From: a bacterium
GTDB taxonomy: Bacteria; Desulfobacterota_D; UBA1144
Assembly (NCBI GenBank): GCA_018654605.1
Contig: JABILG010000012.1
Location: 1 to 47,666, forward strand
Direction: 5' to 3'
DNA length: 47,666 bases
This document shows, in pieces, positions 1 to 47,666 of this stretch (its first letter is position 1; each line of letters opens with the position of its first letter). A program made the translations under genes and the position numbers. Below the pieces are notes generated by a model. That model had not been told where the DNA came from. It saw only the letters and a list, made by a program, of their open reading frames with translations, and ran no database searches.

Positions 1-116
1 AAATCTAAAGTACTAGATGTAGTGCCAGTAACAACATAACCTTCTTTCTTTAAATAGGTCTTAATTGTGGCCCCAATATCACTTTTTTCCCCAATTAATA
101 ATGCACTTTTAGCCAT
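1..116 (-). CDS. Short-chain dehydrogenase-like protein, N-terminal fragment
   Basis: Only the first 38 codons lie in the window; the gene runs off the left edge. The start is an ATG at 116 read leftward. The translation opens MAKSALLIGEKSDIGATIK, a beta-strand followed by a glycine-rich turn (GEKSDIG) like the TGxxxGIG nucleotide-binding turn of classical SDR oxidoreductases, then a helix and a second strand (GYVVTGTTS). This suggests an NAD(P)-dependent reductase, but substrate and catalytic motif are outside the window. It lies downstream of, and on the same strand as, the large membrane protein at 187-2346, 70 bp away, so it may belong to the same glycan island. Confidence 0.55.
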   Translation of the reverse strand, partial: MAKSALLIGEKSDIGATIKTYLKKEGYVVTGTTSSTLD

Positions 117-186
117 GCTCAAAACTCACTATATCTTAAATATTTTAATAATATTAAGAGTGCCATATTATGCAATAGAATAAAAT

Positions 187-2346
187 TTATTTACTAACGT
201 ATAAGGCATAGTTAACAACGCCAAATACTATCTCCCTTGGATCACCATTGTTTAGGCTTTGTAGTTCAGATGATATTTCAATAATAGTTTCTCCAGGTTC
301 AAGTAAGAGTTTTAGGCTAAATTGTTTGTAATTTTGGACTGTATCCTTAATGATTTTTTTATCATATTTAATCTGCAATGGTAAGTTTTCATTATTTGGT
401 CTTACAATTGAAAAATTCAGCACCCTACTCTTAACTTCATCACTATCATTGGTAATGATAATTTTTGATTTTCCTGAAGACCATCTCAGATAACTATCCT
501 TAGTTCCTTCCTCAGCATGGAGCCCCGAGAAAGAAAGAAAAACCTCCTCTAACAATAAAGAAGGTAATAAATAAAAATAGCCATTACCTAATGATGACCT
601 ATCAATTGACCTTAATTTATTAAAATCGTAATATTTTCCCTCAACTTTGTTCCTAATTTTATTGGATAATTTATCGAATATTTTGTATCTTTTAAACTTA
701 AATCTTTGATTCTCTTGGTCCCTATTAACGTCTTCAAATGTAGCAAAGATGACTTGTCCAGACTTATAATCGCTAAAATTGTGATAGCTAAGTCCATAAA
801 AATTGTTCCATTTCCTGTAGTTTAAACAATATGGAAACTTAGTTCTTCTAAAGGAATCAGTACCAAATTTCTTATTATAACTTTCAGCGTTTTTCTTAGA
901 AATAGACGTACTTTTAGAACTAATATTGATGGAGCAAACATTTATTTCTTTTTGTGTGACCATAGAGTAGAACCAAGAATCATCAGAAGGATATTTGCTA
1001 TCAATTATTATAAGATCATTTTTTGTCACCTCAGCCAATATTCCCTTCTTTATTGAAGCTTCTAATAATTCTCTGGGATACTTGTAGACTATATTGGATT
1101 CCTGAACAACATGGTAGTTCTCAAGCCGTGTAAAAGAAATTATTACAAAGAATATAAACCAAATACCTATTGACAAAGTTGCAGAGGGGTTAATAGCCCT
1201 AATAATTGTAAAAATTAATGAGGCTAACCCAAAATATTGAAAAAATACTGGTAGGTATCCATAGCCAATTCCTGCTTCTATTAGTTCAGATTGATGTCCA
1301 GATATAGCAACTATAAAAGCAGGTACTAGGATTAGTAACAATGAAAAAGTAATCAATGATCTTAATCTATATTTGTTAATATTTTCATCGCTAGCAATTA
1401 ATGTTGACAATAAAAAAACTACTAAGCCAGTTAGTACCGCAGGAACAATAAAATCTAAAAAGTTAATTTTAAGAAAAGAAAGGTTGCTGAAGCCTTCCGC
1501 AAGCTTCCAAGTTAAAGGAAAAGTTGAAATTAGTTGGATATAAAACGCCTCAATTATATTACCGAAATTAAAGCTAAACATTGTCCCAGGGTATAGCCCT
1601 GAAGTTGAAGTGAAAAATCCTTTTATCATAAAATGAAGAAGGATAAGAGCAATAGGTGTAGCAATTAATAGAAATGATTTTTTTAAAGATCTATTTTCAA
1701 GATATATAATAAGAAAATAAAAGAGCGGGCTTATATAAGATAATTCATAACACAAAAGAGAGATGAGGAATACTAATAAATAATACCAATAATAAGTGGT
1801 CTTTGCGGTTTCGATGTATCGAATCAAGAGGTACAAAGAAAAGAAAAATAATAAACATGCAAGTGGTATAGAAGCAAAAGCTAAAAAGGGGTCGTGCCAA
1901 TATCTAAATTGAAATAATATTGGCAATAAGAAAACTACACAGTAAGAAAAGGATCCTGATTGCGTTATGAATTTAAGAATTTTTTCAAAATAAATCAGAT
2001 TTAAGTAAATGATAAAAAAAACAAATAGTTTAAACAAAAGTAAAGAAGGAAGTAGGTAAAAATAAGAATACCAAAATATCCAATTTAACGGGTTAAATCT
2101 TCCTAGACTTAGCCAATAGCTAATTTCTGAGACTATCCGATCAAATAAACTAATATTATAATGAAGCAATATCCCTTTAATCTGGGAATTAAAAGCATCG
2201 TCTGATACAAAGCCACTTAGAAATAGAGGGAAAAGCATCCATCCTAGCCAAAGCAATAGAAAAAAGTTTATGTTCGAAGCAAAAAAAACTCTTGCAGCTA
2301 TAATGTTCTTAGAAAAGGGCTTCTGTAGATAATGTAACAAATCCAT
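187..2346 (-). CDS. Large GT-C-like membrane protein, paralogue of 33440-35563
   Basis: This 719-residue polytopic protein has roughly ten or more hydrophobic segments in the first 430 residues and a soluble C-terminal domain of about 270 residues. The first extracytoplasmic loop carries an acidic motif (SDDAFNS), as expected for GT-C glycosyltransferases that use polyprenyl-phosphate-linked sugars. It is clearly paralogous to the protein at 33440-35563: both share SD(D/E)A(F/Y)NSQI, YKYPR(E/D)LL, a segment SGxSxxxIxNxxD and the near-terminal NGDPRxIxFG. The open frame extends to a TTG at 2364, but the ATG at 2346 aligns better with the paralogue and has TATAGT 7 nt upstream on the minus strand. 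Function as a transferase is inference from topology; I cannot assign a sugar. Confidence 0.75.
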   Translation of the reverse strand: MDLLHYLQKPFSKNIIAARVFFASNINFFLLLWLGWMLFPLFLSGFVSDDAFNSQIKGILLHYNISLFDRIVSEISYWLSLGRFNPLNWIFWYSYFYLLPSLLLFKLFVFFIIYLNLIYFEKILKFITQSGSFSYCVVFLLPILFQFRYWHDPFLAFASIPLACLLFFFSLYLLIRYIETAKTTYYWYYLLVFLISLLCYELSYISPLFYFLIIYLENRSLKKSFLLIATPIALILLHFMIKGFFTSTSGLYPGTMFSFNFGNIIEAFYIQLISTFPLTWKLAEGFSNLSFLKINFLDFIVPAVLTGLVVFLLSTLIASDENINKYRLRSLITFSLLLILVPAFIVAISGHQSELIEAGIGYGYLPVFFQYFGLASLIFTIIRAINPSATLSIGIWFIFFVIISFTRLENYHVVQESNIVYKYPRELLEASIKKGILAEVTKNDLIIIDSKYPSDDSWFYSMVTQKEINVCSINISSKSTSISKKNAESYNKKFGTDSFRRTKFPYCLNYRKWNNFYGLSYHNFSDYKSGQVIFATFEDVNRDQENQRFKFKRYKIFDKLSNKIRNKVEGKYYDFNKLRSIDRSSLGNGYFYLLPSLLLEEVFLSFSGLHAEEGTKDSYLRWSSGKSKIIITNDSDEVKSRVLNFSIVRPNNENLPLQIKYDKKIIKDTVQNYKQFSLKLLLEPGETIIEISSELQSLNNGDPREIVFGVVNYALYVSK

Positions 2347-2382
2347 TATAAAAACTATAAACAAAATAGTATTAAAATAAAA

Positions 2383-2631
2383 TTATCTATATTTATTATG
2401 GATTTTGGATTGATGTCTTAGATATTGAATTGAATTAATTGCAGAATGTTTAGTTTTTCTATTACGAACTCTTTTTCTCCATAAGATAAAAGAACTTAAC
2501 CGGAGGTTTTTTCTCATAATCTTAATTACTTCTTTCTCATTTACTCCATAAGCTTTATCAATTCCTTCAAATGGTGTCCTATCTTCCCAAGCCATTTCGA
2601 TAATACGAGAAATATCTTCATTAAGAAACAT
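2383..2631 (-). CDS. TIGR03643/DUF2805 family small protein
   Basis: This 82-residue protein matches my knowledge of the TIGR03643 (DUF2805) family: IIEMAWEDRTPFEGI near the N-terminus, then VIKIMRKNL, then SSFILWRKRVRNRKTKH. These look like a helix-turn-helix-sized fold with a basic C-terminus; biochemical role unknown. Length fits the family (about 70-85 residues). It follows pgpA on the same strand with a 13-nt gap. A TACAAT box lies 6 nt before the ATG (2638-2643 on the minus strand), which could give a leaderless transcript of its own. The C-terminal 20 residues after RKTKH are basic and less conserved. Confidence 0.8.
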   Translation of the reverse strand: MFLNEDISRIIEMAWEDRTPFEGIDKAYGVNEKEVIKIMRKNLRLSSFILWRKRVRNRKTKHSAINSIQYLRHQSKIHNKYR

Positions 2632-2644
2632 AAATATATTGTAA

Positions 2645-3094
2645 CTAATAAATCATAATTTGAATTAGAAGATTTGATATCAGACCCGCTCCAACATCGT
2701 CCATGGTTATACCCAATCCTCCAGGAAGCCTTTCCAAAGTTCTTACGAATAATGGTTTCCAAACATCAAAGAGCCTGAATAAAAAGAAGGCTATTACTAG
2801 GTTAGTAATAGAAAAAGGAATAAAAAGCATTGCAACAAATATTCCAGCAACTTCATCTATAACAACACATAAAGGATCTTCTGAATCAAATATTTCGATT
2901 GAATAATGCGATGTAACAACTGAAACTATAATAATAGCAATTGTTATAACGAACATTATAGTGTGTGTGGGATAATAAACAGAATTAATAAAAAAATACA
3001 AAATCGCACCAGCCAGTGTACCAAAGGTTCCAGGTAGCTTTGGCAAAAACCCGACATAAAAGAAAGTAGAAACAAGCTTATTAAAGAACATCAT
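2645..3094 (-). CDS. pgpA: Phosphatidylglycerophosphatase A (PgpA)
   Basis: This inner-membrane enzyme dephosphorylates phosphatidylglycerol phosphate to phosphatidylglycerol. The family signatures are all present: LPKLPGTFGTLAG at the N-terminus, VIDEVAG in the middle, and FRLFDVWKP followed by LERLPGGLGITMDDVGAGL at the C-terminus; the acidic residues in DEVAG and MDDVGAG are the expected metal/catalytic ligands. Four or so membrane segments are visible. A longer frame begins at a TTG at 3169, but the ATG at 3094 gives a typical PgpA N-terminus, leaves 90 bp to the divergent gene at 3185, and has TATTAT 8 nt upstream. With this start the protein is 149 residues, slightly shorter than most. 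It is a housekeeping gene sitting inside the glycan island. Confidence 0.93.
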   Translation of the reverse strand: MMFFNKLVSTFFYVGFLPKLPGTFGTLAGAILYFFINSVYYPTHTIMFVITIAIIIVSVVTSHYSIEIFDSEDPLCVVIDEVAGIFVAMLFIPFSITNLVIAFFLFRLFDVWKPLFVRTLERLPGGLGITMDDVGAGLISNLLIQIMIY

Positions 3095-3184
3095 TGATAT
3101 TAATAATAGAGTAGATAGATTAAAATAATAGTATAAAAATAACCTTTTCTTGTTTTTATATGATATCAATTGTAAATTTAGGAA

Positions 3185-4834
3185 ATGCGTATGAAGGCAG
3201 ATGAAATTAAAAGGAATCTAATTTTCCTTTGCTTGGTAACATTATGGTTTGTTTACTTTACCGGTGGAAAGTTTGCAAATCCGTTTTATATTGACTGGAT
3301 TTTTCCAAGTGACACAGAAACTCATTGGTTAGGTTGGCAATTCTATAAAAATCAATCAATCTTTAATTTTCCAATCTTTAAAAATACTAATTATGGTCTG
3401 GAGCTCGGATCTTCATTAGTATTAAATGACTCATTAGCAATTATGGCTATTATATTTAAACCATTCTCTAAATTTATTCCCTTTGAATTCCAATATTTTG
3501 GGATTTGGACATATATTTGCTTTATTCTTCAGGGAATCATCACCATGAAGATTTTTAGTAATTTTACAGATGATTTAGTAATCATTCTGTTGTGTGGACT
3601 TTTATTTACAATGCTTCCTCCTTTCTTGTGGCGTCTTCATGGTCATTTTGGTCTACTTGGGCATTGGCTAATACTGTTTGCTTTTTTATTATATTTAACC
3701 TCTAAAGAGCCCAGCCTTAAGCCTTGGACAATATTGATAATTACATCCTTACTTATCAATGCTTACATTAGCGCTATGTTGATTGGAATATTTATTGCGG
3801 ATTTAGCTAAGCATAGATTGTTAAGCCCAAATTATAATATAAAGAATTTAGGAATAATCTTTTGCAAATTTTTAGGGTCATTATTGGCTTCCCTACTTAT
3901 CTTTGGTTATTTTATGATTGGAAAAGGTGTTGGAGGTAAAGGGTTTGGCAAGTTTAATGCAAACTTGAATAGCTTCTTTGATCCTGATCAAATATGGTCA
4001 GTTACTGTAAATAACTTACCGACACCAGAAGCTGGATATGAAGGATTTGCATTTCCAGGTGTAGGAATCCTCCTACTCATTACAATCGTTATATTCACAA
4101 TAGTGTCAAGAAAGTCTCAAAAGAGGATTTGGAACCTTAAAATCCATTATCCGATAATTATTGTTTCATTCGCTGCATATTTCTTTGCATTGTCTAATAA
4201 TATAACTCTTGGGGAAAACATAATTTACACTTATCAAGTTCCAGATTTCTTTACATTCTTAACTAAAACTTTTCGAAGTTCCGGTAGATTCGTATGGATT
4301 TTATTTTATTTAATAATATTAAGCTCTTTAGTCTTTATGTTGAGAAGTTATACGAAGAGGACATTAAGAATAATATTATCCCTTATAGTCATTGTACAAT
4401 TTCTAGATTTACATGAAGCAAAAGAATATTTTAGTACTAAATTTAACAATCCTACTGTCTACAATAATCGCAGTGAAGAGTGGTCCTCCCCCATGAAGGA
4501 TCCTTTCTGGGATATAATTGCAAAAAATTATGAACAGGTTAACTATGTATATACAAAAAATAGACCAAAAGATTACTTTCCTATATCTCATTTTGCTGCA
4601 AAAAATAATATGAAAATAAATACAGGCTATTTCTCGAGAATTAGCAAAGCAGGTGCTAAGGAGGTAAATCAACAATTAACTGAAGCTATTTTAGATAAGA
4701 AATTAGATAAAGCTAGCATCTATTTTATCTATGATGATAAATTGTGGCTATATATAAATAAAAATTATAAGAACTCCGGCTTTATAATAAAAGAACTAGA
4801 TAATTTTAAGATTCTAGGTGTTCCAAGAACTTAA
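3185..4834 (+). CDS. DUF6311-type polytopic membrane protein, paralogue 1 of 6
   Basis: A 549-residue membrane protein with about ten hydrophobic segments and a C-terminal domain of about 130 residues. Shared motifs across the six paralogues are an acidic first loop (SDTETHWLGWQFY), NYGLELGSSLVLNDSLAIMA, FQYFGIW, TFRSSGRFVW and a late KNRPKDYFP...FAAKNNM...GYFSR block. The acidic loop followed by Trp is what a GT-C glycosyltransferase active site would look like, and I recall the family as DUF6311. Activity is therefore inferred as periplasmic sugar transfer from a polyprenyl-phosphate donor. The ATG at 3185 has no strong Shine-Dalgarno; an in-frame ATG two codons later is possible. Confidence 0.8.
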   Translation: MRMKADEIKRNLIFLCLVTLWFVYFTGGKFANPFYIDWIFPSDTETHWLGWQFYKNQSIFNFPIFKNTNYGLELGSSLVLNDSLAIMAIIFKPFSKFIPFEFQYFGIWTYICFILQGIITMKIFSNFTDDLVIILLCGLLFTMLPPFLWRLHGHFGLLGHWLILFAFLLYLTSKEPSLKPWTILIITSLLINAYISAMLIGIFIADLAKHRLLSPNYNIKNLGIIFCKFLGSLLASLLIFGYFMIGKGVGGKGFGKFNANLNSFFDPDQIWSVTVNNLPTPEAGYEGFAFPGVGILLLITIVIFTIVSRKSQKRIWNLKIHYPIIIVSFAAYFFALSNNITLGENIIYTYQVPDFFTFLTKTFRSSGRFVWILFYLIILSSLVFMLRSYTKRTLRIILSLIVIVQFLDLHEAKEYFSTKFNNPTVYNNRSEEWSSPMKDPFWDIIAKNYEQVNYVYTKNRPKDYFPISHFAAKNNMKINTGYFSRISKAGAKEVNQQLTEAILDKKLDKASIYFIYDDKLWLYINKNYKNSGFIIKELDNFKILGVPRT

Positions 4835-4882
4835 AACTCTGCTTTAAAAAATCTTAATTATGATTATAATCAAAGGATAAAA

Positions 4883-5704
4883 ATGAAAGATTTAGAATTT
4901 AACTATCTATACCAAAAATATGCTCATCTACTTCCATCCAAAGATAGAGATATCTATTTATTGCGAGAGGCAATTTTTGGCTTTAGTGAGATGAAGCAAT
5001 ACTTGGAAGATTTAGAAGGTAAAGTACTAGAGGTTGGCTGTGGTCCTGGTCTACTTTTAAATGAGCTTTCTGATATGTTTCCCAAGAATTCATATTTAGG
5101 AGTTGACCCATTCATCTCTAGTTATGAGAAGTTTAGCAATATACTAGATTCAATAAATAAGGTTAAATTTGTAAAATCCAAAATAGAGGACTTTGATACA
5201 AATGAAAAATTTGACTTAATTTTTTCTATTAATGTTTGTGAACATGTTGAGAGCTGGAAATCATACATAAAAAAAACACAATCTCTTCTTACCCCAAATG
5301 GAGTATCCATCATTCTATGTCCAACTTATGATTTACCTTACGAGACTCATGTAATAATTCCCATCATAATAAACAAAGATATAACCTATAAAATATTTGA
5401 GAAAAAAATAAGGGACTATGAGGAAAATTTAGGAATTCAAGGGAATTGGGAGTCTGTTAATTTTATTAAAGCCAGACATGTCAAGAAATTCTTAAATAAT
5501 ACTTATCAAGGTACTTTTGATTACAATATCCACGATAGGCTATTTAAAAGGTTTACTCATGACAACTTCTTTCTAGAGAGGCATGGATTGCTAGGAAGAT
5601 TTTGTCAGTTTTTATACAAAATTCGCTTAAATAAACTTATCTTCAATATTCTTAAGATTCCCTTTCCGTATATGAAAGTCGAAATCAAAAACTTTTTAAA
5701 ATAG
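4883..5704 (+). CDS. Class I SAM-dependent methyltransferase
   Basis: This 273-residue soluble protein carries motif I of class I methyltransferases at residues 48-57 (VLEVGCGPGL), an acidic ribose-binding residue after the next strand (LGVDPF), and a motif IV/post-II region FDLIFSINVCEHVESW. It most resembles the Methyltransf_11/23 type found in glycan clusters, where such enzymes O-methylate sugars or cap chains. The acceptor cannot be read from sequence. It lies between two DUF6311 genes, 48 nt after the first. A TATAAT box at 4865-4870 and a weak AAGGAT before the ATG suggest it may have its own promoter. Confidence 0.8.
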   Translation: MKDLEFNYLYQKYAHLLPSKDRDIYLLREAIFGFSEMKQYLEDLEGKVLEVGCGPGLLLNELSDMFPKNSYLGVDPFISSYEKFSNILDSINKVKFVKSKIEDFDTNEKFDLIFSINVCEHVESWKSYIKKTQSLLTPNGVSIILCPTYDLPYETHVIIPIIINKDITYKIFEKKIRDYEENLGIQGNWESVNFIKARHVKKFLNNTYQGTFDYNIHDRLFKRFTHDNFFLERHGLLGRFCQFLYKIRLNKLIFNILKIPFPYMKVEIKNFLK

Positions 5705-5731
5705 TTTTTCTATGTTTTAATCATTTGATAA

Positions 5732-7387
5732 ATGATACACAAACAAACTAACTTATACTTATCAGCAATTATTGGCATAATATTGTTCACATATATTGTT
5801 GGACTAGATATTGTCAACTTTGGTAACATATTCTGGCTTATAGATTGCCCTATTATTTGTGATGCACAACAGCATTTATTAGGTTGGCTTTTCTTTCGTG
5901 AGACAGACATTCTACAGTTCCCTCTTCTAAAGAATACTTCTTTTGGTTTGTACACTGGTAGCTCTTTGATATACACAGACTCTCTGCCAATTTTTGCAAT
6001 AATATTTAAGTTTTTTAATTCTTTTTTAGATTTCGAATTTCAATATTTTGGTCTATGGATCTTAATCTCCTTTTCATTGCAAGCAATTATAGCGGATAGG
6101 ATTCTTAAGATTTATATAGATGATAATAAATTTAGGCTGATATCAATTGTGTTTTTCTGTATATCACCAATCTTCTTAAATAAATTATTCTTTTCACATT
6201 TAGCACTTGCCTCACAATGGATAATACTGCTAACTTTATATGTTTACCTGCTTAAAGACTTTAAAATAAAGAATTGGCTCTTACTTATAGCTCTATCTGC
6301 ATTGGTTCATGGATACTATGTTGGATTTACATCTATAGTGTTCCTAATGGCAATCTCAAAAGAATATCTTGAGAATAAAGATGGGAAATTTGTTGCCAAG
6401 TCATTATTAATATATTTCGCATTTCTTGGGATACTGTTATACGGACTTGGATATTTTATGATAGGTGGAGGATTTACTAATCACGGATTTGGAAAATTTA
6501 AGATGAATCTAAATGCTCTCTTTGACCCTAGAGCTGAAGTAACATTGAGCGCCTCTCAAATCTTTCCAGAACTTGAAACACCTAGTATTAATGAAGGTTT
6601 CGGGGACTATGAAGGATTTAACTTCTTGGGTTCAGGAATAGTCTTAATGCTTATAATCATTACACCAATAATCATTTATCACTCTAATGAAGTCTTAAAA
6701 TCCCTTCAGAAACCTGTAAATAAAATAATCTTAATTTTCTTCTTTTTAATAACTTTATATGCTATCTCTAACAATATATATCTAGGGAATTCTGAGCTAT
6801 TTTCATACGATATGCCTAGATTTACAAAAGTTATTACTAAAACTTTTAGAAGCTCGGGAAGATTCTTCTGGATTAATTACTATTTAATCTATATTTTTAT
6901 ATTTGTAATGCTGTACCGATATAGCAATAAATTTAAATACCCTATTCTTATTATTTTTTTATCAATTCAATTTATTGATATGCAACCAACTTTTCAACAA
7001 GTAAGAAATGTGTTCTATAAAGACAAGAACAGCCACTCCTTGATATATAAAGAAAACATAAAGCTTGAACATGCTGATTGGGATTTTTTTGCAAAGAAGT
7101 ACAAAAGGATAATCTACGTTGTCCCAACAAGATTCCCTAGAGAGTATTTCCCGTTAGCATACTTTGCGGCTAAAAATAAGATTGAGACTAACTTTGGTTA
7201 TTTCTCGAGAGTTAACAAAGAAAGTGTTAAAAGGAATAATCTCAGGCTATTAGAAAGACTAAAAGAAAATAACTTTGATACTGAATCCCTTTATGTCTTC
7301 TTTCACGAAGAGTCATGGAGAATAACCAAGCAAAATAATCCAGATACAACTAGGATAGTTGATGGATACAAACTTCTAACACCCTAA
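5732..7387 (+). CDS. DUF6311-type polytopic membrane protein, paralogue 2 of 6
   Basis: A 551-residue polytopic protein with the same plan as the gene at 3185: acidic first loop (CDAQQHLLGWLFF), SFGLYTGSSLIYTDSLPIFA, FQYFGLW, TFRSSGRFFW, and a terminal block RFPREYFPLAYFAAKNKIETN. It differs in the residues just before the acidic loop, with two Cys (IDCPIICDAQ) that could form a disulfide in the periplasm. It follows the methyltransferase by 27 nt and its stop overlaps the stop of the converging GT2 gene by 4 nt. Putative GT-C glycosyltransferase; sugar unknown. Confidence 0.8.
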   Translation: MIHKQTNLYLSAIIGIILFTYIVGLDIVNFGNIFWLIDCPIICDAQQHLLGWLFFRETDILQFPLLKNTSFGLYTGSSLIYTDSLPIFAIIFKFFNSFLDFEFQYFGLWILISFSLQAIIADRILKIYIDDNKFRLISIVFFCISPIFLNKLFFSHLALASQWIILLTLYVYLLKDFKIKNWLLLIALSALVHGYYVGFTSIVFLMAISKEYLENKDGKFVAKSLLIYFAFLGILLYGLGYFMIGGGFTNHGFGKFKMNLNALFDPRAEVTLSASQIFPELETPSINEGFGDYEGFNFLGSGIVLMLIIITPIIIYHSNEVLKSLQKPVNKIILIFFFLITLYAISNNIYLGNSELFSYDMPRFTKVITKTFRSSGRFFWINYYLIYIFIFVMLYRYSNKFKYPILIIFLSIQFIDMQPTFQQVRNVFYKDKNSHSLIYKENIKLEHADWDFFAKKYKRIIYVVPTRFPREYFPLAYFAAKNKIETNFGYFSRVNKESVKRNNLRLLERLKENNFDTESLYVFFHEESWRITKQNNPDTTRIVDGYKLLTP

Positions 7388-8301
7388 TCTTTCTTTATTA
7401 TCTCTCTTATGGAGTATAGGGGGTGGTTCTCTATATTTTGAATAATTCTAAATAAATATTCACCAACTATAGCAAAGCCTATTAAAACTATCGGAATCAG
7501 GCAAGTCAATGCAAATAGGTACCAAATTTTTAAGAATATTTGACTAAAGAATCCAAGTACTACAAGAAGGAAAGATATAGAGGCGAAAACAAGAAAAGAT
7601 CTAAGAAAAATTCCACTGTTGTTAATAAATAATGAGCTGGCAAGAAAAATTAATTTCGGTATTGTATATGCTGATTCACCCTCGCCTCTTTTACCCTGAA
7701 CAATCTCCGCTGACCCAATATGATTAGTAACTTTTATGATAAGAATGCTAAGGCTTGGATTTAAAGTATTGAACTTTAAAACTTCCTCTCCTACCGCCCT
7801 CTTCATTACCCAAAAAGCGCTTCTTTTAGTTCCCTTGGGATATTGCAGTATTTTCCTTTCTATAGAAGTATAGATAAAACTAAAGAACTTTTTTGTTGCT
7901 CCATGCGTCTTTTCTTTGAAATTTCCAAAGACTACATCAAAATTGCCCTCTTTTTGTTTATCAATTAAAGAAAATAAATCTTCTGGTCTGTGCTCTAGGT
8001 CACCATCCATAGTGATTAAATAATTTCCCTTGGCTAACTTAATACCAGCTAATATACCTGCCTGTTGGCCAAAGTTTTTAAAAAAAGATATAACAGTGAC
8101 ATCTATCAAACTAGACTCTTGAATCTTTTTCATTGTTTCTAAAGTATTAGGATCTGTTGAACCGTCATCAATGAAAATTATCTCAAAAGAATAATTCCTG
8201 GACTTGAGAACTGTATCAATCCTATTGGTTAATTCAACTAATGAATCAGTAATATTTAGAACTGGAACAATTATAGAATATAAATCCTTATTTTCGTTCA
8301 T
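7384..8301 (-). CDS. DPM-like GT2 polyprenyl-phosphate glycosyltransferase
   Basis: A 305-residue GT-A enzyme with a GT2 domain (YSIIVPVLN at the start, IDDGSTD at 44-50, metal-binding MDGDLEHRPED at 98-108) followed by two C-terminal membrane segments (about residues 225-285). This is the ArnC/GtrB/dolichol-phosphate-mannose-synthase plan: it moves a sugar from a nucleotide donor onto polyprenyl phosphate at the cytoplasmic face. The lipid-linked sugar would be the donor for neighbouring GT-C proteins, so its place among DUF6311 genes makes sense. The ATG at 8301 has an extended -10 (TGA-TATTAT) only 6 nt upstream and no Shine-Dalgarno, suggesting a leaderless transcript. Confidence 0.87.
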   Translation of the reverse strand: MNENKDLYSIIVPVLNITDSLVELTNRIDTVLKSRNYSFEIIFIDDGSTDPNTLETMKKIQESSLIDVTVISFFKNFGQQAGILAGIKLAKGNYLITMDGDLEHRPEDLFSLIDKQKEGNFDVVFGNFKEKTHGATKKFFSFIYTSIERKILQYPKGTKRSAFWVMKRAVGEEVLKFNTLNPSLSILIIKVTNHIGSAEIVQGKRGEGESAYTIPKLIFLASSLFINNSGIFLRSFLVFASISFLLVVLGFFSQIFLKIWYLFALTCLIPIVLIGFAIVGEYLFRIIQNIENHPLYSIREIIKKD

Positions 8302-8335
8302 AGTGCAATAATATCATAAAGGTGAAATTAATAAA

Positions 8336-10021
8336 TTACTTAAAATTGAACTCCTTGGCAAAAACTCTATACCCATCAATAGTTTTACATAAATCTGATG
8401 GAAGACATTTTTCTAAAGTTGAAAACCACTTACCTTCTATAGATTCATCAAAGATATAGATTGAGTCCTTATTAAAGCCATTACTATCTAAAACCTTATC
8501 TATTTCTGCATAGATTTCTTCCTTTTTCGAAGCCTTATATCTAGAAAAATAACCAAAATTAGTAGACAACTTGTTCTTAGCTGCAAAAAGGACTAAAGGA
8601 TATGCCCCCGCAGGCCTATTTTTAGGATACACATATACAATTGTCTTATAGTTTTTTCTAAGAACTTCCCATTCAGGGGATATTAAGGGCGATTCCCAAA
8701 AAGAATTTAAAGTTTTAACTATAGCGATATTTTCCGGGTCTTTGCTGAGAATATAAGGTTTTAGATTATAAGTTCTAGTATCCGACAACTTTGATCTAAA
8801 GTTTGCAGCCACTACGCCTGAATCAAAAATTTGTATAAGCAATAAAATTGGTAGAATGAAATAATAGACCTTAATATGTTTCGATCGTGAGATAGCAAAG
8901 AATATTCCACAATACAGTAAGTAGAAAATTAGCCAAACCATTCTTCCAGATGACCTAAGTGGTCTAGTAAGTCCTTTGAAAAGCTCTGGTAAATCAAACT
9001 CAAATAATACTGTTGAACCAAATGTAACCTTATTTGTTACAGCAAAAAGAAAAAGCAACAAGGATAAAGATACTAGGAATACATTTCTTTTTTCAAATAA
9101 TGATTTAAATAAGAGTTTATTTTTAAAGACCTCAAAAATCACAAAAACGAGTAATAGAATCATTCCTATGCCTAGAAAGGCGAATCCTTCATAGTCGTTC
9201 GGTATAGTTCCTAAGTCTGGCATTATATAAGACCAAAGCTTATTGTCATTAAAAAAAGTATTTAAGTTTGCCCTATATAAAGAGTAGCCACCACTGCCTA
9301 TGCTTAATCCATTAGAAAAGTAACCAAAAACATATAAAGAAAAAAGAAGCAAGGCAAAGGCTTTAAAGAAGATAATCCATGACTCTTTAGCTTTAAACAC
9401 ATTAATATATGTTCTATATATTAAGTCCAATATAAACAAACTGAGTACGATTGCTAAGATATAAGCGTTAACCAATGCAGTCAAAACTAGTAAGATTGCC
9501 CAATTCTTAAATCTAAAGTTTGAAGAATAAAAAATTATTATTCCAAATATTATAAGCCAATGTGCCATAAGTGAATAGTGTCCCCACAGCCTCCATAGGA
9601 AGGGTGGTGAAAGAACGAAAAAACAAGCTCCCATAAAGGATAAAATCTCATTGTTGGTAATTCTTCTTAAAAGAATTAACGAAAATTGTCCTTGAAGGAT
9701 GAAGCAGATTAAAATCCATATACCAAAGTATTGAAACTCAAAAGGAAGAAATGCAGAAAAAGGTTTAAAAATAATAGCCATAATTGGCAAGGAATCATTC
9801 ATAGCTATAGAGGATGAGAGCTCCATACCATAATTATAATTATCAAATATAGGGAATTGTAAAAGAGGAGTCTCTTTAAAAAAGAGCCAATTAATCCAGT
9901 GCCACCCTGAATCTCCTGGGGATAGCCATTCATTGTTTATAAAATTAATTGGGGCGCCGCCTGTAAAATAAAAGAAACTAAAGAAGGAAAAAATTATTAA
10001 GTAATATTTTGCATACTTCAC
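8336..10021 (-). CDS. DUF6311-type polytopic membrane protein, paralogue 3 of 6
   Basis: A 561-residue polytopic protein of the same family, with GDSGWHWINWLFF as the acidic first loop, NYGMELSSSIAMNDSLPIMA, FQYFGIW, RPLRSSGRMVW and the terminal KNRPAGAYPLVLFAAKNKLSTN. It is close to paralogues 1 and 5 in its PPFLWRLWGHYSLMAHW segment. The start is a GTG at 10021, which gives an N-terminus (MKYAKYYLI...YFTGG) aligned with paralogue 1; GGAGG lies 10 nt upstream at 10032-10036. A TATAAT at 10042-10047 is too near that Shine-Dalgarno to serve it, so the promoter is unclear. Putative GT-C transferase. Confidence 0.8.
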   Translation of the reverse strand: MKYAKYYLIIFSFFSFFYFTGGAPINFINNEWLSPGDSGWHWINWLFFKETPLLQFPIFDNYNYGMELSSSIAMNDSLPIMAIIFKPFSAFLPFEFQYFGIWILICFILQGQFSLILLRRITNNEILSFMGACFFVLSPPFLWRLWGHYSLMAHWLIIFGIIIFYSSNFRFKNWAILLVLTALVNAYILAIVLSLFILDLIYRTYINVFKAKESWIIFFKAFALLLFSLYVFGYFSNGLSIGSGGYSLYRANLNTFFNDNKLWSYIMPDLGTIPNDYEGFAFLGIGMILLLVFVIFEVFKNKLLFKSLFEKRNVFLVSLSLLLFLFAVTNKVTFGSTVLFEFDLPELFKGLTRPLRSSGRMVWLIFYLLYCGIFFAISRSKHIKVYYFILPILLLIQIFDSGVVAANFRSKLSDTRTYNLKPYILSKDPENIAIVKTLNSFWESPLISPEWEVLRKNYKTIVYVYPKNRPAGAYPLVLFAAKNKLSTNFGYFSRYKASKKEEIYAEIDKVLDSNGFNKDSIYIFDESIEGKWFSTLEKCLPSDLCKTIDGYRVFAKEFNFK

Positions 10022-10382
10022 TACTAGCCAACCTCCATATAATTATATAACCGGTTCGAGTTATTCTACTATAAAGTATAAAGATTTAATATTAAGTTAA
10101 TTCATAATTAATAGGGTCTATATATAATCTTGCCTAATTCATTCATTTTTCAAATAATTCAAATCTTTTTTCGTCGAGCCTAGCATAATAGAAGCGACAA
10201 CATTTTCAGGTGTGTCTCTTATAAGTTCAATGATATTTTTAGTACGTCTACCATTGAGATTGAGGATATGTTTCTTTTCAAGTAAACTTGATATTCTTAA
10301 TTTCTGATAGGAGACTTACTTAAGCTCCTAATTAATTCAAACTTGTTGCCCTCAATTTAATTAATAGCTAAGATATCTTATA
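10022..10382. other. 361-bp intergenic region between divergent DUF6311 genes
   Basis: The space holds divergent 5' regions of two DUF6311 genes and, on the minus strand, what looks like a gene relic (10139-10315, listed separately). The remainder is very AT-rich, with TATAAT at 10042-10047 on the minus strand. No clear terminator, repeat or RNA gene was seen. Confidence 0.6.
10139..10315 (-). pseudogene. Possible C-terminal remnant of an unidentified gene
   Basis: Reading leftward from 10315, one frame stays open for 58 codons to a TGA at 10139-10141 and gives a protein-like sequence with alternating basic and hydrophobic helices (LEKKHILNLNGRRTKN, then ENVVASIMLG and a lysine-rich end). 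A stop codon lies directly upstream in frame and there is no usable early start codon. This pattern fits the tail of a degraded gene left between two expanding DUF6311 copies. I do not recognise the parent family, and chance is possible at this length. Confidence 0.35.
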
Positions 10383-12038
10383 ATGCTTACTTCAATTATA
10401 AAAAAGAAAGATACTATTCTACTGTTAGCTCTTGCAATCTTAATATTTCATCTTATTTTTGGTTTTCATCTTATTGACTTTGAAAATATATATTGGCTTC
10501 CAGATGACGCATATAATGGATTCTTAGGATGGTCGTTCTATAGAGGTGAAACATTTTTCTCATTTCCATTATTTAAAATATTTAATTATGGTTCCGGTGT
10601 TGGCTCAACAATCATATATACCGATTCACTTCCTATTTTAGCTATTCTCTTTAAACCTTTTTCGAATTTATTACCGGTTAACTTTCAATATTTTGGTTTA
10701 TGGATTTTTATCTCCACTTTACTTACATCTTTCTTCATGAACAAGATATTAACTTACTATGGGATCGACCTTTTTTCTAAGATAATGTTGACAATAATAA
10801 TACTTTTGTCCCCAATAGTTCTAGAAAGATTTATAGCAGGACATATAAATCTAATGTCACACTGGATTATATTGGCAGGAATCTACCTATATATAAGAAG
10901 AAAACAAAGTTTTACAACTTGGCTTTTAATAATATTATTTTCTATTCTTGTACACGGATATTTGTTTGCTATGACAATAAGTATAGCAATTTTTTCATAT
11001 ATAAAGGAGTACTTAATAAATCAAGATATAAAGAAATGTCTCAGATATATAGCTGTAACGATTCTGTTCTCGTCCATATCATTGTATATATTTGGTTATT
11101 TTGAAGTACAAGCAGACGAAGTATTTCATGGAGGATGGGGAGGTTATCGCCTAAACCTCCTCTCTTTTATGAATCCAATTGGTCGAAGCCTAAATTGGTC
11201 TCAACTCACGGGCGATCTCTTTGCCTACGAGGCTTTACAGTTGGGAGACCTAATAGAAGGGTTCAATTATTTTGGATTAGGACTTCTTATAAGCATTGTT
11301 GGAAGTATATATTTTGGAATTAAAAAGAAATTTAATTTTATAGACAAAAAAGTTAAAGTCCTAATTGGTTTTTCAATTTTATTGTTCATATTTGCTGTAA
11401 CAAATAAAGTTGGGTTAGGAGGTAGCGAGTTCTTTACCTATAATATGCCAGAAGTCCTAAAACCACTTACTAAACCTTTCAGAGCTTCGGCTAGATTTTT
11501 TTGGCCAATATATTACTTACTATCTATAGGATCAATAATCATCATCTACAAACAGCTAAAAACTAAATACGCAATGATGTTTATTTTTATTATTTGCTGC
11601 ATTCAAATAGTAGACATTTATCCAGGAATCAAAACAATTATGGCCTTTAACAATAAAAATAATATTCAAAGTATTCGCAAAATGGATACCACTCAAGAGG
11701 AGCTAACCTTCGCAACAAAATATTATAATAAGATTATTTATGTCTTCCCTGAGTATGCGAATCACAATTGGCGAGAACTTACTTATTTTGCATATAAGAA
11801 TAAGAAAAAGACGAATTTTGGATACTTTGCCAGAAGAAATTGGAACATCCAGAAAAAATATATAGAAGACATCAAAGTCTCTTTTAAAAGTGGGAAGCTA
11901 GACAAAGACTCAGTATATTACTTCAGTGACATTAAAGTTTTTAATCAGTATTACGATAAAGTTTCGTCAAAAAGTAAAAAATTAGTAATTACCGATTTAA
12001 ATGGAATCAAACACATGATATTAGTTCCAAATAAATAA
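10383..12038 (+). CDS. DUF6311-type polytopic membrane protein, paralogue 4 of 6
   Basis: A 551-residue polytopic protein of the same family, nearest in style to paralogue 2. It has PDDAYNGFLGWSFY as the acidic loop, NYGSGVGSTIIYTDSLPILA, FQYFGLW, KPFRASARFFW and a divergent terminal block (EYANHNWRELTYFAYKNKKK). The usual arginine-proline pair before the block is replaced by NHNWRE, and the late GYFAR motif is kept. This is the most divergent copy in the C-terminal domain, which may mean a different acceptor or donor. Start at ATG 10383; no Shine-Dalgarno is evident. Confidence 0.78.
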   Translation: MLTSIIKKKDTILLLALAILIFHLIFGFHLIDFENIYWLPDDAYNGFLGWSFYRGETFFSFPLFKIFNYGSGVGSTIIYTDSLPILAILFKPFSNLLPVNFQYFGLWIFISTLLTSFFMNKILTYYGIDLFSKIMLTIIILLSPIVLERFIAGHINLMSHWIILAGIYLYIRRKQSFTTWLLIILFSILVHGYLFAMTISIAIFSYIKEYLINQDIKKCLRYIAVTILFSSISLYIFGYFEVQADEVFHGGWGGYRLNLLSFMNPIGRSLNWSQLTGDLFAYEALQLGDLIEGFNYFGLGLLISIVGSIYFGIKKKFNFIDKKVKVLIGFSILLFIFAVTNKVGLGGSEFFTYNMPEVLKPLTKPFRASARFFWPIYYLLSIGSIIIIYKQLKTKYAMMFIFIICCIQIVDIYPGIKTIMAFNNKNNIQSIRKMDTTQEELTFATKYYNKIIYVFPEYANHNWRELTYFAYKNKKKTNFGYFARRNWNIQKKYIEDIKVSFKSGKLDKDSVYYFSDIKVFNQYYDKVSSKSKKLVITDLNGIKHMILVPNK

Positions 12039-12048
12039 TATCTAACAA

Positions 12049-12076
12049 TTGATTTCATGCTCAAGAGGAATATAAT
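12049..12076 (+). promoter_or_regulatory. Candidate sigma-70 promoter before paralogue 5
   Basis: TTGATT at 12049-12054 and TATAAT at 12071-12076 are separated by 16 bp. The ATG at 12087 lies 10 nt after the -10 box, so the transcript would start within a few bases of the start codon. Candidate promoter for the paralogue 5 / prenyl synthase pair. Confidence 0.55.
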
Positions 12077-12086
12077 TTAAGAATCT

Positions 12087-13793
12087 ATGATAAAAGATAT
12101 ATCCAATAAATTTAACTTCATTGCAATAATCGCCTCTCTTATCTTATCACTCTTGGCCTTTGTATATTTCTGCGATATTCGAATTTTAGACCCTAGCTTT
12201 AACAAATGGTTAATGCCAGGTGATTCTGAGACATACTGGCTCAACTGGTTATTTTATCAACAATCAACAATATTTCAGATACCTATCTTTAAGAACTATA
12301 GCTATGGTATGGAGCTATCCTCTACTATTGCGCTCAATGATTCACTCCCCATTATGGCATTAATTTTTAAGACAATTCAGGGAATTCTGCCTCCGAATGC
12401 TCAATACTTCGGCATATGGATATTAGGTTGCTTCTTTTTGCAAAGCTTTTTTGCAATGAAGTTATTAAGGAATTTTTCGGATGATATTCTTTTAATAATA
12501 TTATTTTCGATTTTTTTTCTGATAGCGCCAATCTTTCTTTGGAGACTCTGGGGTCACTACTCACTAATGGCTCATTGGTTAATCCTAGCCTCACTGAATA
12601 TCTATTTTAATAAAGATTTTAATTATATTAAGTGGTTAACTATATTCTTCTTCTCTTATTTAATTAGTGCTTATATAGCAGTAATGATGTTTATAATATT
12701 CCTAACTGATCTAGTCAAAAGAAAAATTATAAAAGAAATTGACTACAAAAAAATCGGAACAATATTATCAATTTTCTTTATCTCCAGTTTAGCTTGCTTA
12801 TATATTGTTGGCTATATAGAGCCAGGAACAAAATTAAGCACTTCAGGTTTCGGGACCTATAAAGCAAACCTACTTACTTTCTTTGATTCCAATGACTTAT
12901 GGTCTACTATCCTTGCAGATATAAGCTCTATAGAAGGAGAACATGAGGGATTTGCCTTTCTTGGTTCTGGACCAATACTCCTGTCTTTAATAGCAATTTC
13001 TTCTATTGCTTTTACAAAGTCTAAATTAAAGCAATTTTTGACTATAGAACTTAGATGTATTGCCATTGTTTCCGTCTTACTCTTTATATTTGCACTTTCT
13101 AACAATATTCATATAGCTGATATTCATATAATCAATTTGGACCTCCCTAAATTTATAGAAAAGGCTTTTGGGATTATAAGAGCTTCAGGCAGAATGGTTT
13201 GGATTCCATTTTACATCATATACTTATTAATTTTTATAATTATGAACTCATTTGACAACAAGAGTCTTTATAAAATTTTACTAATATTCTCTATACTAGT
13301 AGCTGTGGTAGATACAAATAAGGTTTCTAATCTATTTAGACTAAAGACTGGTGATATAGATATTAACTATAAAGAAGTATACTCTGGCCCTCAACATCAC
13401 AATCAATACAATTATTGGAACCTTCAATGGAACTCTCCAATGCAGTCAAAGGAATGGAAAGAATTCCCTAAAGCCTACAAGAAGATAAGCTACATCTATC
13501 CTAAGAATAGACCTGATAATTATTTCATATTAGCACTTTACGCCGCAAAAAATAATATGTCTGTAAACTTTGGTTCTTTCTCAAGAGTTAAAAAGGAAAA
13601 AGTAATAGAAGTAATTAAGGATCTTGAAATAGTAATTAATAATAACAACTATGATTCAGATACACTTTACTATTTTAATGATAATATTGCTTGGAACTTA
13701 GCACTAAAGAACAAAAGAGAAGGTGATCTTGTAAAGATAATTGATGGACTAAGAATCCTTGCACCGGAATACTACAATATAAAGGAAAAATAA
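12087..13793 (+). CDS. DUF6311-type polytopic membrane protein, paralogue 5 of 6
   Basis: A 568-residue polytopic protein with GDSETYWLNWLFY in the first loop, SYGMELSSTIALNDSLPIMA, AQYFGIW, GIIRASGRMVW and KNRPDNYFILALYAAKNNMSVN near the end. It closely matches paralogue 3 (for example FLWRLWGHYSLMAHWLI), so these two are probably a recent duplicate pair in opposite orientations. The stop is followed after 2 nt by the start of the isoprenyl diphosphate synthase, so the two are almost certainly co-transcribed. Putative GT-C transferase on the periplasmic side. Confidence 0.8.
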   Translation: MIKDISNKFNFIAIIASLILSLLAFVYFCDIRILDPSFNKWLMPGDSETYWLNWLFYQQSTIFQIPIFKNYSYGMELSSTIALNDSLPIMALIFKTIQGILPPNAQYFGIWILGCFFLQSFFAMKLLRNFSDDILLIILFSIFFLIAPIFLWRLWGHYSLMAHWLILASLNIYFNKDFNYIKWLTIFFFSYLISAYIAVMMFIIFLTDLVKRKIIKEIDYKKIGTILSIFFISSLACLYIVGYIEPGTKLSTSGFGTYKANLLTFFDSNDLWSTILADISSIEGEHEGFAFLGSGPILLSLIAISSIAFTKSKLKQFLTIELRCIAIVSVLLFIFALSNNIHIADIHIINLDLPKFIEKAFGIIRASGRMVWIPFYIIYLLIFIIMNSFDNKSLYKILLIFSILVAVVDTNKVSNLFRLKTGDIDINYKEVYSGPQHHNQYNYWNLQWNSPMQSKEWKEFPKAYKKISYIYPKNRPDNYFILALYAAKNNMSVNFGSFSRVKKEKVIEVIKDLEIVINNNNYDSDTLYYFNDNIAWNLALKNKREGDLVKIIDGLRILAPEYYNIKEK

Positions 13794-13795
13794 TC

Positions 13796-14680
13796 ATGAT
13801 AAATTTCTCTGTCTTAGATAAAAATCGAACATTAGTTAACGAGTGGATTGCTGATTATTTTTCAAAAAATCAGAATAAAACAGAGCTATGCAGAGCAATT
13901 AAGTACGGTGTATCTAACGGTGGCAAAAGACTAAGGCCTTATTTTGTTATTGAACTGAGCAAGATTCTTAAGATACCAAGAAGTTCATATAGGCAAATGT
14001 CCCTGGCTGTTGAATTTATCCATTGTTATTCGTTAATACACGATGACCTTCCATCAATGGATAATGATGACTTTAGAAGAGGCAAACTAGCAGTGCATAA
14101 GAAATTTAAAGAATCCACAGCAATTCTTGCTGGAAACTCACTATACAATATGGCCGTTCAACTAATCCTAGACAATAAAACAAGCAATGACCATAAAGTT
14201 AAGTTGGATTTGCTTAAAATGATTGCTCAGAATTCTGGTTCTGAGGGACTCATGTTAGGCCAATATTATGATTTATTTTATGAAAATAAAAATACTGGGA
14301 TAAAGAACATATTAAACACTTATAGGCTAAAGACATCAAAGTTATTCGAGTTATCGGTAGCTATGCCATTCATTTTGCAAGGTAAGAACCAGAAACACAT
14401 AAAAGATGCAAAGCTATACGGAAGAAATTTTGGACTAATATACCAAATCGCTGACGACTTCTCGGACCTAGATAAGAAATTTAGCGAAACTGGGAAAATC
14501 CCTGGAAAGGACGAAGAAAAAGGTAAGAACACAATTATAAGTAAAGTTGGACGAAAAAGTGCTTTGAATTTATGTCACAATTTAGCAAAAGAGGCAACAA
14601 AAGATAATAAAATCTTCGGTAATAATGATTATAAATTTAAAGACTTAATTTTTAGTATAGTTTTCAAAATTAGCAATTGA
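13796..14680 (+). CDS. Short-chain isoprenyl diphosphate synthase (IspA-like)
   Basis: A 294-residue trans-prenyltransferase that condenses isopentenyl diphosphate with allylic diphosphates. The family markers are GGKRLRP (42-48), the first aspartate-rich motif DDLPSMD (83-89) followed by RRGK, GLMLGQYYDL, and the second motif DDFSD (220-224) followed by GKDEEKGKN. Length equals FPP synthase (about 299 residues). Two positions are unusual: the KTGxL motif reads KTSKL (179-183), and the stretch after GKD departs from the usual GKxTYP. It is translationally coupled to a DUF6311 gene rather than sitting with xseB/dxs, which suggests a role in lipid-carrier supply for glycosylation or simply displaced ispA. 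An AAGGA Shine-Dalgarno precedes the ATG. Confidence 0.87.
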   Translation: MINFSVLDKNRTLVNEWIADYFSKNQNKTELCRAIKYGVSNGGKRLRPYFVIELSKILKIPRSSYRQMSLAVEFIHCYSLIHDDLPSMDNDDFRRGKLAVHKKFKESTAILAGNSLYNMAVQLILDNKTSNDHKVKLDLLKMIAQNSGSEGLMLGQYYDLFYENKNTGIKNILNTYRLKTSKLFELSVAMPFILQGKNQKHIKDAKLYGRNFGLIYQIADDFSDLDKKFSETGKIPGKDEEKGKNTIISKVGRKSALNLCHNLAKEATKDNKIFGNNDYKFKDLIFSIVFKISN

Positions 14681-14700
14681 GACTACTAAACAATGTCTCA
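14678..14700. terminator. Short hairpin joining two convergent stop codons
   Basis: TGAGAC (14678-14683) and GTCTCA (14695-14700) form a perfect 6-bp inverted repeat with an 11-nt loop. The TGA stop of the prenyl synthase (14678-14680) and the TGA stop of the converging DUF6311 gene (14698-14700, minus strand) are the outer ends of the stem. It may serve as a weak bidirectional terminator; there is no long T-run. Confidence 0.4.
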
Positions 14701-16395
14701 CTTTCTAAGTCCTGGAATCAACAACTTGTATCCGTCAATCTCTCCAATAAATACAGAAGAAGAGTTTTCATTATACGTGGTAAGTAAAGTTTTCCACAAA
14801 AGATCATCTTGAATTATGTAGAAGGTTCTTTCAGGGAAAACACCATCTTTAAGATTCTTATACATTCTATCATTAAGTCTCTCTTTAACAGTATGATTAA
14901 TTCGTGAGAAATATCCAAAGTTAGTTGACAAGCCCCTGGTGGACGCAAAAAAGGCCATTCTAGTATAATCTTTGGGCTTATTAACTAAAGGATATATCTT
15001 AACTTTTTTATACTCTTTGCCAACAATATGCCATATTGGATTTCTCAACTTTATCTTTTCTAATGCCTGACTATGAATAGGAGTTGACTCTAGCTCATTT
15101 TTAAAGATGTTAATTATTCTATAATTATCAACAACTTGAACTAAGAATAGAGCCAACAATATAGTTAAAGTTCTCTTTGTATTGAAGAACTCGCTAAATC
15201 GAACAAACAAAAAGATATATATGATATAAAACAACAACCAACTAAACCTACCAGAAGCTCTAAAGACTTTAATGACTGGTTCCAAGAATTCTGGAACATT
15301 ATATGTAAATATTCGTTCACTACCTAGGAAATCGACATTGCCAAGTATAAAAATATTATTAGACAATGAATAAAGAAATAATAATATCGCGACTAAGATG
15401 ATGGGTAGATGTATTTTAGAACTTAATAAGATGGATGCTTTGGAACGCAATTTAAATAGAACTAAAATAACAAGCAAAAGAACACCCGTCCCAAGAAAAG
15501 CAAAACCCTCAACTTCTTTTACAAAAAGTACTGAAGGTGAAAAAAGTTTATCAAATATTATTGAATAAAAACCCGTAGGCGATGAAGGATTTAAAAAGCC
15601 CATGATACTCATCCCATAAAGATCATAGCCACCTTCTTTTATACCCTTACCAATCGAGAATAATCCTGTAGCATAGGATACAAAGGACATCAAAATTAAT
15701 GAAACAAAGAACTTCTTAAAGAAGTTTAATGTTTCAGCTCTAAAATAAAGCAAGTAAATATTCGCTGTAAAAACTGCAAATACTATCATTGCTAAATAAC
15801 CATTAATTAATATTGATAGAATCAATAAAAGGTTCCACGACCTATATTCAATATTGTTAGAATAATAAAAGTATATTGCAGCCAAGATTAGCCAATGAGA
15901 CGAAACAGCTTGTTGGAGGAAAACTCTGTCCATAAATGGAGGAGCAATAAGAAAAAAGATAGATGATACAAAGCATACTGATTTATTTTCAATAAAAAGG
16001 TTCAGGACTTTATAAGAAAAGAAAGACATAAGGAAGAACGAAAAAAGAGTCCAGGAGCCTAAGTATTGAAAATTATCTGGAAGAACATTACTAAAAAATC
16101 TAAAAAGAAAAGCAGCAATTGGGATTGCATCTGTGTGATAGATGCTAACATTTAGTCCTTCTCCATAGCTAGGATTTAACAATAACGGAAACTGTAAATA
16201 GTCAGTATTTCTAAAGAACTCCCAAGATATCCAATATGTCTCTATATCGTTCGTTATTGAAGGCTTCAAAAACCATGAAAAATTTTCAAAATATAGTATC
16301 TCATAATTAAATCCAGAATATAATAAAAATAGGGATATCGATAAACCTATTTGAAGGAGAAAAATATTTATATTTATTTTCTTAAACCAATCCAT
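14698..16395 (-). CDS. DUF6311-type polytopic membrane protein, paralogue 6 of 6
   Basis: A 565-residue member of the same family, with NDIETYWISWEFF as the acidic loop, SYGEGLNVSIYHTDAIPIAA, FQYLGSW, KVFRASGRFSW and the terminal NKPKDYTRMAFFASTRGLSTN. It is the last gene of the minus-strand operon that begins with rfbF; its start overlaps the GT2 stop by 1 nt. That coupling ties this copy to the CDP-sugar pathway directly and makes it the best candidate for transferring the CDP-derived deoxysugar. GT-C activity is inferred from topology and the acidic loop. Confidence 0.8.
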   Translation of the reverse strand: MDWFKKININIFLLQIGLSISLFLLYSGFNYEILYFENFSWFLKPSITNDIETYWISWEFFRNTDYLQFPLLLNPSYGEGLNVSIYHTDAIPIAAFLFRFFSNVLPDNFQYLGSWTLFSFFLMSFFSYKVLNLFIENKSVCFVSSIFFLIAPPFMDRVFLQQAVSSHWLILAAIYFYYSNNIEYRSWNLLLILSILINGYLAMIVFAVFTANIYLLYFRAETLNFFKKFFVSLILMSFVSYATGLFSIGKGIKEGGYDLYGMSIMGFLNPSSPTGFYSIIFDKLFSPSVLFVKEVEGFAFLGTGVLLLVILVLFKLRSKASILLSSKIHLPIILVAILLFLYSLSNNIFILGNVDFLGSERIFTYNVPEFLEPVIKVFRASGRFSWLLFYIIYIFLFVRFSEFFNTKRTLTILLALFLVQVVDNYRIINIFKNELESTPIHSQALEKIKLRNPIWHIVGKEYKKVKIYPLVNKPKDYTRMAFFASTRGLSTNFGYFSRINHTVKERLNDRMYKNLKDGVFPERTFYIIQDDLLWKTLLTTYNENSSSVFIGEIDGYKLLIPGLRK

Positions 16396-17087
16396 TATTT
16401 GTCCAACAATTTTAGCCTAACCAAAGTTCTAATATACGATAAAAAATATATAAAAGGTTTTCGCCTGGACTCGTAATTAACTCTTTTCCTAAAAGTCCCA
16501 GGGATTTCATGAATTCTGACATCATCCTTTATTGCTATCAATTTATATATCATCTCCTCAATAATGTCTATATCTTTCGAATGCAGTACGACTTTCTTTA
16601 ACAAGTCCCCATTGTAGGCCTTGAAGCTGTTAGAAAAATCACTACATTGCACCTTAAATAACACACTACATATTTTATTTAGAAATATAGATCCTAATTC
16701 TTTAAGATACGTATTCTCACTTGTTGATGAAGTTAGATATCTTGAACTTACGACTAAATCATAGGAATCGGAATATTTAGATAGCTCCAAAATTTCTTCA
16801 GGGTTATGAGATCCATCTCCATCCATGAAGATAATTGTTCTTCCTATTGCAGCAGATATGCCAGACCTTACAGCATCCCCATACCTATCCCCTCCAACTC
16901 TTTGTATATATCTAATTTTATAAGATTGCGTTAAACTAAAAGTCTCCTCGTCTTTAGACATTCTATCAATTATTAAAACTTCATATAGATGCATTGAATC
17001 TTTGAGGACTTCTAGTAATTCTGGAATTAAGAGCTTAAGGTTTTCATATTCATTATAACTTGGGATAATAATCGAATATTTAATCAT
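16395..17087 (-). CDS. GT2 glycosyltransferase, DPM1-like, no membrane tail
   Basis: A 230-residue GT-A glycosyltransferase resembling soluble DPM1-type enzymes. It has YSIIIPSYNE at the N-terminus, the metal-binding DGDGSHNPEE at 89-98, and a C-terminal region rich in basic and aromatic residues (KRVNYESRRKPF) typical of polyprenyl-phosphate transferases. The usual DDGSxD motif is replaced by IDRMSKD at 40-46, a noticeable change in the nucleotide-binding loop. It overlaps its neighbours on both sides (4 nt with the epimerase upstream, 1 nt with paralogue 6 downstream), so it likely loads the CDP-derived sugar onto lipid phosphate for that GT-C partner. Confidence 0.85.
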   Translation of the reverse strand: MIKYSIIIPSYNEYENLKLLIPELLEVLKDSMHLYEVLIIDRMSKDEETFSLTQSYKIRYIQRVGGDRYGDAVRSGISAAIGRTIIFMDGDGSHNPEEILELSKYSDSYDLVVSSRYLTSSTSENTYLKELGSIFLNKICSVLFKVQCSDFSNSFKAYNGDLLKKVVLHSKDIDIIEEMIYKLIAIKDDVRIHEIPGTFRKRVNYESRRKPFIYFLSYIRTLVRLKLLDK

Positions 17088-18091
17088 TTCTCTTTAACCC
17101 AATCCAGCATCATATCTAGGCCTAAATCTATATTAACCTTTGGTATCCAATCAAGCGCTATCTTAATCTTGTCGAGATCAGAGATATATACTTTTTGATC
17201 GCTGACTCGCATAGGATTTATTTTATATTTCATTTTATTCCCAGTTTTTAACTCTAACTTTTCAAAAAGCTCTAAGAGTGATAGGCTATTTGAAGCTCCA
17301 CCACCAATATTGAAAGCTTCGCCTTTTAAATTATCAAATTTATGAATTGATTCATAATACAATTCTACAATATCATCACAATGCAATATATCTCTGACCT
17401 GTTTACCAATCCCATAAATATCAATTTCTTCTTTCAGTGGTCTAGATAGCTTCTCACAGAAGAATCCAATCCAGCCTTGATCAACTGTAGCGAATTGGCG
17501 ACCTCCATACATAGTAGAATGCCTAAACACTGACAGCTTCATCTTGTATGACTTACAATAATCTAAGAAATATAAATCAGCAGCGCCCTTAGAGCATCCA
17601 TAAGGAGTAGAGAAATCAATCTTCATAGATTCAGGGAATCCATTTTTAAATTCAGGAGTTACATATCTCGTATTACTTTCATCAGTTTTAACATATTCAA
17701 GGTCGCCATAAACCTTATTAGATGATGCATAAATTGCCTTACAATCATTATCAATACTCTTTATCGATTCCAATATATTAATAGAACCAATAGTGTTAAT
17801 CTCAAAGTCCTTCAAAGGGCTATTTAACGAAGTAGTCATGGCTGTCTGCCCGGCAAGATGAAATACGAAGTCCGGCATTACAGTATGAAATACTTTTTTT
17901 ATTTCCTCATAATTGGAAATATCAGTTTCATATAAATTGAACTTTCCCTTACTCTTTAACCAGTCAAAATTCTTCTTTGACCCTAATCTATAAAAATTAT
18001 CAACTATTGTAATCTCATATCCAGAGTTCATACCATAAAGAGCCAGATTAGAGCCAAGAAATCCACATCCACCAGTTATTAGTATTTTCAT
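17084..18091 (-). CDS. rfbE: CDP-paratose 2-epimerase-like extended SDR (RfbE/Tyv family)
   Basis: A 335-residue extended SDR. It has GGCGFLG (7-13) for NAD binding, HLAGQTAMTTSL, the substrate strand SSNKVYGDLE (123-132), the catalytic YGCSK (Y164, K168), and FRHSTMYGGRQFATVDQGW, a stretch characteristic of CDP-paratose 2-epimerases that make CDP-tyvelose. The fold and motifs are secure; the substrate is not, because the canonical partner RfbH is outside this operon and lacks its iron-sulfur cysteines. It could act on CDP-6-deoxy or CDP-3,6-dideoxy sugars made by RfbG and later enzymes. Its ATG overlaps the preceding stop by 1 nt. Confidence 0.85.
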   Translation of the reverse strand: MKILITGGCGFLGSNLALYGMNSGYEITIVDNFYRLGSKKNFDWLKSKGKFNLYETDISNYEEIKKVFHTVMPDFVFHLAGQTAMTTSLNSPLKDFEINTIGSINILESIKSIDNDCKAIYASSNKVYGDLEYVKTDESNTRYVTPEFKNGFPESMKIDFSTPYGCSKGAADLYFLDYCKSYKMKLSVFRHSTMYGGRQFATVDQGWIGFFCEKLSRPLKEEIDIYGIGKQVRDILHCDDIVELYYESIHKFDNLKGEAFNIGGGASNSLSLLELFEKLELKTGNKMKYKINPMRVSDQKVYISDLDKIKIALDWIPKVNIDLGLDMMLDWVKEK

Positions 18092-18981
18092 TAAAGCCCA
18101 CCTTTAACAAGAGGCCTAATCACCCTACCTAGTCCTGCTTTTAATCCAACTGTACTTTTAAGCCTTAACCAAGCTGGATTCTTTTTACTATTAAATTCTT
18201 CTCTTAATATCTTATTAGTTTTCTTGTAGAGGCTGCCTTTATGGGTGTTAATAAATATGTTTGATTTCAACAAGGATTTAATAGTAACAATAAATTTATT
18301 AAGAGTTTTGAATTCAGATGATGAAAAAAATAATTCAGAATATGGCTCTTCAAGTTTATGTATTGAACCTATTAGTTTATGGATATATTTTAGGAAATCA
18401 TCTATGTATAAGAAATTCCTAATTAAATTTGGATTATAGAGCGTAATATTCTTATCATTATTCATTATCTCAAAAACTGTTTTGTTGACAAACTTATGGA
18501 GTTTATCATTTGGCCCGTAGATTATATCGCAATAAATGTTAATTCTATTAAATGATGAATTTTCAGTAATAAAGAATTGCCTAAAACTTTCCTTAGAATT
18601 ATGATATTCCCTTCCTTTTCCATGACCAATAATAGAACTCGGAAGACCTCGTGAGACTAGAGCCTTATTTGTGTCCAAATTAACAAAATAGTCCACTCTG
18701 TACTTATTAGTTAATTTAAAAATTCTCTTTGAGTCTAGATAATTAACTCTATTTAAATCTTTGGTTTTACCTAAAAGTATTCCTCTATTGTTAAAAACTA
18801 TATTAATTTCTTTTAACTCTAATATCTTTTCGAAGTCATTATAATGATACACCCTTTTATTATGATTGACCCTTGAGGATTTATCCGTCAAGAAGAAGAA
18901 ATTTGATTTATTGAATTTCTTAAAAATATTTAAGCCTATAAATCCATCAATACTAGTAAATAAAACTTTTTTTTCTATCAT
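18091..18981 (-). CDS. Divergent extended SDR, possible CDP-4-keto-sugar reductase
   Basis: A 296-residue protein in the place where paratose or abequose operons hold a reductase (RfbS/RfbJ). Sequence support is partial: the glycine turn reads TSIDGFIG (9-16) instead of TGxxGFIG, a catalytic YxxxK is present as YHNSK (Y126-K130), and later CDIIYGPND and IRNFLYIDDF match the YGPxD and RDFxYVDD motifs of epimerase-type SDRs. The last 60 residues are strongly basic and do not look like the family. It sits 2 nt from rfbG and 1 nt into rfbE. Reduction of the 4-keto group is a reasonable guess; altered cofactor binding is possible. Confidence 0.65.
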   Translation of the reverse strand: MIEKKVLFTSIDGFIGLNIFKKFNKSNFFFLTDKSSRVNHNKRVYHYNDFEKILELKEINIVFNNRGILLGKTKDLNRVNYLDSKRIFKLTNKYRVDYFVNLDTNKALVSRGLPSSIIGHGKGREYHNSKESFRQFFITENSSFNRINIYCDIIYGPNDKLHKFVNKTVFEIMNNDKNITLYNPNLIRNFLYIDDFLKYIHKLIGSIHKLEEPYSELFFSSSEFKTLNKFIVTIKSLLKSNIFINTHKGSLYKKTNKILREEFNSKKNPAWLRLKSTVGLKAGLGRVIRPLVKGGL

Positions 18982-18983
18982 CT

Positions 18984-20042
18984 TTAAATCTTAAAATAAT
19001 CTTTAATTAAACTAATTGAAAATTCTTGTATGTCCTTAGGATTAGAACGATAAGATTCGTTCCATTTTATAGTCTGGTCTATTGCACCCAAGGTCTTATA
19101 TTTATTTTTCCATCCAAGCTCATTAAATGCTTTTCTAGAGTTTAATAAAAGATTCTTAGATTCTTTAAATCCTTTATTTTTATTTAAAAATTTAATATCT
19201 TTATAATTAAAATATTTAGCAATATATCTTACTATTTCCTGAACTGTCACCACATCTTTCTGAACTGGTGCAAAGTTATAAGATAAGACTTGTTTTTTTC
19301 CCATCTTCTTCAACATAGCGGTCTGCAACAAATAGCCACTAAGGACGTCTAGTATGTATTGCCAAGGTCTTATAGAGTTAGGATTCCTAATTATTAGTCT
19401 ATCCTTATTAATTATTGATTCAAAGATATCTGGTATCAATCTATCTTCCCCAAAGTCGCCCCCACCTATTACGTTCCCAGCTCTAGCTGTTCCAATAGCA
19501 ATATTATTCTTTAAAAAGCTCTCATGAAAAGACTTGGTCAGAAGTTCTGAACATGCTTTACTAGAAGAATATATGTCCTTCCCACCTAAACTATCAGTTT
19601 CCTTAAATCCTCTTTTACTATCATCATTCTCGTAACACTTATCTGTTGTGATATTTAAAAAGAACTTAAGAGTTTTGATGTTTCTGGAAATATTTAGCAA
19701 GTTAGATACACCTAATACATTAGATTGAATTGTCTCTATAGGATTCTTATATGATCTAATTACATAAGGCTGAGCAGCTAAATGAAAAATAATTTCTGGC
19801 TGAATCTTTTCAATTGATTTTTCTAATTTCTTATAATCTACTAGGTTGATATAATTTGAATTTATTTTCCTATTTAACTTAATTATATTATAGAAATTTC
19901 CTCTTGTGTCCTCGGGTTTTAGTGATATACCATGAACTTCAGCTCCAAATTCACTTAAGATTAAAGAAAGCCAAGCGCCCTTAAAGCCAGTATGTCCAGT
20001 AACAAGGACTCTTTTACCAGAATAAAATCTTTTTAAGTTCAT
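18984..20042 (-). CDS. rfbG: CDP-glucose 4,6-dehydratase
   Basis: This 352-residue extended SDR converts CDP-D-glucose to CDP-4-dehydro-6-deoxy-D-glucose using bound NAD. The hallmarks are GHTGFKG (16-22), HLAAQPYVIRSY, TTDKCY (132-137, with the TDK active-site triad partner), the catalytic YSSSK (Y158, K162) and ARAGNVIGGGDFGEDRLIPD, all diagnostic for RfbG rather than dTDP-glucose dehydratase. Length matches the family (about 355-360). It lies 3 nt downstream of rfbF in the same operon. Confidence 0.95.
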   Translation of the reverse strand: MNLKRFYSGKRVLVTGHTGFKGAWLSLILSEFGAEVHGISLKPEDTRGNFYNIIKLNRKINSNYINLVDYKKLEKSIEKIQPEIIFHLAAQPYVIRSYKNPIETIQSNVLGVSNLLNISRNIKTLKFFLNITTDKCYENDDSKRGFKETDSLGGKDIYSSSKACSELLTKSFHESFLKNNIAIGTARAGNVIGGGDFGEDRLIPDIFESIINKDRLIIRNPNSIRPWQYILDVLSGYLLQTAMLKKMGKKQVLSYNFAPVQKDVVTVQEIVRYIAKYFNYKDIKFLNKNKGFKESKNLLLNSRKAFNELGWKNKYKTLGAIDQTIKWNESYRSNPKDIQEFSISLIKDYFKI

Positions 20043-20045
20043 TTT

Positions 20046-20813
20046 CTACCAGGTTTTCCAGGGTGGGTTTTTGAGTTTTGATAATTCTTCTAAATAGACC
20101 TTGTCCCTGATTGTATCCATAGGATGCCAGAACCCTAGATGTTTGAATCCCATCAAATTCCCCGATGCTGCAATCTTTTTAAGAGGTGCCTTCTCCCACT
20201 GCTCATTACTATTAGAAATATACTTTAACGCCTTTTTGTTTACAACGAAAAAGCCTGCATTAACAAATTTATCAGAATTATCTTGTTTCTCCTTAATGCT
20301 GGAAATTCTATTTCCTTTAAAAGTAATGGATCCAAATCTTCCTTCAGGGATTGCCGCAGTCATTGTTACTAATTTTTTATGTTTTTTATGAAATTCTATA
20401 CTTTTCCTAATGTTCACATCACCGACTCCATCACCATAAGTTAATAAAAAAACATCTTCAGGGATATATTTAGCAACTTTCTTAATTCTTCCTGCAGTAT
20501 TTGTTTCTAATCCTGTATCAATAATAGATATCTTCCAATTCTCTTTAACGTTAGAATCTACTTCAACAATATTATCTTTAATATCAACATGAATCACAGA
20601 ATTATTAACTTTATAATTAACAAAATAGTTTTTTATATAATTCGATTTATAACCGGTACATATTATAAACTCGTCAATTCCATGTGCAGAATAATGCTTC
20701 ATAATATGCCAAAGTATCGGCCTATCACCAATTTCAATCATTGGCTTGGGCACTTCTTGAGTCTCTTCACTCAACCTTGTACCTTTACCACCAGCTAGGA
20801 TTACACATTTCAT
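20046..20813 (-). CDS. rfbF: Glucose-1-phosphate cytidylyltransferase
   Basis: This 255-residue nucleotidyltransferase makes CDP-glucose from CTP and glucose 1-phosphate. It opens with the nucleotide-binding LAGGKGTRLSEET and VPKPMIEIGDRPILWHIM, has LTYGDGVGDVNI for metal and sugar binding, EGRFGSI, FVNAGFFV, and ends with the typical FWHPMDTIRDKVYLE followed by PPWKTW. It heads a six-gene operon (rfbF, rfbG, SDR, rfbE-like, GT2, DUF6311) with gaps of 0-3 nt. The 43-bp space to the divergent GT87-like gene must hold both promoters. Confidence 0.95.
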   Translation of the reverse strand: MKCVILAGGKGTRLSEETQEVPKPMIEIGDRPILWHIMKHYSAHGIDEFIICTGYKSNYIKNYFVNYKVNNSVIHVDIKDNIVEVDSNVKENWKISIIDTGLETNTAGRIKKVAKYIPEDVFLLTYGDGVGDVNIRKSIEFHKKHKKLVTMTAAIPEGRFGSITFKGNRISSIKEKQDNSDKFVNAGFFVVNKKALKYISNSNEQWEKAPLKKIAASGNLMGFKHLGFWHPMDTIRDKVYLEELSKLKNPPWKTW

Positions 20814-20856
20814 AATAAATCTATAAGATATAATACTATAAGGAATCGAGATATAA

Positions 20857-22092
20857 ATGGGAAAATCAATTTATTTTAAACTACTGTTACTTCTTTCTGT
20901 ATTTTGTTCCGCTTATTTCAGAATTTATCAAAATTTAGCTGAATCAAAACAATTCTTTTGGGATTCAATGGTTTATTATTGTGGGCCCTTTATCTTTAGC
21001 CAAACTGGCAACGGATATGGTCCCCTTGTAGATTGCTCTAAAGAATTAACTAACTTTAAATTTGTCTATTTGCCAATCTATCTAAGGATTTTAAACTTTC
21101 ATATTACAACCCCTGAAAATTTTGAGATTATTTGGATATCAATCTTGACCTTATCTGTCCTCTTAGTTGTTTTTTGTATGCAAAAGATATATGGGGGAAT
21201 GAGCCTGATTATGTCTCTATTTGTATCAATATTCAGCTTTAGCTCAATTCCGCTATATGGTTATATTTCTGGGAATATATCTTCTATACTTTATGTTTCT
21301 ACAACAATTGGTCTTATGCTATCAATCTCTAATAAACCAAGAATTAGAGATATGGGCATAATCCTGATTACTCTTCCAAGCTTATTTAAAATTCATATGA
21401 TTCTTTTTTTACTTGTACCATTTGCTATAACAAAAAGCAGGGACATCAATAAGTTATTAGTCTTAGCGATATCTCCTTTTGCTTTTATTCTTATTAATAG
21501 TTGGCTGTATCCAGAAGAATTTACTTTATTATCAAAGAATATTGCAATACTTCCTTATATTGGAGACATGGGTGTAGGCTCCTTGCAAGTAATCAATTAT
21601 ATAAAATCTAATCTTTTAGGTGTAGGAATCCCATTTAAATCAGGTGCTCATGATTGGCTTATAGGGCCAAACGAGATAGATAAGGTGGACTTCTTAATTG
21701 ACTATATTGCATATACAGCACTACTTATATTTGTAATATTTAGAATTTATAAAATAAAATTTATCAAGCTTTCTAATAATCCAAGAATAGAGAGAAACCT
21801 TAAGTTCTCCATTGCAATAGTAGGAGTCTATCTTCTTATACCAAGATTAAAGCAATATGATATGCTGATATGTGGAATTCCGACAATCTATCTAGTAAAT
21901 AGTATTTTCCTTAATGATGGAATAAAGAAATTTAAACTTTCTTTTAAGGCAGAATATATGATTCTTTTACTCAATACTATGATTTTAGGCTTTTATAATA
22001 TTAAGGGTGATAATTATTTTATATATCCTATCATTTTATCTATATTCTTGTTGACCATACTAAGTATTGATAAAATCAAAAGTGATATATAA
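20857..22092 (+). CDS. GT87/DUF2029-like polytopic membrane protein
   Basis: A 411-residue membrane protein with about ten hydrophobic segments. The first loop reads FFWDSMVYYCGPFIF, matching the WDxxVYY acidic loop of GT87 (DUF2029) polyprenyl-phosphate-dependent mannosyltransferases, and KIHMILFLLVPF resembles the KxxxxLLLPxFL segment of that family. A second pair of Cys (CGP and VDCSKE) in the first periplasmic loop is shared in position with the proteins at 22115 and 44148, suggesting a disulfide. It is paralogous to both. Donor and acceptor unknown. Confidence 0.72.
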   Translation: MGKSIYFKLLLLLSVFCSAYFRIYQNLAESKQFFWDSMVYYCGPFIFSQTGNGYGPLVDCSKELTNFKFVYLPIYLRILNFHITTPENFEIIWISILTLSVLLVVFCMQKIYGGMSLIMSLFVSIFSFSSIPLYGYISGNISSILYVSTTIGLMLSISNKPRIRDMGIILITLPSLFKIHMILFLLVPFAITKSRDINKLLVLAISPFAFILINSWLYPEEFTLLSKNIAILPYIGDMGVGSLQVINYIKSNLLGVGIPFKSGAHDWLIGPNEIDKVDFLIDYIAYTALLIFVIFRIYKIKFIKLSNNPRIERNLKFSIAIVGVYLLIPRLKQYDMLICGIPTIYLVNSIFLNDGIKKFKLSFKAEYMILLLNTMILGFYNIKGDNYFIYPIILSIFLLTILSIDKIKSDI

Positions 22093-22114
22093 AAAGTTAA
22101 AAATAATATATGAT

Positions 22115-23440
22115 ATGAGTATTAAAATGTTAAATTTTAAAGAAAAAGTACCATATATAAAAGAAACAATTGTGAAAATCTACAGAAAAAATTCTGAGGT
22201 ATTCAATTTAACTTCTATTGACATAATTAATAACTTTTTACTTATTCTTTTTTCGTACATGCTTATGGGCCTTATATCTAATCAAATAATAAACTCATCA
22301 TTTATTACGGCTCACATCCTTTCTTGGGACTCATATGTTTATATGTGTGGAGTTAGCTTATTCCTGAATGGTCAAGATCCATACGATTATATCATTTTAA
22401 GAGACTGCCTTCCTGATAATTGGAATTTTTATTTTAATATGCCATTAACAGTAATATATCTTTATCTCCCTTTCGCTAAACTAACAAATTTCCAATGGCT
22501 ATTCATTATTAATGCAATTAACTTTTATTTATTAATTTCTTTATTCTTAAAACTAATTAAAAGGTTTGATATAGGTAAAAAAACTGTACTTATCCTTACA
22601 GGATATTTCTTTTTTGTTATCAATACTTTTGATGGTGCCATAACGGTTGCTATATACTCGGGGAACATGGGTCTTCCTATTGCACTTTTAGCATTGAACC
22701 TACTCATTGATTACATTGAGGAAAAGAATAATAGATTCATATATCTTATAGTTTTTGTAACTTTGTTGAAACCTATCTATATATGTTTTTGTGGTGCAAT
22801 ACTCCTAAAAGAGAAGAGCTTTAAGAGGTTCCTGATAAAGCTTATATATGTACTTATAAGTGTTATTGGACTCTATGGCATTTTATACTTTTTAGACCCA
22901 ATAAACTTTAAAGGCTTTGTAGATAATACTTCGCATCTTGCTAATTCAATTGATCTAGGTTTTGGATTTATAAGTTTAACAAAAGAATTACTAGACTTTC
23001 TTAGCTTCCACTATGAGAGCATGTCAATCTTAACTATTGTTGGATCTTCTATCTGCATAATCCATATATTCTTTATCTATTTTATTACGAAGAAAATCCA
23101 GACCAGCACACTTGAAAAAATAATCCTAATTTCTTTAACAACAATGCTATTTTTCCCTCGAATAAAGGTCTATGATTCACTTTTTATAATTCCAATCATA
23201 AGTTATTTGCCTTTTTACTTTTACAATACTTTTAATGATAAAGATTCCGTATTTAAATTAGCAATAACCCGGAACGTATATCTTCTACAAGAAAGACTGC
23301 ACCTTATTGTTACAGTGCTAATAATTTATCCACTATTTATATATAACAGATGGGAACCTTACCATTTCACTTTTATAATTCTCATTTCTCTTTACCTATT
23401 TATCTTTACCATAAACAAGAAGTCAAAGACTGTGTCATAA
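22115..23440 (+). CDS. GT87/DUF2029-like polytopic membrane protein
   Basis: This protein is 441 residues from the ATG at 22115; an upstream TTG at 22067 would overlap the previous gene by 26 nt and is less likely. It has the acidic loop SWDSYVYMCGVSLF followed by NGQDPYDY, LRDCLPDNW, then FYFNMPLTVIYLYLPF, which is the GT87-style WDxxVY...PYDY...PPL pattern. A short soluble N-terminal stretch of about 45 residues precedes the first membrane segment. It follows its paralogue at 20857 closely and its 3' end overlaps the converging gene at 23435 by 6 nt. Likely GT-C transferase. Confidence 0.72.
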   Translation: MSIKMLNFKEKVPYIKETIVKIYRKNSEVFNLTSIDIINNFLLILFSYMLMGLISNQIINSSFITAHILSWDSYVYMCGVSLFLNGQDPYDYIILRDCLPDNWNFYFNMPLTVIYLYLPFAKLTNFQWLFIINAINFYLLISLFLKLIKRFDIGKKTVLILTGYFFFVINTFDGAITVAIYSGNMGLPIALLALNLLIDYIEEKNNRFIYLIVFVTLLKPIYICFCGAILLKEKSFKRFLIKLIYVLISVIGLYGILYFLDPINFKGFVDNTSHLANSIDLGFGFISLTKELLDFLSFHYESMSILTIVGSSICIIHIFFIYFITKKIQTSTLEKIILISLTTMLFFPRIKVYDSLFIIPIISYLPFYFYNTFNDKDSVFKLAITRNVYLLQERLHLIVTVLIIYPLFIYNRWEPYHFTFIILISLYLFIFTINKKSKTVS

Positions 23441-24637
23441 AGAGTGGAAATTTATTCTACAATTAGTAGGGATGTCACTTTGGCTTAGTCTTACATTGAT
23501 TAATTCAGAGCCTATTGAAAACTCATAGCTATTATTTAAATTAAGATTAAGAGTTTTGACCGGATACTGCTCATTGAGTTCATCGATAAAATTATCGCAC
23601 TTGCCTACCAAATCAATAAAACCGCTTCTGATTACAAGAAATTTTTCGTTCTGCTTTATATAGTCAATGTAAAAACTAACGACTTCTGCAAACATAGTAT
23701 TTTCTTTTACTATTCCTGCAATTTGATTATCACCAGAAACATTTCTAAAAACTAAGCTAGTAAGGTCTTTTGTATCTGAAGGCTTGAAGTAAAGCCTAAA
23801 TTCAGAGACCCTAAAACCCAAAATTTTTGTCAACTTATTGGATCTCTCAAGCTTATCTTTTGATTCAACTTCAAAAAAAGCACATCTTTTTAGAATATCG
23901 TTAATATATTTTATTGACCCCTTAATATCTTCATCAACCCATCCAGACTCCATACTAAAGGCTCTTTTATTTCCTTCATATTCTTTATAATCTGAATTAT
24001 ATATATATGAGCTATAGATATCAGTAGGATCATAATTAATCTGCTTTAAGTGACAAATCTCATTATAATAGCGGACTTTTTTAGCTAACCCAGAAGAATA
24101 AAGATAAGGAGAAAGAACAAAGGGTGACAATAACGGTCTAATGTTCTTAATTGCAGAATACAACTCCTGAGATCTCTTATGAAGAAATGTCACTTCATTC
24201 TGTAGCAATTCTGTAAAAATTTTAATGCTGTCCATATTAAAAACAAAAGCTCTAGAGGGGTTTAAATGTTTCCTAATCAAATTATCTTTAATTAGCTTAT
24301 CGGGATTTAATCCAACATCATCGTTTATAACGTAGAATGTGAGCTCTGTCGCTTTAGGTAAATCAATTATAATTTGAAAATCTTTCTCGTTTATCAAACT
24401 TGATGTTTTTTGAATGTAAGTAGTTAAATAGGACAAAATTTTTATTTCAAGTTCTGTCTTATTTTTTTTAACTAAAACACCTGGTCTCTGAAGGAGATTA
24501 AAGAGTTCTTTATTTTCCCTTAGTTCGTCAGTGAAGTAATAATTAAAAGCAATTGATGGCTTAAAAATTCTATCAACTTTTATAGCTATAAAAGATAAAA
24601 TTAATGAGGTTATTAGAATTAAAAATGCCCTTTTCAT
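23435..24637 (-). CDS. Membrane-anchored protein of unknown function
   Basis: A 400-residue protein that I do not recognise. Residues 5-20 form one hydrophobic segment (a signal anchor), followed by about 370 soluble residues probably facing the periplasm. The soluble part is mixed alpha/beta with many Lys, Glu and Asn. Two Cys appear in the middle (ICHLKQ and KRCAFF) and two near the C-terminus (GKCDNF, TNCRIN), consistent with disulfides. It is transcribed alone, sitting head-on against the GT87-like gene and divergently from the SDR at 24735. Its position inside the island suggests a role in glycan assembly or acceptor recognition, but that is context only. Confidence 0.6.
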   Translation of the reverse strand: MKRAFLILITSLILSFIAIKVDRIFKPSIAFNYYFTDELRENKELFNLLQRPGVLVKKNKTELEIKILSYLTTYIQKTSSLINEKDFQIIIDLPKATELTFYVINDDVGLNPDKLIKDNLIRKHLNPSRAFVFNMDSIKIFTELLQNEVTFLHKRSQELYSAIKNIRPLLSPFVLSPYLYSSGLAKKVRYYNEICHLKQINYDPTDIYSSYIYNSDYKEYEGNKRAFSMESGWVDEDIKGSIKYINDILKRCAFFEVESKDKLERSNKLTKILGFRVSEFRLYFKPSDTKDLTSLVFRNVSGDNQIAGIVKENTMFAEVVSFYIDYIKQNEKFLVIRSGFIDLVGKCDNFIDELNEQYPVKTLNLNLNNSYEFSIGSELINVRLSQSDIPTNCRINFHSL

Positions 24638-24734
24638 GATTAATAAAGTCGACTAAGTTTTAGGATATAGTAAATGAAATCTATATCAACATATATTTTT
24701 ATATTAACAAAACCTATATGTTACAATACCTCTA

Positions 24735-25616
24735 ATGAAACTCTTAGTGACAGGCGGTAGTGCCTTTATTGGTTCTACTTTGGCTGAAAATCTATCTAGC
24801 TCCTTTCATGTTCATGCTCCAACATCATCTGAGCTAAATCTTCTAGATTACGAAAAAGTTTCTGCGTATATTAAAAAAAACAACTTTGACGTTATTATAC
24901 ATTCGGCGAACCACTTGGTTCACCCACTTCTAAAAGAATCAAAAAGTCCTGAGATTCAGTTAATCAATAATATGAAAATGTTTTTTAATATAGCGCTAAA
25001 TAAGAAATCGTTTGGTAAGATGATCTATTTTGGGTCAGGAGCTGAATTTGGTAGAGAGCATTGGACTTCAAAAATGGAGGAAACCTACTTTGGTCAGAAC
25101 TTCCCAACAGATCAATATGGATTATCGAAATATTTCATGAATGCACACTGTCGTTTATCACAGAATATATACAACCTTAGGTTGTTTGGAATGTTTGGTG
25201 AAAAAGATGACTGGAGATTTAGATTTATTCCTTACCTTTGTGCAAAAGCCTCCTTAAAAGAAGATTTAATTATTAACCAAGATTCTATATTTGGATTCTT
25301 ATATATTGACGATTTAGTACAAATAGTTAAAAAGTTTATTGAAACTGAAGTAGCTCCTGGTGACTATAATGTTTGTAACGATGAAGAGTTAAAGCTCACT
25401 GAGATTGCAAAGATTATAAGTAATTTAGATGAAAAAAGGCAGGTAGTTGTGAAAAACAAAGGGATACTAACCTCATATAGTGGCAACAATAGCAAACTAA
25501 GAGATACTTTCCCTGATATAAAATTTACTTCTGTTCAAGAAGGTATACAAAGAATATATAAATTTTACAAAGATAATCCTAAGATAATTGATTCTACAAA
25601 ATTTCTTATAAAGTAA
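24735..25616 (+). CDS. Extended SDR, NAD(P)-dependent sugar reductase/epimerase
   Basis: A 293-residue SDR with GGSAFIGS (7-14), the catalytic region FGSGAEFG (99-106) and YGLSK (Y128, K132), then NLRLFGMFG and FLYIDDLVQI. The GSGAEFG...YGLSKYF spacing resembles GDP-fucose synthase and YerF-type 4-keto reductases. Being next to the thiamine enzymes, it is a candidate for reducing a branched 4-keto sugar or its acyl side chain, as YerF does in yersiniose synthesis. It lacks a Shine-Dalgarno; TACAAT with a TG element sits 7 nt before the ATG (24722-24727), suggesting a leaderless transcript. It converges with the transketolase operon, 2 nt apart. Confidence 0.8.
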   Translation: MKLLVTGGSAFIGSTLAENLSSSFHVHAPTSSELNLLDYEKVSAYIKKNNFDVIIHSANHLVHPLLKESKSPEIQLINNMKMFFNIALNKKSFGKMIYFGSGAEFGREHWTSKMEETYFGQNFPTDQYGLSKYFMNAHCRLSQNIYNLRLFGMFGEKDDWRFRFIPYLCAKASLKEDLIINQDSIFGFLYIDDLVQIVKKFIETEVAPGDYNVCNDEELKLTEIAKIISNLDEKRQVVVKNKGILTSYSGNNSKLRDTFPDIKFTSVQEGIQRIYKFYKDNPKIIDSTKFLIK

Positions 25617-25618
25617 AA

Positions 25619-26533
25619 CTATTTAAGAAGTTTATTGATAACTTTTACTAGACCTTCTTTGTCAATACCGTGCAGTGACCTTAAGTACTTTTGATTTCCA
25701 ACTAAATCATAACCATCAGACAGGACTCCACATGAAATAACTCTTGCAGGCTCCTCAAGACTCACAGAGATTTCAGAGACATAGCTTCCGAAACCACCTA
25801 TTTTCTTATGCTCTTCGAGTGTAATAAATGTTTTTCCTTTAGATAAAAGCTTCTTTATTTCGGGCTTAGTCTCTTCTGATATTATAGGACACGAGAAGAG
25901 GCCGACGTTAATCCCTTTTTCTTTATAAAAGTCACAACAATCAATAGCCTCAACAAGTATGGAGCCACATGATAATATATTTATCTCTGAGAGCTTTTTA
26001 TGACAAATTACATTACCTGATGCTGAAATTTTTTTCTTATAAAGATCAGGCTCGCCACCTTTAGCCAACCTTAAGTATTTAGGGCTAGTATTTTTAATGA
26101 TTTTATTAAAGCAAAATTCTAACTCGAGTCTATCAGCTGGGACATAAACCGTCATATTTGGCAAGCACCTAGTTATCGTAATATCTTCAATTCCATGATG
26201 AGTATACCCATGTGTACCGTATGGCAAACCGCCACCTACTGCTACAACTGTTACATCTAAGTCGTGATAGCAGATATCATTTCTAATTTGCTCATGACAC
26301 CTGGATGTAGCAAAGTTTGAAATTGAATACGTAAAGACTTTGTTCCCTTCTAATGCTAGACCCGATGAAACACCCATCATATTTTGCTCAGCAACACCCA
26401 TATTGAAGAAGTTCTTGGGGTTCTTCTTAATAAAGGGTTCTAAGACCGAAAAACCTAAGTCCCCCGTAAGAAGGTAAACATTCTTTTTCTTACTAGCATA
26501 TTTAACTAAATTCTCTACAAAGCTATTTCGCAT
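25619..26533 (-). CDS. Split transketolase, C-terminal subunit
   Basis: This 304-residue protein is equivalent to the pyrimidine-binding plus C-terminal domains of transketolase. It has LTGDLGFSVLEPF, NMGVAEQNMMGVSSGLA (with the catalytic Glu of ThDP enzymes), SNFATSRCHEQIRND, and GLPYGTHGYTHHGIEDI, typical of transketolase C-terminal subunits. The last 130 residues form the transketolase_C domain. It must pair with an N-terminal subunit; two are encoded just upstream, the nearer one 3 nt away. Transketolases move a two-carbon ketol unit; in a sugar-nucleotide cluster the acceptor could be a 4-keto hexose. Confidence 0.92.
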   Translation of the reverse strand: MRNSFVENLVKYASKKKNVYLLTGDLGFSVLEPFIKKNPKNFFNMGVAEQNMMGVSSGLALEGNKVFTYSISNFATSRCHEQIRNDICYHDLDVTVVAVGGGLPYGTHGYTHHGIEDITITRCLPNMTVYVPADRLELEFCFNKIIKNTSPKYLRLAKGGEPDLYKKKISASGNVICHKKLSEINILSCGSILVEAIDCCDFYKEKGINVGLFSCPIISEETKPEIKKLLSKGKTFITLEEHKKIGGFGSYVSEISVSLEEPARVISCGVLSDGYDLVGNQKYLRSLHGIDKEGLVKVINKLLK

Positions 26534-26536
26534 ATT

Positions 26537-27349
26537 CTAAATCCCTTTTAGGATATCATTTAATTGGTCTTCACTCGGTGGTCTATAATGTGATATCAAT
26601 CTTCCTTCAAAATCTTTAATGCCCTTCCCTTTAATAGTGTTACAAATTATAACTGATGGTTTTTTAGAATACTTTTTTGAATCAATAAAGGCTTTTTTAA
26701 TTTCTGAATGATTGTGGCCATCTATATCATAAGTATTCCAGCCATAGGTTTCCCATTTTTCATAAAGAGGGTCTAAATTAATTATATCTTTAGTCTCTCC
26801 AAAACTTTGAATTTTATTCTTATCAACTATACAAATTAAATTATCAACTTTATGATGTGCTGCAAACATTATAGCCTCCCAAGTGCTTCCTGTATTCATT
26901 TCACCATCACTAACAAGTACATATACATTTGATTTAATGTTGTTATATCTCATTGATAACGCCATACCTAACCCAACTGAAAGTCCATGACCGAGCGAGC
27001 CTGTTGAGAACTCAACACCAGGGACCTTATGGTCAATATGGCCGGGCAACTTTGTTCCATCTTGTATAAAAGTGCTTAACCATTTCCTAGAAAAAAAACC
27101 TTTGTTTGCGAGAGCTGAATAAATGATGGCTGCGGTGTGGCCCTTGCTTAAAATAAACCTATCTCTGTTTTTAGAATTCGGATTCTTTTTATCTATATTT
27201 ATAACTTCAGTAAAGAGAACACTTATAATATCAAGACAAGACAAACAGCCTCCAACATGAGAAGTTTTTGCTTCACTTGTCATTCTAACTACATCTTCTA
27301 GTAACTTCTTTGCGAACAATTCCGACATCTGCTTCTGAGTGTACAACAT
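26537..27349 (-). CDS. Split transketolase, N-terminal subunit (copy 1)
   Basis: A 270-residue diphosphate-binding domain of transketolase. Features are HVGGCLSCLDI (31-41), RFILSKGHTAAIIYSAL, GHIDHKVPGVEFSTGSLGHG (103-122), and the ThDP/Mg motif with SDGEMNTGSTWEA (147-159) followed by DNLICIVDKNKIQ ending in the metal-ligand Asn178. The first Gly of the GDG triplet is Ser. It is very similar to copy 2 at 27370. The intergenic gap to copy 2 is 20 nt and to the C-terminal subunit 3 nt, so all three are one operon. Confidence 0.92.
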   Translation of the reverse strand: MLYTQKQMSELFAKKLLEDVVRMTSEAKTSHVGGCLSCLDIISVLFTEVINIDKKNPNSKNRDRFILSKGHTAAIIYSALANKGFFSRKWLSTFIQDGTKLPGHIDHKVPGVEFSTGSLGHGLSVGLGMALSMRYNNIKSNVYVLVSDGEMNTGSTWEAIMFAAHHKVDNLICIVDKNKIQSFGETKDIINLDPLYEKWETYGWNTYDIDGHNHSEIKKAFIDSKKYSKKPSVIICNTIKGKGIKDFEGRLISHYRPPSEDQLNDILKGI

Positions 27350-27369
27350 CTAAATTATGATGACAAATA

Positions 27370-28176
27370 TCATCTAATAAGCTCTAGACCCTCCATGAAA
27401 TCATTCAACTGATCATCAGATGGTGGTCTATAATGTGACATCAACCTACCTTCAAAATCCTTTAATCCTTTTCCTTTTACTGTATTGCAAACTAGAACTG
27501 AAGGTTTTTGTGAATTTTTCTTAGCACTTAGCAGCGCTGTCTTTATTTCAGAAGTATTATGGCCATCTATATCATAAGCATTCCACCCGAAGGATTCCCA
27601 TTTCTTAGAAAGTGGGTTTAGATTAATTATATCGTCTGTCTTTCCTAATGCTTGAAATTGGTTTTTATCAACTATACAAATCAAGTTATTAATTTTGTGG
27701 TGTCCAGCAAACATAATAGCCTCAACAGTACTACCAGAATTCATCTCGCCATCACTTAACAAAACATAAACTTTCGATTTTATTTTTTTGTTCCTCATCG
27801 ACATTGCCATACCTAGCCCAACTGAAAGTCCATGGCCGAGAGAGCCTGTTGAGAACTCAACACCAGGGACCTTGTGGTCAATATGACCGGGTAACTTTGT
27901 ACCATTTTCGAAGAAAGTTCTAAGCCATTTAACTGGAAAGAAGCCTTTATTTGCAAGAGCTGAATATATAACTGCTGATGTGTGCCCCTTGCTCAATATA
28001 AACCTGTCACGATTTTTAGATTTAGGTTTTTTACTATCTATATTGATAACATTATTGAAAAGAACATTGACAATATCTAAACACGACAAACAACCTCCAA
28101 CATGAGATGTTTGTGATACATTAGTCATTCTGACAACATCTTCTAAAAGAATCCTACCAAAAGACTTTGAAACCAT
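27370..28176 (-). CDS. Split transketolase, N-terminal subunit (copy 2)
   Basis: This protein is 268 residues from the ATG at 28176. A longer frame to 28266 would overlap the divergent gene at 28245 and add a hydrophobic N-terminus absent from copy 1, so I reject it. The motifs mirror copy 1: HVGGCLSCLDI, GHIDHKVPGVEFSTGSLGHG, SDGEMNSGSTVEA and NNLICIVDKNQFQ. It differs from copy 1 at otherwise conserved sites, for example STVEA in place of STWEA and KINN in place of KVDN, which could change substrate choice. A perfect TATAAT sits 6 nt before the ATG, so this promoter probably drives the whole three-gene operon as a leaderless transcript. Confidence 0.9.
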   Translation of the reverse strand: MVSKSFGRILLEDVVRMTNVSQTSHVGGCLSCLDIVNVLFNNVINIDSKKPKSKNRDRFILSKGHTSAVIYSALANKGFFPVKWLRTFFENGTKLPGHIDHKVPGVEFSTGSLGHGLSVGLGMAMSMRNKKIKSKVYVLLSDGEMNSGSTVEAIMFAGHHKINNLICIVDKNQFQALGKTDDIINLNPLSKKWESFGWNAYDIDGHNTSEIKTALLSAKKNSQKPSVLVCNTVKGKGLKDFEGRLMSHYRPPSDDQLNDFMEGLELIR

Positions 28177-28182
28177 TGCAAA

Positions 28183-28188
28183 ATTATA
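28183..28188 (-). promoter_or_regulatory. -10 box for a leaderless transketolase operon
   Basis: A perfect TATAAT on the minus strand ends 6 nt before the ATG of the first transketolase gene (28174-28176). No Shine-Dalgarno fits between them. It supports the shorter start and a transcript beginning at or next to the start codon. Confidence 0.6.
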
Positions 28189-28244
28189 TAATAAATAAAA
28201 GATAAAAAAAGTAGTAACCGAAAATAATTCGTTTATATTAAGGT

Positions 28245-29438
28245 ATGGAAAAAATATCATATGCAAAAACTGTATACGGACAAGAAGAGATAGACGCAGT
28301 TGTTAAATGCTTAAGTGAATCGACTCAAATGGGAAACTATGCGAGGCAATTTGAATCTAAGATAGCCGCATTGTTTGCTAAGAAAGATTGCCTATATGTT
28401 AATTCAGGTTCATCTGCTTTATTCCTCGGTATAGAGTCTCTAAATCTTAAAGAAGGTGGAGAGGTTATAACTCCAGCTCTAACTTTTGGAACTACGGTCA
28501 GCTGTCTATTGAAGAATAATCTTGTTCCATCATTTGTTGATGTTGAGCCATTAACTTATTGTATCGACGTGTCACAGATAGAGAAATCGATAAATAAGAA
28601 TACAGTTGCTATCATTGCCCCCAACCTTATGGGAAATATTTGCGACTGGAAGATGATTAGAGAAATTGCAGATAAAAACTCCTTAATGGTAATAGAAGAT
28701 TCAGCAGATACTCTAGGGGCAACTATTGACGGTAAAAGTTCTGGATATTTTTCCGATATTTCAATTACAAGTTTCTACGGCTCTCATATTATAAATTGTG
28801 CAGGAAATGGTGGCGCCTTAGCCGTAAATAATAAAGAGGTACTTGAGAAAGCGAAGCTACTTAGATCATGGGGAAGAAGTTCATCATTATTTGATGAGAA
28901 AAGCGAGGCTATAGAGAACCGATTTAATATTGATTTAGATGGAATAGAATATGATGCGAAATTTGTCTTTGAGGTACCTGGTTATAATTTAGAAGGGAGC
29001 GAAATAGGTGCAGCTTTTGGTTTAGCTCAGCTAAATAAGCTTCAAGACAATATCTCTATAAGACAAAATAATTTCAAGAAACAGTGTGCTTTTTTTGAAA
29101 AGCATGATGAATTCTTTTCAAATCCTATTCAAAATCAAAATGCAAATACTGCCTGGTTAGCCTTCCCAATTCTAATAAAAGAAAATACAAAATTTTCTAG
29201 AAGAGATATTCAAATATATCTTGAAAAAAGAGGTATACAAACTAGAGTAGTCTTCACAGGTAACATTATAAGACAGCCTATGATGAAAGACGCAACATAT
29301 ATAGCTTCCGCAAATGGCTATAATAATGCTGACTCTATTATGGAGAGAGCATTTCTTTTACCACTTCATCATGGAATGACAGATAGTATGTTTAAAAGAC
29401 TACATTCAACGATCGACGAGTTCATAGGATCTTTATAA
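28245..29438 (+). CDS. RfbH/ColD-like PLP sugar 3-dehydratase with active-site His
   Basis: A 397-residue member of the DegT/DnrJ/EryC1 fold-type I PLP family. The residue that is Lys in aminotransferases (SFxxxK) is His181 here (ITSFYGSHIINCAGNGG), the hallmark of 3-dehydratases such as RfbH (E1) and ColD. EDSADTLGA (151-159) holds the pyridine-binding Asp. RfbH enzymes carry cysteines for a [2Fe-2S] cluster just after RDWGRD; here the matching stretch (RSWGRSSSLFDEKS, about 207-220) has none, though the following insert is of similar length. It should therefore act like ColD, with PMP and no iron-sulfur centre, giving a 3-deoxy-4-keto sugar. No RfbI-like reductase is seen. It is divergent from the transketolase operon. 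Confidence 0.85.
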   Translation: MEKISYAKTVYGQEEIDAVVKCLSESTQMGNYARQFESKIAALFAKKDCLYVNSGSSALFLGIESLNLKEGGEVITPALTFGTTVSCLLKNNLVPSFVDVEPLTYCIDVSQIEKSINKNTVAIIAPNLMGNICDWKMIREIADKNSLMVIEDSADTLGATIDGKSSGYFSDISITSFYGSHIINCAGNGGALAVNNKEVLEKAKLLRSWGRSSSLFDEKSEAIENRFNIDLDGIEYDAKFVFEVPGYNLEGSEIGAAFGLAQLNKLQDNISIRQNNFKKQCAFFEKHDEFFSNPIQNQNANTAWLAFPILIKENTKFSRRDIQIYLEKRGIQTRVVFTGNIIRQPMMKDATYIASANGYNNADSIMERAFLLPLHHGMTDSMFKRLHSTIDEFIGSL

Positions 29439-29493
29439 AACATAAAGAAATAATAATTTTTAATGAATAAGTTATAAGATATAATAATTTTCC

Positions 29494-30420
29494 ATGAGCC
29501 TCATCTCAATTATAATTCCGTGCTTTAACGAAGAAGATAATGTTGAAAAGATTGCTTCAAGTATAAAAAGTATTTTTTCAGATAAACTCAGTGATGACCA
29601 TTATGAAATTATCTTTATAGATAATGGCTCTACAGATACGACTCATGATAAAATAAAGAAACTTTGTCAGATAGACAAAGACGTAAAGTTAATAATTAAT
29701 GCTAAAAATTACGGACAATTAATATCACCATACTATGGACTCCTTCAGGCTAATGGTGATGCCATAATGCAAATGGTGTGTGATTTTCAGGACCCTCCAG
29801 AGACAATTCCAGACCTAGTAAATGAGTGGAAGAAAGGAGCAAAAATGGTTCTTGGTGTCCCAAAAAACACCAAACAAGGCTTCACTTTCCTAAAAAAAAT
29901 ATTTTACAGATTTATTAATTTTTTTGCTGACCATAGTCAAATACCCAACTTCCATGGATTTGGGATTTATGACAAAGAAGTTCAGGAAGTTTTAAAAAAG
30001 ATTAATGATAGAAAGCCCTATGTTCGTGGACAACTTTTAGAGCTTAACTTTGAAAAGAAGATTTTATATTATAATGCACCAGACAGAGAGACAGGAAAAT
30101 CTACAAACAATTTTCTTTCATTATTCTCAGTAGCTGTTGAGGGGATAGTTTCTACATCAACTCTCCCATTTAAATTAATAAGTTTAGCAGGGCTTTTTGC
30201 GATATTAATTTCAATCCTAATTATTATAACAAAATCACTTGATTCTATTTTTAATTTATCATTATTTACCTCTGAATATTCAGCTCTCTCGCTATGTATA
30301 CTTTTTTTTTCATCTATTCAACTATTATTCCTCGGACTCATTGGGGAATACTTACTTATTAATCAAGCAAAGAATCAGAATATGCCCTTAGTAGTCGAAA
30401 AAGAAAGAGTTAACTTTTAG
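29494..30420 (+). CDS. DPM-like GT2 polyprenyl-phosphate glycosyltransferase
   Basis: A 308-residue GT2 enzyme with ISIIIPCFNEEDNV at the start, IDNGSTD (42-48), CDFQDPPE (96-103) in the metal-binding region, and two C-terminal membrane segments (about 225-290). DFQDPPE replaces a plain DxD, a form I know from the GtrB-like branch of this family. It would attach a sugar to polyprenyl phosphate in the cytoplasm for use by the GT-C proteins. No Shine-Dalgarno; TATAAT at 29480-29485 lies 8 nt before the ATG. It converges with the ThDP enzyme gene, 5 nt apart. Confidence 0.87.
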   Translation: MSLISIIIPCFNEEDNVEKIASSIKSIFSDKLSDDHYEIIFIDNGSTDTTHDKIKKLCQIDKDVKLIINAKNYGQLISPYYGLLQANGDAIMQMVCDFQDPPETIPDLVNEWKKGAKMVLGVPKNTKQGFTFLKKIFYRFINFFADHSQIPNFHGFGIYDKEVQEVLKKINDRKPYVRGQLLELNFEKKILYYNAPDRETGKSTNNFLSLFSVAVEGIVSTSTLPFKLISLAGLFAILISILIIITKSLDSIFNLSLFTSEYSALSLCILFFSSIQLLFLGLIGEYLLINQAKNQNMPLVVEKERVNF

Positions 30421-30425
30421 GAATT

Positions 30426-32234
30426 CTAATTATTAAACGGTTCTACTATCATATTCTCAAGAAACTCTTCTTTGTCTAAGAAAGGATACATATCTTCAAG
30501 AGGAGTTGAAACCATGCTACCATCCTCTAATGTCTTTGAAGATGCCGTAGGGATTATTTCCTGCTCAGGTGGGCAAATTACTTCTAATATAGCGGGACCA
30601 TAAAAACTTTTAAGCCATTCGATAGAAGCAGCAAGATTAGACGCCTTTGAAACTTTTTTAAAAGGTAACTTATATGCTTTAGCTATATCCTTTGTTTCAG
30701 GAAAGGTCAAACCACTTTCGGGACCAGCTCCTATCTTCCTACCTTTAAAGAACCGATTTTGAGTCGATTTAATGGAAAGGTAGCCACTATTATTCCATAT
30801 AATTAATTTTATATTTGGCTTAAAGTGTGAAAGTGTTTGAAGCTCTTGAATGTTTAACTGAAAAGAACCATCACCAGTGATAGCGAAGACGGTCTTCTTT
30901 GGATCTGCAAATGCAACGCCTATAGAGCATGGAAGAGTAAATCCCATTTCCATTTGACCACCCGGCATTATATATCTTTGATTTTTATTTACTTTAATAG
31001 ATTGCGCAGATGCATAGCCTGCAGAACCTGCATCTGCAACAACTACGGAACTTATATTATTTGACTTGTTAAAAATCTCATAAAAATAATACAAATTAAT
31101 CCCATTAGAATCGTCTCTTTGGTAATCATTACAAACAGGCCAGGAATCTTTCCATTCAATAGATTTTTTTAACCAACCTTTCCATTTAGCTTGAAAGTCG
31201 ATTCTTGGAAGCTTAGGGACGAGCAGCGCTAAGTCCTGATTGATTAGAGAATCTATTCTAATTGTATCTTTCTTATGTTCTGCTTTATTTATATCAATAA
31301 TGCATATCTTAGCCTCTCGTGCAAAAGTCTTATATTCAAAACCTGTTAGCGGAACACTCATCCTACATCCAAAAGCAATTACTAAGTCTGAATTTTGAAT
31401 AGCAAAGTTTGCAGCCCTATTACCTTTGGTACCCAAAGTTCCAATATGGTACTTGTGAGTATTTGGAAAAATATCAATCGCCAAATAGGACGAGACCACA
31501 GGTATTTTCCAATTCTTCACAAGATTAGAAAATTCCTTCTCAACTTTTGCAAGTCTCAAACCATTCCCAATAACCAGTATTGGTCTCTTAGCTTTCTTTA
31601 AAAGATTCATTACCTTGTTGATATCAGTATCAAGTTTATTCTTAAATAAATTTGCTTTTTTGTCTTTAACAATGGACCATTTTTTTTTATCTACAGGAGC
31701 AGCTTGTACATCCAATGGAATATCTAACCATACAGGGCCAGGACAACCCGAAGTTGCGATTCCATAAGCTTTTTCCAGTTCTTTATAAATATCGTTTGGC
31801 TCATTAATCATCTTAGAATACTTAGTAATACTTTCAACAATAGATATTATATCAGCCTCTTGAACTCCGAAGTTCCTTAGATGTGTTTTAGGCCTGATGT
31901 TCCTAGAAGTTTCTTTTCTTTTCACTTGTCCAGATATAAAAATACAAGGCAGATTGTCCTGCCAGGCATCCAAAACACCAGTTACGGCATTTGTAGAGCC
32001 ACATCCAGTCGTAAACATAGCTGCCCCTATTCCATTTTTCATTTTAGAATATCCCACAGCCGCCATTGAACTTGCTTGTTCATGATGATTAAAGATTGTC
32101 TTAATTTTATTAGACCTTAAAGCAAGAGCATCATTAAGGAACATAGCTCCACCACCCATTAGTCCAAAGATGGTGTCAACTTTCTTATTTATTAAAAAAT
32201 CAACTATCACATCTGCAACACGAATTTTTTTCAT
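30426..32234 (-). CDS. Acetolactate-synthase-like ThDP enzyme (YerE-type candidate)
   Basis: A 602-residue member of the three-domain ThDP family that includes acetolactate synthase. It has the PYR-domain catalytic Glu (NHHEQASSMAAVGYSK, E52), a central transhydrogenase-like domain (VIGNGLRLAK onward), and the PP-domain motif GDGSF (454-458) ending in WNNSGY (Asn481/482). No small regulatory subunit gene is nearby, and the gene lies among CDP-sugar genes. The best-fitting known role is YerE, which decarboxylates pyruvate and adds the acetyl unit to C4 of a CDP-4-keto-3,6-dideoxyhexose to start yersiniose. Substrates are inferred. It is 3 nt downstream of the aminotransferase gene. Confidence 0.82.
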   Translation of the reverse strand: MKKIRVADVIVDFLINKKVDTIFGLMGGGAMFLNDALALRSNKIKTIFNHHEQASSMAAVGYSKMKNGIGAAMFTTGCGSTNAVTGVLDAWQDNLPCIFISGQVKRKETSRNIRPKTHLRNFGVQEADIISIVESITKYSKMINEPNDIYKELEKAYGIATSGCPGPVWLDIPLDVQAAPVDKKKWSIVKDKKANLFKNKLDTDINKVMNLLKKAKRPILVIGNGLRLAKVEKEFSNLVKNWKIPVVSSYLAIDIFPNTHKYHIGTLGTKGNRAANFAIQNSDLVIAFGCRMSVPLTGFEYKTFAREAKICIIDINKAEHKKDTIRIDSLINQDLALLVPKLPRIDFQAKWKGWLKKSIEWKDSWPVCNDYQRDDSNGINLYYFYEIFNKSNNISSVVVADAGSAGYASAQSIKVNKNQRYIMPGGQMEMGFTLPCSIGVAFADPKKTVFAITGDGSFQLNIQELQTLSHFKPNIKLIIWNNSGYLSIKSTQNRFFKGRKIGAGPESGLTFPETKDIAKAYKLPFKKVSKASNLAASIEWLKSFYGPAILEVICPPEQEIIPTASSKTLEDGSMVSTPLEDMYPFLDKEEFLENMIVEPFNN

Positions 32235-32237
32235 CTT

Positions 32238-33407
32238 TTATCCAAACAATTCCTTTAATCTACTTAATCCAAGAATAATGTCTTCCTGCGAAGTAGCATA
32301 GCACATTCTAATATACCCCTCCCCATTCTTACCAAAATTATTACCTGGTAGAACTCCTACCCCAATCTTCTCTAGCACATATTCTGAGAAATTATCACTA
32401 CTCATACCAGTTCCCTTAATATTAGGAAAAACATACATTGCGCCCCCTGGATCAACACAACTTATACCATTTACTTTGTTCAAACCCTGTACTAATATTT
32501 TTTTTCTTTCAAAATACTCATCTTTCATTCTCTTAAGTTCAGATTGATCCCCGACAACCGCTTCAAGTCCTGCATACTGACAAAAAGGTGGGGTACAGGA
32601 AGAAATAGTCTCGACAATAAGCCCCATTTTTGCGATTATCTCCTCTGGGCCAATGGCAACACCAATCCTCCAACCTGTCATAGCAAAGGCCTTACTTAAT
32701 CCATTAATTATAATGGTCCTTTCTTTACATTTATCTAAAGTACCTGGACTAAAAAAGCCCTTCTCGGAATCAAATATTAATCGTGAATAAACCTCATCAG
32801 TAAGCAAGTACACATCATGTTCTTTTGCAATTTGGGCAACTTCATGGATCTCATCTTTAGTCATCACTGACCCTGTAGGGTTAGCTGGTGAATTTATAAT
32901 AATTAATTTTGTTTTTTTCGTAATCTTATCTCTTAAATCTGACGGAGAAAGTTGAAAATTATTTTTTTCATGCAATGGTACATATACTGGTTTAGCTCCA
33001 ATGAAATTAGCAGCAGATGTATAAGTAGGGAAACCCGGATCAGGGATAATAACTTCTTCCCCGGGATTAACCAAAGTAGATATTGCCAAATAAATTATGT
33101 AATTTGCACCAGGTGTTACAAGGACTTGATTAAAATCAGGCCTGAAGCCTCTAGATAGCTCTGTAGTTTTCTGAACAGCTTCTCTTAATTCAGAAATCCC
33201 CATAGAATTAACGTAATGAGTCTCCCCGTCTATTATACTTTTTATCGCTGCTTCACTTATATTCTTTGGTGTAGCAAAATCTGGGTCACCAAGTTCAAAA
33301 TGAAGTATTTCTTTTCCTTTTTTCTCAAGCTCTTGGATTTTAGACAGCATACGAAACATTGGCTGCCCAGATAAACTTTGGGCCGATTTCGACAACTTAT
33401 GAGACAT
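32238..33407 (-). CDS. Class I/II PLP aminotransferase (AspC-like)
   Basis: A 389-residue fold-type I aminotransferase. It has ELGDPDFATP (38-47), NSPANPTGS (172-180, Asn176 contacting PLP), LLTDEVYSRL (Asp204, Tyr207), the Schiff-base Lys239 in NGLSKAFAMTGWRIG, and a C-terminal Arg region (EGYIRMCYA) that binds the substrate carboxylate. It belongs to the Asp/Ala/aromatic transaminase group and probably interconverts an amino acid and a 2-oxo acid. Coupling to the ThDP gene raises the idea that it supplies the 2-oxo acid that is decarboxylated. TATTAT lies 6 nt before the ATG, without a Shine-Dalgarno. Confidence 0.88.
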   Translation of the reverse strand: MSHKLSKSAQSLSGQPMFRMLSKIQELEKKGKEILHFELGDPDFATPKNISEAAIKSIIDGETHYVNSMGISELREAVQKTTELSRGFRPDFNQVLVTPGANYIIYLAISTLVNPGEEVIIPDPGFPTYTSAANFIGAKPVYVPLHEKNNFQLSPSDLRDKITKKTKLIIINSPANPTGSVMTKDEIHEVAQIAKEHDVYLLTDEVYSRLIFDSEKGFFSPGTLDKCKERTIIINGLSKAFAMTGWRIGVAIGPEEIIAKMGLIVETISSCTPPFCQYAGLEAVVGDQSELKRMKDEYFERKKILVQGLNKVNGISCVDPGGAMYVFPNIKGTGMSSDNFSEYVLEKIGVGVLPGNNFGKNGEGYIRMCYATSQEDIILGLSRLKELFG

Positions 33408-33439
33408 GAAAACATAATACAGTATGTATAAAGATTCTA

Positions 33440-35563
33440 CTACTCTACAAAATCATTAAACCTATAGTTGCCAATTCCGAAAATAATATTTCTCGGGTCT
33501 CCATTGTCAATTCCTGGGGAATCACTTTTGAAATTCAAATAATTAATACCTGGCTTCAGATTTAGGACTATCTCTACTTCTTTTTGCCCTAACACAAAAT
33601 ATCTACTCATTTCTAGAAAACCTTTACTGTTGGCTGTTGAATGTGTGATAGAGATTGAAGCGTGTTGGAATCTGGAATTTGGCCTTATTAAGATTAGAGA
33701 TAGTGTCCGCTTTAAGGACTTATCAGTAGAATTTTTTATTACCATAGTAGAGTTGCCAGACGACCACCTCAGATACCCTCGCTTTCCACTCTCTCTAGCG
33801 TAAAAACTTTTAAATCCGTATGAAATCTTGTCCACTTCATAGTCTCTGATATCGTAATCCTGGGTAGTTGTTCCCACCTCAGTATTAACAATTTTTAATA
33901 AATCATAGGTCTTTGAAGAGTTGACTTCAGAAAGCTTATCTGTTTTTGAATTATAAATTTTATAATCTTCAAATGTCATAGAGATAGTAACGCCATCTAC
34001 AACTACCACTTCAGTTAATCTTGCTACAAAGACAGACCCAGTTTTATAGTCGCTACTTAGGAAATATGCTAAACCATAAATGTCATCCTTATCCTCTTTT
34101 ATACTTATACAATTAGGGAACTCTTTAGGCTCATTAATTCCACAGAGATTTAATGGTCTGCCCGTTTTCATAGCATAAAACCAAGGGTGATCAGAAGGAT
34201 ATCTTGCATTCCTAAGCAACAAAGAATCGCTAGATACGTGGTCTAAGATTCCACTACCAATTGATTTACTCAATAAATCTCTAGGATATTTATATGCTTT
34301 GTTTACTTCATGTGCTACAAATGAATTTTCTTGTCTTGTTAGATACCCGATAGAGACTATAATCAGAAAAACTAAAATAAAAGCTTTATTTTGATGATTC
34401 TTGAAGAAGTATCTGTTCTTTAAATAATATATTAAATATAAAAACAGGGCAGAAGACCCAAAATATTGAATAAACACAACGATATACCCATATCCGAAAC
34501 CCATTTCTATCAGCTCATCCTGATGTCCAGTTAGTGCAATAGGTACTGCTGGAACAAATAAAAGCGCTAGAGAAAAAATAAACAACTTAATTGAAGCGCT
34601 AGATCCTGACAAACTATCTTTGACCTTATTTAATTGAGCTGTAATGATTAAGGAAAAAGCAGAAAATATCAAAAGCACAGAATAGGTGAGTTTAGTCAAA
34701 GATTCATGAGCAGGAGCATTAGCTATTTTCCAAGATAAAGGGAATGCAGAAGTTATCTGAACTATGAGTGAAGAAAAAATAACTTTATAGTCAAAGTTTA
34801 ATGCTGAACCAGGATATTCATTCCGGTTTTGATCCTTAAAGAAAATTGCAATAAATACGTGCAAAGAAGTCAAAGCGATAATTAACAGGAGAGGTTTCCA
34901 CCACCCTCTTCTTTCTCTAGTAAACATAATAATAAGAATATAGAAGCTTATAAAAACATAGGTCAATTCATAAGTCCATAGAGACAGTAAATACAAAAAT
35001 CCAAACAGAAAAATTGTACGAAATCTATTTTCTTCCAAGTAATTAATTAAAAGATATGTGGTGGAGAATAAAAACAGAGATATAAGTGGTATCATGAATG
35101 TAAAAGCCATTATGGGATCATGCCAAAGTCTAAATTGGAAGAATAAAGGGACTATAAAAGCACAAATGTATGATAAATTTCTATCCTTGGTTATAAATTG
35201 GATTATTTTCGCATAAAATAAGACATTAAAAGCCACGATAGCCAAAGTTATTAGCTTTACAATAAAAGCACTAGGTTGAAGCGTATAGAGGCCATACTTA
35301 TAGAACCAATTAAATGGCCAAAATCTACCAGAACCAGTAAGCCAGCCACCGATTTCATGATACAACCTTTCCCATAATGTAATTCCCTCAGTTATATTCT
35401 TACCTAAAATTTGCGAATTATAGGCTTCATCGGAAATGAATCCTATATTTAGGAGTGGTAGCAAAACATAACAAACCCACGAAAGTAGGAGTAGGTCTAG
35501 AATTAGAACCTTATTTTTAGAAAAAAAAGGATCATTGTTGATAGCATTAAGGAACTTTTCCAT
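33440..35563 (-). CDS. Large GT-C-like membrane protein, paralogue of 187-2346
   Basis: A 707-residue polytopic protein with the same layout as the protein at 187-2346: an acidic first loop (GFISDEAYNSQI), an SGRFWPFNW segment, about ten or more membrane helices to residue 420, then a soluble domain with YKYPRDLL, YPSDHPWFY, LRWSSGNSTMVI and NGDPRNIIFG. The acidic loop fits a GT-C transferase and the C-terminal domain may bind acceptor glycan or protein. These two paralogues lie at the two ends of the island, about 31 kb apart on the same strand, and may transfer to a common acceptor. Assignment to a named family is not possible by eye. Confidence 0.75.
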   Translation of the reverse strand: MEKFLNAINNDPFFSKNKVLILDLLLLSWVCYVLLPLLNIGFISDEAYNSQILGKNITEGITLWERLYHEIGGWLTGSGRFWPFNWFYKYGLYTLQPSAFIVKLITLAIVAFNVLFYAKIIQFITKDRNLSYICAFIVPLFFQFRLWHDPIMAFTFMIPLISLFLFSTTYLLINYLEENRFRTIFLFGFLYLLSLWTYELTYVFISFYILIIMFTRERRGWWKPLLLIIALTSLHVFIAIFFKDQNRNEYPGSALNFDYKVIFSSLIVQITSAFPLSWKIANAPAHESLTKLTYSVLLIFSAFSLIITAQLNKVKDSLSGSSASIKLFIFSLALLFVPAVPIALTGHQDELIEMGFGYGYIVVFIQYFGSSALFLYLIYYLKNRYFFKNHQNKAFILVFLIIVSIGYLTRQENSFVAHEVNKAYKYPRDLLSKSIGSGILDHVSSDSLLLRNARYPSDHPWFYAMKTGRPLNLCGINEPKEFPNCISIKEDKDDIYGLAYFLSSDYKTGSVFVARLTEVVVVDGVTISMTFEDYKIYNSKTDKLSEVNSSKTYDLLKIVNTEVGTTTQDYDIRDYEVDKISYGFKSFYARESGKRGYLRWSSGNSTMVIKNSTDKSLKRTLSLILIRPNSRFQHASISITHSTANSKGFLEMSRYFVLGQKEVEIVLNLKPGINYLNFKSDSPGIDNGDPRNIIFGIGNYRFNDFVE

Positions 35564-35665
35564 AATTATGCTATGAATAATAAGTAAAAATATGGATAAT
35601 ACAAATTTTATCGCCCTAAAGGCAAATATTTATTGATTTTATTTATAAAAATACTACTATACTAA

Positions 35666-35699
35666 AAAGTCGTCATTTAACTCTAATTGCAACGACTTT
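35666..35699 (+). promoter_or_regulatory. Leader hairpin near the putative transcript start
   Basis: AAAGTCGT (35666-35673) and ACGACTTT (35692-35699) form a perfect 8-bp stem with an 18-nt loop. If the promoter at 35633-35663 is right, the transcript starts within this hairpin's first arm, so it would be a 5'-end structure. A T-rich tract follows, so premature termination is an alternative. Confidence 0.45.
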
Positions 35700-35745
35700 A
35701 AATAATTTTATCAAGAATATTGGACATATATAGGGAGAGTTCAAT

Positions 35746-35820
35746 ATGCTTATCATTTCTCAGGTTTGTTCATGTTTTCGCTTATTAAACTGTTTTTGTG
35801 GCTTTAATAATATTCATTGA
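35746..35820 (+). CDS. Cys-rich 24-residue upstream ORF (putative leader peptide)
   Basis: A 24-codon ORF with a clear Shine-Dalgarno (GGGAG at 35733-35737, 8 nt before the ATG). The peptide has four Cys at positions 8, 10, 16 and 18, arranged as two CxC pairs (CSCFRLLNCFC). It ends with TGA at 35818-35820, 65 nt before the methanethiol oxidase start. Its stop codon lies in the 5' arm of an inverted repeat that can compete with another next to the oxidase Shine-Dalgarno. Known Cys-rich upstream ORFs respond to copper or cysteine supply; that this one does so is inference, but both inputs fit a copper-dependent enzyme that oxidises a thiol. Confidence 0.55.
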   Translation: MLIISQVCSCFRLLNCFCGFNNIH

Positions 35821-35873
35821 AAAATTAAAAATTTAATTTTATTTGACTTTTTAATTAATTTTCAAGGTCAAAT
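35817..35873 (+). promoter_or_regulatory. Candidate translation-coupled attenuator before mtoX
   Basis: Repeat A pairs 35817-35831 (TTGAAAAATTAAAAA) with 35848-35865 (ending TTTTCAA), an AU-rich stem with a small bulge. Repeat B pairs ATTTGAC (35841-35847) with GTCAAAT (35867-35873), whose 3' arm ends one nt before the GGAGGA Shine-Dalgarno. The 5' arm of B lies in the loop of A, and the 3' arm of B lies outside A, so the two are alternatives or form a pseudoknot. The leader-peptide stop codon sits in the 5' arm of A. Confidence 0.45.
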
Positions 35874-35885
35874 TGGAGGAACAAA

Positions 35886-37277
35886 ATGGGAATGACTGCT
35901 GATAAAACTTTTTACCCTACTGCTAAAATGGCAATGGAGGCACCAAAAGAAGAACTTGCTTATATCGCAACACTCAATGTTCATGGTAAACCTGACTCTT
36001 TATCAACCGTTGATGTGAATCCTGAATCAGATTCATACTTATCAAAAGTTGGCGAACTAACTCTTCCTAATGTTGGGGATGAGCTGCATCACTTTGGTTG
36101 GAATGCTTGTAGTGCTCACTTATGCCCTTACGCTCCTCACCCTGATGTTGAAAGGAGATATTTACTTATACCAGGATTAAGATCCTCAAGAATGTATATT
36201 GTAGATACAAAAGATAATCCAAAAGACCCTAAAATAATCAAAACTATAGAACCTGAAGAATTAATGGAAAAAACTGGCTATAGCAGGCCTCACACTGTCC
36301 ATTGTGGACCTGAAGGTATTTATGTAAGTGCCTTAGGTGGTGGAACTAAATCGGGAGAAGGACCTGGTGGAATATTCTTAATGGACCATCTTACTTTAGA
36401 TATAAAAGGACAATGGGAAAAAGATAGAGGTCCTCAACACTATGCATATGATTTTTGGTGGCACCTAGGCCACGACAGAGTAATAACCTCAGAATGGGGA
36501 ACTCCTGATCTTTTTGAAAATGGGTTGAATCTCGAAGCGGCTGTTGCAGGAAAATATGGTCACAAGATTCATGTGTGGGATTTAAAGACGCATAATCATC
36601 TTCATGAATTAGACTTAGGAAAAGAAAATCAGATGGTATTGGAACTTAGGCCTTCAAAAAACCCAAAAAATACTTATGGTTTTGTTGGAGTAGTAGTCAA
36701 CACTCAAGATTTGTCAGCATCTATTTGGACATGGTACCTTGAGAAAGATGAATGGAAAATTAAAAAGACTATAACTATTCCAGCCCAACCTGCAGCAGCA
36801 GAAGATTTACCTGCACCGCTTAAACAATTTGGAGCTGCACCACCTCTTATAACTGATATAAATCTATCATTAGATGATAAGTTCTTATATGTCTCATGTT
36901 GGGGTACAGGGGAACTTCATCAGTACGATGTTTCTGACCCATTTGACCCTAAATTAGCAGGAATGGTTGAAATCGGAGGAGTAGCAAAAAAGAAAGCGCA
37001 TCCCAATGGTAGCCCTGCCACTGGTGGACCCCAAATGGTTGAACTAAGTAGAGACGGTAAAAGACTTTATTTCACTAACTCACTTTACAGTAGTTGGGAC
37101 GATCAATTTTACGATGACATAAAAGGCTGGTTTGTTAAAGCCGATGTAAATTTATCAGGTGGTATAACTCTTGATAAAGACTTTTTTATGGACTTTGGCG
37201 ATCAAAGAACGCATCAAGTTAGGCTACAGGGCGGAGATGCTTCATCTGATTCGTTTTGTTTTCCAAACGAAGAATAA
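35886..37277 (+). CDS. mtoX: Methanethiol oxidase / SBP56 family protein
   Basis: A 463-residue beta-propeller protein of the SBP56 (selenium-binding protein) family; bacterial members oxidise methanethiol to formaldehyde, sulfide and hydrogen peroxide and are reported to need copper. Family stretches seen are AYIATLNVHGKPD, HHFGWNACSAHLC (conserved Cys and His), RYLLIPGLRSSRMYIVD, SRPHTVHCGPEGIYVSALG, DFWWHLGHDRVITSEWGTP, DINLSLDDKFLYVSCWGTGE and GGPQMVELSRDGKRLYFTNSLYSSWDDQFY. It lacks an obvious signal peptide, so it may be cytoplasmic or exported otherwise. Strong GGAGGA Shine-Dalgarno 6 nt before ATG, after a structured leader. The small membrane protein 24 nt downstream is probably its partner. 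Confidence 0.93.
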   Translation: MGMTADKTFYPTAKMAMEAPKEELAYIATLNVHGKPDSLSTVDVNPESDSYLSKVGELTLPNVGDELHHFGWNACSAHLCPYAPHPDVERRYLLIPGLRSSRMYIVDTKDNPKDPKIIKTIEPEELMEKTGYSRPHTVHCGPEGIYVSALGGGTKSGEGPGGIFLMDHLTLDIKGQWEKDRGPQHYAYDFWWHLGHDRVITSEWGTPDLFENGLNLEAAVAGKYGHKIHVWDLKTHNHLHELDLGKENQMVLELRPSKNPKNTYGFVGVVVNTQDLSASIWTWYLEKDEWKIKKTITIPAQPAAAEDLPAPLKQFGAAPPLITDINLSLDDKFLYVSCWGTGELHQYDVSDPFDPKLAGMVEIGGVAKKKAHPNGSPATGGPQMVELSRDGKRLYFTNSLYSSWDDQFYDDIKGWFVKADVNLSGGITLDKDFFMDFGDQRTHQVRLQGGDASSDSFCFPNEE

Positions 37278-37301
37278 TTTTAAATAATCTTATTCTGAAG
37301 T

Positions 37302-37925
37302 ATGGAGCTTGTAATAGAAACTATGGAACATTCTTTACTATTTTTCCTTACTCTTGGGGTTTATCATGGAATAAACCCTGGGATGGGATGGCTTTTTAGT
37401 GTTTCAATTGCTATGCAAAAAGAGTCGACTAGGAAGATATTTACTAGTCAAATACCTATCGCTCTTGGTCACTTAGCCTCACTTATAGTTACTTTAGCTA
37501 TATTCGAGACTCTTAAGAACATAATCCCAATTTATTATACGAAGATCTTCTTTGCTTCTGTATTAATTCTTTTTGGAGCTTATAAGATTTATGATCGTGC
37601 TCATATGAACTGGGTTAAAATGAACGTAGGGAATATTGATCTTGCAATATGGTCTTTCTTGATGGCCTCATCACATGGAGCGGGACTAATGCTAATTCCA
37701 GGGTTCAATACTCAATCTAGTCATCATTCTGTGGTCCATATATTTAAGAGTGGCCTCTTGCCATTAGTATCTCATATGGCGGGAATGATAATTATTTCGA
37801 CAACAATAGCATATTTCGTATACAAAGTAATAGGCCTTAAGATACTAAGAACGGCATGGGTAAACTTTGATTATTTATGGTCTTATGCGTTAATAATTGG
37901 TGGACTATTTATCTTTTTCAGCTAA
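37302..37925 (+). CDS. Small polytopic membrane protein linked to methanethiol oxidase
   Basis: A 207-residue protein with about six membrane segments. Conserved-looking polar residues lie in the membrane: GVYHGINPGMGWLF (24-ish on), IALGHLASL, SSHGAGLMLIPGF and SHMAGMI, four His-containing motifs that could bind a metal or move a proton. The HGxNPGxG...GH pattern recalls NicO/RcnA-type metal exporters, but the match is not strong enough to name it. Its position 24 nt after the SBP56 gene suggests it handles a substrate, product or copper for that enzyme. Confidence 0.65.
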   Translation: MELVIETMEHSLLFFLTLGVYHGINPGMGWLFSVSIAMQKESTRKIFTSQIPIALGHLASLIVTLAIFETLKNIIPIYYTKIFFASVLILFGAYKIYDRAHMNWVKMNVGNIDLAIWSFLMASSHGAGLMLIPGFNTQSSHHSVVHIFKSGLLPLVSHMAGMIIISTTIAYFVYKVIGLKILRTAWVNFDYLWSYALIIGGLFIFFS

Positions 37926-37974
37926 TTTATAAAACCGCACTAAGAAAGAACTATATTGTGCTATCATAAAATTT

Positions 37975-38424
37975 ATGAGGAAAATTGACTTTTCTAAGAT
38001 TTCTAATGTTAAACAAATGAATTCACTTGCAAAAGATTCATTTGTCTCTCATTTAGGAATTGAAATTACTAAAATTAACAAACGAACTGCTGTTGCTAAA
38101 CTAAAAGTTTCCCAAGCAACAATGGCCCCCAACGGCCTTATTCACGGAGGATCAATAACTAGCCTGGCCGATACCGCATGTGGTTTTGGTACTATGTATC
38201 ATCTTAAAGAAAAAGAAATGTTCGCAACTGTAGAACTTAAGACTAACTTTATTGCAGCAGTTCAGAAGGGAACTATAGTTTGCGAAGCATCTCTGATTCA
38301 CAAAGGCAAAACTCTTCATGTGTGGGACTCTAAGATCTTTGAGGAAGAAAGTTTAAAAGTTATTGCTCTTTTTAGATGCACTCAAATGATAATGTATCCA
38401 AAAAAAACTGAGGAGAAAAAATGA
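37975..38424 (+). CDS. PaaI-family hotdog thioesterase
   Basis: A 149-residue hotdog-fold acyl-CoA thioesterase with GLIHGGSITSLADTACGFG (54-72), where the HGG and the Asp66 are the PaaI active-site residues, and MFATVELKTNFIAAVQKGTI and KTLHVWDSKIF following the fold. It hydrolyses acyl-CoA or aryl-CoA thioesters in the cytoplasm. Its stop overlaps the next gene's start (ATGA, 38421-38424), so it is co-translated with the enoyl-CoA hydratase. TATCAT with a TG element lies 7 nt before the ATG, so the transcript may be leaderless. Confidence 0.9.
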   Translation: MRKIDFSKISNVKQMNSLAKDSFVSHLGIEITKINKRTAVAKLKVSQATMAPNGLIHGGSITSLADTACGFGTMYHLKEKEMFATVELKTNFIAAVQKGTIVCEASLIHKGKTLHVWDSKIFEEESLKVIALFRCTQMIMYPKKTEEKK

Positions 38425-39164
38425 TTGAATCTACTAGGAATGAGAATGTATCGATAATTACCCTTAATAAACCTAAAGTAAACGCGATTGATAATGATAT
38501 GTTGGATATGCTAAAAAAGGCAATTGATGATGCTACAGCTGATACCGAAACAAATACATTGCTTATAACGGGGTCAGGAAGCTTCTTTTCTTTTGGTTTA
38601 GATATACCTACATTCCTCACGCTTCAGAGAAGTCAGCTGAAGAGTTCAATATATAAATTGCTTGAAGTATGCAAGAGTCTCTATCTTTCTAGGAAAATTA
38701 CTATAGCCTCAATAAATGGTCATGCAACAGGAGCTGGTTGCATGATTGCCTTAAGTTGCGACTTTAAAAATATGGTAGACAAAAGGGCAAAAATTGCTCT
38801 TAACGAAATTAACATTGGTTTATCATTATTTTCTAGCACTATATATATGCTAAAGAATTCTATAGGTCTAAATAATGCTAAAAGTTTACTATTAAATGGA
38901 GATTTAATTAATCCTGATGAAGCGTTAGCTATTGGTCTAGTCGACTCATTGCATCCAAAAGAAGAACTTTTAGAATATTCACTACAACTTGGTATCACAT
39001 TCAAAGACAAAAATAACATGATAATAGAGAACATGAAGCAAGAACTCTTAAATGATGCAATAGGTCAATTAAATGATTCAGATAAAAGTATCGAAGAATT
39101 TTTAGATATTTTCTATCTAGAAGAAACACAAGTAATTTTAAAAAAAATAGTTGTCAGAAAATAG
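38421..39164 (+). CDS. Enoyl-CoA hydratase/isomerase family protein
   Basis: A 247-residue crotonase-fold protein. It has the N-terminal ITLNKPKVNAID, the oxyanion-hole segment FFSFGLDIPTF (55-65), ASINGHATGAGCMIAL (96-111) with the second oxyanion Gly, and ALNEINIGLSL with Glu129 in the catalytic position. The lack of a second Glu in the NGHATGAG region suggests an isomerase (single acid/base) rather than a two-Glu hydratase. GAGGAG precedes the start inside the end of the thioesterase gene. The pair probably trims or isomerises unsaturated acyl-CoA. Confidence 0.88.
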   Translation: MIESTRNENVSIITLNKPKVNAIDNDMLDMLKKAIDDATADTETNTLLITGSGSFFSFGLDIPTFLTLQRSQLKSSIYKLLEVCKSLYLSRKITIASINGHATGAGCMIALSCDFKNMVDKRAKIALNEINIGLSLFSSTIYMLKNSIGLNNAKSLLLNGDLINPDEALAIGLVDSLHPKEELLEYSLQLGITFKDKNNMIIENMKQELLNDAIGQLNDSDKSIEEFLDIFYLEETQVILKKIVVRK

Positions 39165-39206
39165 TTTTACAAATTAATTTCTAAATGATATTTTTTATAT
39201 ATACCA

Positions 39207-39662
39207 ATGCTAACTAAAGAACAAAGGAATAAGATTGTTATTGAGCAAAAAAAATTTGTTAACTATCTGTACAAGAACAATCTCAGACTAACCAAAGCAA
39301 GAATTGAGGTTTTTAATTTGATAACTAAGATGGATAACCACTTTGGGGCTGAAGATTTACTAAAAATAAAAAAAGATTCTGTATCAAGAGCTACCTTATA
39401 TAGAACTTTAAATGAACTAGTTAAATCCTTAGTCATAAGGAAGACTGCTTTTGGAGAAAAACATCAACATTTTGAATTTGTTTTCGATAAAAAACCTCAT
39501 CACCATGCGTTTTGCATATCTTGTAAAGAAAATATAGAATTTCCGGATTTTGGTGAAGAGAAAATGTACAAGAAGATATTAAAAGAAAAAGGATTTGAAA
39601 CATTAGGTCACGAGATGCATTTTTACGGCTTTTGCAAAGAATGTGCTGATAAAAAGACCTAA
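39207..39662 (+). CDS. Fur-family metal-responsive repressor
   Basis: A 151-residue Fur-family regulator. The winged-helix recognition segment is SRATLYRTLNELVKSLVI (60-77). The regulatory metal site includes HQHFEF and KPHHHAFC (97-103), and two CxxC pairs, C103/C106 and C143/C146, form the structural zinc site. It converges with the metal ABC transporter operon, 5 nt away, so regulation of that operon is likely. Sequence does not decide between Fur, Zur and Mur; the transporter's ligand set (His-His-Glu-Asp) hints at Mn/Fe. Confidence 0.9.
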   Translation: MLTKEQRNKIVIEQKKFVNYLYKNNLRLTKARIEVFNLITKMDNHFGAEDLLKIKKDSVSRATLYRTLNELVKSLVIRKTAFGEKHQHFEFVFDKKPHHHAFCISCKENIEFPDFGEEKMYKKILKEKGFETLGHEMHFYGFCKECADKKT

Positions 39663-39667
39663 ACTTT

Positions 39668-40489
39668 TTAAGCCTTACTTGTCTGTTTAAAAAAACAAAA
39701 AATAAACACTATTGTCATTATGAGAACTATGGTCGGCGCTGGTGCACTGTCCAAGAAGAAACTTATATAAACTCCAAAGATTGAACATGAAACTGATATA
39801 ACTACAGAATATTTAAGCATCTTAATAAAATCTTTTGAGATAAGAAAGGAAACTGCACCTGGTATAATTAACGTTGCTATGCCTAATATTATCCCACTTG
39901 ATTCAATAGAGGACACTATAGCGAGTGACAATATAGCTAAAAAAATATAATTTAATTTTGAAACATTGACCCCTATTGCTTTTGCATGTTGCGTATCAAA
40001 AATATTAACAAGAAGGTCCAATCTTTTAATCAATATAAATACCGTACAAATCAGAGCAAGAATAAAACTGTGAAGAACGTCGCTCCATGACAATCCTAAA
40101 ATATTTCCAAATAGAATATGGTCGAGATGAATCTCTGTTTCTATTTTAAGATATAAAACTAAACCCAAAGCAAACATACCTGAGAAAACAATTCCTAGAA
40201 CGGAATCTTGCTTAATCCTAGTATTAGCTTTTATATATCCTGAAAGTAATGCACAACAAACTCCGGCTATAAAAGCCCCAATAGCGAGAGCTATTTGGGC
40301 AATATATGCAACAACAATCCCTGGTAGAACTGCATGGGATATAGCATCTCCCATTAGTGACCACCCTCTTAGAACGAGGTAGCACGAAAGAATCGACATT
40401 GGTATTGCAATAATAATAGACATTAGAAAGGCCTTTTGCATAAAACCAAAAGTAAAGGGGACCAAGAGCGCTTCAATTAATTCAAACAT
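39668..40489 (-). CDS. sitD: Metal ABC transporter permease (SitD-like)
   Basis: A 273-residue ABC-3 family permease with eight or so membrane segments. It has [22 protein letters not shown] (the conserved coupling/ligand stretch of Mn/Zn/Fe permeases), IDTQHAKAIGVN and GIILGIATLIIPGAVSFLI. It is the second of two permeases in a SitABCD-type operon; its start overlaps the stop of the first by 8 nt. Confidence 0.9.
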   Translation of the reverse strand: MFELIEALLVPFTFGFMQKAFLMSIIIAIPMSILSCYLVLRGWSLMGDAISHAVLPGIVVAYIAQIALAIGAFIAGVCCALLSGYIKANTRIKQDSVLGIVFSGMFALGLVLYLKIETEIHLDHILFGNILGLSWSDVLHSFILALICTVFILIKRLDLLVNIFDTQHAKAIGVNVSKLNYIFLAILSLAIVSSIESSGIILGIATLIIPGAVSFLISKDFIKMLKYSVVISVSCSIFGVYISFFLDSAPAPTIVLIMTIVFIFCFFKQTSKA

Positions 40490-41339
40490 TTTTGGTCAAA
40501 CCTCTTTTATCTCTCTTCCAAATCATAGGATTACCATTATTTTTAAAAATAAATGCAATAAAGAAAACTACTGTTAACAATAGAACAATGATTCCACCTG
40601 TCGCACCATCAATAAAATAACTTAAATAAGACCCAGCAAATGAAGTAAGTGAACCTATAGTAACACTTAGGATTATCAACGATGAGAACCTATTTGTTAT
40701 TAAATAAGCTGTTGCACCCGGAGTCACCACTAGGGCTATAACAAGAAAAGCACCTACAGTCTGAAGTGCGGCAACTGTAGAAACACTTAGTAGAGTAAAG
40801 AATAAAATTTTTATCTTGTAAGAGTTAATCCCAACAGATTTTGCATGTACTTCATCAAAAAAAACAATCATAAATTCTTTCCATTTTAAAATAAGAATCA
40901 TGAAAGAAATTGATGAAACTAAAACTAGCTGCAGGGTGTCAAAATCTGTAATAGCCAAAACATTACCTAGAATTATCTTCTGCACATCAACTGAAGTGGG
41001 ATTAAGCGAAACTATAAAAAGCCCGAGTGCAAAAAAGGACGTGAAGATTATTCCAATAATTGCATCTTCTTTTAATTTTGTTTTCTTATTAAGAAACAAC
41101 ATTGTAAGCGCAGCTAGAGAACCAGATAAGAAGGCCCCTAAAGAAAATGGAAGTCCTAAAATATATGCCCCGGCAACGCCTGGTACCACTGCATGAGATA
41201 GTGCATCACCCATCAAAGACCAGCCTTTTAACATTAGGTATGAAGACAGGAAAGCGCAAAGTCCACCAACTAGTGTGCTCATCCAAATAGCCCTATTCAT
41301 ATATTCGTAGGTAAAAGGTTGCATTAGTAAGTCAGTCAT
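40482..41339 (-). CDS. sitC: Metal ABC transporter permease (SitC-like)
   Basis: A 285-residue ABC-3 family permease with [34 protein letters not shown] and [17 protein letters not shown]. It pairs with the SitD-like permease to form the membrane channel. Start overlaps the ATPase stop by 4 nt (ATGA). The C-terminus extends past the last helix in a basic tail ([10 protein letters not shown]). Confidence 0.9.
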
Positions 41340-42202
41340 TTCTTACTCTTTTTATCTTGAGCTTTATCATAAAAGACCAAAGGCCTTTCGTCGTCTGTTA
41401 ATACAGTGACACCTCTATCATCTTTATCGGTATGTATATCTTTTCCAGGAAGAATAAATTGCCTCAAAGCTCCACCAAAAGTTAATTCTAAATTTGATTG
41501 TGTAAAAACAATATCTGTAAGACCAGAAGCTATGATAGTTTGATTAATCAAAATACTTTGGTTACAAAATTCAGGAACACTTCCTAAATTATGTGTTGCG
41601 ATTAGTATCACCTTTCCCTCGTCTCTTAAATTTGATAACAATAAAACTATTTCCTCTTCGGACTTTACATCAATCCCTGTGAAGGGTTCATCAAGGAGGA
41701 TAACTTCACTTTTTTGGGCTAGAGCCCTAGCAAGAAATACTCTTTTCTTTTGACCCCCCGACAGTTCCCCTATTTGTCTTTTAGAATAGCTTTTCATGCC
41801 AACCCTACTTAATGACTCCTCTGCTATTTTAAAATCATTTTCCTTTGGAATTCTCAACCAATTCATATGGCCATATCTTCCCATCATGACTACATCTTCA
41901 ACAAGAATCGGAAAATCCCAATCAATCTCTTCGTTCTGTGGAACATAAGCTATTAAATTTTTTTTTAGAGCAGAATCAGTATCTAAGCCTAATAATTTTA
42001 TAGAGCCAGACTTTAATGGCACAAAGCCCATGATAGCCTTAAACAAGGTAGACTTACCACTACCATTAATCCCAACTAAGGCAGCAATTACCCCTTTGTC
42101 TAAATTAAAAGTTACATTAGTGAGTGCAGTGTGACCATTGCTGTAAACAACTTCAACATTGTTAACTTCTAAAGAATTTTCTCCTGAAACAGAATTATAC
42201 AT
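41336..42202 (-). CDS. sitB: Metal ABC transporter ATPase (SitB-like)
   Basis: A 288-residue ATPase subunit with Walker [10 protein letters not shown] (44-52), Q-loop at [13 protein letters not shown], signature [15 protein letters not shown], Walker [11 protein letters not shown] and switch His in ATHNLGSV. The EIDWDFP Q-loop is typical of Mn/Zn/Fe transporters. A C-terminal tail of about 40 residues ends in Lys-rich sequence (KAQDKKSKK). It lies 5 nt after the binding-protein gene. Confidence 0.93.
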
Positions 42203-42207
42203 ACAAA

Positions 42208-43116
42208 TTACTCGACACTTTCTCCTAAACCATCTACTATTCTTTCTGTAGTTACTCTCAAAAGATCAAGATATGTCGAGACTGGTCCATCCTTCAGGCT
42301 TAGAGAGTCGACATATAAAACTCCACCATAATTTATATTTGCCTCTTGTGCGACTTGCTGAGCAGGCTTCGCTGAAATTGTACTCTCACTAAAAATTACA
42401 GTGATATTGTTCTCTCTTACTTTATCAATAACGTTTCTAACTTGGCTCGGGGTACCTTGACTGTCAGAGTTTATAGGCCACAAATATAACTCCTTGAGAC
42501 CAAAATCTCTAACCAGATAACTGAATGCGCCTTCGCTAGTTACCAACCATCTTTTCTCACTTGGTATAGAAGAGAACTTTTTTCTAATTGGCAAAATCGT
42601 AGAATTAAGCTCTTTAGAATATTCTTTAGCATTTCTATTATAAGTTGATGCATTCTCTGGATCATACTTTACGAAAGCAGCTCTAATATTTTCTATATAA
42701 ATTAATCCATCCTTAGGGGACATCCATGCGTGAGGGTTTGGCTTACCTTTATAAGAACCTTCTCTTATCCCCATCGGTTCTATACCCTTAGTTAATATAA
42801 CAGAGGGTGTAGACTTAATATTCTGAAAAAACTTTTTAAACCAAAGTTCTAAATTTAACCCATTCCACAAAATTAAATCAGCATTTTCGGCTTTAAGTAT
42901 ATCTCTTGGTGTTGGTTGATAGGTATGGATATCTGCACCTGGTTTAGTGATAGAGACTATTTCAGCTTTATCACCTGCTACATTCTTGGCCATATCTGCA
43001 AAGATAGTAAAGGTTGTAACGACTTTAAACTTTTCTTTTGCAAATGGAGCAAATATCGTTCCTGACAAGACAAAAAATAGGGATACTAGGACTACTTCCT
43101 TAAATATTTTAATCAT
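42208..43116 (-). CDS. sitA: Metal ABC transporter solute-binding protein (SitA-like)
   Basis: A periplasmic cluster A-I metal-binding protein, 302 residues from the ATG at 43116 (an ATG at 43131 adds five residues). It has a signal peptide (hydrophobic [12 protein letters not shown]). Numbered from the longer start, the metal ligands are His69 ([11 protein letters not shown]), His134 (NPHAWMSP), Glu200 (VTSEGAFSY) and Asp275 (YVDSLS); His-His-Glu-Asp is the Mn/Fe set of PsaA and SitA rather than the His-rich loop of ZnuA. I prefer the shorter start because a perfect palindrome then lies just upstream as an operator. It heads the sitABCD operon. Confidence 0.9.
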
Positions 43117-43131
43117 GAGACAGTGTCTCAT
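43115..43131. promoter_or_regulatory. 17-bp palindrome at the sitA start, candidate operator
   Basis: ATGAGACA-G-TGTCTCAT is a perfect inverted repeat with 8-bp arms and a single central base. It covers the space between the two possible start codons of the solute-binding gene. A Fur-family regulator gene converges with the operon, so this is a reasonable operator for it, although the sequence is unlike the classic Fur or Zur boxes I know. Confidence 0.5.
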
Positions 43132-43157
43132 ATTAATGAATCACTATCAAGTTAATA

Positions 43158-43664
43158 TTAACTAGATCTTCTTTCTTTAAAAATTATTAATAAAATTGTT
43201 GCTAAAGATAGTGAAAAAATAGATAAGGACCAAGCTGCAAAGGATATTCCAAAGAGTGTTGAGGAAACGTCTGAGCAACTGGCCTCCAATGAATACAACT
43301 TAAAAAAGAAATCAGTTAAAGATGTGGATTCAAAATTAAGATATAAATTCGGCGAACACGAGAAAGAAGAGTCATCGCTCAGAAATTTATCTTGAAGTGA
43401 AACTTGTCTAGAGCTCAAGAATATACCTAAAAGAATAAACACAAATGATGTCATATCCAAAAATAGACTTTTAGAGTTCTTAGCAAACCTTGTGATTAAA
43501 GATACAAGGAGAACAAGAAAGCATATTCTTTGCAATGTGCACAAGAAACAAGGTGAAAAGTTGAAAAAAAACTGATAAAAAAAGGAAGTTGCAAGAGTAA
43601 GAGCTAAGGTGCAAATTAAAATCAGATTTAAAATCCTAGGAGAGGAGAATCTTTCTAAATTCAT
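43158..43664 (-). CDS. dsbB: DsbB-like disulfide bond oxidoreductase
   Basis: A 168-residue membrane protein with four hydrophobic segments. The first periplasmic Cys pair is C39-C42 in PCFLCTLQR, matching the CxxC of DsbB, and the second pair is C103 and C130 (FSCSPN and EASCSD), matching the positions of C104 and C130 in E. coli DsbB. GISFAAWSL fits the last-helix motif. It reoxidises a DsbA partner and passes electrons to quinone. It overlaps hisI by 4 nt; DsbA is not in the window. Several membrane proteins in the island have paired periplasmic Cys that could depend on it. Confidence 0.9.
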   Translation of the reverse strand: MNLERFSSPRILNLILICTLALTLATSFFYQFFFNFSPCFLCTLQRICFLVLLVSLITRFAKNSKSLFLDMTSFVFILLGIFLSSRQVSLQDKFLSDDSSFSCSPNLYLNFESTSLTDFFFKLYSLEASCSDVSSTLFGISFAAWSLSIFSLSLATILLIIFKERRSS

Positions 43665-44146
43665 AGTCTTGTTGGATTGGGTGAATCTCCATAAACCTTC
43701 TGGGGATCAAATACTTTTTCTTTTTCTTCAAACTTTAGCTCGACTTTCTTAAGATTATCTAAATTCTTGCCGAAAGGTATGCTTCTATAAAAACAAGATC
43801 TATATCCCACATGGCAACTAGCTCCTCCTTCTACATCTACCTTTAGCCAAACACAATCTTGGTCGTCATCAATCCTAATTTCTCTTATAGTCTGGACTAA
43901 TCCGCTTGTTTTACCTTTATGCCAAATCTGCTTTCTGCTTCTGGAATAATATACTGCTTCCCCTAACTCTATAGTCATACCAAAAGATTCAGCATTTAAA
44001 TAACCTTGCATAAGAACTTCACCGCTCTTATAGTCCGTAGTAACAACTGGTATTAAACCATTATCATCAAACTTAGGCGCAAAGCTTTGCGACTCTTCTA
44101 CTTGCAAAATACTAGATCTTTTTTCAAATTTTACTTCTATACTCAT
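43661..44146 (-). CDS. hisI: Phosphoribosyl-AMP cyclohydrolase
   Basis: A 161-residue enzyme of histidine synthesis that opens the adenine ring of phosphoribosyl-AMP. Family features are FDDNGLIPVVTTD, VLMQGYLNAESF, VYYSRSRKQIWHKGKTSG, the Mg-binding DDDQD (93-97) with Cys98, and the zinc-binding Cys111 and Cys118 in GASCHVGYRSCFYR. It is the stand-alone form without the HisE domain. GAGG lies 6 nt before the ATG, overlapping the end of the GT87-like gene. It is not with other his genes here. Confidence 0.95.
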   Translation of the reverse strand: MSIEVKFEKRSSILQVEESQSFAPKFDDNGLIPVVTTDYKSGEVLMQGYLNAESFGMTIELGEAVYYSRSRKQIWHKGKTSGLVQTIREIRIDDDQDCVWLKVDVEGGASCHVGYRSCFYRSIPFGKNLDNLKKVELKFEEKEKVFDPQKVYGDSPNPTRL

Positions 44147-44147
44147 T

Positions 44148-45443
44148 CTAAACCTCTTTGGAATATTTTACCTTTATCTTCCTAATAACAATAGCTTGAT
44201 ATAGGAAGTAGATACATAATACATAATAATAACTAATATTTGTAAGGTCCCACTGAGGTCTCCAGTAAATAGATGAGAAATAGAACAAAATAATAGTTAA
44301 AATAGATAGAGTTCTTAACAAAGAATCTTTACTAACTATAGTATCGACTGAATCTAAATAAATTTTTATTGAAACACAAGATATGATAAAAAAATCGTAG
44401 ACCTTAAGCCTTGGAAGAACTAAGACAAAGACAAATGTTGAAAGTATCAATAATATATTAAAGAATTCTTTGTCTGAAACTTTATTTATTAAATACTTTC
44501 TAAGTAATATTAAGTTTAAAAAGAAGAAGGGAAATATAAAGATTTTACATATAGCATTAAACTGAACTTTAGACATTGCAGCTTCACCATCTGTAATCCA
44601 TAGAGCTTTTAAAAAATCCATCTCTGCAAATATTGGCGCTAAACCCATATCGACATACTTAAGATTAATAAGCCACTCATCAATAAACGGTCCATGGAGC
44701 AAATAATTTAGGCCAAATAAGAAAAAGAGTGTCGCAAAGTAAAGGGTATATCCTTTAAAGTTAAAAACTCTCTGTACTATAAATGGTATCAGAAGGAATA
44801 AAGCTAAGTGAAATTTTAAGAAAGTCGCAAAAGCAACTATAGGAAAGAAAAAGATTTGATACTTATCATGCTTTAATAAAAATATTCCAAAGAATACTAG
44901 CAAGTATATTGGGACAGCTATGTTGCCAGCCTGCAAGGATACAATATTTGAACCTTGATAAGCTATTAAAACAAATATAAGAATGAAAAAATAATTTATT
45001 TCTAGCTCAAATAGCTTTTTTGATATATATCCATAACCTAAAGTAGCTGATGCAAGAAAAATCACCCAAACTTTTTCAAAAAAATCATATTCAAAAAGTG
45101 AGAAAGGAACTATGTCTAATAATAGCTTTAGATATGTAAACTGTAGTGGAATAGACTCCTGACATGATGCATTAACGTACCAATCAGTTTGAGGGCTAAC
45201 GCCTAGAGAGTAAGCCAGATCAGCGCAGTAAACTACATTGATATCCCACAGACTGTCTCTTGCCCAACCATTAATATACAAAATGTTTGAGACAATAGCC
45301 CAAGCCAAAGGAAGAGAAAAAAGTACGTACTGTAACTTTATCTTTGATTTTGGGAAGAAATTTTTAAAGTAGAGATACATTAATGTAGCTATTGAAGAAA
45401 TTAAAGATATATTAGAAAACAAGACCTTAAGTTCGTTCCTCAT
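44148..45443 (-). CDS. GT87/DUF2029-like polytopic membrane protein
   Basis: A 431-residue membrane protein paralogous to those at 20857 and 22115. It has the acidic loop DSLWDINVVYCADLAYSL, a second loop Cys (VNASCQESIPLQFTYLKL), FATFLKFHLALFLLIPFI and RLKVYDFFIIS near the C-terminus, also shared with the other two (RLKQYDMLI and RIKVYDSLF). It is a putative polyprenyl-phosphate-dependent GT-C transferase outside the main island, heading an operon with hisI and dsbB (1-nt gap). TACATT lies 6 nt before the ATG. Confidence 0.72.
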   Translation of the reverse strand: MRNELKVLFSNISLISSIATLMYLYFKNFFPKSKIKLQYVLFSLPLAWAIVSNILYINGWARDSLWDINVVYCADLAYSLGVSPQTDWYVNASCQESIPLQFTYLKLLLDIVPFSLFEYDFFEKVWVIFLASATLGYGYISKKLFELEINYFFILIFVLIAYQGSNIVSLQAGNIAVPIYLLVFFGIFLLKHDKYQIFFFPIVAFATFLKFHLALFLLIPFIVQRVFNFKGYTLYFATLFFLFGLNYLLHGPFIDEWLINLKYVDMGLAPIFAEMDFLKALWITDGEAAMSKVQFNAICKIFIFPFFFLNLILLRKYLINKVSDKEFFNILLILSTFVFVLVLPRLKVYDFFIISCVSIKIYLDSVDTIVSKDSLLRTLSILTIILFYFSSIYWRPQWDLTNISYYYVLCIYFLYQAIVIRKIKVKYSKEV

Positions 45444-45493
45444 GATACAAATGTAAAAGCTAGTTTAAAAAAAGTAAATATAAAATTCTTGGG

Positions 45494-45521
45494 GCAGGAA
45501 ATTTAGAGCAAAATTCCCTGC
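45494..45521 (-). terminator. Hairpin terminator after the small basic protein
   Basis: Arms 45494-45504 and 45511-45521 pair as a GC-rich 5-bp base, one A-C mismatch and 5 AU pairs, with a 6-nt loop. On the minus strand it comes 19 nt after the small ORF's stop and is followed by an AT-rich stretch with a run of T. Confidence 0.6.
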
Positions 45522-45539
45522 ACACAATTTATGCTTAAA

Positions 45540-45761
45540 TTAAACCAAAGCAAACTGAATTTTAGAGATCTTTCTAACTTTTAACTTCCAAGCTTCTTGA
45601 CGTTGGTAAGCTCTTATTGCAGAAAGATGAATAAATTTTGAATTTGCTGGTCTTCTTGAATCAGCTGCAACCTTAAGCATATTAGCAACCCTAGCTTTAT
45701 TAACTAGTTTAGCTTTGCTGGCCACATTGACCTTAACCTGCCTCTTTAACAAAAGTTTCAT
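45540..45761 (-). CDS. Small highly basic protein of unknown function
   Basis: A 73-residue protein starting at the ATG at 45761, with a strong Shine-Dalgarno-like AAGGGGG about 9 nt upstream (an earlier TTG at 45767 is possible). It is rich in Lys and Arg with many Ala and Val and no acidic cluster, so it should bind nucleic acid or ribosomes, or be a small membrane-active peptide; I do not recognise the family. It has its own promoter and terminator and an unusual 5' leader with four evenly spaced mini-hairpins, which argues it is a real and regulated gene. Confidence 0.65.
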   Translation of the reverse strand: MKLLLKRQVKVNVASKAKLVNKARVANMLKVAADSRRPANSKFIHLSAIRAYQRQEAWKLKVRKISKIQFALV

Positions 45762-45790
45762 ATTCAAATACCCCCTTTGGAGAAATATTT

Positions 45791-45888
45791 GAACTTTTAA
45801 CGCATGTTCTATGCGAGTCTTGTTCCCATGACTTATGGAGAACTTTTAACTCATGTTCAATGAGGATCTTTTGAACCATGATCTATGG
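45791..45888. repeat. Two 49-bp tandem repeats with four mini-hairpins
   Basis: GAACTTTTAAC recurs at 45791-45801 and 45840-45850, marking two imperfect 49-bp units. Each holds two short inverted repeats with 4-5-bp stems and 5-nt loops: 45801-45815, 45826-45838, 45850-45864 and 45876-45888, with centres 24-25 bp apart. The inner pairs are always CAT/ATG, while outer pairs differ (CG/CG, C/G, CT/AG, C/G) but stay complementary. The array lies in the putative 5' leader of the small basic protein. Confidence 0.7.
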
Positions 45889-45899
45889 TATATAGGATA

Positions 45900-45928
45900 A
45901 ATATTCACTTATACAAAAGAATTGTCAA
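45900..45928 (-). promoter_or_regulatory. Candidate promoter of the small basic protein
   Basis: On the minus strand a perfect TTGACA (45928-45923) and AATATT (45905-45900) are 17 bp apart. The transcript would begin near 45893, just before the mini-hairpin array, giving a leader of about 130 nt. Confidence 0.5.
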
Positions 45929-45989
45929 GAATAATTATATAAGAAGTCTGAATACTAGATTCTTTACAAACTGTACAATAATTGAGAAA

Positions 45990-47018
45990 TTAGTAAGCAA
46001 ACCCTAAGCCAAAAATTAATGCATTGTCTGCATCAAGCTGGACTGAGTTAACATCATTGTATGTTGGCATTATATACTCAACACTCGCCCTAACTTTATT
46101 AGGAAAAACATGATTGGCACCAATAGAAACATCAATTCTTTTACTTCCAGAAGAATCTCGGTCTTGAGCAAAGCTCATTATGGTTTTAATATCTTTATGG
46201 CTTCCACTAATCTTACCTTGAAATTTAAATTCTGAAGCAATAGAAACAGAAGTTTTGTTGTCATTGAAAGGTATAGCAAACCAAATATTTGTTTTATAGA
46301 TATCTCCAAGAGCATAGTCTTTAGAGTTTTTACCAATCCTCAAAACACTTGATATCTGAGCACCATAAGAATAACTATCTTCAAAATATGCATAAGTTAA
46401 TCCAGGTAAGGCATCATAAGTTCCAGAGCCTAATTGCATATTATAGCCCAAAGTCTCTTCCTTAGATCCAAACATAACATCCTTTTTTGAAATTGACCCT
46501 GTTGGCAAACTAAGACCTAAAGTGGCATGAAGTTTACCATTATCATTATGTGCCAACCTCTTCAATATAGATACTTTGGTGTCTCCCAAGCCACTAGACT
46601 CCAAGGTTCTTTTTTTATTATTTGAATGTTTTTTAACTTTCATTTCGTTATCCAAGTAGGTTCCCATCATCATTAAAGTTATATCATCTGATGGAGCATA
46701 CATAGCGCCTATCATGTGCATATTCATTGTCATCTCTTCAGGCACTGTCATATAGTAGCCACCCAATGGTTTACTTCTAGCCTTAGTATAGTTTGATGAT
46801 GATGAACCGGATTGGTAGCCGTCCATTCCCATTGTCATATATCGATATGACAACATTGATTCTCCTTTCCCGTGAGTATGATCTCCCATAACAGAAATTG
46901 GAGCGTGTGAGTCTGCCCTAGTTTTGGAAATCTCAGAAGGATTACCATCGGCTAGTACGTTTATATTTATTCCTGAAAGTAAGACCAATGTTAATAAAAC
47001 TTTATTGAGTATATTCAT
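45990..47018 (-). CDS. Outer-membrane beta-barrel protein, MetA-pathway/transporter-like
   Basis: A 342-residue secreted barrel from the ATG at 47018, which has GGAG 6 nt upstream; an ATG at 47030 would overlap that site. A signal peptide (KVLLTLVLLSGININVLA) precedes a mature chain of amphipathic strands ending GLGFAY. The N-terminal GDHTHGKGESMLSYRYMTMG and the later LYAPSDD-like strands resemble the PF13557 (phenol MetA degradation-like) barrel family. The first 120 residues are rich in Met and His (MTMNMHM, LMMMGTY), suggesting a metal such as copper as ligand. Function unknown; transport is the family annotation. Confidence 0.75.
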   Translation of the reverse strand: MNILNKVLLTLVLLSGININVLADGNPSEISKTRADSHAPISVMGDHTHGKGESMLSYRYMTMGMDGYQSGSSSSNYTKARSKPLGGYYMTVPEEMTMNMHMIGAMYAPSDDITLMMMGTYLDNEMKVKKHSNNKKRTLESSGLGDTKVSILKRLAHNDNGKLHATLGLSLPTGSISKKDVMFGSKEETLGYNMQLGSGTYDALPGLTYAYFEDSYSYGAQISSVLRIGKNSKDYALGDIYKTNIWFAIPFNDNKTSVSIASEFKFQGKISGSHKDIKTIMSFAQDRDSSGSKRIDVSIGANHVFPNKVRASVEYIMPTYNDVNSVQLDADNALIFGLGFAY

Positions 47019-47177
47019 ATTTTTCTCCATTGCTTAATCGATTAATCCAAATTAATTAGTGAATAAAATAATCAAAAAAAATCTTATGTCAAATTTATCT
47101 GAACCATAGCGACATTAAAAATAAACGAATTTATTATAAAAGTCCAGTAAATCAAACTTTTAGTAAAACTTAATATT

Positions 47178-47186
47178 TGCTATAAT
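47178..47186 (+). promoter_or_regulatory. Extended -10 box directly before the MORN gene
   Basis: TGC-TATAAT (TATAAT at 47181-47186) ends 6 nt before the ATG at 47193, so transcription would start at the start codon. No convincing -35 or Shine-Dalgarno is present. Confidence 0.6.
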
Positions 47187-47192
47187 TCATTC

Positions 47193-47666
47193 ATGAAGAA
47201 CCTAGCTCCTCTATTATTCCTTTTTTTGTTTTCAATTAACTCATATTCTTTACCTATTTGTGAGGGTAATAATCCACGTAAATGGGATAAATGCGAAGGG
47301 GTTCTTTCTTCTCCGGAAGGCAAATATACAGGTGAATGGAAGAACGGTGCATATCATGGAAAGGGGACATACACTGCTACAAGTAAGATGGATAGTAAGT
47401 GGGAAGGTGGCGAAAAATATGTAGGTGAATGGAAAAACAATATAAGACATGGAAAAGGAATAAATACTTGGGCAGATGGTACTAAATATGAAGGGGAAAT
47501 AAGAGATGGCAAGAAACATGGTATAGGAGCCTATATTTGGGGGAAGGGTCCCATGGAAGGTCATAAATATATAGGTGAATGGAAAGACAACAAGAAACAT
47601 GGAAAGGGAACCTATATTTGGGGAAAGGGCCATAACATTGGTCATAAATATGTAGGTGAATGGAAA
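47193..47666 (+). CDS. Secreted MORN-repeat protein, 5' part
   Basis: An open frame of 158 codons runs off the right edge without a stop. It has a signal peptide (KNLAPLLFLFLFSINSYS) and then MORN repeats, for example GEWKNGAYHGKG, GEWKNNIRHGKG, GEIRDGKKHGIG and GEWKDNKKHGKG, separated by variable loops. Two late repeats with the loop YIWGKG are nearly identical, suggesting recent internal duplication. MORN arrays form extended beta surfaces; a periplasmic or surface scaffold is possible. A reading frame on the opposite strand here is a shadow of the repeats. Confidence 0.85.
   Translation, partial: MKNLAPLLFLFLFSINSYSLPICEGNNPRKWDKCEGVLSSPEGKYTGEWKNGAYHGKGTYTATSKMDSKWEGGEKYVGEWKNNIRHGKGINTWADGTKYEGEIRDGKKHGIGAYIWGKGPMEGHKYIGEWKDNKKHGKGTYIWGKGHNIGHKYVGEWK

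Follow-up and report, generated by a model that had tools for sequence, protein, structure and literature searches.

The leader of the SBP56 gene in the window, by which we mean the whole 47,666-nucleotide stretch analyzed here (G000:C13 of a 1.02-Mb metagenome-assembled genome of Candidatus Dadabacteria), is with a probability of about 0.7 a decayed member of a leader that is repeated in one Dadabacteria family, the intact form of which would carry two sensors in series, one for SAM and one for Cys-tRNA. The original prediction described a Cys-rich leader ORF and two inverted repeats as a candidate attenuator, and its ORF, the GGGAG in front of it, the four cysteines, and both repeats are indeed present in the window where it placed them. 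What it missed is that a SAM-II-like aptamer lies upstream, that other sulfur genes have this leader too, and that the window copy is decayed. The window features that the argument needs are these:

35633-35663, plus strand: putative promoter (TTGATT at 35633-35638, TATACT at 35658-35663), a few nucleotides 5' of the first base of P1
35667-35698, plus strand: P1 hairpin with the conserved loop CATTTAACTCTAATTGCA, the surviving 5' half of a SAM-II-like aptamer
35701-35747, plus strand: 47-nt patch homologous to uppP (bacA), replacing the 3' half of the aptamer (GCTAAAC-GAG), the expression-platform hairpin, and the original Shine-Dalgarno (SD) region
35733-35737, plus strand: GGGAG, SD-like, inside the uppP-derived patch, where uppP itself reads GGGAA
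35746-35820, plus strand: leader ORF of 24 codons, MLIISQVCSCFRLLNCFCGFNNIH, ATG at 35746-35748 and TGA at 35818-35820
35841-35873, plus strand: hairpin directly 5' of the SBP56 SD, 35841-35847 (ATTTGAC) pairing with 35867-35873 (GTCAAAT)
35875-35879, plus strand: GGAGG, SD of the SBP56 gene, conserved in relatives
35886-37277, plus strand: SBP56-family gene (selenium-binding protein / candidate methanethiol oxidase), 463 aa, 601 bits to PF05694

A SAM-II-like aptamer in one family of Dadabacteria

With the window leader as the query, 32 places were recovered in 14 of the 58 genomes of the class, most of them matching only at query positions ~10-68, which correspond to the promoter and the hairpin at 35667-35698. 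The window P1 hairpin differs from those of 29 other copies, spread over 14 genomes, by 0-5 mismatches, and a covariance model built from these 29 intact copies scores them at 84-107 bits and the window copy at 48.4 bits (35667-35758). The element is present in 14/14 genomes of the GTDB family, in one to four copies each, and in 0/44 of the other genomes of the class.

In the intact copies of the relatives the element sits directly 3' of a promoter (TTG...TATAAT), and has P1, the loop ATTTAACTC..TTGCA, and GCTAAAC-GAG in this order, with the core GTCGTCATTTAACTCTAATTGCARCGAC..AAATAA.TGCTAAAC.GRG. This resembles the SAM-II aptamer (RF00521, RF01726), with which it shares the P1 hairpin, the AUUUAAC...UUGCA loop, the GCUAAA, a G-rich 3' strand that pairs with the loop, a promoter just upstream, and sulfur-metabolism genes downstream. 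The -10 box lies a few nucleotides before P1, and a promoter close before the aptamer is the usual SAM-II layout (PMC1273637). The element differs from SAM-II in its loop-tail pairing, which is CUC/GRG rather than the consensus, in its host lineage, in its targets (cysI, a rhodanese gene, SBP56, and a thrC paralogue as opposed to metA/metZ), in the polycysteine ORF that follows it in three target classes, and in a score just below the Rfam gathering score. At gathering thresholds Rfam gave no match in the window or at 14 loci, the best intact copy falling 0.4 bit short, and the similarity to SAM_alpha (RF00521) was exposed only after the threshold was lowered: the full-length alignment reaches 35.6 bits (E=2.5e-4; L066) against a gathering score of 36, further copies reach 33.1 (L028, an SBP56 leader), 31.8, and 30.7 bits, and the window copy reaches 17.9 bits (E=0.12). 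The RF01726 SAM-II model gives up to 27.8 bits on intact copies. We take the element to be a SAM-II-like aptamer, which would be expected to bind SAM.

When the search was widened to 387 genomes, a weaker match came from one other lineage. This SAM-II-like element (L107, G138:C14:11888-11980, minus strand; 56.9 bits) lies in an unrelated, distant genome, is followed by a hairpin resembling an intrinsic terminator, and has an apparent DNA cytosine methyltransferase in its neighborhood. No polycysteine ORF was found at it, and a search of the genus mate of this genome did not return the element. A plain scan of the class for TGYTGYTGYARY proved unspecific.

Competing pairings in the leader RNA

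P1 and the pseudoknot between the loop and the GRG strand are paired in nearly all copies. The aptamer pseudoknot (P2; alignment columns 15-17 with 54-56) pairs in all 29, with one-sided variation only (UA/UG), and is absent from the window copy. Across the alignment there are 44 changes on both sides of a pair, as compared with 17.2 +/- 4.0 in shuffles and <=14 in slid controls, and these fall mainly in the hairpin after the aptamer. Descent and duplication link the 29 copies, so that they do not count as independent, and we regard this covariation as supportive rather than conclusive. The GAG strand can also pair with the CTC at the base of the following hairpin, and this alternative structure is equally compatible with the alignment. 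Because the GAG strand and the loop TAACTC each have two partners, mutually exclusive states are built into the leader, as would be expected of a switch.

The partners of the loop can be read from alignment A1, in which TAACTC (columns 12-17) is complementary both to the GRG strand (columns 54-56) and to an invariant GAGTTA (columns 91-96). The GAGTTA lies after the platform hairpin, and GAGTT recurs in the leader SD (GGAGTTT).

Closer to the gene, the two repeats that were read as an attenuator have separate fates. The hairpin adjacent to the SD, which in the window stops one nucleotide short of TGGAGG, recurs in the leaders of the rhodanese gene and SBP56 although the arm sequences differ (CTGG/CCAG, CTAG/CTAG, CTGAC/GTCAG, TTTGAC/GTCAAA), and pairing of arms with their own partner is 94% as opposed to 87% when arms are swapped between sequences, a modest difference. 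The AU-rich repeat (35817-35828 with 35855-35865, one bulged A) has no conserved partner in most relatives, and this half of the proposed attenuator is not supported. Folding gave no consistent direction for the accessibility of the main SD with a ribosome on the CCC (three consecutive Cys) or on the stop, nor did it point consistently to translation or to transcription as the level at which the platform acts. In a mock SAM-bound state the leader SD became less accessible in 15 and more accessible in 8 of 29 copies. A CUCU beside the Cys run that might mask the cysI SD was also considered and dropped, as recoding with synonymous codons gave equally good binding in 19-58% of draws.

Decay of the window copy

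Compared with the intact leader of a same-genus relative (L019), everything between AATAATT and AGTTYAATAT in the window copy has been replaced by the 47-nt patch, which has 91% identity to the genome's own uppP (L050, G000:C18:18598-18644, minus strand) and 77% to the uppP of the nearest relative. In this way GCTAAAC-GAG and the expression platform were lost together with the original SD, and the GGGAG that had been taken for the SD of the leader ORF belongs to the patch. The Cys run has eroded from CFCLLNCCCC to CFRLLNCFCG through substitutions and an in-frame 3-nt deletion, and a 1-nt deletion has abolished the ancestral stop of the ORF; the stop codon of L019 has a masked base and was taken as TAG by comparison with other leaders. 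What is left is an ORF with Cys at positions 8, 10, 16, and 18, read directly from the sequence, without a CCC run or any adjacent Cys. Since it lacks the half of the aptamer on which ligand binding would depend and has an interrupted Cys run, the window copy has probably lost both inputs.

The patch could have arisen by template switching or as an assembly chimera. If the latter were the case, the aberrant leader would be an artefact of metagenome assembly and the real copy of the species would be intact, and it is true that no copy but that in the window carries a patch taken from elsewhere in its assembly. We think this unlikely, considering that the patch differs from the assembled uppP at 4/47 positions and that the 7-10 nt of shared sequence bounding it are shorter than the usual assembly words. 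Also, neither the losses in the Cys run nor the frameshift at the stop lies within the patch, so the decay extends beyond it.

Polycysteine leader ORFs

In the relatives, an ORF of 21-33 codons with its own SD follows the aptamer before cysI (6 copies), the rhodanese gene (6), and SBP56 (3), whereas no polycysteine ORF is found at the thrC copies. It starts ~110 nt into the leader with a GGAG, and a leaderless start of the mycobacterial type was not encountered. These ORFs hold 4-11 Cys, and all 15 have a CCC near the stop, always in frame (15/0/0 in frames 0/1/2), which 0.1% of shuffled ORFs do. This speaks for the suggestion that Cys-tRNA would be a sensible input. A pattern search across the 14 genomes of the family placed the in-frame polycysteine ORFs with an SD at riboswitch loci exclusively, the other matches reading as coding sequence in another frame.

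An alternative is that the riboswitch alone regulates and that the ORF makes a functional small peptide, such as a thiol or metal buffer, in keeping with its high Cys content, its own SD, and its position as the first cistron under the aptamer. However, nothing but the terminal Cys run is invariant, both the length and the N-terminal half vary freely, with many non-synonymous changes, and the ORF always precedes a sulfur gene at a spacing of 56-130 nt. Consecutive Cys codons close to the stop are moreover the known signature of an attenuator (PMC1262725). Because the peptides vary so freely outside the Cys run, codon sensing fits better than a functional peptide, which we consider distinctly unlikely.

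If the Cys run were instead an arrest peptide or a chemical sensor of sulfide, persulfide, or redox state rather than of tRNA charging, the conserved residues would be expected where they are, in the final 6-10 codons, which is also where arrest peptides have theirs, and the sulfur genes downstream would suit it. Yet the residues flanking the run vary (SNSCCCNYK, PCCCCCN, SSSCCCN, NSCCCG), and a simple codon run suffices for tRNA sensing, which makes this reading quite improbable.

A sulfur regulon

The same leader precedes four gene classes: a threonine-synthase family gene (in 13/14 genomes), a rhodanese-domain sulfurtransferase, the sulfite reductase cysI, and SBP56. By operon, the targets are a thrC paralogue beside a ThiS-like gene, cysI-cysD-cysN, a rhodanese-sufU operon, and SBP56, and family scans confirm the sulfite reductase, CysD, CysN, rhodanese, SufU-like, ThiS-family, and SBP56 assignments. 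The window genome itself keeps intact leaders before thrC (L061), cysI (L053), and the rhodanese gene (L056). A supply of cysteine sulfur would fit this set of genes, which covers the reduction of sulfate to sulfide, the transfer of sulfur, and SBP56.

The copper input that had been proposed alongside Cys-tRNA, in which nascent-peptide cysteines would bind copper and alter translation of a copper enzyme gene, draws on the copper requirement of SBP56-family methanethiol oxidases (PMC5739008, PMC10362175) and on known Cys-containing copper-sensing upstream ORFs (PMC9426467, PMC9973294), but it is very improbable given that the leader heads sulfur rather than copper genes, that a SAM-II-like aptamer precedes every intact copy, and that the short ORFs have their Cys in terminal runs and never combine a CXXC/CxxxC site with a RAPP or proline-rich tail, as the longer copper ORFs do.

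Two observations concern the thrC loci. In the window genome, the riboswitch-bearing thrC (L061, G000:C6:62200-68300, at about locus 2167) is followed by a ThiS/MoaD/SAMP1-like gene and is one of two genes above the family cut-off, the other being at C16; it may be a sulfur-incorporating PLP enzyme that uses a thiocarboxylated carrier and not the housekeeping threonine synthase. Another genome has two nearly identical thrC loci near contig ends (L049 and L062, G008:C14 and C20), both with the riboswitch, which represent either a recent duplication or an assembly duplication.

The SBP56 gene and its relatives

The name "methanethiol oxidase" that the window protein was given stands as to the family and not as to the function: the PF05694 match is strong, and the score of 116 bits against the MtoX model NF052453 (NCBIfam) is far below the cut-off of 650. 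The protein is a candidate methanethiol oxidase, and a contribution of sulfide from methanethiol would be a prediction from the family for a protein that lies below the MtoX cut-off. The nearest solved structure is 2ece, no SCO1 or MauG neighbors were found among the downstream genes tested, and a scan for relatives in viral contigs gave none. Downstream of the gene, at 37302-37925, lies a 207-aa probable membrane protein with no Pfam or NCBIfam match.

SBP56 genes with 89-97% protein identity are found in 11 members of the family. When their upstream regions are aligned, a Cys-rich ORF stands at the same place in 3 of the 4 other genomes of the genus (L019, L027, and L028), which makes the ORF reported before SBP56 more than a chance occurrence, and the Cys runs of these relatives are far stronger than that of the window, for example MIKTICDCSFCDCVFCLSSTCCCLSNSCCCNYK in L027. 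No such ORF was found in this alignment before SBP56 in L018, L026, or the g3 and g4 genera. Two genomes, G004 and G008, have SBP56 without this leader, which counts against our preferred explanation. What was proposed as a leader combining an ORF of Cys codons with an RNA element is kept in kind in the relatives, and the window copy is the decayed one. In the g4 genus (L021-L025) another conserved block, AGTATGTTACTTTATTTATACTACTATCTTTT, stands ~100 nt before SBP56, with neither the aptamer nor a Cys-rich ORF.

Precedents for each half

The closest counterparts of the leader ORF are the polycysteine ORFs of mycobacteria and other Actinobacteria, for which attenuation has been proposed (Seliverstov 2005, PMC1262725). 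Both are short ORFs with a Cys run near the stop that stand before cysteine or sulfur operons and lack an intrinsic terminator. The mycobacterial ORFs are leaderless, however, whereas those described here have an SD and a SAM-II-like aptamer in front, so that the leader ORF would work like the mycobacterial leaderless class yet is no member of it. As related in PMC9031893 and PMC13236596, it was experimentally shown for the mycobacterial polycysteine ORFs that scarcity of Cys-tRNA raises downstream expression (Canestrari 2020, doi 10.1111/mmi.14498). The uORFC-8-2 attenuator of cysS in Rhodobacterales (PMC8632094) likewise has an upstream ORF with tandem Cys codons before a gene related to sulfur and Cys, but it has an intrinsic terminator and no aptamer and controls cysteinyl-tRNA synthetase. 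In the SAM-II riboswitch of Sinorhizobium meliloti metA, which controls translation at a distance (PMC9373788), the aptamer acts on translation and there is a second downstream start site, as proposed for the leader here, but a separate amino-acid leader ORF is not described there. The copper ORFs CruR and CutF (PMC9426467, PMC9973294) share a Cys-containing upstream ORF acting in cis; they are longer proteins with metal motifs and arrest sequences and belong to copper genes. We found no report, among the open-access papers that we searched, of an aptamer and a polycysteine ORF in series, of such a leader in Dadabacteria, or of one before SBP56. Each half has precedents, in SAM-II and in the polycysteine ORFs, and it is their serial combination that appears to be new.

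Two proposed sensors in series

Under the preferred reading, the first sensor would be the SAM-II-like aptamer, in which the GAG strand pairs with the aptamer loop as a pseudoknot when ligand is bound and with the CTC of the following hairpin when it is not, such that the first ORF, or thrC directly, would be translationally repressed by SAM. In the cysI, rhodanese, and SBP56 leaders, this first ORF would be the second sensor, a polycysteine leader with a CCC shortly before its stop. If Cys-tRNA were scarce, ribosomes would slow at the CCC, and expression of the downstream sulfur gene would rise. We lean toward the view that a SAM-II-type riboswitch in this way gates a polycysteine ORF, so that a single mRNA would weigh both the pool of SAM (methionine) and that of cysteine before sulfate reduction, transfer of sulfur, and expression of SBP56 are allowed. 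Duplication appears to have carried the module to several sulfur operons in two marine Dadabacteria genera.

As a rule, riboswitches and amino-acid leader peptides occur as solutions separate from one another, and in this uncultured lineage of marine bacteria the two recur in series on sulfur genes. The family also places a SAM-II-like aptamer in a lineage where Rfam thresholds miss it and, in some members, links SBP56 to the regulon of sulfur assimilation, with the window leader as a natural loss-of-function copy. If the preferred reading is true, these bacteria would possess an RNA-only circuit balancing methionine and cysteine supply, and one that is open to testing.
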